Positions 1 through 45,799 of a stretch of 45,799 nt of DNA are shown here, one piece after another. The notes below the pieces were generated by a model that was not told the DNA's origin, made no database searches, and saw only the letters and a list, made by a program, of their open reading frames with translations. Origin of the DNA: Chitinophagales bacterium (GTDB lineage: Bacteria; Bacteroidota; Bacteroidia; Chitinophagales; LD1); contig JANWXI010000012.1 in assembly GCA_025057415.1 (NCBI GenBank), positions 1 through 45,799 on the forward strand. Direction: 5' to 3'. Position 1 is the first letter of the stretch. Every line of letters begins with the position of its first letter. A program made the position numbers and the translations under genes.

Positions 1-146
1 TCCGCTCCGCGCGGCTCCGCTCCGCAGCGGGGTCGGGCTTGCTACGGGGTACGCTTTCGCTCCCGCCGCGCCCGCGCATTATTTGTTTTTCAACGGGGCG
101 GGCGCGGCCGCTTCACTGCGCTCGCGCCCTACGCATCCCTCACCCG
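1..146 (+). repeat. GC-rich modular intergenic repeat, copy A (left end cut by window)
   Basis: This is one of five related GC-rich intergenic elements in the window. It shares the blocks CAGCGGGGTCGGGCTTGCTAC and, at its right end, GCATCCCTCACCCG with the other copies. Its internal module differs: arms CCGCGCCCGC (66-75) and GCGGGCGCGG (98-107) form a perfect 10-bp inverted repeat around an AT-rich loop. The left hairpin is only partly inside the window. An open frame across it is a consequence of the high GC content and is not called as a gene. Confidence 0.8.
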
Positions 147-420
147 AAACGATATAGTGTCCATATCACTTCAACTCGTCCAACCTCTGTTGCGTCACCG
201 GTTATTATTTTTTCTTCTCCGCACCCGCGCCTGCGGCGCGGACGCGCCGCAACACCGTTTCATGTATTTTACCTGATTATATATAGCTCCTGTACTTGAA
301 CTGTTAATCGTTATAGTGTTTCACTCAACCATGAGATAAATGAAAAATATGTATCAATGTTGTATTACATAAAATGAGTTAATGCTGCACAGCAAATCAG
401 CGAGACGTAGTATATGATGT
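147..420. other. Intergenic region before the porin gene
   Basis: I see no gene, RNA or clear terminator here. The first part is still fairly GC-rich and may be a degraded flank of repeat copy A. From about 270 onward it is AT-rich and probably carries the promoter of the downstream gene, but I cannot point to a convincing TAnnTTTG element. Confidence 0.4.
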
Positions 421-2412
421 GTGAGTAATTTGGGCGCGAATTCCTATAACTTTTTTGTTTTGAGGCGGCAAAGCACAAGGGTTTTGACATTCAGGTATTT
501 TTATTGTTTTCTTTTAACACTGATTGCGCTGTGGGCTCAGGCGGTACCCATCATGCAAAAAGACAGTGCACGGGCTTTGCTGCGAAAGTGGAAAAGCGAA
601 CATCCCGAGTATCCGTACGACACATGGTGTATCCGCAGCGAGCCGGAACAGCGATATGCCATTGACACCGGCCTGGTGAACCTGGAAGAGTACAACGGTA
701 TTCAACGCCCGGGCATCGAATTTACTAATGCCGGCAATATGGGTACCGCAGCGCTGCCGTTAGTATTTTCACATCCGCTTACCTGCGGGTTTCGCTCGGG
801 CTTTCATCAATTTGATGTGTACAAGATACATCGCGACTCGGTGCGCTACTACTCGGTGATGCGCCCCTACACCGAGTTGCACCTGCTGCTGGGGTTGCAA
901 AACGAACAGATGTTAGACGGTCGCTTTGCCGCACAGCACAAACAATTTTTATCGTATGGTGTACGTCTGAAACGGTACTATTCGCGCGGTCGTTACCCCA
1001 ATCAGCGCGCCAACGATAACTGTTTCAATGTATATGCAATTTACCAATCGCCCAACAACCGGTGGCGTTTGCAAGGCGATGTGGTTTTTAATGCTTTCAA
1101 AGTCAGAGAAAACGGCGGTGTAACTGCAGATGTGTTCGATACCGCAATTATACAACCCGTTCTGGCTCCCGTAGCGTTCACTTTCGCAGAAAACGTATAT
1201 CGCGAAACATCCTTTTATCTGCAAACGTCCTATGCACTTGGCAGCAAATACAGCGTGTTGGTTAACGACAGCACACGCGTACCTGTCACTTTACCTGTGT
1301 GGACACTCTCACACCGCGTTGGATTGGAGCGCCAACTGGCTTTGTGGTTTGATACGATACCCGACAAGGTTTATTACGACAACCTTTTTACGCAGAACGA
1401 TACGTTGCGCCTCGACTTTCGATTGACGAATTTTTCTAATGCGTTGCGAGCCGATTTCAGATGGCGGAGCGCCACGGTTGATACCGTGATTACAGAAAAA
1501 AACCTGATAGCAGGGGCAGAGACGGGATTTGAATATTTTATCATACGTCATAATCGCTATCCGCATCAAACTCCCAACGTGTACGTAAGTATGGATGTGC
1601 GAAGCAATGCCGCTTCGCGCTCGCGGTTGATTTATAAGGCAATGGCAAAGGCATATCTTTATGGATGGAACCGTGGCGACCTGCTCTTGAGCGCAACGGC
1701 AGGTTATATCACAGAGAGGTGGGGCATTGTGAGTTTACACACAGCCCTAACACAATCCGAAATGCCTTACATATATGAGCGTTTCCGGTCTGCCTACGTA
1801 AGCTGGACATACACCTTACCCAAAAGCACAATTTTCTCGGCTGGAGCCAAATACCATCAAGCCGCATGGGGCATTTTTGCAGAGGCATTTTATTATCGGG
1901 TGCGGAACCTGCCCGTTTATCCCGGCAGGGCAGAGCCGCAGGTGGGTTTTACAAACGAAAATTTTGCCGTGTTTCGTATCGGTAACCGGCATGCCGTAAA
2001 GGGATTGCATTTTGATAATGATGTATGGTTTACGCAGCCGTTTGACGTTTCCTCATACGACATACTGCGGCTATACACCCGCTTGTTTACGCGACACAGT
2101 TTGTACTACGAAAACCGGTTATTCAAAAAAGCGCTTTGGCTCATGGCAGGTGTGGATGTGCGGTTTCGTTATCAACACAATCCGCCGTACTACGACCCGC
2201 TACTGGCTGCATTTTATCCCGTGAGCATTCATTCGCTCCCGATACCGCAATTAGATATTTTTTTGAATGTGAAAATCAAAACCGTGCGGGCTTTTGCCAA
2301 GATAGACAATGTTGTATCGGCCATCCTCGGCAAAGGATACTATGCCTTGTACCGCTATCCTGCGCAAAATCTTTCGTTCAGGGTGGGAATAAGCTGGAGA
2401 TTCTATGAATAA
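421..2412 (+). CDS. Putative outer-membrane porin (Porin_10-like)
   Basis: A 663-residue predicted outer-membrane beta-barrel protein. After a hydrophobic export signal (about residues 20-42, ending near LWAQA) come alternating aromatic/polar strands typical of a barrel. The segment around residues 98-195 (YNGIQRPGIEFTNAGNMG, then PYTELHLLLGLQNEQ) resembles the Bacteroidota putative porin family Porin_10. The C-terminus SFRVGISWRFYE is a typical final strand. The start is uncertain: the GTG at 421 lies two codons after an in-frame stop, and TTG codons at 460 or 484 would also keep the signal. The substrate is unknown. The YjjG-like gene follows after 12 bp, so the two are probably co-transcribed. 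Confidence 0.75.
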   Translation: MSNLGANSYNFFVLRRQSTRVLTFRYFYCFLLTLIALWAQAVPIMQKDSARALLRKWKSEHPEYPYDTWCIRSEPEQRYAIDTGLVNLEEYNGIQRPGIEFTNAGNMGTAALPLVFSHPLTCGFRSGFHQFDVYKIHRDSVRYYSVMRPYTELHLLLGLQNEQMLDGRFAAQHKQFLSYGVRLKRYYSRGRYPNQRANDNCFNVYAIYQSPNNRWRLQGDVVFNAFKVRENGGVTADVFDTAIIQPVLAPVAFTFAENVYRETSFYLQTSYALGSKYSVLVNDSTRVPVTLPVWTLSHRVGLERQLALWFDTIPDKVYYDNLFTQNDTLRLDFRLTNFSNALRADFRWRSATVDTVITEKNLIAGAETGFEYFIIRHNRYPHQTPNVYVSMDVRSNAASRSRLIYKAMAKAYLYGWNRGDLLLSATAGYITERWGIVSLHTALTQSEMPYIYERFRSAYVSWTYTLPKSTIFSAGAKYHQAAWGIFAEAFYYRVRNLPVYPGRAEPQVGFTNENFAVFRIGNRHAVKGLHFDNDVWFTQPFDVSSYDILRLYTRLFTRHSLYYENRLFKKALWLMAGVDVRFRYQHNPPYYDPLLAAFYPVSIHSLPIPQLDIFLNVKIKTVRAFAKIDNVVSAILGKGYYALYRYPAQNLSFRVGISWRFYE

Positions 2413-2424
2413 TAGCTTTTACAC

Positions 2425-3120
2425 ATGAAAAAATACCATCATATATTCTTTGACTTAGACAACACGCTGTGGGATTTTGATACCAATTCAGCCCGGGCGC
2501 TGCAGATGATTTTTGAAGGCGAACAGTTACACACCAAAGGCATACCGTCGCTGGATGATTTCCGCAGGCGATATAAAGCGATTAACGACCGGTACTGGGT
2601 ACAGTATCATCACGGCCTCATCCCGAAAGAAGAGGTGCGCATCGGGCGTTTTGAAGACACCCTGAAAGCGTTTGGTATTGACGACCGAAAAATGGCAGAG
2701 CGCATGGCTGAGCGGTACGTGTGCATCAGTCCGCAGATGACTGCGTTGTTTCCGGGCGCTGCGGAAACATTGCAGTATCTTTCATCCAAATATTCCGTTC
2801 ATTTGATTACCAATGGTTTTGCGGATGTGCAACGGGTGAAAATCAAAAACTGCGGGCTGGCGGGTTACTTTGGGGAGATTATCATCAGCGAGGAGGTGGG
2901 AACCCAAAAGCCCGACCCGGAGATTTTCAGGATTGCCTTGAACCGGGTTGCCGCCACACCCGAAATATGCCTGATGATAGGCGACAACATGCACACCGAC
3001 ATTGCAGGCGCTAAAGCGGCGGGCATGGACCAGGCGCTGTTTAATCCGCTCAAAAAATTTCACCGCGAAAAGGCCACTTACATTATTCATTGTTTGGAGG
3101 AATTGCGGGAGTTTTTGTGA
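2425..3120 (+). CDS. yjjG: YjjG-family noncanonical pyrimidine nucleotidase (HAD superfamily)
   Basis: A 231-residue cytoplasmic HAD phosphatase of the YjjG type. Members dephosphorylate nucleoside 5'-monophosphates, including damaged or noncanonical pyrimidines. All HAD motifs are visible: motif I FFDLDNTLWDF with nucleophile Asp10 and acid/base Asp12, motif II Thr129 in LITNGF, motif III Lys162 in QKPDPEIF, and motif IV IGDN...D with Asp187 and Asp192. Residues 15-110 form the helical cap. Length and motif spacing match the family. It starts 12 bp after the porin gene. The exact substrate cannot be read from sequence. Confidence 0.88.
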   Translation: MKKYHHIFFDLDNTLWDFDTNSARALQMIFEGEQLHTKGIPSLDDFRRRYKAINDRYWVQYHHGLIPKEEVRIGRFEDTLKAFGIDDRKMAERMAERYVCISPQMTALFPGAAETLQYLSSKYSVHLITNGFADVQRVKIKNCGLAGYFGEIIISEEVGTQKPDPEIFRIALNRVAATPEICLMIGDNMHTDIAGAKAAGMDQALFNPLKKFHREKATYIIHCLEELREFL

Positions 3121-3208
3121 TGGCGTATGTATCTTTTGCGCATTGCTCATTTGCCCGTAGCATAGCTACTCAAAGATTACACTACTTATAAATGAAAGAA
3201 ACTTTTTA

Positions 3209-3314
3209 GTGCGGTGCGTAACGCAGTGGAGCACGGGAGCGAAGCGCACCCGGTAGCCAGCCCGACCCCGCTGTGAAGCGCAGCCCTGCGGAGCGGAGCA
3301 GCGGGGGCACCCCC
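3209..3314 (-). repeat. GC-rich modular intergenic repeat, copy B
   Basis: Read on the minus strand it starts with GGGGGTGCCCCCGCTG, as do copies C, D and E, and runs to the CTCCACTGCGTTACGCACCG block. It lacks the terminal CCTCCGCATCCCTCACCCG module. The loop of the first hairpin is longer than in C-E, because extra CCGCTCCGC-like sequence separates the CCCCGCTG and CAGCGGGG arms. It lies between two genes on the same strand and could also act as a transcription terminator. Confidence 0.8.
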
Positions 3315-3416
3315 AAAAATTTTCATCCTCACATTTCGGAAAGATTGTTATATTAAATATATTTTTTATGCGATGGAGAATAATTTTTTCGCCAGCCAAA
3401 GATTGGCGGGGGTGTT

Positions 3417-3424
3417 TATATTTG
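3417..3424 (+). promoter_or_regulatory. Bacteroidota -7 promoter element TATATTTG
   Basis: TATATTTG matches the Bacteroidota housekeeping -7 consensus TAnnTTTG. Only four bases (CCCG) separate it from the ATG at 3429, so the transcript is predicted to start at or next to the start codon. I found no good TTG at the usual -33 distance. A small hairpin-capable sequence (GCCA...TGGC) lies just upstream. Confidence 0.55.
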
Positions 3425-3428
3425 CCCG

Positions 3429-6089
3429 ATGTTGCGCTATTTGTTTTTTGTTTCGGGGTTGTTTGCTTTCTGTGCTATGCGGTTGTGTGCACAGCCGGTG
3501 AGTATTACGGGGCATACCTCTTTTCACCAGAGTGTGGTGGGGAATGAATTTGGGGCGCTGGAGAGTACGAATATACCTGACCAGGGTGGTTTTGTTACGT
3601 ATTTTATCCAAAACCAGCAAAGCCAGCCCGATACCATAACGCAGGTGAAATTTTCGGCAGGCGGAAACTTCTATCAGCCACACTATTATTTCTATCCGGT
3701 TACGTTACAGCCGAACAGTTATACCGCGCTGCTGGCAAAGATGATTAGTTATCCGTTTCGCGAGGGAGATACGCTGACTGTGGAGTTGACCACTGCTAAG
3801 GGATACACCGCTACGCAGACACACATTTTGCGCACTCCTGCGCTACGATTAGCCAACATTATTCCATCGCAGGACAGGAAGACACTTTATGTTTATCTGC
3901 GCAATGATGGCGCCACAGTTGTATCACTGCTGGAGATTTTTCTGAACGGAAACAATTACGCAATACCATCGCCTGCCGTGAACATCCTGGGTGGAAATTC
4001 TCAAATCAACGCCGGCAGTGTGGCGATAGTGAAAATAGCGCTCAATTCCCCGATGCGCGACCTGGAAAATATTTTTCTGGCAGTGAGGTATAGCGCCGGA
4101 AATACGTTACGTTGGGTGAGTACGTTTCAGCGCCTGGTGGAGCCGCGTTTCGTTTTGGGTACCTGGCACACGTCATTATTTAATCACGACAAGGAATACG
4201 GACGCAAGCGCATACGCCAGTATGCCATCACGTCGGTATTCGGCCCCTATGATTTTAATCTGATGCAGAACGCTTATGATGAATATCATCTGGAGTGTGT
4301 GCACGAGCCGAATTTTGACAGCGCGGGTACTTTTGGCGTAAGCATAGGCAGCAACTATGTGAAACAGTACGAAGGCGCTCCGTGTATGCACATGTGGTTG
4401 GTGGAAGATGAACCCGACCTGAGCAATAAACCCATCAATCAGGAAATGGCGAAAAGCATGGCGTATTGGCTCAACGACAGCAACACAGCCAGCTACATCA
4501 ACCTGGCATCGCAAAAGAAGTATCAGCGTTATGCTTTTTTTACTGACATTGTGAGTATGGACCACTATACCGATGACGGGGCGCCCAACGTGATACCGCT
4601 CAGTTGGTACACGCGCGAGGGGAGTGTACGCGAAGCGATAGAGTACACCGATGTTTTGAAATGGAACTCGGAGCCGAAGCGCATGTTCAGTTGGTGCCAA
4701 CTGGCTGCCGGCTCGTGGGGTAACCTGCAAGCAGAGGATTTTATTATAAACTTTCAATTTTGGAGCCACGTAAGCTCGGGCGCCAAAGGCATACATTTTT
4801 TTGTGGCTACACCGGATACAAAAACATCGTACCCCTCGCAGTGGGAAGAAGGGTTACGCCTGACGCGCCAACTGAACACTGTAAAAAATCTTTTCCTGTA
4901 TGGTGAGAGCTGGAAGGGTGTGCAAGTGAAAAGCGGGCAGGTGGTGACCCGTGCCACAGTGGGCGAAGACGCTATGTTGATTACCGTGATGAACAATACG
5001 ATTGATTACACACCGGTGAACATCATTCTCCACGACTGGAGCCCCTCTATCGCTCCGGCAGCATTTGAAGTTGAATTTACCGTGCCCGACTGGATACCGA
5101 TTGAACAATTTTACGAAGCCACCGAGGAAGGAAAGAAACCGCTTACCGGTATAACACATGTAAGCGGGCGCACGTATCGCATTAACGCGTCGTTGTTTAC
5201 CAAATCGCGCGTGTATGTGATAGGGAAAAACGATACTACGGCACCCGGAGCAATTACCGGTTTGGTAGTACCTGATAAAACAAGCCCTAACTCTTTTACA
5301 CTCTCATGGCGCGAACCATACGACAACGTGGGCATAAGGGGCTATTACATATATGCCGATAATCAACTGGTTGACTCGGTGCCGTATCCGATATGGGACG
5401 CCACTGAGGCGCCTGATGCCTGTGAGGTTAACGAGTGGCAGGTACGGGCGTATGATGATGCCGGAAATCTCGGCCAGGGGGCTTCGGTCAGTATTAACTG
5501 GGCGGGTATTGGAAGCGGCACACCGGTGATATACCAACATCCGCAGCCCCTGACTGTACAGGCCGGTAGCCCGGCTGTGTTTGAAGTGCGCGACTCAAGC
5601 GCCGCGGGTGTAGCATACCGTTGGCAGGCCGATACGGGCAACGGTGTATGGTTTAATTTGATAAACGACCAAACCTATTCGGGCGTTCACTCTCCGAAAC
5701 TGACTGTGCAAGCCACACAGCATCAAAACGGGCACCGCTACCGCTGCCGCCTGAAAGTGGGTTGCGACACCACAACTGTTCTTTACTCAGAGAGCGCTTT
5801 GCTGGAGGTGACAGGCACATTGCAAACATACAATGAACTAAATGAATATGATATACGGGTGTTTCCGAACCCTGCCCGGGATTACATATACATACAATTA
5901 CCCGCATATAGACACGCTACACAAGCGCTTCTGTTTGATTTGCACCAACGGATGATCGCTCAAACCAACTTTTCACCGGACGGCAATGCAGTGTTATCGC
6001 TTCATGGCATACCATCCGGCATGTACATGCTATTCACAGAACTGGACTGCCGTTACATCGGGCGGCATAAAATCGTCATTAATAAATAA
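3429..6089 (+). CDS. T9SS-secreted multidomain protein (TIM-barrel-like core, FN3, Ig-like, sorting domain)
   Basis: An 886-residue secreted protein. It has a signal peptide ending near LCAQ (residue 22) and an N-terminal beta-rich part (about 23-235). The central region (about 240-600) is rich in acidic/aromatic motifs (VEDEPDLS, VSMDHYTDDG) resembling glycoside-hydrolase-like TIM barrels, but I cannot assign a family or catalytic pair. An FN3-like domain (about 603-695) and an Ig-like domain (about 705-800) follow. The end is a T9SS type A sorting domain, with VFPNPARDYIYIQ near residue 815 and terminal HKIVINK. The stop codon overlaps the start of the acylase gene by one base (TAATG), which argues for translational coupling. 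A glycan-related role is inference. Confidence 0.7.
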   Translation: MLRYLFFVSGLFAFCAMRLCAQPVSITGHTSFHQSVVGNEFGALESTNIPDQGGFVTYFIQNQQSQPDTITQVKFSAGGNFYQPHYYFYPVTLQPNSYTALLAKMISYPFREGDTLTVELTTAKGYTATQTHILRTPALRLANIIPSQDRKTLYVYLRNDGATVVSLLEIFLNGNNYAIPSPAVNILGGNSQINAGSVAIVKIALNSPMRDLENIFLAVRYSAGNTLRWVSTFQRLVEPRFVLGTWHTSLFNHDKEYGRKRIRQYAITSVFGPYDFNLMQNAYDEYHLECVHEPNFDSAGTFGVSIGSNYVKQYEGAPCMHMWLVEDEPDLSNKPINQEMAKSMAYWLNDSNTASYINLASQKKYQRYAFFTDIVSMDHYTDDGAPNVIPLSWYTREGSVREAIEYTDVLKWNSEPKRMFSWCQLAAGSWGNLQAEDFIINFQFWSHVSSGAKGIHFFVATPDTKTSYPSQWEEGLRLTRQLNTVKNLFLYGESWKGVQVKSGQVVTRATVGEDAMLITVMNNTIDYTPVNIILHDWSPSIAPAAFEVEFTVPDWIPIEQFYEATEEGKKPLTGITHVSGRTYRINASLFTKSRVYVIGKNDTTAPGAITGLVVPDKTSPNSFTLSWREPYDNVGIRGYYIYADNQLVDSVPYPIWDATEAPDACEVNEWQVRAYDDAGNLGQGASVSINWAGIGSGTPVIYQHPQPLTVQAGSPAVFEVRDSSAAGVAYRWQADTGNGVWFNLINDQTYSGVHSPKLTVQATQHQNGHRYRCRLKVGCDTTTVLYSESALLEVTGTLQTYNELNEYDIRVFPNPARDYIYIQLPAYRHATQALLFDLHQRMIAQTNFSPDGNAVLSLHGIPSGMYMLFTELDCRYIGRHKIVINK

Positions 6090-8152
6090 TGAAAACTAAT
6101 AATGTTATCGGCAGCGCGCTGCTGTGTCTGCTCGGTATTTATGCCTGCGCACAAATCAATCCTGCCCACATCACGATAGTACGCGACAGTTTCGGAGTGC
6201 CACACATATACGGAAAAACCGATGCCGAAGCCGCCTACGGACTTGCGTATGCGCATTGCGAAGATGATTTTCTGAACATTCAATACAATCTGTTAGCTGC
6301 CAAAGGTATGTTGGCTCGCGCTATCGGTAAAGAGGGGCTGTTGTTTGATTTTGCAATAAAATTTTTCGGCATAGATACATTGGTAGAAAACCGTTACGAA
6401 CTCGCCATATCGCCCGACTTCCGGAAAGTGCTGGAAGGATACATTCAGGGGGTGAACGACTATGCCGCCCGGCATCCCGAAGAAGTGGTGCTGCGCGAGG
6501 CGCTGCCTTTCAGCGCCCTTGAACTCATCAAGGGCTCTACTCTCACACTCACGCTTTTTGCCGGAGGAGGCATGGCGCTGCAAGCTATCAGAGAAAATGT
6601 TATTGAACTGGTGCATCAACCCAACGAAACAGGGTCTAACGCACTTGCCGTGGCCCCATCTAAAACCGATGACGGAAAAGCGTGGCTGCTCGTTAACTCG
6701 CATCAACCGATTGAGGGGCGATACGCCTGGTACGAGGCACATATCCGCAGCGATGAGGGTTGGGATGTAATTGGTGGGTTATTTCCGGGCGGAGCTACCA
6801 TCTTTCTGGGCACCAACCGCCACCTCGGCTGGGCGCACACCACCAACTATCACACATTTGGCGACATATACAAACTCAGGCGAAAAGGCAGGCGTTACCT
6901 GTATGACGGTGAGTGGAAAAATTTTACCGTTAAAAAGGTGAAGTTGCATGTAAAAATCGCTGGCATAATAGTGGGTATCACACGCAAGATTTTCTACAGC
7001 GTGCACGGTCCGGTTTTCAAAAACAAGCGCGCATGGTATGCGCTGCGTTTTCCGGGCGCTATGGACATACGCAGCATGGAGCAGTGGTACCGCATGAATA
7101 AAGCGCGGAGTTTTCAGGAATTTGAACAAGCCCTGCGCATGGAGGCGCTACCGCTCTTCAACATCGTGTATGCGGATGTGGAGGGGAACATTTTTTACCA
7201 GAGTGGTTGTCAGGTGCCGCTGCGCGATACTACCCTGAACTGGAACCAACCGGTTGACGGCACCTCACCGGCTTACCTGTGGAATAAATTAGTACCATAC
7301 CAACAAAAACCGGCGCTATACAATCCCGCGTGTGGCTATCTGTACAGTTGTAATCAAACCCAGTACTTCGTGAGCGGAAAAGGTTGCGAATGGAAAGGAT
7401 ACTGGCCGGGCATTCAACTTTTTAATTACAACCGCGGTGAGGTTTTCGGTGAACAACTTGCCGCTATATCCGGTAAAATTTCGTGGCAGGATGTGCTGCG
7501 AATAAAATTTGATAAGAGCTACGCCAAAAACGGTAGCTATGCGCGCAATTTCAGCGCTTTGTTTCGCCTTGACGAAAAGAAATACCCCGATATTGCCGAC
7601 GTAATCCGCAAATTAAAACAATGGAACCTGCGCGGTGATGTAAACAACCGCGAAGCGCCTGTGGCGATGATTTTGCACGAGCATCTTCGCAAGGCGTGGA
7701 AGGTGCCCTTTGCTTTTTTAATGATAAAACGCCAACCACTCACCGAAAGTGATTTAGTGCCGCACCTGCGCGCCACAAAGCGGTTCATGTTAGATAAATA
7801 CGGCACTACCGATGTGGCGCTCGGTGACATACAGCGCATGATACGCGGCAACAAGAGCTACCCGGCAAGTGGCTTGCGCGAAGTACCGCGTGCTGCCGAC
7901 CCGAAACTGTACGACAAAACACACGGTATTTGGCGTATTACCGGAGGTGACGGTTACATGCAATTAAACAAATACAGCGCCGCAGGCGTTGAAGTATTTT
8001 CTGTAAGCCCATACGGGGCATCTAACCGCCCCGAGAGCCCTCATTACAACGACCAGATGGAACTTTTTGCACAGGAAAAATTTAAACGCATGACCTTCGA
8101 TTGGAACGAAATTCTTAAAAAAGCAGAACGCGTTTACAATCCGGTACAATAA
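6089..8152 (+). CDS. Penicillin acylase family protein (Ntn hydrolase)
   Basis: A 687-residue exported member of the penicillin amidase/acylase family, which cleaves amide bonds in beta-lactams, acyl-homoserine lactones or related amides. A signal peptide (about 1-21) precedes a chain beginning VRDSFGVPHIYGKTDAEAAYG, typical of the family alpha subunit. The predicted self-processing site and N-terminal nucleophile is Ser183 in ETGSNALAV. Downstream, NSHQP (203-207) and GWAHTTNY (247-254) fit the beta-chain oxyanion and Asn region. It overlaps the upstream gene by one base. The substrate cannot be inferred; a periplasmic role in scavenging or quorum-signal degradation is possible. Confidence 0.85.
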   Translation: MKTNNVIGSALLCLLGIYACAQINPAHITIVRDSFGVPHIYGKTDAEAAYGLAYAHCEDDFLNIQYNLLAAKGMLARAIGKEGLLFDFAIKFFGIDTLVENRYELAISPDFRKVLEGYIQGVNDYAARHPEEVVLREALPFSALELIKGSTLTLTLFAGGGMALQAIRENVIELVHQPNETGSNALAVAPSKTDDGKAWLLVNSHQPIEGRYAWYEAHIRSDEGWDVIGGLFPGGATIFLGTNRHLGWAHTTNYHTFGDIYKLRRKGRRYLYDGEWKNFTVKKVKLHVKIAGIIVGITRKIFYSVHGPVFKNKRAWYALRFPGAMDIRSMEQWYRMNKARSFQEFEQALRMEALPLFNIVYADVEGNIFYQSGCQVPLRDTTLNWNQPVDGTSPAYLWNKLVPYQQKPALYNPACGYLYSCNQTQYFVSGKGCEWKGYWPGIQLFNYNRGEVFGEQLAAISGKISWQDVLRIKFDKSYAKNGSYARNFSALFRLDEKKYPDIADVIRKLKQWNLRGDVNNREAPVAMILHEHLRKAWKVPFAFLMIKRQPLTESDLVPHLRATKRFMLDKYGTTDVALGDIQRMIRGNKSYPASGLREVPRAADPKLYDKTHGIWRITGGDGYMQLNKYSAAGVEVFSVSPYGASNRPESPHYNDQMELFAQEKFKRMTFDWNEILKKAERVYNPVQ

Positions 8153-8180
8153 TTGGTATATTTATGCCTTGATTAAATGT

Positions 8181-8714
8181 ATGAAACGGTTGTTTTTAGT
8201 GGCAGTTCTTTTGCCGTTAGTTATTGCGAACACTTCCTTTCTATCTTCGCCAGGTGGTATTAAATGGATTACTTGGGAACAGATGCAGCAACTGCAAAAG
8301 GTGCAGCCCCGCAAAGTCATCATTGATGTTTACACCGACTGGTGCGGTTGGTGCAAGCGCATGGATGCCACCACATTTTCACATCCGGAGATTATCCGAT
8401 TTATTAATGAAAATTACTACGCTATAAAATTTGATGCCGAATCGCGCGAAAAAATCCGCTTCAAAGGCAAAGAGTACGGATTTGTCTCTTCGGGGTATCG
8501 GGGCTACCATCAACTGGCAGCCGAAATTTTGGGCGGGCAAATGAGCTACCCCACCACTGTGTATTTAGATGAAAAGCAGGATGTAATTTTCCCGGTGCCC
8601 GGTTATCTCAATGCTTCGCAAATGGAAAGTGTGCTGCACTACATACACAGTAATAGCTACAAAACCATGGGCTTCGAGCAATTTCGGATTGGGTTTCGGG
8701 GCAAAGTACAATAA
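8181..8714 (+). CDS. Periplasmic thioredoxin-family protein
   Basis: A 177-residue exported thioredoxin-fold protein. I prefer the ATG at 8181 over the TTG at 8169 because it puts the signal peptide (MKRLFLVAVLLPLVIANTS) at the N-terminus. The redox motif is DWCGWCK with Cys55 and Cys58, and the cis-Pro loop is in MSYPTTVYL. The sequence resembles the DUF255-like or DsbD-C-like thioredoxins common in Bacteroidota. It follows the acylase by 28 bp and may be in the same operon, perhaps maintaining thiols of exported proteins. It converges on the M1 peptidase gene. Confidence 0.82.
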   Translation: MKRLFLVAVLLPLVIANTSFLSSPGGIKWITWEQMQQLQKVQPRKVIIDVYTDWCGWCKRMDATTFSHPEIIRFINENYYAIKFDAESREKIRFKGKEYGFVSSGYRGYHQLAAEILGGQMSYPTTVYLDEKQDVIFPVPGYLNASQMESVLHYIHSNSYKTMGFEQFRIGFRGKVQ

Positions 8715-8777
8715 CGCTACCAACTCTCATATTCATCATCAGAAATTTGATGTAGTGCACGCTGAAATTTTTATGCA

Positions 8778-11700
8778 TTAAAACGCCCTTCCGACTGCCA
8801 CAACCCATCGCAAATCTACGTGGCGGGGCGCAGCATACGGTGCGTGTGTAATAAAAAACGGAAAATCGACCCGTAGGGTGAGGGGCTTGATATTTTGCAG
8901 GTTGCCCCATTTTTTAATGGTTAGCGCTGCGCCAATGCCGGCATCGGCACGCAGAGCGCTCCACTCGTAACGCAATGATGTGTTACGGTAATAGATGGCT
9001 CCTGCATCGGCAAACAGGTACGTTTGCAGGGCAAAAATTTCACGTAGTTTGCGACTTTTCACTTGCACAAGCCGATTAAATTCCAGTTCTGCATTAACCG
9101 ATACACCCCCGGGGCCGCGGTATGCCGGTATCACAAAACCATTCTCATCTTTTTCGGGCAGCCAGTAACCGCTGTAACCGCGCATGTTTAATCCGCCCCC
9201 GAAATGCAGGTGACCAATAACATCAGTGTAACGATAAGCCATTGATGCAGGCACAAAACCCGCAGCGCGGTAGTACTTGCTCTCCATCATTTCCTCGGGG
9301 TTACCCCCCGCGAAATACAAAGCGCTTTCGGTGGGAATATCGCTACCGGTGCCGTAACGTCCATAAGCGCGGGTGCGCAGGTCAAGCTTGCCTAAAGTAA
9401 GCCGGTTGATATGTGTAAGCGTGAAATAATTGTAATGATATGCGGTAGTAACAAAACCACCGCGCGTTGTTAAGTTGAGATAGCCGGAAGCTCTTCGTTT
9501 GTTGTAGGAGTATGTAAAAGATACATTCAATGAGGTGTTGAATTTCTTTTCGGTAGTCCAGTAAGTGCTCCATTCATCGGGGTACATGAGGTAATGGCGC
9601 CATATTTCACGTGGACGCGTAAATGCCTTGAGGTGTACATCAAAAAACAGGTTGAGTTGCGGAAAATTTTTGGTTATACCTGTCCGGTACATTTCGTAAC
9701 CATCTAACCAACGGCTGTGCAGATAAAAAGTACCGCGCCTGATGAACTTATCTATCGCGGTCTGATAACTGAAATTGTAACTGAAGTACCCTGCCTGACG
9801 CAGCATTTCCTGCGTGAAATAGTAAAGTTTTCTGCCTTGTAAAATGTGCGTATTCACCCAACAGGTAAGTGAAAACTGATGCTTCACATACATGTAATTC
9901 CCGTTGATGTGCAAACCGAGTTTCATGCCGTCGTAGGCATTCCACCAAATATCGGGGCGCAGGTAGAGGCGATATTTTTTCCATGAGGGGAACGGGTAAA
10001 TGTGTGAGTCGAACCGCACTTCTACGTTTCGCCTTTTCCGGTTGTCGAGCATATTGATGTCGGCAAGCCGCTCACTGGGATCTATGATAACATCCCGGAT
10101 GCCTGAAGGTACGCGGACGCGCGCGATGTAAGTGGGCTGCAATTTGTCCCATCCGTACCACTTGGGTAGTAAGGTGGGGGGCACTTCGTGGCGTTTACTT
10201 GTCTGTAATTTACCGTCTCCGGGGTTGCCGTGGTTGGCTGCCACTTTATTAAACCATGTGTTGGGTACGTGGTAGTCATATACCGAACCGTCTTTCGCTA
10301 CCACGCGCAGGTCAATAGGCATTTGCATGCGGCCCTTACGCCTTAGGGTTATTTCGTACTCATCATCAAATTGCCCGCGGCGGATACGGGTAATGCTGTA
10401 GTCAATACTTTTGGTGGTTTCCATCCACTGGTCAAAAAACCAGTTGAGGTCGGTTTTTACAAAATGCGTGATGCTGTTGCGAAAATCTTCCGGATAAGGA
10501 TGGGCAAATTTCCATTGCTGCACATAATGTTGCATAGCGGCCTTAAACAAAGAATCGCCCAACACATACTGAAGGTTGTAAAGCATCGTGGCTGTTTTCA
10601 CATACACGTGGCGGTAACCGCCGCCTTGCCCCAGCGCTCCGTGAAATCCATCGCTGTGGGTATTGAGGGGTTCATCGTTGGCAATAATGGCATCGCTCAG
10701 ATAGCCGTAGTAACATCGGCTGTCGCGTGTTGGGGTGGGTTCAAAAAATTTGCGAAAGTACCAGCCGGTTTTAGGATTGAGGTCGTACGGAATTGTATCG
10801 CCATCAATGGCCTCAAGCCCCCATGCCGTGAGGAATTGCGTAAAGCCCTCATCGAGCATCGCACGATAAGTTTCGTTGCTGCCCACCATGCCGTAAAACC
10901 AGTTATGCCCTACTTCGTGCACAAGCAGACCTCGGTACTCCTTGTCGCGCCCTCCGTCTAAAGTAAGCATGGGATATTCCATGCCGTCCTGCGCATCGGC
11001 AACTACAATTTTCGGATACTCATACACGCCAAAGTCGCGGCTGAACACATGAATAATTTTTGCTAAATATTCAACGGCGTTTTGCCAACCGCTCGCGTGT
11101 GGCTCCTGTGCGATGGCTACACAGCGAACACCGTCACCGTTTAGGCGGCCCGGGTAAATAATGGTGTCGTGGATACGGTAAGTAGGGTCGGCTGTAAAAG
11201 CAAAATCATGCACATTCTCTGCATGATACACCCAGGTTTTTCGCTCGCCTTTTTTGTAGGGAATGATGACAGACGGAACTGTGTCCCATTTTGTATCTTT
11301 AAAGTTCCGCAAATCAAGTTTCTTCTTCAAGGTATCGGGCAATACCTCTGCTTCGTTTTGCAACACACCTGTTGCTTCCACTATGTAGTTAGAAGCAAAC
11401 GTCAACTCTACATCAAATGTGCCAAAATCGCCATAAAACTCGCGGTTCAGGTGCTGGTCGGTATTCCATCCGCTCTTCCGGTCATACACACATATTTTCG
11501 GATACCACTGGCAGCCATTGTAGTGGGTGAATTTATCCACCTTAAATTTTTTCATACGCCTGCGGGTGCTGCCTCCTCCGTAAAAAGTGCGAAAACGAAT
11601 AAAGAAGCGCGTACTGTCGTTTGGCGCGAGCGGCGTGTGAAGTTTTACACGCAATATGGTGTTATCTAGCTCGGTTTGCACCGGTGATTTGTGCTGGCGC

Positions 11701-12095
11701 AACTCATCGATAACCGTACCCAGGCGGGCTTCTTCGTATTTGCTGTACGAGGGATGTACGTCATTGTGGCGTTGCAAATCGTCAAGGTATGAACCGGGTT
11801 GAAAAGCGTTTTGGTACAAGTGAAAATAAACTTCACGCAAGGTGTCGGGCGAATTATTGTAATAAGTCAATTCTTCAGTACCGGTGATGATATCGGTTGT
11901 TTCATCAATATCTGCTTTAATACGGTAGTGAACATCCTGTTGCCAGTAACCGGGGTGTGGGAGTTTGTTTTTCCAGTAATACGGATTGGCAGGGCTGCGG
12001 AAATTGTTCTCGGGGCCTTGGTCATTATACTTTACCGATTGACCGAAAAGCGGCAATACAAGGGCGCTGTAAACTGCCAGCCGGAGGTATTTCAT
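8778..12095 (-). CDS. M1-family metallopeptidase fused to a C-terminal Omp85-like beta-barrel
   Basis: An 1105-residue protein with a signal peptide (1-20, ending LFGQS). Residues about 45-640 are an M1 (gluzincin) aminopeptidase-like domain: GMEYPM (371-376) replaces the GAMEN exopeptidase motif, zinc motif HEVGH is at 393-397, the third ligand is Glu416 (DEGFT), and YVKTATMLY fits the catalytic Tyr region. From about 700 to the end the sequence is a run of amphipathic aromatic strands. GGGLNMRGYSGYW (from about 966) matches the GG..LRGY signature of Omp85/BamA-type barrels, and the chain ends in Phe. I infer a surface or periplasmic peptidase anchored in the outer membrane by its own barrel. 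It is divergent from dprA with 39 bp between the two starts. Confidence 0.8.
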   Translation of the reverse strand: MKYLRLAVYSALVLPLFGQSVKYNDQGPENNFRSPANPYYWKNKLPHPGYWQQDVHYRIKADIDETTDIITGTEELTYYNNSPDTLREVYFHLYQNAFQPGSYLDDLQRHNDVHPSYSKYEEARLGTVIDELRQHKSPVQTELDNTILRVKLHTPLAPNDSTRFFIRFRTFYGGGSTRRRMKKFKVDKFTHYNGCQWYPKICVYDRKSGWNTDQHLNREFYGDFGTFDVELTFASNYIVEATGVLQNEAEVLPDTLKKKLDLRNFKDTKWDTVPSVIIPYKKGERKTWVYHAENVHDFAFTADPTYRIHDTIIYPGRLNGDGVRCVAIAQEPHASGWQNAVEYLAKIIHVFSRDFGVYEYPKIVVADAQDGMEYPMLTLDGGRDKEYRGLLVHEVGHNWFYGMVGSNETYRAMLDEGFTQFLTAWGLEAIDGDTIPYDLNPKTGWYFRKFFEPTPTRDSRCYYGYLSDAIIANDEPLNTHSDGFHGALGQGGGYRHVYVKTATMLYNLQYVLGDSLFKAAMQHYVQQWKFAHPYPEDFRNSITHFVKTDLNWFFDQWMETTKSIDYSITRIRRGQFDDEYEITLRRKGRMQMPIDLRVVAKDGSVYDYHVPNTWFNKVAANHGNPGDGKLQTSKRHEVPPTLLPKWYGWDKLQPTYIARVRVPSGIRDVIIDPSERLADINMLDNRKRRNVEVRFDSHIYPFPSWKKYRLYLRPDIWWNAYDGMKLGLHINGNYMYVKHQFSLTCWVNTHILQGRKLYYFTQEMLRQAGYFSYNFSYQTAIDKFIRRGTFYLHSRWLDGYEMYRTGITKNFPQLNLFFDVHLKAFTRPREIWRHYLMYPDEWSTYWTTEKKFNTSLNVSFTYSYNKRRASGYLNLTTRGGFVTTAYHYNYFTLTHINRLTLGKLDLRTRAYGRYGTGSDIPTESALYFAGGNPEEMMESKYYRAAGFVPASMAYRYTDVIGHLHFGGGLNMRGYSGYWLPEKDENGFVIPAYRGPGGVSVNAELEFNRLVQVKSRKLREIFALQTYLFADAGAIYYRNTSLRYEWSALRADAGIGAALTIKKWGNLQNIKPLTLRVDFPFFITHAPYAAPRHVDLRWVVAVGRAF

Positions 12096-12134
12096 CGTAC
12101 AAACATGTAAAAAGTTCGCTTTTATTTGCGCGGA

Positions 12135-13259
12135 ATGAGCGAAGATGCGCGCAGAGAGGAGTTGCTGTACCGCATGGCGTTAACCATGATTGGCGGCATT
12201 GGTCCCGCATTGGCAAAGAACTTACTGGCTTACTGCGGCAGCGCCAGGAAGGTTTTCAACACACCGCGCGGCAAACTGGAAAAAGTACCCGGCATAGGGA
12301 AAGAGCGCGCAGAGCGCATTGCTCAGTCAGATGCCCTGCAGCGCGCAGAGCAGGAGCTGAAGTTTATCGAAAAACATCGCATTGATGTGCTGTTTATAGG
12401 CGATACGTCCTATCCGCAGCGTTTGCTGGAATGTGCCGATGCGCCCATATTATTGTATTACAAGGGATGTGCAAATCTCAATGCAAACAAAGTGGTGGCT
12501 ATCGTTGGTACGCGCCGTGCCACAGAGTACGGTAAAGAGCTAACGCGCCGTATTGCCGAAGAACTCTCTGCACACGGTGTAATGATTATCAGCGGACTCG
12601 CTTATGGTATTGATACTGTGGCTCATCAAGCCGCGGTGGAGGCAGGAGCAATTACCGTAGGTGTGTTGGGGCATGGACTAAACACCATCTACCCCAGGCA
12701 AAACCGCAACCTGGCTAAACGCATGCTCGAAAAAGGCGGGTTGCTTACCGAGTACGCTTCCTCCGATGTTATGCGCCCCGAAAATTTTGCAGAACGCAAC
12801 CGCATCGTTGCGGGTATGTCTGATTGCGTAATCGTTGTGGAGTCCGGGCAGGACGGGGGCGCGCTCATCACGGCCAACATCGCCAACGCTTACCATCGCA
12901 AAGTGTTCGCTCTGCCCGGGAGAGTACACGACAAGTTCAGCAGGGGATGCCATGCACTCATCCGCACCAACAGAGCCGTTTTGATTGAAAGTGCAGAGGA
13001 TGTAATGCGTGCCATGCAATGGAGCGGGAAAGAGACCGGAACTGCCGCCGCTCCCCCGCCGCGTCAACTCGCCTTGCAACTGGGCGAAGAAGAAACCCGG
13101 GTACACCGCGCTTTGCAACAGCATGGCGAAACGCACATAGATACGCTGGCAGAAGCCACGGGCTTAAACCCGAGTGTGCTGGCTTCGGTATTGTTGGAAA
13201 TGGAGTTAAACGGCTGGGTGGTATCGCTGCCCGGAAAAAGATTTAAGTTAGCCACCTGA
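12135..13259 (+). CDS. dprA: DNA-processing protein DprA
   Basis: A 374-residue DprA/Smf protein, which binds incoming single-stranded DNA and loads RecA in natural transformation. The N-terminal helix-hairpin-helix-like SAM part contains KVPGIGKERAERIAQ. The Rossmann core has GTRRATEYG, SGLAYGIDTVAHQAA, GHGLNTIYP, FAERNRIVAGMSD and ESGQDGGALITANIA. A C-terminal winged-helix DML1-like domain follows (about 310-374). The ATG at 12135 is chosen over the TTG at 12126 because it starts directly at MSEDARREELLYR. Its TGA overlaps the hutI ATG by one base, so hutI is probably translated from the same message. No other competence gene is in the window. Confidence 0.93.
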   Translation: MSEDARREELLYRMALTMIGGIGPALAKNLLAYCGSARKVFNTPRGKLEKVPGIGKERAERIAQSDALQRAEQELKFIEKHRIDVLFIGDTSYPQRLLECADAPILLYYKGCANLNANKVVAIVGTRRATEYGKELTRRIAEELSAHGVMIISGLAYGIDTVAHQAAVEAGAITVGVLGHGLNTIYPRQNRNLAKRMLEKGGLLTEYASSDVMRPENFAERNRIVAGMSDCVIVVESGQDGGALITANIANAYHRKVFALPGRVHDKFSRGCHALIRTNRAVLIESAEDVMRAMQWSGKETGTAAAPPPRQLALQLGEEETRVHRALQQHGETHIDTLAEATGLNPSVLASVLLEMELNGWVVSLPGKRFKLAT

Positions 13260-14491
13260 TGCCCCCGCGTTCCCTGCTTATTCATCACATTGGTTTGCTC
13301 TGCGGCATCCGCAGCGCCCATGAGCGTTTTGTATCCGGCGCCTCTATGCGAAACCTGCCGTGTCTGCAAAATGCTTATCTACTGATTGAGAACGGACGCA
13401 TTAAATCTTTTGGCGATATGTCACAGGCGCCGGACAGAGCTGAAGAAATGCTGGATGCATCCGGACGCATTGTATTGCCTGCCTGGTGCGATTCACACAC
13501 GCACCTCGTCTTTGCCGGCAGCCGCGAACAGGAATTTACCGACCGGCTGCGCGGCTTGACGTATGAACAGATAGCTGCCCGAGGTGGCGGCATACTCAAC
13601 TCTGCTGCAAAACTCAACGCAACACCGCAAGAGAAATTGCTGGAGGATGCTTTGTTACGGCTGGAGGAAATTCAATCCTTCGGCACCGGTGCCGTAGAAA
13701 TCAAAAGCGGTTACGGACTTACAACAGATGGCGAACTGAAGATGCTCCGCGTAATCAAGCGGCTCAAAGAACTCTCGCCTCTCACTATCAAAGCCACCTT
13801 TTTGGGTGCACACGCCTATCCGGCTGAGTACAAAAACAATCACCGAGCTTATCTCAATTTACTCATTAACGAAATGCTCCCGCGTATTGCAGCGGAAGGG
13901 TTAGCAGATTTTATGGATGTGTTTTGCGAACAGAATTATTTTAGTGTGGAAGAGATGGAACAGCTTCTGGAAGCCGGCACTAGGTACGGTTTGCAGGGCA
14001 AAGTACATGTAAATCAGTTCAGTATTTTGAGGGGTGTGCAGGCAGCCGTAAAGCACGGTTGCCGCAGTGTGGATCACCTAGAGTTGCTAAGCGATGAGGA
14101 TGTATCCTCCTTGCAACAGTGCGATACGATGCCGGTAGCGCTCCCGGGGTGCAGCTTTTTTCTGGGAATCCCTTACACGCCTGCCCGCCGGCTCATTGAT
14201 AGCGGTTTACCAATGGCATTAGCCAGCGACTTCAATCCCGGGTCTGCACCCAGCGGTAACATGAACTTCGTCAATGCATTAGCATGTATTCAAATGAAAC
14301 TGTTGCCCGAGGAAGCCCTCAACGCATCCACCATCAACGGAGCGTACGCCATGAATGTACACGATACGTTGGGCTCTGTAACCCCGGGTAAAATCGCTAA
14401 TCTGATAATTACAAAACCTGCACAAAACATCGCTGAATTGCCGTACTATTTCGGCAGAAATCCCGTAGAAAAAACAATTTTGTTTAAATAA
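13259..14491 (+). CDS. hutI: Imidazolonepropionase
   Basis: A 410-residue amidohydrolase that opens 4-imidazolone-5-propanoate to N-formimino-L-glutamate, the third step of histidine degradation. The metal site DSHTHLVFAGSREQEF gives His80 and His82. FLGAHAYPAEYK, KVHVNQFS, SVDHLEL and ASDFNPGSAPSGNM supply the remaining metal and substrate residues of the HutI family. The ATG overlaps the dprA stop, which decides the start. The partner histidine ammonia-lyase is 27 kb away, and no hutU or formimidoylglutamase gene is present, so the pathway is scattered here. Confidence 0.93.
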   Translation: MPPRSLLIHHIGLLCGIRSAHERFVSGASMRNLPCLQNAYLLIENGRIKSFGDMSQAPDRAEEMLDASGRIVLPAWCDSHTHLVFAGSREQEFTDRLRGLTYEQIAARGGGILNSAAKLNATPQEKLLEDALLRLEEIQSFGTGAVEIKSGYGLTTDGELKMLRVIKRLKELSPLTIKATFLGAHAYPAEYKNNHRAYLNLLINEMLPRIAAEGLADFMDVFCEQNYFSVEEMEQLLEAGTRYGLQGKVHVNQFSILRGVQAAVKHGCRSVDHLELLSDEDVSSLQQCDTMPVALPGCSFFLGIPYTPARRLIDSGLPMALASDFNPGSAPSGNMNFVNALACIQMKLLPEEALNASTINGAYAMNVHDTLGSVTPGKIANLIITKPAQNIAELPYYFGRNPVEKTILFK

Positions 14492-14537
14492 TACATAATT
14501 TGCGAACTTGTAACGCGATTTACCCGTTTTAGTACGT

Positions 14538-15029
14538 ATGCAACTGCACGTAATCGCTGTCCTTTTTATTACTGTACTCACATCGTCCTGCGCCCCTTCG
14601 GCAACTAACACAAACTTAACCGCTATGAATAACGACAGCACTAAAATTTACAAGACAGAGGAGGAATGGAAAGCCCAGCTCAGTCCTGAGCAATACTATG
14701 TTTTGCGCCAAAAAGGCACTGAACGCCCGTTTACCGGTAAGTACTACTTACATAAAGAAAAAGGTATATACGTATGCGCCGCCTGCGGTAACGAACTTTT
14801 TACTTCCGAAATGAAATTTGACTCCCATTGCGGGTGGCCGAGTTTTGACAGGGAAATTCCGGGCGGCAAAATCACAACGGCACTCGATACCTCTCACGGT
14901 ATGATACGCACCGAAATCATGTGTGCACGCTGCGGTTCTCACCTGGGGCATTTATTTGACGATGGCCCCACTGAGACCGGTCTTCGTTATTGCGTTAACT
15001 CTATTTCATTGGATTTTAAGAAACAGTAA
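14538..15029 (+). CDS. msrB: Peptide-methionine (R)-S-oxide reductase, exported or lipoprotein form
   Basis: A 163-residue MsrB, which reduces methionine-R-sulfoxide in oxidised proteins. Zinc-binding pairs are Cys80/Cys83 (CAACG) and Cys129/Cys132 (CARCG). The catalytic Cys152 is in LRYCVNS, and HCGWPSF carries Cys98. The first 18 residues (MQLHVIAVLFITVLTSSC) form a signal with a weak lipobox, suggesting export to the periplasm or membrane anchoring. An internal ATG at 14625 (MNNDSTK) would give a cytoplasmic form. It lies 46 bp downstream of hutI and could be in the same transcript. Confidence 0.92.
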   Translation: MQLHVIAVLFITVLTSSCAPSATNTNLTAMNNDSTKIYKTEEEWKAQLSPEQYYVLRQKGTERPFTGKYYLHKEKGIYVCAACGNELFTSEMKFDSHCGWPSFDREIPGGKITTALDTSHGMIRTEIMCARCGSHLGHLFDDGPTETGLRYCVNSISLDFKKQ

Positions 15030-15122
15030 AGTGTTCTATTTTTAACACAATGCACATCTGCTTATAGTGAATGTGTAATTACCGGTACGGTAAATTATTT
15101 ATATTAGGCAAAACGAAATCGC

Positions 15123-15515
15123 ATGAAAAGCGTCCTTTTCCTCTTCCTGATAGGGTTATCGCATGGGGTGGGCGCGCAATACAGTTTGATATTTTGTGAG
15201 GACGTAACCCGCGATGGTAAACCTACTGCCGTTTCCAATTCTTTTATGGTGGACGAAGATGGTGGTATGCTCAAATTTTTACTGAAAGCAGAGGATGGCA
15301 TTAACACGGATAAAATTGAGTATCGCATCCTATACGTCCACTCTAATGCAAATGAAGAGGAAGTGGCGCGTATGTCGCAAAATACAGAACCGACCTGGAA
15401 CTACGCCTGGAAAGAGGTTATCTTTTTTGATCCGGGTACTTACAAAGTGAAAGTTTACACCGGTAGGGGCTCCTACTTGACTGCAGCCACCCTTACCATA
15501 CAAGCTCGCTGGTAA
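15123..15515 (+). CDS. Small exported protein of unknown function
   Basis: A 130-residue protein with a clear signal peptide (MKSVLFLFLIGLSHGVGAQ). The mature part is predicted all-beta and includes VDEDGGMLKFLL, EYRILYVHS and FFDPGTYKVKVYTGRGSYL, like a single Ig-like or beta-sandwich fold. I do not recognise a family. It starts 93 bp after msrB and may be transcribed with it or from its own promoter in the AT-rich gap. Confidence 0.65.
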   Translation: MKSVLFLFLIGLSHGVGAQYSLIFCEDVTRDGKPTAVSNSFMVDEDGGMLKFLLKAEDGINTDKIEYRILYVHSNANEEEVARMSQNTEPTWNYAWKEVIFFDPGTYKVKVYTGRGSYLTAATLTIQARW

Positions 15516-15785
15516 AAAAGATTCATATGCCCCTCTACCAGGCATAAACTTTAGAGACCGGCAGTTTTAACCTCACACTGCAACAAAACAACAAACGGTT
15601 GTGTAGGGTAAATGTTCTTCTTTCAAATTCACAGTCAGAAGATTAAACATAGCGCACCTCTTTTTGTATTAAATAAATATTTAATAAAAATACGATGTTG
15701 GCTTTGTTAATCGTTCGGGAAATTTTCTTTACTTGCGTATGTGTTGTGTCCGCTACATCGTTAACAATATCATTTTATTTGATAT
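15516..15785. other. AT-rich intergenic region with inverted repeat
   Basis: No gene is seen. At 15667-15686 there is a perfect inverted repeat with 9-bp arms TATTAAATA and TATTTAATA separated by AA, 100 bp upstream of the DUF2797 gene. It is a possible protein-binding site or, less likely, a weak terminator of the upstream gene. Confidence 0.45.
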
Positions 15786-16580
15786 ATGAAAGCATGCGGC
15801 ATCTTAGATAAAATGCCTGTCCGTTTGTCTGAACCGGTAGAGTATTTTTTGCAGTTGGGAACTGAAACCTTCGCTATGAATGAAATGCTCGGCCATAAAT
15901 TGCGCCTTACATTTACCGGAAATATTTTTTGCACCGTTTGCGGCCGAAAGACCAGTAAAAGTTTTGGCGAAGGGCTTTGCTATCCGTGTTTTGAAAATTC
16001 ACCCGAAAACAGTCCTTGCATCATACATCCCGAACTTTGCGAGGCACATTTAGGGCGCGGCCGCGACCCTGAGTGGGAAAAAACACACCACCTGCAACCC
16101 CACTTTGTGTATTTGGCGCTTACCGGTGCAGTGAAGGTGGGTGTTACACGCAGCTCGCAAATACCCACCCGCTGGATTGACCAGGGTGCTGCTTCCGCTA
16201 TCATCCTTGCCGAAACGCCCTACCGCCAATTAGCCGGTCAGATAGAAGTGGCGCTAAAGCAACACCTAACCGATAAAACCAACTGGTTGCACATTCTTCG
16301 CAACCACACCATTTCCATAGACCTTGTATCCGAAAAATTGCGTGTTTCCAAACTTTTACCCGAGCCGCTGCAGGCGTACGTCACGGCTAATCATGATATA
16401 GTAACATTACAATATCCCGTAAATGAATACCCGGAAAAGGTAACGAGCATTTCATTAGATAAAGTACCGCAATTTGATTTGACTCTTACCGGTATTCGCG
16501 GGCAGTATCTGATATTTGAAGGCGGCAAGGTTATCAACATCCGCAGGCATAGCGGTTACGAGGTGGAGTTGACAGTATAA
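15786..16580 (+). CDS. DUF2797 domain protein with zinc ribbon
   Basis: A 264-residue protein resembling the DUF2797 family of Bacteroidota and Actinobacteria. An N-terminal zinc-ribbon-like segment has Cys pairs in CTVCGRKT and CYPCF, followed by CIIHPELCEAHLGRGRDPEWE. The central part (VYLALTGAVKVGVTRSSQIPTRWIDQGA) resembles GIY-YIG-like folds, as does the rest of the family. No function is established that I can state. The gene ends one base before the convergent acyltransferase gene, so there is no intergenic space. Confidence 0.75.
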   Translation: MKACGILDKMPVRLSEPVEYFLQLGTETFAMNEMLGHKLRLTFTGNIFCTVCGRKTSKSFGEGLCYPCFENSPENSPCIIHPELCEAHLGRGRDPEWEKTHHLQPHFVYLALTGAVKVGVTRSSQIPTRWIDQGAASAIILAETPYRQLAGQIEVALKQHLTDKTNWLHILRNHTISIDLVSEKLRVSKLLPEPLQAYVTANHDIVTLQYPVNEYPEKVTSISLDKVPQFDLTLTGIRGQYLIFEGGKVINIRRHSGYEVELTV

Positions 16581-17351
16581 TCATTCCCCGTACTTGCCCG
16601 ATGGGTAATGTTTCAGCAAGTGCTCGCGCATCACTGCCTGCGACATTTCTTTGAGTTTTTCCAAATCATCCGTTGTCATAGACGAGGTCTCAATAGGCCG
16701 GTGCCAGTACACATGTACAGTGCCGGGGCGTATCATCAAACCGTATCGCGGAAAAAGTTTTCCGGTATTTACAAACGTAAGCGGTACCAGCGGTAAACCA
16801 TGTTCTATCGCGAGCCGAAAAGCGCCCGGGTGAAAATACGTCAAAAACTCCCGGGTGGTGTTACAGGTTCCTTCCGGACAAATAAAAAATGATGCGCCGG
16901 TTTTGAGTTTTTCGCGCATCTCGTGCATACTGCGCTGGCGGTCTTCTTCATCATCGCGCTGCACTGCTACGTACAGGTGTTTTAGTATGTATCCCAATAC
17001 GGGCCATTTTAATATTTCGGCTTTGCCTAAAAACTTAGAGAAATTCGGTATCACAGCCGAGGCAACAATGGCATCCAGATAACTCGTGTGGTTACTGATA
17101 AAAATCATCTGTCGTTTCGGCTCAGCATATTCGCGATGATGCTCCACTAAACGAATCCCCCACATCCACAACACAAAACGCGACAAGTAATGCGGCACAA
17201 AGTGCGCCCAATACAACCATCGCTCATTTTTGCTGAGTACGATAATAACCATTATCGGAAACGCCACCGCCAGCACGAGAGCAAATACCAACCCGCACCA
17301 TAGTGTCCAGGGCAGCCAGGCAATCTGTTCAAGAATTTGGCGGGTTCTCAT
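16581..17351 (-). CDS. plsC: 1-acyl-sn-glycerol-3-phosphate acyltransferase (PlsC family)
   Basis: A roughly 256-residue membrane-bound acyltransferase of the LPLAT family, acylating lysophosphatidic acid or a similar acceptor. One or two N-terminal membrane segments (about 10-40) precede the HX4D motif NHTSYLDA (His88, Asp93) and motif III CPEGTCNTT (158-166), where the usual Arg-Ser after PEGT is Cys-Asn. PLTFVNTG resembles motif IV. I chose the ATG at 17351 (MRTRQILEQ) over 17396, because the longer start would run 68 bp into the upstream gene. With this start the overlap is still about 23 bp, suggesting translational coupling to the HsdR-N-like gene. Confidence 0.82.
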   Translation of the reverse strand: MRTRQILEQIAWLPWTLWCGLVFALVLAVAFPIMVIIVLSKNERWLYWAHFVPHYLSRFVLWMWGIRLVEHHREYAEPKRQMIFISNHTSYLDAIVASAVIPNFSKFLGKAEILKWPVLGYILKHLYVAVQRDDEEDRQRSMHEMREKLKTGASFFICPEGTCNTTREFLTYFHPGAFRLAIEHGLPLVPLTFVNTGKLFPRYGLMIRPGTVHVYWHRPIETSSMTTDDLEKLKEMSQAVMREHLLKHYPSGKYGE

Positions 17352-17802
17352 GCGGTTTGGCAATAGGAATGTAATCGGGTATCGCAGGCACCTCACCTAC
17401 CGGCGGACGCAACGAAAAACAATAATTGCTCGTGCCATTGCTCAACCAAAGATAGGATGCCCGCAAAGAAACATTGTAACCCAGTGCCTGTCGCAACACG
17501 TCATCACCAATCGTTTCATTGGGTGCTTTACACTCAACCAACAAATACGGAGAACCATCGCGATGAAATACCACCACATCAAAACGCTTCTTCATTCCGT
17601 TGAACTCAAAACCACGCTCAACAGCTATGAGCGGGCGGGGATAGCCTTTGCTGAACACCAGATAGTGAATTACATGCTGGCGCACCCACTCCTCGGGGCT
17701 GAGCGTAACCCACTTTTTGCGAATAATATCGTAAATGACTTCTCGCCCATGCTGCCGCTGCGTGCGAAATGCGTAACTTTCAAAATTAACTAATGCCGGC
17801 AT
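17329..17802 (-). CDS. Stand-alone HsdR N-terminal (HSDR_N_2) nuclease-like protein
   Basis: A 157-residue protein resembling the type I restriction enzyme HsdR N-terminal domain in isolation. The PD-(D/E)XK core is visible: Asp75 in KRFDVVVF and Glu90-X-Lys92 in YLLVECKAP. No helicase or methylase gene is nearby, so it is not part of a restriction system here. Such single-domain proteins are common in Bacteroidota, next to housekeeping genes, and their role is unknown. The 3' end overlaps the acyltransferase start. Confidence 0.8.
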   Translation of the reverse strand: MPALVNFESYAFRTQRQHGREVIYDIIRKKWVTLSPEEWVRQHVIHYLVFSKGYPRPLIAVERGFEFNGMKKRFDVVVFHRDGSPYLLVECKAPNETIGDDVLRQALGYNVSLRASYLWLSNGTSNYCFSLRPPVGEVPAIPDYIPIAKPHENPPNS

Positions 17803-17905
17803 TCAACACACTTTAACGCATGGTGTGATTAAAAAATGACAATTCAATGACAAAAATTACTTGGGCAATCATTATTCGTGCGTGAACTTTGCCACCGAAA
17901 TTAAG

Positions 17906-19180
17906 ATGATGCCGCGATATTGTTTAGGTTTTTTATGCACCTTTGTTACCCTCTCCGTTTTTGCCCTTACCCCCACCGACTCTGTTATACTCGGTCCGGG
18001 CAGTACCAACATGGTTTTTTACCGCATAAGCGATGGCGTCAAAACCGTAGTGCCCAATAACGATTGGCACCTGGCCGTTACCGTACGCCCTACTGAGTTT
18101 CCAAACGCACCGCTCGGAGGCACAACCATACGCTACAACGAGGCATTTGGCGTAGCTGTTTACGTACTCCCCGATAAAGATACCACACAACCCATTCAGT
18201 TTTCCATCCAGTCCTATCCCTATTGGCCTAAATTGCACGACTCTGACTCCCTGCTCGACATGGGCGCTTTTAACTCAGTCCGTACTTCCGATATTTTTGA
18301 CTTCGGCTGGGGTTACTACAACTCCGTAACACATCACGTGGTGGGCAACAAGGAGTTTCTCATCAAACTACCCAACGGCAAATTGAAAAGGTTCAAAGTT
18401 GATAAATTACTCTACGACACCGCATTTGTACTAATTTACTCTGATATAAACTTTGCCAACCAACAGTTAATTACCATTCGCAAAAAGGACTTCCCGGGAA
18501 AGAATTTTGTTTACCTGAATCTTGAAACCAATAAAATTTTGGACAAAGAACCGCCGCGCACCGAGTGGGATTTGCTTTTTTTGCGCTACACGGCAGCAAA
18601 AGGTTCCTCGCGCGAGTATGAGCCGGAAGTAGGCGTGTGGATTAACAAAGGATGGAGCGCAGGCAGGCGTGCAAACACAAGCGTATTGAGCAACGATTTC
18701 AGCGGAGTACCGCTGTCTCCCTCTCTGAGCGCCGTGGGATGGAACTGGAAAATCAGAACATTCAATACCGGAAGCCGCGATGCAGAGCAAAACTGGTCAT
18801 ACCAGATTATTGACTCGCTGGCATACCTGCTACGCAAAGGAGATAAAAACTATAAATTGGTCATAACAGGATACAACCCTTCGTCAGAAAAAATCTCATT
18901 TTTTATAGAAGAGTTTTTGGCAAACAACGTAACCGAAACCGCTGCTGAGGCGCCCATCGCTGTTTTTCCTAACCCTGCGTCATACTTACTAAATATTCAA
19001 ATACCTGATGACCAAACAACCTTAAAGATTTTTGACTCATACGGGCGGATGGTCTTTCAGGAACTGCCCGCTGCCGGATTATATCAGTTGCAAGTTGATA
19101 GCTGGCTGCCCGGCATATATTTTATTTGCATTAACAACGGCATCAGTACCTATACGCAAAAGGTATTGCTGGTTCGGTAG
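17906..19180 (+). CDS. T9SS-sorted secreted protein, HmuY-like
   Basis: A roughly 424-residue secreted protein. I choose the ATG at 17906 (or 17909) over the TTG at 17861 because the signal peptide MMPRYCLGFLCTFVTLSVFA starts there. The mature region is beta-rich. TEWDLLFLRYTA and the following strands recall HmuY-type heme-binding proteins, where WD(I/L)xF is typical, but no heme ligand can be confirmed. The C-terminal part (from about VFPNPASYLLNIQI) is a T9SS type A sorting domain ending TQKVLLVR. It is divergent from the HsdR-N-like gene and abuts the convergent pterin dehydratase gene. The HmuY link is tentative. Confidence 0.65.
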   Translation: MMPRYCLGFLCTFVTLSVFALTPTDSVILGPGSTNMVFYRISDGVKTVVPNNDWHLAVTVRPTEFPNAPLGGTTIRYNEAFGVAVYVLPDKDTTQPIQFSIQSYPYWPKLHDSDSLLDMGAFNSVRTSDIFDFGWGYYNSVTHHVVGNKEFLIKLPNGKLKRFKVDKLLYDTAFVLIYSDINFANQQLITIRKKDFPGKNFVYLNLETNKILDKEPPRTEWDLLFLRYTAAKGSSREYEPEVGVWINKGWSAGRRANTSVLSNDFSGVPLSPSLSAVGWNWKIRTFNTGSRDAEQNWSYQIIDSLAYLLRKGDKNYKLVITGYNPSSEKISFFIEEFLANNVTETAAEAPIAVFPNPASYLLNIQIPDDQTTLKIFDSYGRMVFQELPAAGLYQLQVDSWLPGIYFICINNGISTYTQKVLLVR

Positions 19181-19411
19181 TCAAAGCAACTTGTCAATCT
19201 CCTCAGCTAATTTGCGGTCTTTCTCCGTTACGACATTTCCGGCGCTGTGGGTTTGCAGCACAATCTCTACTTTATTCCAAACGTTGGTCCATTGCGGATG
19301 GTGATCGTATTTTTCTGCCAGCAATGCAACCCGCGTCATGAAGGCAAATGCCTCCGAAAAATCCTTGAATACAAAGGTTTTCTTCAATGCGTTGTTCTCT
19401 TCGCGCCACAT
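19181..19411 (-). CDS. 4a-hydroxytetrahydrobiopterin dehydratase (pterin carbinolamine dehydratase)
   Basis: A 76-residue PCD/DCoH protein that regenerates quinonoid dihydropterin from the carbinolamine made by aromatic amino-acid hydroxylases. The family signature is clear: [18 protein letters not shown] followed by [14 protein letters not shown], with the paired active-site His residues in HHP. It is shorter at the N-terminus than many homologues but retains the active site. It begins 6 bp after the M42 peptidase gene on the same strand, so the two form an operon. Confidence 0.9.
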
Positions 19412-19417
19412 GGTTTT

Positions 19418-20467
19418 TCAGTTAAAGTTCCAATTATATTGTTCTAAATTCAGAATACATGCCTTCAGTAAATCAATGTTACACTGAATATCTCCCTTAT
19501 GAGCGGTTTCAATCACGGAATGTATGTGGCGGGTAGGCACACTCACCGCACCGGCAATCGTACCGTAGGTGGACATGCGCTGCATGCCGGAGGTATCAGT
19601 GCCACCGGCAGGGAGTATCTCGGGCTGCCACTTGATTTGATACTTGGCAGCTTGCTCTTTCATGTAGCGCACCATGCGGTAATCGCATATTGCCGATGAG
19701 TCCATAATCTTGATAGCCACACCCTCACCCAGCCGCGTTACCTGCTCTTCGGGTTTGGCGCCCGGTACATCAAAGGCAATGGTAGTATCAATACAAAAAC
19801 TGAACTCAGCATTGATGTGATGAGCTGCAACCATCGCACCGCGTATGCCCACTTCTTCCTGTACTGTGAACACACCGTAAAAATCGTACGGTATGCTCTT
19901 GCCTTTCAGCTCACGCATCAGTTCTATGAGGATATATACCGCCACACGGTTGTCAATACTTTTGCAATTTACACAATCGCCTATTTCGATTAACTCGCGC
20001 TCACGGGTAACTACATTTCCCACCTCTACCCATTTCACCACCTCCTCTTTCTTCATCCCCAGGTCAATAAAGTAATCGCTCAGTTGCAATTGTTTCGTAC
20101 GCTCTTCGGGGGTCATCAAATGTATGGGTTTGGTGCCCATTACGCCTACCAGGTCTTTTTTGCCGTGTACAACCACCCTTTGACTTGTGAGGGTTTTCGG
20201 GTCAAAACCACCCAGCGGGTGAAACCGCAAAAATCCGTTGTCGTCAATGTAGTGTACTATAAAACCAATCTCATCCATGTGCGCGGCTGCCATTACTTTT
20301 TTATCGCTTGTCTTTCCTTTGAGCACGGCAATCAGGTTGCCCATGTTGTCAGTATATATCTGGTCAACTACTTCCTTCAGCTCACGTGTTATAAGCTCGC
20401 GTACTTTTTGCTCATGGCCGGGAACACCGGGCGTTTCGCACACTTCTTTCAGCAGTGCTATGTTCAT
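19418..20467 (-). CDS. M42-family metallopeptidase (glutamyl aminopeptidase-like), first paralog
   Basis: A 349-residue cytoplasmic M42 aminopeptidase, a dinuclear metal enzyme trimming short peptides, usually as a dodecamer. Visible motifs are AAHMDEIGFIVHYID with metal ligand His63, SIDNRVAVY with the bridging Asp, TVQEEVGIRGAMVAAH with the catalytic Glu pair, CIDTT, and PAGGTDTSGMQ near the C-terminus with RHIHSVIE. Length is normal. It lies downstream of the tRNA-Val terminator and upstream of the pterin dehydratase gene. A second, more divergent M42 protein is encoded at 30207-31334. Confidence 0.9.
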   Translation of the reverse strand: MNIALLKEVCETPGVPGHEQKVRELITRELKEVVDQIYTDNMGNLIAVLKGKTSDKKVMAAAHMDEIGFIVHYIDDNGFLRFHPLGGFDPKTLTSQRVVVHGKKDLVGVMGTKPIHLMTPEERTKQLQLSDYFIDLGMKKEEVVKWVEVGNVVTRERELIEIGDCVNCKSIDNRVAVYILIELMRELKGKSIPYDFYGVFTVQEEVGIRGAMVAAHHINAEFSFCIDTTIAFDVPGAKPEEQVTRLGEGVAIKIMDSSAICDYRMVRYMKEQAAKYQIKWQPEILPAGGTDTSGMQRMSTYGTIAGAVSVPTRHIHSVIETAHKGDIQCNIDLLKACILNLEQYNWNFN

Positions 20468-20482
20468 GAATAAGATTTATTT

Positions 20483-20518
20483 AAACAAATAAAGCCGCCC
20501 AACCAAAGTTGAGCGGCT
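20483..20518 (-). terminator. Intrinsic terminator of tRNA-Val
   Basis: On the minus strand the stem AGCCGC/GCGGCT, extended by CAAC/GTTG with one mismatched pair (20493-20518), is followed by a T-rich tail (complement of 20483-20493). It sits 5 bp after the tRNA end and before the M42 start. Confidence 0.75.
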
Positions 20519-20523
20519 TGTAG

Positions 20524-20598
20524 TGGGAGCTACAGGATTCGAACCTGTGACCCCCTGCTTGTAAGGCAGGTGCTCTGAACCAACTGAGCTAAGCTCCC
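20524..20598 (-). tRNA. tRNA-Val (anticodon TAC)
   Basis: Read on the minus strand, the acceptor stem pairs GGGAGCT with AGCTCCC and has discriminator A. The D-arm contains AGCTCAGTTGGT. The anticodon stem CCTGC/GCAGG holds loop CTTACAA with anticodon TAC (valine, GUA codons). The T-arm contains the GGTTCGAATCC signature. Length is 75 nt. CCA is not encoded. Confidence 0.96.
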
Positions 20599-20680
20599 TA
20601 CAGGTTGGGCTCCGTTGCCAAAACGGAGCGCAAATGTAAACCGAAAAACCATTTCACAAAACCGTTTGCTCTTAACATTC

Positions 20681-22490
<1,810 letters not shown>

Positions 22491-23774
22491 ATGAATATCC
22501 TCCTACTGGGTTCCGGCGGTCGCGAGCATGCCTTCGCCTGGAAAATTTCCCAAAGCCCACGCTGCACCAAACTTTTCATTGCCCCCGGCAATGCTGGTAC
22601 CGCCCGGTGCGGTGAAAACGTCTCCATCAGCGCAACCGATTTCGCTGCCATAGAAAAATTCGTCACCGAAAACGACATTCATCTGGTAGCAGTAGGCCCC
22701 GAAGACCCGCTCGTAAAAGGTATCTATGATTATTTCATCGCGCGCCCCCATCTCAGCTCCATCCCCGTTATAGGTCCTTCACAAAAGGGCGCTATGCTGG
22801 AGGGCAGCAAGGACTTCGCCAAACAATTCATGAAAAAATATCATATACCCACAGCGGCTTACCGCACGTTTGATGCCGCTAACCTGCCGGAGGGGTTGCG
22901 TTTTATTGACGAACAAACACCGCCCATCGTCCTCAAAGCCGATGGCCTGGCGGCAGGTAAAGGGGTATTGATTTGTGCTACGCGCGAAGAAGCAAAAGAC
23001 GCCCTGCGCGACATGATTGAAAACGCAAAATTTGGCTCAGCAGGCGCACGCGTAGTTATTGAGCAGTTTCTGAAAGGTATTGAGTTCTCCGTGTTTGTAC
23101 TCACCGATGGCAAATCATACGCCATACTCCCTACCGCTAAAGATTACAAACGCATCGGTGAAGGCGATACCGGCCTCAATACGGGCGGTATGGGCTGCAT
23201 CTCGCCCGTGCCTTTTGCCGATGCAGCCATTATGCGCAGGGTCGAGGACCGCATCGTCCGACCCACCATTTCAGGTCTGCAACAGGAAGGAATAGTTTAC
23301 AAAGGATTTTTATATATCGGCTTGATGAACGTAGCCGGTGACCCCTACGTGATTGAATACAACTGCCGTATGGGCGACCCGGAAACCGAAGTCGTGTTCC
23401 CGCGTATTAAAAATGATTTGGTTGAATTACTGCTGGCGGTAGCGCATGAACAAATCGGCAGCATCACCCTGCAAACAGACGAACGCGCAACCGCCACGGT
23501 GATAGTTGCCTCAGGTGGCTACCCGGGCGATTATGCCAAAGGAAAAGTAATTCACGGTTTAGAGCATCTCGCCTTGCGCAGCGATACTATCGTTTTTCAC
23601 GCGGGCACTAAAGACGAAAATCACCACATCGTTACAAACGGAGGCAGGGTGCTTGCAGTAACTTCTTACGGCAAGAGCATACAGGAAGCCGTAGCACGCT
23701 CCAACGAAGCCATTGCGCATATTCACTTTGAGGGCATGTATTACCGCCGCGACATCGGCTATGAGTTTCGCTAA
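22491..23774 (+). CDS. purD: Phosphoribosylamine-glycine ligase (GARS)
   Basis: A 427-residue PurD, the ATP-grasp enzyme joining phosphoribosylamine and glycine in the second step of purine synthesis. The start ATG at 22491 gives the family N-terminus MNILLLGSGGREHAFAWK, so the seven-codon extension from 22470 is rejected. ATP-grasp signatures include VLKADGLAAGKGVLIC, VIEQFLKGIEFSVFVL, LNTGGMGCISPVP and YNCRMGDPETEVVFPRI. Length is normal. The gene overlaps the convergent FMN reductase gene by 4 bp. Confidence 0.95.
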   Translation: MNILLLGSGGREHAFAWKISQSPRCTKLFIAPGNAGTARCGENVSISATDFAAIEKFVTENDIHLVAVGPEDPLVKGIYDYFIARPHLSSIPVIGPSQKGAMLEGSKDFAKQFMKKYHIPTAAYRTFDAANLPEGLRFIDEQTPPIVLKADGLAAGKGVLICATREEAKDALRDMIENAKFGSAGARVVIEQFLKGIEFSVFVLTDGKSYAILPTAKDYKRIGEGDTGLNTGGMGCISPVPFADAAIMRRVEDRIVRPTISGLQQEGIVYKGFLYIGLMNVAGDPYVIEYNCRMGDPETEVVFPRIKNDLVELLLAVAHEQIGSITLQTDERATATVIVASGGYPGDYAKGKVIHGLEHLALRSDTIVFHAGTKDENHHIVTNGGRVLAVTSYGKSIQEAVARSNEAIAHIHFEGMYYRRDIGYEFR

Positions 23775-24334
23775 CGCGGGTGGGTTTTGCTTTGATACAC
23801 TGCTTCGGCTAACCATATAAATTCATGCGTAAACGTCATGATGTTGTGGAGAAATTTTTCGTCCAGCAGTTTACCATCATCGCTGAATTTTTGCGTCATC
23901 TGACTAACGGTGAGCATGTGTGGCGAGGGTATCCCAAACCATGCACATATCTGATTTTGCATGGCTACCGCCGCGCGTATGCCTCCCAATGCTCCTTCGC
24001 TTGCCGTAACAATACCGAATACCTTGCGGTGCTGCTTGGGAAAGTGGTCAAATAAATTGCGTATAGCCGATGACATGCTGCCGTTATACTCAGGAGTTAC
24101 CAGTACAAAAGCATCTGCGCCAAAAATTTTTTCCGCTGTTTTTTTGTACACATCCGGTACATCGGCAAGGGTACTCCAAACCTCTTGGATAAAAGGCAGC
24201 TCTACCTCATTGAGTTGTATGTAATCAAAGTGATGAGCGGGGTATTTTTGAGGGAAGTAATCACATAAATACTTCGCCACCCGCACCGTAATACTCGCTT
24301 TGCGCGGGCTACCCGAAATGATGGTAATTTTCAT
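23771..24334 (-). CDS. NAD(P)H-dependent FMN reductase
   Basis: A 187-residue flavodoxin-fold oxidoreductase of the NADPH-dependent FMN/azo/quinone reductase family. The phosphate-binding loop is ISGSPRKAS at the N-terminus, and the flavin-contact motif is VTPEYNGSMSSAIRNLFDHF. I use the ATG at 24334 (MKITIISGSPRK) instead of the TTG at 24340. It lies 73 bp downstream of pirin on the same strand, and an odd-centred palindrome (24361-24375) sits just upstream. With MarR and pirin it suggests a redox or electrophile-response unit. Confidence 0.87.
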   Translation of the reverse strand: MKITIISGSPRKASITVRVAKYLCDYFPQKYPAHHFDYIQLNEVELPFIQEVWSTLADVPDVYKKTAEKIFGADAFVLVTPEYNGSMSSAIRNLFDHFPKQHRKVFGIVTASEGALGGIRAAVAMQNQICAWFGIPSPHMLTVSQMTQKFSDDGKLLDEKFLHNIMTFTHEFIWLAEAVYQSKTHPR

Positions 24335-24360
24335 AAACAAATTTTATTGTGTGTTTCATT

Positions 24361-24375
24361 TTAATACGGTATTAA
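24361..24375. promoter_or_regulatory. Palindrome upstream of FMN reductase
   Basis: TTAATAC-G-GTATTAA is a perfect inverted repeat 26 bp upstream of the FMN reductase start (minus strand). Its sequence differs from the MarR/pirin palindrome, so it may be a separate operator. Confidence 0.4.
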
Positions 24376-24407
24376 TAACAAAACTCTGCAAAATACCATT
24401 AGTTCAC

Positions 24408-25298
24408 TCATTCTTCCAGATATCCGAATTTACCCTGGTTCAAATCCTCGTATGCCTGTATAATTTCCTCATGTGTGTTCATTAAAAACGGACCGTAGGC
24501 GGCAATTGGTTCGTCAATGGGTTCGCCACTCAGCGCCAATAGGGTGGCATCTTGTGTGGCATAAATTTGCACTTGTGTACCGGTATGCGCAAATATCACA
24601 AGGTGATCCTGCATCACCTGCCTGTCCTGAATGTATGCCTCTCCATCAAGGACTAATATACAGGTGTTGTCACGCTCCGGCAAATCAAATGCAAAACGAT
24701 CACCGGCTTTCAGATAAAAGTTGAACACATTTATAGGCGTAAAAGTAAATGCCGGACCTTTTACGCCACGCAGTTCTCCGGCTATAACATCTACGTAACC
24801 CCCACCGCCCGGTACTGCAACCTTCCCCATTTGTTCTGCCCGGATGCTTTGATATTTCGGGGCCGTCATTTTATAACGGGCAGGCAGATTAACCCACAAT
24901 TGTACCATTTGAAACACCCCTCCCTTACGCGAAAACTCCTTTTCGTGATATTCCTTATGCAATACACCGCTGCCGGCAGTCATCCATTGCACATCGCCCG
25001 GATAAATAATGCCACTGTTACCGGCGCTGTCGTGATGAGCCACGGCTCCATGGTACGCCAGTGTTACGGTTTCAAAACCCCGATGAGGATGCACCCCCAC
25101 CCCCCGTTGCCTGTCAGATGGCGGAAACTCCACCTTGGCGTTGTAATCCATCAGAAAAAACGGGCTGAACCTGCGCAGCCCGAGTGAATAGCCGCCCGGA
25201 AAGAAATTGTGAACGCGAAAACCGTCCCCCACCCAGTGCGGCGCAGGTGGCGACAACACTCGTTCAACGGCTTTTAAAGTTTGGGAAGTTGAATTCAT
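24408..25298 (-). CDS. Pirin family protein
   Basis: A 296-residue bicupin pirin, an iron protein with quercetin-dioxygenase-like or regulatory roles in different species. The metal site is complete: His70 and His72 (VHPHRGFE), His114 and Glu116 (VLHKEYHE), with the same spacing as the His-His-His-Glu set of human pirin. GDVQWMTAGSG is the other cupin signature. The start ATG at 25298 is only four bases after a perfect -7 element, so the mRNA is predicted to be leaderless. The promoter shares a palindrome with the upstream marR promoter, implying control by that regulator. Confidence 0.9.
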   Translation of the reverse strand: MNSTSQTLKAVERVLSPPAPHWVGDGFRVHNFFPGGYSLGLRRFSPFFLMDYNAKVEFPPSDRQRGVGVHPHRGFETVTLAYHGAVAHHDSAGNSGIIYPGDVQWMTAGSGVLHKEYHEKEFSRKGGVFQMVQLWVNLPARYKMTAPKYQSIRAEQMGKVAVPGGGGYVDVIAGELRGVKGPAFTFTPINVFNFYLKAGDRFAFDLPERDNTCILVLDGEAYIQDRQVMQDHLVIFAHTGTQVQIYATQDATLLALSGEPIDEPIAAYGPFLMNTHEEIIQAYEDLNQGKFGYLEE

Positions 25299-25302
25299 GA
25301 TA

Positions 25303-25332
25303 CAAAAGTATATACAATATTTGTATATACAA
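25303..25332 (-). promoter_or_regulatory. pirin promoter with overlapping operator
   Basis: On the minus strand, TTG (25332-25330) and TACTTTTG (25310-25303) are separated by exactly 19 bp, matching the Bacteroidota TTG-N19-TAnnTTTG promoter. The perfect 12-bp palindrome TTGTATATACAA (25321-25332) covers the -33 TTG. A second partial copy (TTGTATATAC) runs into the -7 element, giving a longer inverted repeat with 8-bp arms TATATACA/TGTATATA at 25309-25329. Four bases separate the -7 element from the start codon. Confidence 0.8.
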
Positions 25333-25350
25333 TATTTTACATTACATTTT

Positions 25351-25803
25351 TTAACTTCTTAACTTTTCCAGTATGCGGTTAAGTTCCCGGGCTTCATGAC
25401 GGGTGATTTTATGGTGTAACTCCGGCCATTCTTTCTGGTCTTCATCAATGCGGGCTAATAGCTGAAGTCCCTTTGCGGTGATGGTAATGTCAACCTGCCG
25501 CCGGTTTGTGGGGCATATCTCGCGTGTTACCAACCCTTTCAAACGCAGCTTTTCTACCAGCCGGGTAGCGTTGCTGCTTTTGTGTATCATACGATTGGTG
25601 ATATCTTGCAGCATGAGCGGCGTAGGGTGCGATCCGCGCAGGATACGCAGTACGTTGAATTGCTCAGGCGTAATGCCGAATTTCTTTAACCGGGTAGCGC
25701 TCTGGTTATATACCCAGTTACCGGTGTAAAGTAAATGGATAATCGCCTTATACTGCTCGCTGGGGAAACTTTTTTGCCGTATCAGTTCTTCTATTGTGCT
25801 CAT
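25351..25803 (-). CDS. MarR-family transcriptional regulator
   Basis: A 150-residue winged-helix MarR regulator. I choose the ATG at 25803 (MSTIEELIRQKSF); the open frame extends to 26082 but the extension is low-complexity and crosses the promoter. The DNA-binding region (about 45-110) includes TPLMLQDITNRMIHKSSNATR and the wing CPTNRRQVDITITAKG. The last helix dimerises. It probably represses itself and pirin, because both promoters carry the same palindrome. The inducing ligand is unknown; electrophiles or phenolics are typical for the family. Confidence 0.88.
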   Translation of the reverse strand: MSTIEELIRQKSFPSEQYKAIIHLLYTGNWVYNQSATRLKKFGITPEQFNVLRILRGSHPTPLMLQDITNRMIHKSSNATRLVEKLRLKGLVTREICPTNRRQVDITITAKGLQLLARIDEDQKEWPELHHKITRHEARELNRILEKLRS

Positions 25804-25808
25804 TGATA

Positions 25809-25840
25809 CAAAAGTAATTATTAAAATTGTATATACAATT
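25809..25840 (-). promoter_or_regulatory. marR promoter with overlapping operator
   Basis: Same geometry as the pirin promoter: TTG (25838-25836), 19-bp spacer, TACTTTTG (25816-25809), then five bases to the ATG at 25803. A 16-bp perfect palindrome (AATTGTATATACAATT, 25825-25840) covers the -33 TTG and contains the same 12-bp core as the pirin operator. Confidence 0.8.
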
Positions 25841-25904
25841 ATGTAAACTACAATTATTAAATAGCTAAATATGGTAAGGTCATAAAAAGATACCGCACTG
25901 GAGT

Positions 25905-27137
25905 TTAACTGACAAGACCTCTCCCCTCCCGCAAATAATACCAGCCAAGCACTGCCGTAGCCACTGCAAAAGAGAGTGTGGCAGCAAGCCCGGCTCCGCT
26001 CATTACATAGCGCGGCAAAAGGTAGGCGCTGAGCGCAATAAGCGCCATAGAACCAAATGCTGAAGATATAATCAATGGCCAATACCTGCCTACCCCGCAG
26101 TAATAACTAAACATTACCCACCAGCCCGAGTATATCCATATTCCCGGAAAAAGAAAGCGAATAGCATGCCGCACTTCTGCAAATCCGCTGCCGAACACTT
26201 TCACATAGGCAACAGAAGGCACCACGTACAGCGCTGCCAGAACCACTGCACACCAGAAAAAGTTCACCTGCAAAAACCGGGTAGTTTGTTGGTACGCGCT
26301 GCGAAGGTTTGTTTGGTGGCTTATGTCAACGTAATTTACCGTATAGATACTACGCGGTATCAGCCAAACGGCTTCCAGTACCGAAATACCCACCGAGTAT
26401 ATACCCAAATACGCCATCCCCTGTTGGTTACCCAACTGAAAAAAATAGTACCGCAAATTGAGCAGTTGTAATACCTCCGTTAGCTGAAATATCAACCCTT
26501 GGCGCAATAACAAGGGTAACTCTTCCGGGATGCTTTTGGCTTCATCCGGTATTAACTTAATTTCTCTAAACAAATACAGGCAGCTAAGTATGCTCGCAAA
26601 CAAATAACCGGCCGTGTAACCATAAATGTATGCCTTTACCTTATCAGCTGGCAATACGTAGTATAAAACCCCCAAAACTCCTGCCAATATTATCAAAGGC
26701 AACACCTGAAGTAAATTTGCGATCTGTATTCGCTTTTGTGCATAGAGTGCGGACTGATGCAGAGAAGTTACAGACGATAGCAGTCCCATGGCCGTCACCG
26801 GAGCAGCATATTCAACGGGTATCAGAGGCATAACTCGCAATAATACATACCCTGCTAAAGCTACCAGCAGGCACCATATATATGCAGGCGGTAAAAGCCG
26901 CGAAAGACGGTGGCGCGGCAATAAATAAATTAACACCGGGCCGCCTAATAGGTTACTGATGAATATGATAAACCAAACGGTTGTAACCAGCAGTGTCACT
27001 TCGCCTTTTACGGAGGGTCCCCCGTGCCGTGCCACAAGCAGCGCTATCAGAAAATTGAGCGCGGTGGACGAACTGCGGGTAAGTAGGGTATAAAAAACCT
27101 GCCTGTACAATACCTGAATTTTACCGCAAGGTAACAC
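25905..27137 (-). CDS. Polysaccharide/oligosaccharide flippase-like membrane protein
   Basis: A 410-residue integral membrane protein of the Wzx/MATE-like polysaccharide biosynthesis family, likely with about 12 membrane helices from residue 10 to the C-terminus. Helical segments such as FLIALLVARHGG, VLPLIILAGVLGVLYYVL and FLFPGIWIYSGWWVMF fit this fold. The start is a GTG at 27137, two bases after the stop of the upstream gene, so the two are co-transcribed. No glycosyltransferases are nearby, so the lipid-linked substrate cannot be guessed. Confidence 0.75.
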   Translation of the reverse strand: MLPCGKIQVLYRQVFYTLLTRSSSTALNFLIALLVARHGGPSVKGEVTLLVTTVWFIIFISNLLGGPVLIYLLPRHRLSRLLPPAYIWCLLVALAGYVLLRVMPLIPVEYAAPVTAMGLLSSVTSLHQSALYAQKRIQIANLLQVLPLIILAGVLGVLYYVLPADKVKAYIYGYTAGYLFASILSCLYLFREIKLIPDEAKSIPEELPLLLRQGLIFQLTEVLQLLNLRYYFFQLGNQQGMAYLGIYSVGISVLEAVWLIPRSIYTVNYVDISHQTNLRSAYQQTTRFLQVNFFWCAVVLAALYVVPSVAYVKVFGSGFAEVRHAIRFLFPGIWIYSGWWVMFSYYCGVGRYWPLIISSAFGSMALIALSAYLLPRYVMSGAGLAATLSFAVATAVLGWYYLREGRGLVS

Positions 27138-27138
27138 A

Positions 27139-27711
27139 TTACTCTAAACTTCGCATTATCAGAGCATCAACTAACTTATGCAGGTAAAAGGGCTTTACTT
27201 TTCGCCATAATACATCGTTGTAAGCGTTGCCGATGTGCATAAAGTGATGAATGCGCGTATTACACATTTCACGGATGACGTGTTCGCGAAAGTTTAGCGC
27301 TACGATATATCCACCGTCTTCTTTGATTTCTTCATACCATTCTTCATAATACAACTCATCCGAAGCATGAAAATTCAACACATTCTCTCCTATCAGAATA
27401 AATTTTCGGATGCCCTCATCTATAAGCGGATTGATGAGTCCGCGTTTCATTTCCATAATGTCGTTATGAAGGGTATCGTTCCACTCGCCTATCAGCTCAA
27501 TTACCACAAACTGTTTCACATAATCGGCATATAAAATTTTACAGTATAGTGTAGAAGAGCCAAAGCTGTCCCACTGCGGATGGATATAGTAATTGTATAT
27601 GCAGTGGGTAAAGTATAACTCGCTGTATCGCCTGCCATAAAAGGGCGATCGCTTGTCACGTGCGGCATCGTAATAATCGCGCCAGTGGTAGTATGGTTCA
27701 ATATCGTGCAT
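27139..27711 (-). CDS. Conserved-looking cytoplasmic protein of unknown function, partner of flippase
   Basis: A 190-residue soluble protein, very rich in Tyr, Trp and His (YYHWRDYYDAARD, CIYNYYIHPQWDSFGS). I do not recognise a family. VIELIGEWNDTLHNDI and RKFILIGENVLNFHA look like alternating beta/alpha elements. It has no signal peptide or membrane segment. The flippase gene begins immediately after its stop codon, so a joint role in an envelope process is likely but unproven. Confidence 0.65.
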   Translation of the reverse strand: MHDIEPYYHWRDYYDAARDKRSPFYGRRYSELYFTHCIYNYYIHPQWDSFGSSTLYCKILYADYVKQFVVIELIGEWNDTLHNDIMEMKRGLINPLIDEGIRKFILIGENVLNFHASDELYYEEWYEEIKEDGGYIVALNFREHVIREMCNTRIHHFMHIGNAYNDVLWRKVKPFYLHKLVDALIMRSLE

Positions 27712-27742
27712 CGGTAGCCGGATGCAATATAATAAGGAATTC

Positions 27743-27750
27743 TATATTTG
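27743..27750 (+). promoter_or_regulatory. Bacteroidota -7 promoter element TATATTTG
   Basis: TATATTTG lies five bases before the ATG at 27756, predicting a leaderless or nearly leaderless transcript of the small lipoprotein gene. No perfect TTG is seen at the -33 distance. Confidence 0.5.
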
Positions 27751-27755
27751 TGTGA

Positions 27756-28079
27756 ATGAATAACGTCATACGCATCGCTTTTGTTGTGTTCATCATCGCG
27801 CTGTGTGCCTGTAAGGAAAAGTGTTACCAGTGCCACAATATTTGTAAAATATGTTATGAATCGCGGGTTGATACCGTATTGACACAGGTGGTTTGTTCGG
27901 ATGTACTGAGCGAACAGTATTTTCAGCAGTATATTGATTCTCTCACCGCACCGCAGTTGGGTTGGGTTTGTAAAGACACCTCATTTACCCGTACCGATAG
28001 GTTTTGCGGCAACAGTTCTCAAAACAATAGCCGCCTGCTCAACAAAAAACGGCAGGGCTGGGTTTGTGTTTCTGAGTAG
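27756..28079 (+). CDS. Small Cys-rich putative lipoprotein
   Basis: A 107-residue protein with an N-terminal signal and lipobox-like FIIALCAC, predicting lipidation at Cys19. The mature part has several cysteines (CYQCHNICKICYE, then VCSD, VCKD, FCGN and WVCVSE), suggesting disulfides or metal binding in the periplasm. I do not recognise a family. It is divergent from the 190-residue protein gene by 44 bp and ends two bases from the convergent PNGase F-like gene. Confidence 0.6.
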   Translation: MNNVIRIAFVVFIIALCACKEKCYQCHNICKICYESRVDTVLTQVVCSDVLSEQYFQQYIDSLTAPQLGWVCKDTSFTRTDRFCGNSSQNNSRLLNKKRQGWVCVSE

Positions 28080-28081
28080 TT

Positions 28082-30100
28082 TCAATGATGTACAACCAGC
28101 TTTTGTACCCGGCGAGTATCTTCGCCAATTAATTCAAACAGATAAATTCCGTTGGGAATACCACCGGTATGTATCGTTACTGGTTTGTCTGCGCAAACAA
28201 TCCGGTGTGTTGAAACTATCTTTCCTGACCAGTCGCGAATTTGAACCAGCAATCCTATCGTTTGCAGCGGGCAAACCAACGTTACGAAATCAGATGCCGG
28301 ATTGGGAAATACACTTACCGGCAACACATCATTTGTTTCCTCTTTTACACTGTACACATCATCGCAAATCACCGCATGGTATGTTTCCCAAAGCGGAATA
28401 CCGGCTGTGAATTCGTAATGTATGTTGCTGCCAAAGTCGCCATTAAAATTTTTTATTATCTGATTATTCAACTTCCGCAAGTTAAACTGCCCGCTGGTTT
28501 CCAGCCCTTGCTGTGTGTTAAACCACCAGGATATGCCATCGCCTCCTTCCCACTGAGCATCGTAGTCGTACAAATCTAAAGTGTAGCTGCCGGGCTCAAG
28601 ATACAGCGTATCGCGGTAGGTTACGTTGGGAGATAAGCTGTTTCTGAAAAAAAGTGTATCGCCCCTTACATTGCGTAGCAAAAGAGAGTTTTCTTCGGGT
28701 CGGTTATTTGTTTTAAAAACGATGATAAAGGAAGTGTCTGTTTGCGGAGGAAGATTAAACGAAGACGACAGTGTGTTGTTAGGGGTAAATTCGTCCGGAG
28801 TGGCTGGCGGCAGCATAACACTTGCCGTGAAAACCCTGTCGCCTGTGTCTAAACCATTCCAGGATAACGGAGGTAAGGTAACCCATGCCGACTCGTACGT
28901 ATGCAAATTTCCTTCCCATTCGTAATGGCAGGGACTGCCTCCCTTTACCTGATAACTAATCAACGCCCTTGTGAGTGGCATTTTCCCGTTGTTTTTAATT
29001 TTCACAATAGGACGGGTAGCAATAGGGTTATAGCGCGTATAGTTTTTTTCGTTGTTGGGGGCGATTATTTCTTCTAATGAAACATCGTAATTTAGTTGAG
29101 TGGTGTAAGTTATCAGCAGTAAACTTACAGCGTATCCCGCACTTTCTCCGGGCAATAGGGTATAGTTGTCTATGTGAAGATCCACCGTTACCTGTTGACC
29201 GAGAGTGATATATGGTGTGATGTCGGCTTCTATAGCTTGCACTTGTTCGCCCGGGCACCAGTTTGCGCGATTAAATATCCAGGTTCCGCCCTGTGGAGCA
29301 ATGGCGGTCATACCGCAATCGCTTTTCCATAAGAGCCGCTCCGTCACCTGCGTGTTGTTTACTTTTAATTGGATGTAATGCGGGTCAAACTCTCCCTGGC
29401 TGCCGTGGCCGGTCATTAAGAGCATTAGTTTAGCCGACACAACGTTGCCGGAGACAGAAAAGCTCTTAGGCGCTGCCACACTTTCAAACGCTGCATGGTT
29501 CGGATATGAGATATAAGCGCCATAAACCTCCCGAACACTCTCTACGGTACGAGGAGGCGTACCCTCTATCAATATAAATTCTATTCGCGCGCTGAACGCA
29601 TCCGTCCATCCCGAATAATGCACGCGCACGTTTACGGAATCCTTGAGTAGAGGGGCGTAGTCGGTTACATCAAAATAATACGGGTGTGTCCAGGAATTAT
29701 TAAAACCATTTGAGTTATTTGCCATGTATGTACCATACGGGGTAATCAGGCGTGCCACTTCCATATACTTTACATGGTCGCTGTAGCTCCACACTGTATC
29801 GTTGGTTAATGTATCAATAGACACAATGGCGCTGTCTAAGCTGCCGTCTTTTTTACCTAAATACACGCCCACGGTATAATCCCAGCCCGAGCAGTTGGGA
29901 ATACCGCAGCCCAACGTGAATTTCATGATGATTTTCCGGTATGTTTTGTTGTTGGGGAAAATCGTCCACACATCATCGTTGCTTGGTGGCGAAGCCAGAT
30001 TGCTGAACGAATGAGACAGTATAAGCGTAGTATCTCCTGTACCGGCAAAAGCAAATACACAAAAAATATTTAGTATAAAAACCTGAAAACTTTTTTTCAT
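28082..30100 (-). CDS. T9SS-sorted PNGase F-like protein
   Basis: A 672-residue secreted protein. After the signal peptide (1-19) it contains both peptide-N-glycosidase F domains. NCSGWDYTVGVYLG has Asp74 at the place of the catalytic Asp of Elizabethkingia PNGase F (WDR motif), and EVARLITPYG and YYFDVTDYAPLL follow the same order. GHGSQGEFDPHY has Glu237 at the place of the catalytic Glu (AEWC motif), followed by GGTWIFNRANWCPG. PNGase F releases N-glycans from glycoproteins by hydrolysing the Asn side-chain amide. The second half is beta-rich with a T9SS type A sorting domain (VFPNPASDFVTLVC, ending VQKLVVHH). Activity is probable but unproven. Confidence 0.85.
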   Translation of the reverse strand: MKKSFQVFILNIFCVFAFAGTGDTTLILSHSFSNLASPPSNDDVWTIFPNNKTYRKIIMKFTLGCGIPNCSGWDYTVGVYLGKKDGSLDSAIVSIDTLTNDTVWSYSDHVKYMEVARLITPYGTYMANNSNGFNNSWTHPYYFDVTDYAPLLKDSVNVRVHYSGWTDAFSARIEFILIEGTPPRTVESVREVYGAYISYPNHAAFESVAAPKSFSVSGNVVSAKLMLLMTGHGSQGEFDPHYIQLKVNNTQVTERLLWKSDCGMTAIAPQGGTWIFNRANWCPGEQVQAIEADITPYITLGQQVTVDLHIDNYTLLPGESAGYAVSLLLITYTTQLNYDVSLEEIIAPNNEKNYTRYNPIATRPIVKIKNNGKMPLTRALISYQVKGGSPCHYEWEGNLHTYESAWVTLPPLSWNGLDTGDRVFTASVMLPPATPDEFTPNNTLSSSFNLPPQTDTSFIIVFKTNNRPEENSLLLRNVRGDTLFFRNSLSPNVTYRDTLYLEPGSYTLDLYDYDAQWEGGDGISWWFNTQQGLETSGQFNLRKLNNQIIKNFNGDFGSNIHYEFTAGIPLWETYHAVICDDVYSVKEETNDVLPVSVFPNPASDFVTLVCPLQTIGLLVQIRDWSGKIVSTHRIVCADKPVTIHTGGIPNGIYLFELIGEDTRRVQKLVVHH

Positions 30101-30206
30101 TCGTGCATTTTCTTTATGTGAAATTATACATCTCTTCCTAATATGCTAATTGCTCGCTCCGTATGTCGTTTTGTAATGCATAAATATTACTACACTTGCC
30201 GCGCAA

Positions 30207-31334
30207 ATGTCCCGTATGGCTACCCGAAAAAGTACGACCGCCTCGAAGCCAAAAGCGCTGATTACCGCTGATGACTTACGCTTTTTGAGCCAATACATCA
30301 ACACACCTTCTCCCACCGGTTTTGAGGCAAACGGACAAAAATGCTGGCTCTCGTACCTGAAACCGGCTATTGACGATTACGAGGTGGACACATACGGCAC
30401 GGTGTATGGAGTAATGAACCCGGGTGCAGGGTTTAAGGTGGTAATTGAAGCCCATGCCGATGAAATTTCGTGGTTCGTATCCTACATTACTGACGATGGC
30501 TTCATCTATGTGCGCAGAAACGGGGGCAGCGATCATCAGATAGCTCCTTCTAAGCGCGTGTGGATACACCTGCGCAACGGTGAGAAAATCCCGGCTGTTT
30601 TCGGCTGGCCTGCCATCCATACCCGAAAGGAAGGCAAAGAACAGGCGCCCGATGTGAAGAATATTTTTCTGGACTGCGGAGCAAAATCCAAAAAAGAAGT
30701 AGAGGCGTTGGGCATTCACGTAGGTTGTGTCATCACGTATCAGGACGAGTTTACCGAGTTAAACAACCGCTACTACGTAGGCCGTGCGCTGGATAACCGC
30801 ATCGGCGGTTTTATGATTGCAAAAGTGGCGCGGCTGCTGCGCGAAAACAAAGTAAAATTGCCTTATACGCTCTACATCGTAAATGCTGTGCAGGAAGAAG
30901 TGGGATTGCGGGGCGCCGGCATGATTGCTCATACCCTTCATCCCGATTGTGCCATTGTTACAGACGTGTGCCACGATACCAGCACACCTATGATTGACAA
31001 AATTGCTGAAGGTGATTACAAATGCGGAGAGGGACCGGTGCTCACCATTGGCCCGGCCGTTCACAATAAGTTCCTGGACCTTGTGATCAATACAGCCCGC
31101 AAAAGCAACATTAAAGTGCAAATGGAGGCCGTATCGCGCTATACCGGCACTGATACAGACGCCATTGCTTACACCAGGGGGGGAATTCCATCGGTGCTCA
31201 TTTCGCTACCGATGCGTTATATGCACACCACCGTAGAAATGGTGGCAAAAGATGACGTGGAAAATGTCATCTGGCTGATGTACCAAACACTGCTCAACCT
31301 GAAACCCGGTTTTGATTTCAAGTACCTTAAATGA
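30207..31334 (+). CDS. M42-family metallopeptidase, second paralog
   Basis: A 375-residue M42 aminopeptidase-like protein. Motifs are EAHADEISWFVSYITDDG, ALDNRIGGFMIA, NAVQEEVGLRGAGMIAH, VTDVCHDT and TGTDTDAIAYTRGG, followed by RYMHTTVEM. The N-terminal Ser/Thr/Lys-rich stretch (about residues 1-16) precedes the domain. Compared with the paralog at 19418-20467 it has PSPTGFE in place of PGVPGHE and is only distantly related, so it may cleave different peptides. The ATG at 30207 is the only clear start. A lipoprotein gene follows after 28 bp. Confidence 0.9.
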   Translation: MSRMATRKSTTASKPKALITADDLRFLSQYINTPSPTGFEANGQKCWLSYLKPAIDDYEVDTYGTVYGVMNPGAGFKVVIEAHADEISWFVSYITDDGFIYVRRNGGSDHQIAPSKRVWIHLRNGEKIPAVFGWPAIHTRKEGKEQAPDVKNIFLDCGAKSKKEVEALGIHVGCVITYQDEFTELNNRYYVGRALDNRIGGFMIAKVARLLRENKVKLPYTLYIVNAVQEEVGLRGAGMIAHTLHPDCAIVTDVCHDTSTPMIDKIAEGDYKCGEGPVLTIGPAVHNKFLDLVINTARKSNIKVQMEAVSRYTGTDTDAIAYTRGGIPSVLISLPMRYMHTTVEMVAKDDVENVIWLMYQTLLNLKPGFDFKYLK

Positions 31335-31362
31335 TTATTATTGTGTAGTCAATTTTCGTTTC

Positions 31363-31827
31363 ATGAGAAACTTTATCCTTTCCTGCCTATCTGTGGCGTT
31401 GCTTTCTTCCCCTGCCTGTAAAACCAAAGCGCCATCCGCCGCAAACCAAAACTCTCAAAACGAAATCATTCTTTCCGATAAGTTAATGCCAATCATTAAA
31501 GATAGAGATCTTTTTGCTGCCACCACAGAACTCATTCCTATTGACACCTGCTACATTTCCGGCAATGAAATTGTTATTCACACAGCCAAATTGAATGCCT
31601 GCACAGCGCAAAATTTCACTTTGTTATGGAATGGCTCTTTAGCAAAATCGCTCCCGCCTAAAGTTACACTCAAATTACTCCTGAGAGCCGACACGGAGTG
31701 CAAAGAGTATCACAAATTTCATTTGCGCTTTAACCTGCAAGATTTGAAAAACAAAGACCAAAACCCAGGCGGCACGGTAATCGTGCGCATAGGCGGTTAT
31801 CAAAAGGAATTACCGTGTCAGCTTTAA
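31363..31827 (+). CDS. Putative lipoprotein of unknown function
   Basis: A roughly 154-residue protein. I prefer the ATG at 31363 (MRNFILSCLSVALLSSPACK), where a signal with a Cys near residue 19 suggests a lipoprotein, over 31312, which lies inside the upstream gene. The mature part (LIPIDTCYISGNEIVIHTAKL, TCYIS, FHLRFNLQDLKN) is beta-rich, with no recognised family. It is probably co-transcribed with the M42 gene. Confidence 0.62.
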   Translation: MRNFILSCLSVALLSSPACKTKAPSAANQNSQNEIILSDKLMPIIKDRDLFAATTELIPIDTCYISGNEIVIHTAKLNACTAQNFTLLWNGSLAKSLPPKVTLKLLLRADTECKEYHKFHLRFNLQDLKNKDQNPGGTVIVRIGGYQKELPCQL

Positions 31828-31928
31828 AGTAAATCCGCTGCCGACAGCAACAAATTCATACATGCCTTACAGCATCCAACACAGTTACCGGTGAGTAGTT
31901 CACGACATTTTCCTCCGATTAATTATGC

Positions 31929-34277
31929 TTAGTGTTTAACAATAATCTTACGCAGGGTTTGATTGCTATGGCGAATTTCCAGTATGTACTGCGCCGGGGC
32001 AAGGCGACCCAACTGTAAAACGTTGCTGCCTCTCATCAAATCTATATGCATCATATCCCTGCCGTAAATATCAAATATCACTGCGGTCAGTTCTGTATCG
32101 GTAATAACATATAGTGTTTCGCTAAATGGATTAGGATACAAGCTAACCGATACGGGTAATGCTTCGGTCAAATCAGTTACGATAACATTAAACTGTGCAG
32201 AAGAAACACACTGGTTAGCGTCTGTGACGGTTACGTTATACAAACCCGGTGGCAGGTTGCTGAGGTCTTGCGTAGTAGCCCCATTGCTCCAGTTATAGGT
32301 GTAAGGTGATGTGCCTCCGCTCACGCTAATATCTATCGCGCCGTTTGAGCCGGAGGAAGGCGTAATGTTTACCGCATTGATTTGTATGGGCGCAGGCGGA
32401 TTGTTCACGGTTACCGATGCAGAAGCTGTACAACCGTTTTGATCAGCAACGGTTAAACTCACATTGCCGCCGTTAGAAAACGAAACTGTACCGTTATAAC
32501 CGTTGCTCCAGGAATAGTTTATTGTACCCGTACCACCAGTAGCGATGGCGGTTAGCGTAGCAGTATCATCATGGCACTTAATGGGAGTGACTTGTATCGG
32601 TTGCAGGATTAGTGGTGCAGGTTCAGGCACAATGTAGGTTTTGATTAGTTGGCAATTATCATTATCCGTGATGGTTAAACTGTACGTACCACCGCAAATT
32701 TGCGTAAGGTTACTGCTGGTACTGCCGGTATTCCATGAGAAAGTGTAAGGTGCGGTTCCGTTGATGGGCGTCACGATAATTGCTCCGGTGCATACGCCAC
32801 CACAGGTGGGCGGAATGATTATAGAAGTGTCTGTAAATCCCGTTGAGGAAAATGCGTTGGCAGTTGCAATGGACGTACATCCGTTTGCATCCGTTACGGT
32901 GTATTGGTATGTGCCCGGCGTGGATAATGTATAGTTGCCGGTACCGCTGTAAGGTGGTGTGCCTCCTGTGGCAGTCACAGAAACAGTACCGCTGCCTCCG
33001 GTGCAAGGTAGCGTGATGTTGGTGGCGCTCGCAACTAACGGTGCAGGTTGTGTAACGTTTACCGATACACTGGCAGCACAACCATTCGCGTCAGTTACAG
33101 TGTAACTGTAAGTACCTGCGGTAACACTGAAATTATTCGGTGCAATGTTGTACGGAGGTGTTCCGCCGTTTGCGTTGATTTGGATGGTGGTTGTACCTCC
33201 GTTGCAAAGTATGGGCGGGAAATTCGCATTTGCACTCAACGGAGCGGGCTGATTTACCTGAAACGATGCCGATGCTGTGCAACCGTTATTGTCTTGAACC
33301 AGCAAGGTGTATGAGCCGGCTGTAAGGTTGCTTACGTTAGAGGTGCCGGCGCCATGGCTCCAGGAGTATGAGTATGGCGGGTTACCGTTATTAACCGTAG
33401 TGATGATAGCGCCGTTGTTTCCACCGTTGCAACTCACATTCGTAACGTTGCCCGTAATACTCACTGGTGCAGAGGGCTGCGTAATGTCAAACGATGCGCT
33501 GGCTGTTTGGGATGATTGATCGGTTACTGTTACAGTGTATATGCCAGCAGTAAGGTTAGAGCGGTCCTCTGTAGTAACTCCGTCATTCCACAGATAAGAG
33601 TAGTTAGGAGTACCACCCGTTACCGTTATATTTATGGAACCGTTGTTGCCGCCAAAGCACGTAACGTTTGTCTTTACTCCCGATATACTGAGCGGTGTGA
33701 GTTCAATGAGTGTAATAGAAGCAACACCGGAGTTATCTCCGCTGGTTCCGGAGGCGCCATTCACGGCATTGCCGGCTGCATAAAAACGCACCGTACCCGT
33801 GCCTGCAGGCGGCGCTGTCCAGCGGAAATTGAAAACGTTGTTGTTTGTTACACCATTGTGCTCTACATAAGTTCTGCCGGTGTATGTACCGGTGGTGATG
33901 GTTTTCTGCTTCACGTTCGAGGCAAGGTTTGAATACGAACCTGCGGGACTATTGCCCGGCGTAGTTAGGCAGGTCATTTGAAAACCAAAACCGGCGGGCG
34001 ACCCTGAGGTGTGATTAACCGTTACACGCATATCATAAGTAGTGCCGCCCACATAACTGGTCACAGGTGTATTAGTGCCTACCTGAAACACCTGAATACT
34101 CAGGGTAACCTGACCAAAGGCGCCACCTGAGTGGCAGTTGCCGCAAACCCCGGCTGAACCGGGCGAACCGGTGCGGTCACTGTTGCCAACGGTGGCAATC
34201 CCGCCGCTGTTAGAACTAAACAGAAACCAAACCGATGCAACAGAAAAGAGCAAATAGACAACGTGTAATTTCCTCAT
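31929..34277 (-). CDS. T9SS-sorted surface protein with CxxCH anchor-type domain and SprB repeats
   Basis: A 782-residue secreted protein. After the signal (about 1-25) comes a domain containing a single CxxCH motif (Cys45, Cys48, His49 in VCGNCHS), like the choice-of-anchor V domain family. It is followed by a chain of about seven SprB-type repeats (about 195-690), each with CxGGNNG, GTPPYSYSW and a TVTDxxGC-like end. The C-terminal LYPNPFSETLYVIT...LRKIIVKH is a T9SS type A sorting domain. SprB-repeat proteins include gliding adhesins, but gliding genes are not in the window. The CxxCH could bind heme or simply be structural. Confidence 0.85.
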   Translation of the reverse strand: MRKLHVVYLLFSVASVWFLFSSNSGGIATVGNSDRTGSPGSAGVCGNCHSGGAFGQVTLSIQVFQVGTNTPVTSYVGGTTYDMRVTVNHTSGSPAGFGFQMTCLTTPGNSPAGSYSNLASNVKQKTITTGTYTGRTYVEHNGVTNNNVFNFRWTAPPAGTGTVRFYAAGNAVNGASGTSGDNSGVASITLIELTPLSISGVKTNVTCFGGNNGSINITVTGGTPNYSYLWNDGVTTEDRSNLTAGIYTVTVTDQSSQTASASFDITQPSAPVSITGNVTNVSCNGGNNGAIITTVNNGNPPYSYSWSHGAGTSNVSNLTAGSYTLLVQDNNGCTASASFQVNQPAPLSANANFPPILCNGGTTTIQINANGGTPPYNIAPNNFSVTAGTYSYTVTDANGCAASVSVNVTQPAPLVASATNITLPCTGGSGTVSVTATGGTPPYSGTGNYTLSTPGTYQYTVTDANGCTSIATANAFSSTGFTDTSIIIPPTCGGVCTGAIIVTPINGTAPYTFSWNTGSTSSNLTQICGGTYSLTITDNDNCQLIKTYIVPEPAPLILQPIQVTPIKCHDDTATLTAIATGGTGTINYSWSNGYNGTVSFSNGGNVSLTVADQNGCTASASVTVNNPPAPIQINAVNITPSSGSNGAIDISVSGGTSPYTYNWSNGATTQDLSNLPPGLYNVTVTDANQCVSSAQFNVIVTDLTEALPVSVSLYPNPFSETLYVITDTELTAVIFDIYGRDMMHIDLMRGSNVLQLGRLAPAQYILEIRHSNQTLRKIIVKH
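32200..33700 (-). repeat. SprB-type protein repeat array
   Basis: About seven tandem repeats of roughly 70 residues are encoded here, each with the GGNNG-type turn, the GTPPY strand and a T(V/I)TDxxGC-like end. Repeats differ in sequence, so recombination between them would be less frequent than in exact arrays. Boundaries are approximate. Confidence 0.7.
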
Positions 34278-34383
34278 TTTTAATTATTTAGTTATGAAAA
34301 TGAAATCTGCTTTGTTTATCTGTTACAATAATACAAAGTTGTTACATTTACAGAAAAAAGTTGCAAATTAGCCAAAAAGTACC

Positions 34384-35670
34384 TTGTTGATTACCCGTCA
34401 TGAATTTTTGCGTTTTTCGGCTATAGCCGGAGCAGGAGCGATTTTTGCCGAAAACAACCTCCTGAGGCAAAAGTTTGCGCCACACCTCAGGCGCCTCAGC
34501 GCTGCATCACCTCACGCCGCTGCGCGCGATGAAGATTTCTGGGCTTTCATCCGCAGCCAGTTCACCCTTTCCGATGAAATCGTAAACCTCAACAACGGTG
34601 GCGTTAGCCCTCAGCCCATACCCGTACAGGAAGCGCACATCAAACATTACCGGTACTGCAACTTAGGCCCCTCGCATTATATGTGGCACGTATTAGACAA
34701 GGGTCGCGAAGAATTACGCGCACGGCTGGCGCGCTCAGCAGGTTGTGAGCCAGACGAATTAGCCATCAACCGCAACACCACCGAAGGCCTCAACACCATC
34801 ATCTTCGGTTTAGACCTGCAGCGTGGCGATGAGGTGGTACTCAGCAAATACGATTACCCCAATATGATGAACGCCTGGAAACAACGGCAAAAACGCGATG
34901 GCATAAAACTCAACTGGGTCGATTTGAACTTGCCCGAAGAAGACGAAGAAGTAATCGTAGAAAAATTCCGCAGAGCCATCACCCCTCGCACCAAAATCGT
35001 TCACGTAACCCACATGATAAACTGGACCGGGCAAATACTGCCCGCCCGCAAAATTGCCGACATGGCTCACGCATACGGCTGCGAAGTTATTGTGGACGCC
35101 TCGCACACCTACGCACACATCCCACACAGCATCCGCGAACTTGATTGCGATTATTACGCCACCTCGCTTCACAAATGGCTCTGCGCACCTTTCGGCACAG
35201 GGTTTATGTTCATCAAAAAAGAAAAAATCAAAAAGGTTTGGGCGCTGCTCTCCGCCCCCGAACCCGACGGCAGCGACATCCGCAAATTCGAAAACTTAGG
35301 CACACGCTCCTTTGCAGCCGAACACGCCATACACGCCGCGCTCGATTTTCAGGAAATGATCGGCAACGAGCGCAAAGCCGCACGCCTGCACTACCTCAAA
35401 AATTATTGGTGCGAAAAAATCCGCAATACAAAAGGCATCAAACTCTACACCTCGCTGCACCCGCAGTTCAGCGGCGCCTTAGCCACCGTCGGCATACAAG
35501 GGAAAAATCCCCCTGAAATCGTCAGCACCCTGCTTGAAAAATACCGGCTGCACACCACCTCTATCGTACACGAAAACGTAAACGGCATTCGCATAACACC
35601 ACACGTTTACACAACCACCGAAGAGCTCGACCGGCTCATCCATGCCCTGCAAACCATCGCATCATCTTAA
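34384..35670 (+). CDS. Class V aminotransferase-fold PLP enzyme (isopenicillin-N epimerase-like)
   Basis: A 428-residue PLP-dependent enzyme of the aminotransferase class V / cysteine desulfurase fold. Lys264 in SLHKWLCAPFG is the predicted PLP lysine, VIVDASHTYAH contains the cofactor-pyridine Asp238, and NRNTTEGLN is the substrate loop. The N-terminus (ITRHEFLRFSAIAGAGAIF) is a hydrophobic export-type sequence without a twin Arg, so it may be exported. No ATG is available upstream of a stop, so the start is a TTG at 34384 or 34387. Neighbours do not reveal the substrate. Confidence 0.82.
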   Translation: MLITRHEFLRFSAIAGAGAIFAENNLLRQKFAPHLRRLSAASPHAAARDEDFWAFIRSQFTLSDEIVNLNNGGVSPQPIPVQEAHIKHYRYCNLGPSHYMWHVLDKGREELRARLARSAGCEPDELAINRNTTEGLNTIIFGLDLQRGDEVVLSKYDYPNMMNAWKQRQKRDGIKLNWVDLNLPEEDEEVIVEKFRRAITPRTKIVHVTHMINWTGQILPARKIADMAHAYGCEVIVDASHTYAHIPHSIRELDCDYYATSLHKWLCAPFGTGFMFIKKEKIKKVWALLSAPEPDGSDIRKFENLGTRSFAAEHAIHAALDFQEMIGNERKAARLHYLKNYWCEKIRNTKGIKLYTSLHPQFSGALATVGIQGKNPPEIVSTLLEKYRLHTTSIVHENVNGIRITPHVYTTTEELDRLIHALQTIASS

Positions 35671-35680
35671 TATATTTTTA

Positions 35681-35810
35681 GGGGGTGCCCCCGCTGCCAA
35701 GCTGTGCAAGGCAGCGGGGTCGGGCTTGCTTCGGGGTGCGCTTCGCTCCCGTGCTCCACTGCGTTACGCACCGCTCACTCCGTTCGCGCCCTCCGCATCC
35801 CTCACCCGGC
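35681..35810 (+). repeat. GC-rich modular intergenic repeat, copy D
   Basis: Begins GGGGGTGCCCCC with a perfect CCCCGCTGCC/GGCAGCGGGG hairpin (35689-35698 with 35710-35719), and ends CCTCACCCGGC. Preceded by ATATATTTTT, as in copy C, and identical to copy C over its last ~60 bp. It starts 10 bp after the aminotransferase stop and could terminate that transcript. Confidence 0.85.
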
Positions 35811-35959
35811 AAATACCTTAATACAACATCCTCGCTTCCCGTTGTGCATGCACGGCAAACACACGTCCGCTTCTCGGCATTCAAGCAACCGAGCCGCCAA
35901 TCATCTTCCCTTTCTGCCGTCTTTCATGCATATCTATTAAATAAAATTACAATTTTACA

Positions 35960-35999
35960 ACCCTGCATTTTTAAAATAAAATTTTAAATTTGCAGGGTT
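35960..35999. repeat. 40-bp imperfect palindrome, left flank of ATPase gene
   Basis: Starts ACCCTGCATTTTTAAA and ends TTGCAGGGTT, so the outer arms ACCCTGCA/TGCAGGGT are perfectly inverted. The inner part is AT-rich and nearly palindromic. Its right end touches the ATG at 36000, and it contains the predicted promoter -7 element TAAATTTG. It matches the sequence at 37161-37200 in 37 of 40 positions. Confidence 0.85.
35985..35992 (+). promoter_or_regulatory. -7 promoter element TAAATTTG inside palindrome
   Basis: Matches TAnnTTTG. Seven bases separate it from the ATG at 36000, predicting a very short or absent leader. The -33 position has CTG 19 bp upstream, not the usual TTG. Confidence 0.5.
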
Positions 36000-37157
36000 A
36001 TGTTTACCCGATTACTGGAAAAAGAACTGGTGCGGTTATTACGCCATTTCCCTGCCGTTGCCTTGCTCGGGGCGCGGCAGGTAGGCAAAACAACCCTCGC
36101 CCGCACGCTGTTAAAAAAATTTCGCAAGTCCGTGTACCTCGACATGGAAGATGTTGACGACCACCGGGCGCTCTCTAACCCAAGATTATTTTTTGACTCC
36201 TACCGCGACCATCTTATCGTCATTGATGAAATACAGCGCACTCCCGAGTTGTTTCCGGCTTTACGCTCCGAGATAGACCGGCAGCGCAAACCGGGAAGGT
36301 ACCTGCTGCTTGGCTCCGCCTCACCCGATTTGCTCCAAAAAAGCTCTGAAACCCTGGCCGGGCGAATTGTTTACAAAGAACTAAGTCCTTTGCTGCTCTC
36401 CGAAGTATCTGCAAAAATTGATTACCGCACGCACTGGCTGCGCGGTGGTTTTCCGGATGCTATTCGCCAGCGTACGGCGGCGTTATGGAATGTTTGGCAC
36501 AGCGCTTTTTTGCGCACATACGTAGAGCGCGACCTGCCTATGCTCGGTTTACCTACACCTTCACACACGCTCACGCGCTTACTACAAATGATAGCTTACA
36601 ACCACGGGCAAATACTCAACAAAAGCGAATATGCTCACGCGCTGGGCGTATCGGTACCCACCGTGAGCCAAATGCTCGATTATCTGATGCACGCTTACCT
36701 CATTCGTCTTTTACCTCCTTATGCCAATAGCCCCAAAAAGCGCATTGTGCGTTCGCCCAAACTGTACGTGCGCGATAGCGGTATGCTGCATCACCTACTG
36801 GGCATCACACACCACAAAAACCTTCTTAACAACCCAAAGGTGTGCTACTCCTGGGAGGGCTACGTTATCGAGCAAATCATACAACACGCCGGCGCAGAAA
36901 AAAATTATTTCTACTACCGTACGCAAGACGGTGCCGGGTGCGACCTGGTGATTGCTCACTACAACAAACCTCAAACCGTTGTAGAAATAAAACTGAACCC
37001 TTCAGCGCCCGTTATGAAGGGACTGCGTAACAGCATGGAAGATTTACGGATTAAAAAGGCCTTCGTTGTGGTGCCGGGTACCGATGTCCATTACGCCATT
37101 GACAGGCGCATACAAGTCGTTTCTTTAAGTATTTGGTTAGAAAAATATACCCGTTAA
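36000..37157 (+). CDS. AAA_14/DUF4143 ATPase
   Basis: A 385-residue ATPase of the AAA_14 plus DUF4143 type. Walker A is GARQVGKTT (24-32) and Walker B is LIVIDEIQ (72-79). LLLGSASPDLLQKSSETLAGR follows as the sensor region. The C-terminal DUF4143 part includes the LNKSEYAHALGVSVPTVSQML HTH-like segment and a PD-(D/E)XK-like end (YRTQDGAGCDLVI then VVEIKLN). The biological role of the family is not established. The gene sits exactly between two near-identical 40-bp palindromes, so it looks like a discrete inserted unit. Sequence composition is similar to its neighbours. Confidence 0.88.
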   Translation: MFTRLLEKELVRLLRHFPAVALLGARQVGKTTLARTLLKKFRKSVYLDMEDVDDHRALSNPRLFFDSYRDHLIVIDEIQRTPELFPALRSEIDRQRKPGRYLLLGSASPDLLQKSSETLAGRIVYKELSPLLLSEVSAKIDYRTHWLRGGFPDAIRQRTAALWNVWHSAFLRTYVERDLPMLGLPTPSHTLTRLLQMIAYNHGQILNKSEYAHALGVSVPTVSQMLDYLMHAYLIRLLPPYANSPKKRIVRSPKLYVRDSGMLHHLLGITHHKNLLNNPKVCYSWEGYVIEQIIQHAGAEKNYFYYRTQDGAGCDLVIAHYNKPQTVVEIKLNPSAPVMKGLRNSMEDLRIKKAFVVVPGTDVHYAIDRRIQVVSLSIWLEKYTR

Positions 37158-37160
37158 TTT

Positions 37161-37200
37161 ACCCTGCATTTTTAAAGTTAAATTTTAAAATTGCAGGGTT
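37161..37200. repeat. 40-bp imperfect palindrome, right flank of ATPase gene
   Basis: Same orientation and length as the left copy (35960-35999), differing at three positions. It starts 3 bp after the stop codon. Its -7-like octamer (TAAAATTG) has lost the TTTG match, so it is not an obvious promoter. It may act as a terminator hairpin or as the other end of a mobile unit. Confidence 0.85.
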
Positions 37201-37253
37201 ATTTTTGTTATTTTCAGAGAAAACAACCAAAATATTGATTGCAAAGTATATCA

Positions 37254-37407
37254 TTACGTACATAACAAATAAATTATATATTTTACTGCCTCTAATGCTT
37301 TTATCGCAATATTCTCAGCTTCCCTCTTGAGTATTTTTTCACGGGCAGTAAACCGGGTGTCGCACTTACGGATTTTTGCTATAAAGTGGCTCCGTTGCCT
37401 ACGATAA
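37254..37407 (-). pseudogene. Possible coding remnant downstream of photolyase gene
   Basis: A minus-strand frame ending at 37254 translates to a plausible charged helical tail (TAREKILKREAENIAIKALE). It has no start codon outside the photolyase gene and no recognised family. It could be the 3' end of a gene lost on insertion or deletion, or chance. Confidence is low. Confidence 0.2.
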
Positions 37408-38877
37408 TTAACGCAGTTGTTCCAGAAATGCTTCGGCACGCTGCAGATGCTGTTTCATCTGTTCGGGCTTGTCGTGTACACGCGCCACCATCACACGCAT
37501 ACGAGGGTTGTTAGCAAAAAAATCCTGATGGAGATATATAAACCTCCAATACAATGCATCCCACACTTCACACCACTGGCCACGCGGATAATCACTCATT
37601 TTCAAAATATAGTTTGACGATGAAATGTACGGCTTGGTACTCATCATGCCGCCATCGGCAAATTGGCTCATGCCATACACATTGGGCACCATCACCCAGT
37701 CGTACGCATCAATGTACAACTCCATAAACCATCGGTACACATCGTTGGGATGTATTTCGCATAACAGCATGAAATTGCCCAGTACCATCAGGCGCTCTAT
37801 GTGATGATTGTAGGCGCCGTTCAGCAGTTTGCGTATGGTGTTATCTACCGGCGCTATACCGGTAGTTCCGTTGTAGAATGAGGCCGGCAGGGAGCGTTGG
37901 TTGTTCCAGTAATTGCCGTTACGTTGGCGCACTCCTTTAAGAATATAAACAGCCCGTACGAACTCGCGCCACCCGAGCACTTGCCGTACAAACCCTTCCA
38001 GCGCATTGATGGGAATACGGTACTCGCGCCAGCCAGCCAAGCACATTTGCAGCACCTCATCGGGACACAGCAACCCTACATTGAACATGGGGGTGATAAC
38101 CGCATGAAACAAATAATTTTGCTGAGCGCTAATGGCATCCTGATAATCGCCATAATGAGTAAACCGCTCTTTCAGAAATTGCGCGAACCATTCGCGGGCA
38201 GTAGCATGACGAATGGGGTACAACATGCGATTGCGCACGCCGGGATTTTGAGGAAAATAGCGATTTACATACGCCCATGCCTCGCGGGTGTAAGTATCAT
38301 CCGGCACCTCTGGCAAAGGGGGAACATACACGCGGGCAGGAAGTTTTTTGCGGTTTTCGGAGTCGTAAGTCCAACGCCCGCCGGCGGGCTTTCCGGCTTC
38401 TAGCAGCAAGTTCAGGCGCTTGCGCTGTGCTATGTAAAAACTCGTTAAATGAAATTTTTCAGTTTCGGCAAAGTACTCGTGTACATACCGGGCAGAGCAT
38501 ATAAAATTGGGTGTTTCATAGCTGATAAGTGAAATATTATTTTGCCGGGCGCTGCTTATTATTCTTTTCTGAAGCCAATCATCCGCGGTGTCGGTGTAGT
38601 GTATGCAGCGCACGTCACTGCCTGCCAGTGATGCCATAAACCGGCGCACATCGCTTCGCACATCCGTTGCTTCTATGTAAGTAACCCGATGGCCAGATTT
38701 TATGAGCCAATCGGCATAACAACGCATGGTAGCCCGGTGATAGGCAAGTTTCTGGCAATGAAAAGAATACTGGTGAAAAAAGAGCCACTCTTCTATAAGC
38801 ACCACCTCGCGGTTATGATGGATGGCGGGGTTATGTTCAAATAACTGGTGCGGAAATACGAGGGTTATTTCGCTCAT
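37408..38877 (-). CDS. Cryptochrome/photolyase family protein lacking the Fe-S loop
   Basis: A 489-residue protein of the bacterial (6-4) photolyase/DPRP family: N-terminal photolyase-like domain (LVFPHQLFEHNPAI, LIEEWLFF) and C-terminal FAD-binding helical domain (HIERLMVLGNFMLL, MVPNVYGMSQFADGG, TKPYISSSNYILKMSDY). In the classical FeS-BCP family, DY is followed by CxGCxYDPKKRxGExACPF, holding three cluster cysteines. Here that loop is shortened to PRGQWCEVWD (431-440) before LYWRF, so at least two of four Fe-S ligands are absent. Cys373 may correspond to the first. It probably binds FAD and repairs (6-4) photoproducts or senses light. Divergent from the SRPBCC gene. Confidence 0.85.
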   Translation of the reverse strand: MSEITLVFPHQLFEHNPAIHHNREVVLIEEWLFFHQYSFHCQKLAYHRATMRCYADWLIKSGHRVTYIEATDVRSDVRRFMASLAGSDVRCIHYTDTADDWLQKRIISSARQNNISLISYETPNFICSARYVHEYFAETEKFHLTSFYIAQRKRLNLLLEAGKPAGGRWTYDSENRKKLPARVYVPPLPEVPDDTYTREAWAYVNRYFPQNPGVRNRMLYPIRHATAREWFAQFLKERFTHYGDYQDAISAQQNYLFHAVITPMFNVGLLCPDEVLQMCLAGWREYRIPINALEGFVRQVLGWREFVRAVYILKGVRQRNGNYWNNQRSLPASFYNGTTGIAPVDNTIRKLLNGAYNHHIERLMVLGNFMLLCEIHPNDVYRWFMELYIDAYDWVMVPNVYGMSQFADGGMMSTKPYISSSNYILKMSDYPRGQWCEVWDALYWRFIYLHQDFFANNPRMRVMVARVHDKPEQMKQHLQRAEAFLEQLR

Positions 38878-38933
38878 AACACTTTAAACATATTTATCAT
38901 TCATTTGTTTTTGTTATTGGTTATTCGTTAACT

Positions 38934-39395
38934 GTGCACACCCTTACACGTACTCAACGTTTACCAATCTCGCTGGAGCGTGCGTGGGATTTTTTCTCCT
39001 CGCCATACAATCTCTCGCTCATCACACCACCTTACATGAACTTTCGTATTTTATCTAACACGGGCGGAGAAAAAATGTACGAAGGGCAAATTATTACATA
39101 TCGCGTTAGCCCTTTAGCAAGCGTACCGCTTTTTTGGATGACAGAAATAACGCATGTAAAGGAATACGAATACTTTATTGATGAGCAACGCGTAGGACCC
39201 TATGCGGTATGGCACCATGAACATCGTTTCAAAGCTATACAGGGTGGTATTGAAATGACGGATATGGTTACGTATAAACTACCTTTAGGCGTGCTGGGCA
39301 AACTTGTCCATGCGCTTTGGGTAAAACGCAGCGTGGAATACATATTTGACTACCGCTATCAGGCATTAGAGGAGCGCTTCGGAAAATTCCTATAG
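38934..39395 (+). CDS. SRPBCC-fold protein
   Basis: A 153-residue START-like/polyketide-cyclase-fold protein of the type often called cell-division inhibitor-like. The N-terminus TRTQRLPISLERAWDFFSSPYNLSLITPP is typical of SRPBCC proteins, which bind hydrophobic ligands. The start is a GTG at 38934. It is divergent from the photolyase-like gene with 56 bp between; this neighbourhood recurs in Bacteroidota, but the functional link is unknown. Confidence 0.75.
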   Translation: MHTLTRTQRLPISLERAWDFFSSPYNLSLITPPYMNFRILSNTGGEKMYEGQIITYRVSPLASVPLFWMTEITHVKEYEYFIDEQRVGPYAVWHHEHRFKAIQGGIEMTDMVTYKLPLGVLGKLVHALWVKRSVEYIFDYRYQALEERFGKFL

Positions 39396-39607
39396 TATGT
39401 CCTTTCCACTAAAATGTCCTATCTAATGGCATACACTTAGCATACAACAACTTTAAGCTATAAATCACGCAAGTATCATGCGTGGTTTACATCTTGTAGA
39501 GGCAAAGGCATTTTATATAATAACCACAAAACTTGTGAGCGATGCTATTTCTCAATATCCACAATTACATTTCGATTGGTGTGTCGCGCCTTGCTGCATA
39601 AATCGGC

Positions 39608-40249
39608 TCAGATAATTCCCGTAATTGGCAGTATCGTGAACGCTATGAATTGTCCGGTGAAGCCGGCCAGATAGCCGCTGTAAACCTGAGCGGGAGTATG
39701 GGCATTGAGAAGCAGACGGGCAGTACCGGTAAGCCCCGCCAGCAGGATGATTACCGGCAGTGCCATGCGAAGGTCGTAGTCGGCTAGCCGGGTTAGTAAA
39801 ATAAACAATGCCACTAGGTTGCCCGCACCCAAAGCATGTAAACTGATTTTTGTAAACACGTTTATAAAAAAGGCAATAAATGCCGATATTGAGGCGCCTG
39901 AAAGCATCAAAAAGATATTTTCATCGGGAGGGATCTTCATATTAGCAGCAGGTTTAAACATCCACGCAGACCATAAGTAAAATGTTATTACTGCCACAAA
40001 CGGAATGATGCGCTCTTTGTTGGTTGGCAATTCTAAATTCTGAATCATGGCCAGTTGCTTCATCATCAGGAGCCACACCGCCGGGAAAACAAACGTAAGC
40101 GCCACCACAAGTATCAGCCACACTACGTGCAGTTTATCGCCAAAATATCCGTACCGGCCCGGCAAGAGCAACAATATCAGCAAAAGCCCATACGTAGGAA
40201 AAAGCAGCGGATGCAGTATCCAGGAAGTGATGTGTGCAATGAGTCGCAT
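39608..40249 (-). CDS. PAP2-like integral membrane protein
   Basis: A 213-residue protein with about six membrane helices. It resembles the PAP2 phosphatase superfamily: TNKERIIPF fits the first motif, SLHALGAGN the second, and ARLLLNAHTPAQVYSGYLAG the third (with Arg and His in place). The middle motif lacks the usual PSGH, so it may not be an active phosphatase. It starts 12 bp after the rpoN stop and is probably co-transcribed with it. Confidence 0.65.
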   Translation of the reverse strand: MRLIAHITSWILHPLLFPTYGLLLILLLLPGRYGYFGDKLHVVWLILVVALTFVFPAVWLLMMKQLAMIQNLELPTNKERIIPFVAVITFYLWSAWMFKPAANMKIPPDENIFLMLSGASISAFIAFFINVFTKISLHALGAGNLVALFILLTRLADYDLRMALPVIILLAGLTGTARLLLNAHTPAQVYSGYLAGFTGQFIAFTILPITGII

Positions 40250-40261
40250 AGAGTAAGTTTA

Positions 40262-41788
40262 CTATAATTCCTTGCGCAGGCGAGCCACGGGGATGTTAAG
40301 CTGCTCGCGATATTTCGCAACGGTGCGGCGGGCAATGTTGTAACCGCGCTGGCGGAGTATTTGTGTCAGCTTTTCATCACTAATGGGCTTGCGCTTGCTT
40401 TCCATCGCAATCAGCTCAGAGAGTATTTTTTTCACCTCGCGGGTACTTACTTCCTCTCCGCTATCGGTGCTGAGCGCCTCACTGAAAAAAAACTTTAACG
40501 GTATAGTACCAAACTCGGTTTGTACGTACTTACTGTTGGCAACGCGCGATACCGTTGAAATATCTAATCCGGTACGCTCTGCAACGTCTTTAAGTATCAT
40601 GGGTTTCAGGAGCGTTTCATCACCGGTGGTCAGGTACTCCTTTTGTATATCCATGATGGCTTGCATAACCGCGAGCATGGTGTGGTAGCGGCTCTTGATG
40701 GCATCAATAAACCACTTAGCTGAATCAATTTTTTGCTTGATAAACAGCATGGCTTCTTTTTGCTGTTTCGACTTGTCTTTTGATTTTTTGTAATGGTCTA
40801 TCATTTCGCGGAAATGCGCGCTGATGCGCAACTCGGGCGCGTTGGCGCTGTTGAGCGAAAGTTGCAACTCGCCCCCGTTGTTGGTTAGTATATAGTCAGG
40901 AACAATGATGTACTGCTCGCCTCCTCCTCCGCTGAAATTGCTGCCGGGTTTGGGATTTAAGTGAATAATTTCATCTACTACGTCTTTGAGCGCTTCATCG
41001 CTAATATCCAGCGCACGTGCCAGTTTTTCGTAGTGCTTTTTGGCGAAAAGTTCGAAATGTTGTTCGATGGTTTTGATGGCAAGCTCGGTGAAATAGGTTT
41101 TGTTTTCTTTTCTGCGGAGTTGGATTAACAAACACTCCTCCAGCGAACGTGCACCTACCCCCGGTGGGTCTAATTTGTGAATTTGTGAGAGTATTTCTTC
41201 TACTTCTGCAGGGCTGCATTGGATATTCAGGCGAAACGCCACCTCATCACTGAGAGTATCTATATCCCTACGCAAGTATCCATCATCATCTATGCTGCCC
41301 ACGATGTGCATCGCTATTTGTTTGCGGCGCTCATCCAGGTTTAAAAGTCCGATTTGTTGCTCTAAGTACTCATGAAAAGTAGATGTGGTGGAAACGGGTA
41401 TGGTTTTTTTATCATTATCAGGGTCGTGATAAGCGTTGGGGTCTGCGATTTTGTACTCAGCAATTTCGCCATCATCGTCAGCGAAGTACTCGCTCATATC
41501 CGGCCCATCCTGAATGTCAAACTCCTCGTCATTTTGGGTTGTATCCTCCTCTTCGGAGGGTTGATCTTCCTCTTCAACAGCTGGGGGGTCGTTGTCGTTG
41601 ATATCCAGGTCAATTTCCGGGAGTTCTTCGCTGTCTCCATCGCCTTCCTCCAGCGCCGGATTGGCTTCAAGTTCCTCTTTTATGCGTTGCTCCAGATTAG
41701 CTGTGGGTATCTGCAGCAATTTCATTAATTGAATTTGCTGCGGTGAGAGCTTTTGAAGCAATTTTTGCGAAATGCGCTGGTTAAGCAT
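40262..41788 (-). CDS. rpoN: RNA polymerase sigma-54 factor
   Basis: A 508-residue RpoN. Region I is QKLSPQQIQLMKLLQIPT with LEQRIKEELEANPALEEG. It is followed by a long acidic region II (about 50-110). The core-binding and helix-turn-helix parts include DISTVSRVANSKYVQTEFG. The RpoN box is ARRTVAKYR (486-494) near the end. Sigma-54 recognises -24/-12 promoters and needs AAA activators; none is encoded in the window. The region upstream of the ATG has an imperfect -7-like CAAATTTG six bases before it. Confidence 0.95.
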   Translation of the reverse strand: MLNQRISQKLLQKLSPQQIQLMKLLQIPTANLEQRIKEELEANPALEEGDGDSEELPEIDLDINDNDPPAVEEEDQPSEEEDTTQNDEEFDIQDGPDMSEYFADDDGEIAEYKIADPNAYHDPDNDKKTIPVSTTSTFHEYLEQQIGLLNLDERRKQIAMHIVGSIDDDGYLRRDIDTLSDEVAFRLNIQCSPAEVEEILSQIHKLDPPGVGARSLEECLLIQLRRKENKTYFTELAIKTIEQHFELFAKKHYEKLARALDISDEALKDVVDEIIHLNPKPGSNFSGGGGEQYIIVPDYILTNNGGELQLSLNSANAPELRISAHFREMIDHYKKSKDKSKQQKEAMLFIKQKIDSAKWFIDAIKSRYHTMLAVMQAIMDIQKEYLTTGDETLLKPMILKDVAERTGLDISTVSRVANSKYVQTEFGTIPLKFFFSEALSTDSGEEVSTREVKKILSELIAMESKRKPISDEKLTQILRQRGYNIARRTVAKYREQLNIPVARLRKEL

Positions 41789-41878
41789 AGGGCAAATTTG
41801 AAAAATCTACGCGGAAAATACATGCTACTCCTGGTAAACTCACGACCCAGCGCATTATACTTCTGTAAAACTTCTACT

Positions 41879-41902
41879 TTTACCCGCTTTAAAGCGGGTA
41901 AA
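41879..41902. promoter_or_regulatory. 24-bp perfect palindrome at the hutH start codon
   Basis: Arms TTTACCCGCTTT and AAAGCGGGTAAA form a perfect inverted repeat whose last base is the A of the hutH ATG. It could be an operator overlapping the start of transcription or an mRNA hairpin blocking translation. No similar site precedes hutI. Confidence 0.7.
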
Positions 41903-43413
41903 TGGACAATACGCTGACCATTGGCGATGATTCCCTTCATATCGAGACGCTTAGCAGTTATTTAACAATGCGGCCCAGATTGGCGCTGACCCGAGCTGCG
42001 TTCGAGCGCATTGAAGCAAACCGCGGTTACCTGGAAAGAAAGCTTACGGAGCAGGGGGCGCTGTATTACGGCATCAACACCGGTTTTGGCGCCTTGTGTG
42101 ATGTGGTAATTTCTCCCAGCGAAATGGAGCAACTGCAGGAAAATCTGGTGATGAGCCATGCCTGCGGTATGGGTGATGAAGTTATCCCCGAGGTTGTCAG
42201 GTTGATGATGTTACTGAAAGTACATGGGCTTTCGCTGGGTTACTCAGGTGTGAGCGCTGCGTTGGTAGAGAAACTGATTGAATTGCACAACCACGAAATT
42301 TTACCGGTGGTGTGGGAGGTGGGTTCTCTCGGGGCAAGTGGTGATCTTGCCCCGTTGGCACACCTTTCACTGCCGCTCATCGGCAAAGGTTGGGTGCGAT
42401 ACAAAGGGGAGAAACGCGATGCTGCTGACGCACTGCGCGAGGCGGGGATTGCACCCCTGCGGCTGAAAGCCAAAGAGGGATTGGCTTTGCTCAATGGCAC
42501 GCAATTCATGAGCGCCTGGGGGTGCTACTCGGTAATAGAGGCCCTACGGGTGGAGAAACTGGCCGACTTCACAGCAGCAGTCTCCATAGATGCATTTATG
42601 GCGCGCACAGATGCATTTCATCCGGCCATACAGCGCGTGCGCAATCATCCCGGGCAAATTGAAAGCGCAGCCAATGTGTTGTTTTTTTTACGCGACAGTG
42701 AGATTGCCTCTCAACCGAAAACGAACATTCAGGATCCTTATTCCTTCAGGTGTGTGCCGCAAGTGCACGGGGCCGTGAAATTCGCGGTTATGCAGGTAAA
42801 AGAAGTGTTTGAGCGGGAAATAAATGCCGTTACCGACAACCCGCTGATTTTTGAAAAAGAGGACATGATACTGAGCGGAGGAAATTTTCATGGCGAGCCG
42901 CTCGCGCTGGCACTGGATTATTTGGGTATCGCTATGAGCGAACTGGCGTCAATATCGGAGCGGAGAACATTTCAGTTACTTTCGGGGAAACGCGGCTTAC
43001 CGAAATTTTTGGTACAAAACTCCGGATTACACTCAGGGCTGATGATACCGCAATACACCGCTGCAGCTATTGTATCAATGAACAAACAACTCGCCACCCC
43101 CGCCAGTGTTGACACCATCACCAGCAGCGATGGGCAGGAAGACCACGTGAGCATGGGCGCAAATGCCGCCGTAAAAACATATAAGATAGTGTATAACATT
43201 GAAAAAGTTTTAGCCATTGAATTTATGACGGCTATGCAGGCGCTGGAATTTCGCAGGCCGCTCAGAAGCTCTCCTTTTATAGAAGAAATTCGCGAGGCGT
43301 ACCGCAAGGTTGTGCCGGCATACGTTGCAGACCGTGTCATATATCCCGATATTCAGGTGACGGTGGACTTTATGCGCGACATTTGCCGTGAGTACGAAGC
43401 GTTAAAGCCATGA
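41902..43413 (+). CDS. hutH: Histidine ammonia-lyase
   Basis: A 503-residue HutH that deaminates histidine to urocanate, the first step of histidine use. The MIO-forming triad is Ala145-Ser146-Gly147 in GSLGASGDLAPLAHLSLP. YYGINTGFGALCDVVI, NGTQFMSAW, QDPYSFRCVPQVHGA and TSSDGQEDHVSMG are the other family motifs. The ATG at 41902 overlaps a 24-bp palindrome, suggesting tight control. asnB follows after one base, so they are co-transcribed. Urocanase is not in the window; hutI lies at 13.3 kb. Confidence 0.94.
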   Translation: MDNTLTIGDDSLHIETLSSYLTMRPRLALTRAAFERIEANRGYLERKLTEQGALYYGINTGFGALCDVVISPSEMEQLQENLVMSHACGMGDEVIPEVVRLMMLLKVHGLSLGYSGVSAALVEKLIELHNHEILPVVWEVGSLGASGDLAPLAHLSLPLIGKGWVRYKGEKRDAADALREAGIAPLRLKAKEGLALLNGTQFMSAWGCYSVIEALRVEKLADFTAAVSIDAFMARTDAFHPAIQRVRNHPGQIESAANVLFFLRDSEIASQPKTNIQDPYSFRCVPQVHGAVKFAVMQVKEVFEREINAVTDNPLIFEKEDMILSGGNFHGEPLALALDYLGIAMSELASISERRTFQLLSGKRGLPKFLVQNSGLHSGLMIPQYTAAAIVSMNKQLATPASVDTITSSDGQEDHVSMGANAAVKTYKIVYNIEKVLAIEFMTAMQALEFRRPLRSSPFIEEIREAYRKVVPAYVADRVIYPDIQVTVDFMRDICREYEALKP

Positions 43414-43414
43414 T

Positions 43415-45325
43415 ATGTGCGGTATAGCGGGTTATATCAGTTTTAAGGGGGAGACAGATTACGGGGAGGCGTTACAGCGCGCCATAGCCCGGCTGCGCCA
43501 ACGCGGGCCGGATAATCAGGCATCGGTTCGTTTGTCAGCGAAAACCGGCTTTGCCCATGCACGCCTCTCTATCATAGACACGAGCAGTGCTGCCAATCAA
43601 CCTATGCACGATAGCTCTGGTCGTTACACTATTATTTTTAACGGGGAGATTTTTAATTACCGTGAGTTGAGGCAAAAGTTTTTGCCTGACGTAGTGTTGC
43701 AAACTACCTCTGATACCGAAGTGTTGCTGCAACTTTTTATGCGCATGGGGAAAGGATGTCTGCAGTATTTAAACGGTTTTTTTGCTTTCGCGATTTACGA
43801 TGCACATACGGGGCAAACTTTTCTGGCGCGCGACCGGTATGGCATAAAACCTCTTCATCTGTATCGCGACGCTGAAAAGATGTTTTTTGCCAGCGAATTA
43901 AAAGCGCTGCTGGAGTTTCCGGTGCAGCGCGAAATAGAGTGGAATGTGCTGCCCGTGTTTTTGCAACTGAATTATGTGCCTCCCACCCTGAGCATGCTTA
44001 AAGGTATCAGAAAGTTGCCGCCGGGTTCTTATGCTTTGTGTGATGAAACAGGTCAATACACCACCGGTAAGTATTACGAAATTCCCTACACTCCTGGCAG
44101 CAAGCCCGATGCAGGCGGTATGAGTTTTGAAGAAGCCAAGCAGAAGCTTCATGATTTGTTAGATGAAGCCGTAAAACGCAGGTTGGTCAGCGATGTGCCT
44201 CTTGGCGCTTTTCTGAGCGGTGGTTTTGACTCGTCTATCGTAAGTGCCTGTGCTGCCCGGCATACACCGCACTTACACACTTTCAGCATTGGTTTTCGCG
44301 ATGAACCGTATTTTGATGAAACGTATTACGCTAATCTGGTAGCGAAAAAAATAGGAAGTGAGCATACGGTATTCTCTATTGCCAATGAAGAAATATTTGC
44401 CTGTATAGACGATATACTGAATTATATTGATGAACCATTTGCAGACCCCTCATCAATTGCTGTGTATGTCCTTAGCCGCCAAACGCGCCGCAGGGTGACG
44501 GTGGCGCTATCGGGAGACGGCGGTGATGAGTTGTTTGCCGGATACAACAAACACCGGGCAGAGTTACAAGCGCGTGAAAATTCAGCGCTCAATTTTTTGA
44601 TAAGGGCGGGGTATCCTGTGCTGAGGTTATTGCCCGGTTCGCGCCATTCGGCACTTGGCAACCGGCTCAGGCAATTGCTGCGTTATAGCGAGGGCCTTCG
44701 CCTGAGCGCCAAAGACCGGTACTGGCGCTGGTGCTCATTTCAGTCGCAGGAGCAGGTACTTCGGCTGCTAAGCGATAAGGTGAAGTATGATGAAGCTGCC
44801 ATTGATGCGGCGCGCGATGAGTTGACGAGGTATATTAGCCCCAATGGTACCTTGAATGATGTGTTATACAGTGACATGCACCTTGTACTGCCCGGGGATA
44901 TGCTTACAAAGGTGGATTTGATGAGTATGGCAAACAGCTTGGAGGTGCGCGTGCCGATGTTGGATTACACGGTAGTGAATTTTGCTTTTTCGCTACCGGT
45001 GCATTACAAACGCGATGGCTCCGATGGTAAGCGGATATTGAAGGAGGCCTTTCGGGATGAACTGCCACCCGAGCTGTTTACCCGGCGCAAAATGGGTTTT
45101 GAGGTGCCGATACTGAAATGGTTCAGAAAAGAGTTATTGCCCTGGTTGGAGCGGGAGGTGTTTGACGAACAGTGGATAGAGGAGCAAGGTATTTTTTCAG
45201 TTATCGCCATGCGGGATCTTCGCGAACAGTTATTCAGCACGCAGCCGGGAGATGTGCAGTGGATATTGTTGAGTTTACTGTCGTTTCAGCGATGGTACAG
45301 GAATTATTATTTGAGCGGTGTGTGA
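43415..45325 (+). CDS. asnB: Asparagine synthase (glutamine-hydrolysing)
   Basis: A 636-residue two-domain asparagine synthetase. Cys2 after the initiating Met is the glutaminase nucleophile (MCGIAGYISF), NGEIFNY completes the class II amidotransferase site, and the synthetase ATP loop is SGGFDSS (268-274). SGDGGDELFAGYNKH and RVPMLDYTVV are further family motifs. It begins one base after the hutH stop. Pairing with histidine breakdown could couple nitrogen release to asparagine synthesis, but homologues of this length also act in surface polysaccharide clusters. Confidence 0.9.
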   Translation: MCGIAGYISFKGETDYGEALQRAIARLRQRGPDNQASVRLSAKTGFAHARLSIIDTSSAANQPMHDSSGRYTIIFNGEIFNYRELRQKFLPDVVLQTTSDTEVLLQLFMRMGKGCLQYLNGFFAFAIYDAHTGQTFLARDRYGIKPLHLYRDAEKMFFASELKALLEFPVQREIEWNVLPVFLQLNYVPPTLSMLKGIRKLPPGSYALCDETGQYTTGKYYEIPYTPGSKPDAGGMSFEEAKQKLHDLLDEAVKRRLVSDVPLGAFLSGGFDSSIVSACAARHTPHLHTFSIGFRDEPYFDETYYANLVAKKIGSEHTVFSIANEEIFACIDDILNYIDEPFADPSSIAVYVLSRQTRRRVTVALSGDGGDELFAGYNKHRAELQARENSALNFLIRAGYPVLRLLPGSRHSALGNRLRQLLRYSEGLRLSAKDRYWRWCSFQSQEQVLRLLSDKVKYDEAAIDAARDELTRYISPNGTLNDVLYSDMHLVLPGDMLTKVDLMSMANSLEVRVPMLDYTVVNFAFSLPVHYKRDGSDGKRILKEAFRDELPPELFTRRKMGFEVPILKWFRKELLPWLEREVFDEQWIEEQGIFSVIAMRDLREQLFSTQPGDVQWILLSLLSFQRWYRNYYLSGV

Positions 45326-45575
45326 TGTATTTATTTTGGATGATGCAGGTAAGTACATGAGGTGGATAACGGAAATTTGAAAATGAATTAATGGTGTGAT
45401 GTTTGAGAGTATTGTAGTAAAAGTGAAAAGTGAAAAATGATTTGCAAGGGACGGGTGATAGGCATTTACAGGCAGAGGTTAGGTGAAAGAGTAAATTGCG
45501 AAATAGAACCCACGGGAAACTGAGTGCAAAACGCGATGATGTTTGGTGAGGCACATTTAAGTTTGGGTGCGTTTA
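45326..45575. other. Intergenic region after asnB
   Basis: AT-rich, with no gene-like frame, RNA or clear terminator visible before the GC-rich repeat copy E. Confidence 0.5.
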
Positions 45576-45735
45576 GCCGGGTGAGGGATGTGGAGGGCAC
45601 GCCCGCTTGTGGCGGGCGTGGTCACGAGCGCTCCGCTTACATACGATTGTGATGCGCTCGTGACGGAAGCGCAGCGTACCCCGTAACAAGCCCGACCCCG
45701 CTGCCTTGCATGGCTTGGCAGCGGGGGCACCCCCC
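45576..45735 (-). repeat. GC-rich modular intergenic repeat, copy E
   Basis: On the minus strand it begins GGGGGGTGCCCCC with the CCCCGCTGCC/GGCAGCGGGG hairpin and ends CATCCCTCACCCGGC. The middle module differs from the other copies and has two new hairpins: CACGCCCGC/GCGGGCGTG with a 5-nt loop (45598-45620), and GTCACGAGCGC/GCGCTCGTGAC with a 22-nt loop (45621-45664), both perfect. Confidence 0.85.
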
Positions 45736-45799
45736 GTTAAAAATTTCATTACGAGCGTTTAACAAGGTGAATACATTTTTGATGTATTGTGCGGTTTTA
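45736..45799. other. Right-edge intergenic sequence
   Basis: A short inverted repeat AATACAT/ATGTATT (45770-45788) lies at the right edge. No gene can be called. Confidence 0.35.

Follow-up and report, generated by a model that had tools for sequence, protein, structure and literature searches.

Does a gene that lies exactly between two near-identical palindromes form one unit with them, and are the gene and its palindromes gained and lost together? The question is raised by a locus in the window, the whole 45,799-nucleotide stretch of Chitinophagales DNA that was analyzed here. A gene on the + strand (positions 36000 to 37157, with ATG at 36000 and a TAA stop at 37155-37157) codes for a protein of 385 aa that contains an AAA_14 domain, a winged-helix region, and a DUF4143 domain with a predicted PD-(D/E)XK nuclease fold, and that corresponds to PADLOC PDC-S01. 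An imperfect palindrome of 41 bp, AACCCTGCATTTTTAAAATAAAATTTTAAATTTGCAGGGTT (35959 to 35999, no strand assigned), abuts the start codon, and a direct copy of it, ACCCTGCATTTTTAAAGTTAAATTTTAAAATTGCAGGGTT (37161 to 37200, also without strand), begins three bases past the stop codon. The two differ at three positions over 40 bp in direct orientation, and are 91% identical over 46 nt. An earlier note on this DNA had described 40-bp copies with three differences, the gene exactly between them, and a -7 element within the left copy. Coordinates and alignment agree with the first two statements, and the element, TAAATTTG, is present. It is a -7-like motif of the Bacteroidota type, for which the consensus is TAnnTTTG. 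Because this motif lies within the left copy, the left palindrome would be mostly untranscribed, and we infer a DNA element, not an RNA one. Folding of each palindrome yields a hairpin of ~-20 kcal/mol (z ~-6), and no T-run or intrinsic terminator was found at the right one. In the whole genome of 3.2 Mb, the pattern ACCCTGCA-N18-26-TGCAGGGT has just two matches, which are the two palindromes of this locus. A large gene near the cassette (window positions 31929-34277) encodes five SprB repeats and a type IX secretion sorting domain.

By all available tests, the gene belongs to the PDC-S01, or AAA_14-DUF4143, family. Pfam recognized AAA_14 (1.3e-26) and DUF4143 (4.4e-35) in the protein, both above the Pfam cut-offs, and the PADLOC models of PDC-S01 matched it with an E value of 9.6e-86. 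A named genome-wide search with the protein as the query recovered only four relatives. No domain of any known transposase was found in it by Pfam; a Y1 (HUH) transposase in particular is absent, the only Pfam families in the flanked gene being AAA and DUF4143. An AlphaFold model for which 64 aligned relatives served as input had a pLDDT of 95.1 and a pTM of 0.93. The nearest folds are two archaeal Walker ATPases, 2qen from Pyrococcus (Z 17.4) and 2fna (SSO1545; Z 16.1), followed by STAND/NLR-type ATPases. The likeness to 2qen and 2fna extends over residues 1-268 only (AAA+ plus winged helix) and leaves the C-terminal nuclease domain uncovered. In the model, that domain consists of a helix (281-297), three strands (302-307, 313-320, and 323-330), a second helix (340-349), and a final strand (353-358). 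Residues G24, G29, K30, D76, E77, E329, and K331 are invariant in alignment A2 and D315 is conserved in >90% of sequences, so that the Walker A, Walker B, and nuclease residues are intact. The near-invariance of D315 and the invariance of E329 and K331 are what a PD-(D/E)XK nuclease would be expected to show, and the C-terminal domain is read accordingly as a putative nuclease of this type. PMC12988326 likewise describes PDC-S01 as an ATPase fused to PD-(D/E)XK.

Ninety-three DUF4143 loci of the same order were compared with 113 neighboring control ORFs that were processed alike. Matching palindromic repeats stood on both sides of 16 DUF4143 loci and of none of the controls (16/93 vs 0/113), and a strong upstream palindrome was present at 35/93 and 6/113, respectively. 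A chance origin of the flanking palindromes is ruled out by the control ORFs. The score of the upstream/downstream repeat was far higher for pairs taken from the same gene than for pairs swapped between genes, and further DUF4143 genes in the window's genome and genus also lie between palindromes, of other sequence. The earlier note had expected similar flanks at other DUF4143 genes and had named their absence from all such loci as the contrary case; with 16 of 93 loci paired, the contrary case clearly does not hold and the expectation does, although the sequence of the palindrome is specific to locus and clade. Among the 93 loci, upstream-only palindromes are common and matching downstream-only palindromes nearly absent, so two ends are not required. 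The palindrome lies over or beside the start of the gene, and a second one past the stop codon is a trait of part of the Bacteroidota.

In the protein tree, the palindrome arms mostly track the clades. Arms with CCCTGCA are common to the window, L127, L009, and L033 (AACCCTGCA or ACCCTGCA), GGACAA is found in L007 and L014, CTTTACAAAT in L012 and L023, and CCTTGAAA in L074 and L086. The exception is L062, which has CCCTGCA-like arms and lies elsewhere in the tree; paired palindromes are missing throughout one clade of 21 proteins. Other layouts were also encountered. Two ACCCTGCA-class palindromes lie 99 bp apart upstream of one DUF4143 gene at L124 (positions 1501-1640; G030:C104), with none downstream. 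At L045, tandem arrays of ~20-22 bp units (ACCTTGAAAAATGAACACTAT) take the place of the single palindrome on either side of the gene, and short repeat units also occur upstream of L064, L071, and L073.

Plasmid-borne relatives from Agrobacterium, Acidithiobacillus, Spirosoma, Roseobacter, Moraxella, and Runella have an upstream palindrome, which reaches the ATG or comes close to it in Agrobacterium, Acidithiobacillus, Roseobacter, Moraxella, and Runella; no second copy was seen at the relatives of these six genera. The plasmid PDC-S01 gene at L471 adjoins repB/repC (Roseobacter litoralis) and the one at L139 lies near parA/parB (Acidithiobacillus caldus), and PDC-S01 may perhaps be linked to plasmid maintenance there. 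Neither of the two examined copies from Thermus has the upstream palindrome, and no flanking palindrome was found at several plasmid sites of Thermus strains with gene copies and 3' relics. On plasmid 4 of T. thermophilus TTHNAR1 (L474, positions 1-7352), an ISTth7 transposase and an IS630 gene flank the DUF4143 gene, an argonaute gene is ~2.5 kb away from it, and truncated 3' relics of the DUF4143 gene recur on pVV8-type Thermus plasmids (L478-L480). Carriage by viruses was considered and rejected: palindrome scans of 2.9 million viral contigs found no palindrome beside a DUF4143 gene and only one weak match to the family, and phage records yielded six matches, all of them distant.

Comparison within a genus was possible for seven loci, one genome being sampled per species, so that the polarity of gain versus loss is uncertain at each. 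At three of them, relatives without the gene retain one palindrome. Locus E is occupied in G044 and has one palindrome in G056, with flanks that are 81% and 72% identical. Locus D is occupied in G100, has one palindrome each in G078, G109, and G069 and none in G090 and G105, and has a hairpin directly beside the palindrome that is common to G100 and G109. Locus A is occupied in G053, and a single, partly decayed palindrome remains in the short gap between the flanks in G064 and G127. At these three loci, the right boundary coincides with the palindrome. At the other four, the palindrome is missing from gene-less relatives, and the differing DNA continues past the palindromes by ~20 to >200 nt or by a whole PIN gene. 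Locus B is occupied in G100 and empty in G090, G078, and G105. Locus C, beside a tetR gene, is occupied in G017 and in the window's genome G000, which falls outside the other genomes compared, and empty in G006, G015, G016, and G014. Locus F, beside murA and with the window's own class of palindrome, is occupied in G017 and empty in G015, G006, and G005. Locus G, at an MCM/mutase gene and again with the window's class, is occupied in G105, where the additional DNA includes a PIN-domain gene. It was rejected as a clean boundary case, its congeners having another neighbor at this place and G105 the added PIN-domain gene.

Gene and palindromes thus behave as a unit of gain and loss, occurring or missing jointly when congeneric species are compared. 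The solitary copies that the earlier note had expected to mark empty sites do so in six relatives that lack the gene, spread over three loci; its further expectation, that relatives lacking the block keep one palindrome, stood at loci A, D, and E and failed at B, C, F, and G. At none of the seven loci does an insertion have both of its limits exactly at the palindromes while the matching site of a relative is palindrome-free. For the window copy, the comparison yielded no empty site; the downstream photolyase-related gene has other neighbors in G002 and G013. Palindromes of the same sequence family also stand alone at unrelated places, within the order (L112 and L114) and elsewhere in the phylum (L401 and L404), and L114 shares 37 identical nt, on opposite strands, with L116 from a different family. 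Matches to the palindrome pattern number zero to three per genome. G056, G078, and G005 have solitary palindromes, and at E 1e-15 none of the three has a DUF4143 match.

Left, right, and solitary copies have diverged from one another. Compensatory changes were seen at 5 of the 27 changed pair positions (one uncompensated position among the 27 comes from the mis-trimmed row of L006), indicating that pairing was partly kept. The asymmetric center of the palindrome has the same orientation in some pairs of copies and the opposite one in others. The two copies in the window match better in the direct sense (4 vs 7 differences over 41 nt), whereas the inverted sense fits better in L012 (0 vs 3 differences), in L027 (1 vs 4), and in two comparisons at locus D. 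In L012, L027, and L054/L380, the center is flipped between copies in a flip/flop-like manner, and the L012 copies are perfectly inverted. Compensatory changes and flipped centers together hint at processing of a hairpin or cruciform.

The explanation that we prefer, with confidence about evenly balanced, is that the block is a single-gene cassette, in which an AAA+/winged-helix/PD-(D/E)XK nuclease gene is accompanied by its own cognate palindrome, its product acts on these palindromes, and its loss leaves a palindrome as a scar. The protein would recognize and bind its palindrome through the winged helix, and the upstream copy, with its -7-like motif, may be a promoter or operator. Both copies could be acted on by the ATPase-nuclease or could recombine as ordinary repeats do, and loss of the gene between them would leave a solitary palindrome. 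Gain would occur by horizontal transfer, at times with extra flanking DNA. Against this reading stand the four loci at which the differing DNA exceeds the palindromes, the common upstream-only layout, the 21-protein clade and the Thermus members without paired palindromes, and the lack of an empty site for the window copy. It is plausible that the unit is mobile, self-contained, and hairpin-ended, and the palindrome scars argue for a palindrome-bounded unit. Such a scar needs no special enzyme, because deletion between identical palindromes was documented for IS605-type elements and PATEs of Haloquadratum (PMC3119063).

The same deletions of the core (PMC3119063) would also suit a rather unlikely alternative: that the window contains an ordinary, horizontally transferred accessory or defense gene with an upstream palindrome that is an operator only and a downstream one that is a 3' hairpin copy, the solitary palindromes being by-products of general repeat-mediated deletion and the protein having no role in gain or loss. 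The frequent upstream-only and infrequent downstream-only layout, the overlap of palindrome and promoter motif, the extra flanking DNA that accompanies gains, and the discovery of the family by defense-gene embedding, as reported in PMC12988326, are all in keeping with it. What it leaves poorly explained is a downstream copy that has no T-run and resembles the upstream copy far more than termination needs, and the occurrence of near-identical solitary palindromes at unrelated loci of other families (the 37 nt of L114/L116).

An autonomous transposable element, whose AAA+/PD-(D/E)XK protein excises and inserts palindrome, gene, and palindrome together and whose terminal-only relics are the solitary palindromes, appears quite unlikely. 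A patchy occurrence, with as many as nine members of the family in one genome, presence or absence that is specific to the locus, end sequences specific to each clade, and flipped palindrome centers, as hairpin processing could produce, would all be understandable on such a basis. Yet no insertion ends exactly at both palindromes against a palindrome-free site, a near-identical multi-copy family within one genome was not seen, many members lack the second palindrome, and Pfam found no known transposase domain. In addition, gains with extra flanking DNA argue against a clean transposon.

IS605-type elements encode the Y1 transposase TnpA, and their excision leaves no palindrome. In REPtrons, the gene of a RAYT, itself a Y1 protein, is flanked by REP palindromes, with solitary palindromes elsewhere and REPs dispersed in large numbers. 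The window cassette shares with REPtrons a palindrome-flanked gene and solitary palindromes, but its palindromes are low-copy (zero to three per genome) and its gene contains no Y1 domain. It differs from IS200/IS605 elements in having an AAA+/PD-(D/E)XK protein in place of Y1 TnpA. As for empty sites, which would be palindrome-free in IS200/IS605, a palindrome is kept here at three loci and absent at four. Lacking a Y1 transposase in its flanked gene and having palindromes in low copy number, the cassette lies outside both systems; it is somewhat like an IS605 element or a REPtron in its working and a member of neither. There is a likeness of form to IS200/IS605-type elements and to the PATEs of Haloquadratum (PMC3119063), which have palindromes close to their termini, the two being identical in some cases, and in which deletion between the palindromes leaves one of them, as at the solitary sites described here.

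A homing-like or site-specific integration, in which a circular or allelic copy integrates at a solitary palindrome and so becomes flanked by two, would account for the three loci where relatives have one palindrome and the gene sits between two, but is very improbable, given that relatives at four loci have no palindrome and that the occupied allele, if the palindrome is the site, keeps both palindromes intact around the gene and hence is still a target, unlike a homing endonuclease gene, whose insertion destroys the recognition site.

The single-gene cassette that we prefer bears on a family that is widely counted. PDC-S01, a phage-defense candidate in PADLOC-DB, was discovered through its embedding among defense genes and ranked the fourth commonest 'defense' in prokaryotes, according to PMC12988326, and in rumen genomes it is reportedly the single locus met most often (PMC13356809). 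The passages of PMC12988326 that were covered mention neither flanking palindromes nor empty sites, whereas the window PDC-S01 gene resembles a gain/loss cassette bearing palindromes; among open-licence papers on DUF4143, AAA_14, DUF234, and palindromes, none describes palindromes at this gene family. A cognate palindrome across phyla is a concrete candidate for the DNA substrate of PDC-S01. Solitary palindromes at gene-less sites make the gain and loss of PDC-S01 traceable, and could reveal whether a large proportion of the prokaryotic 'immune' genes that have been counted are really selfish cassettes. It is possible, though unlikely, that at least in Bacteroidota the family is a selfish palindrome-ended mobile element, with an AAA+/winged-helix/PD-(D/E)XK protein that would recognize, cut, and move its own palindromes by machinery unrelated to known transposase folds. 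If that is true, the spread of such an element would explain the presence of the family inside defense loci.
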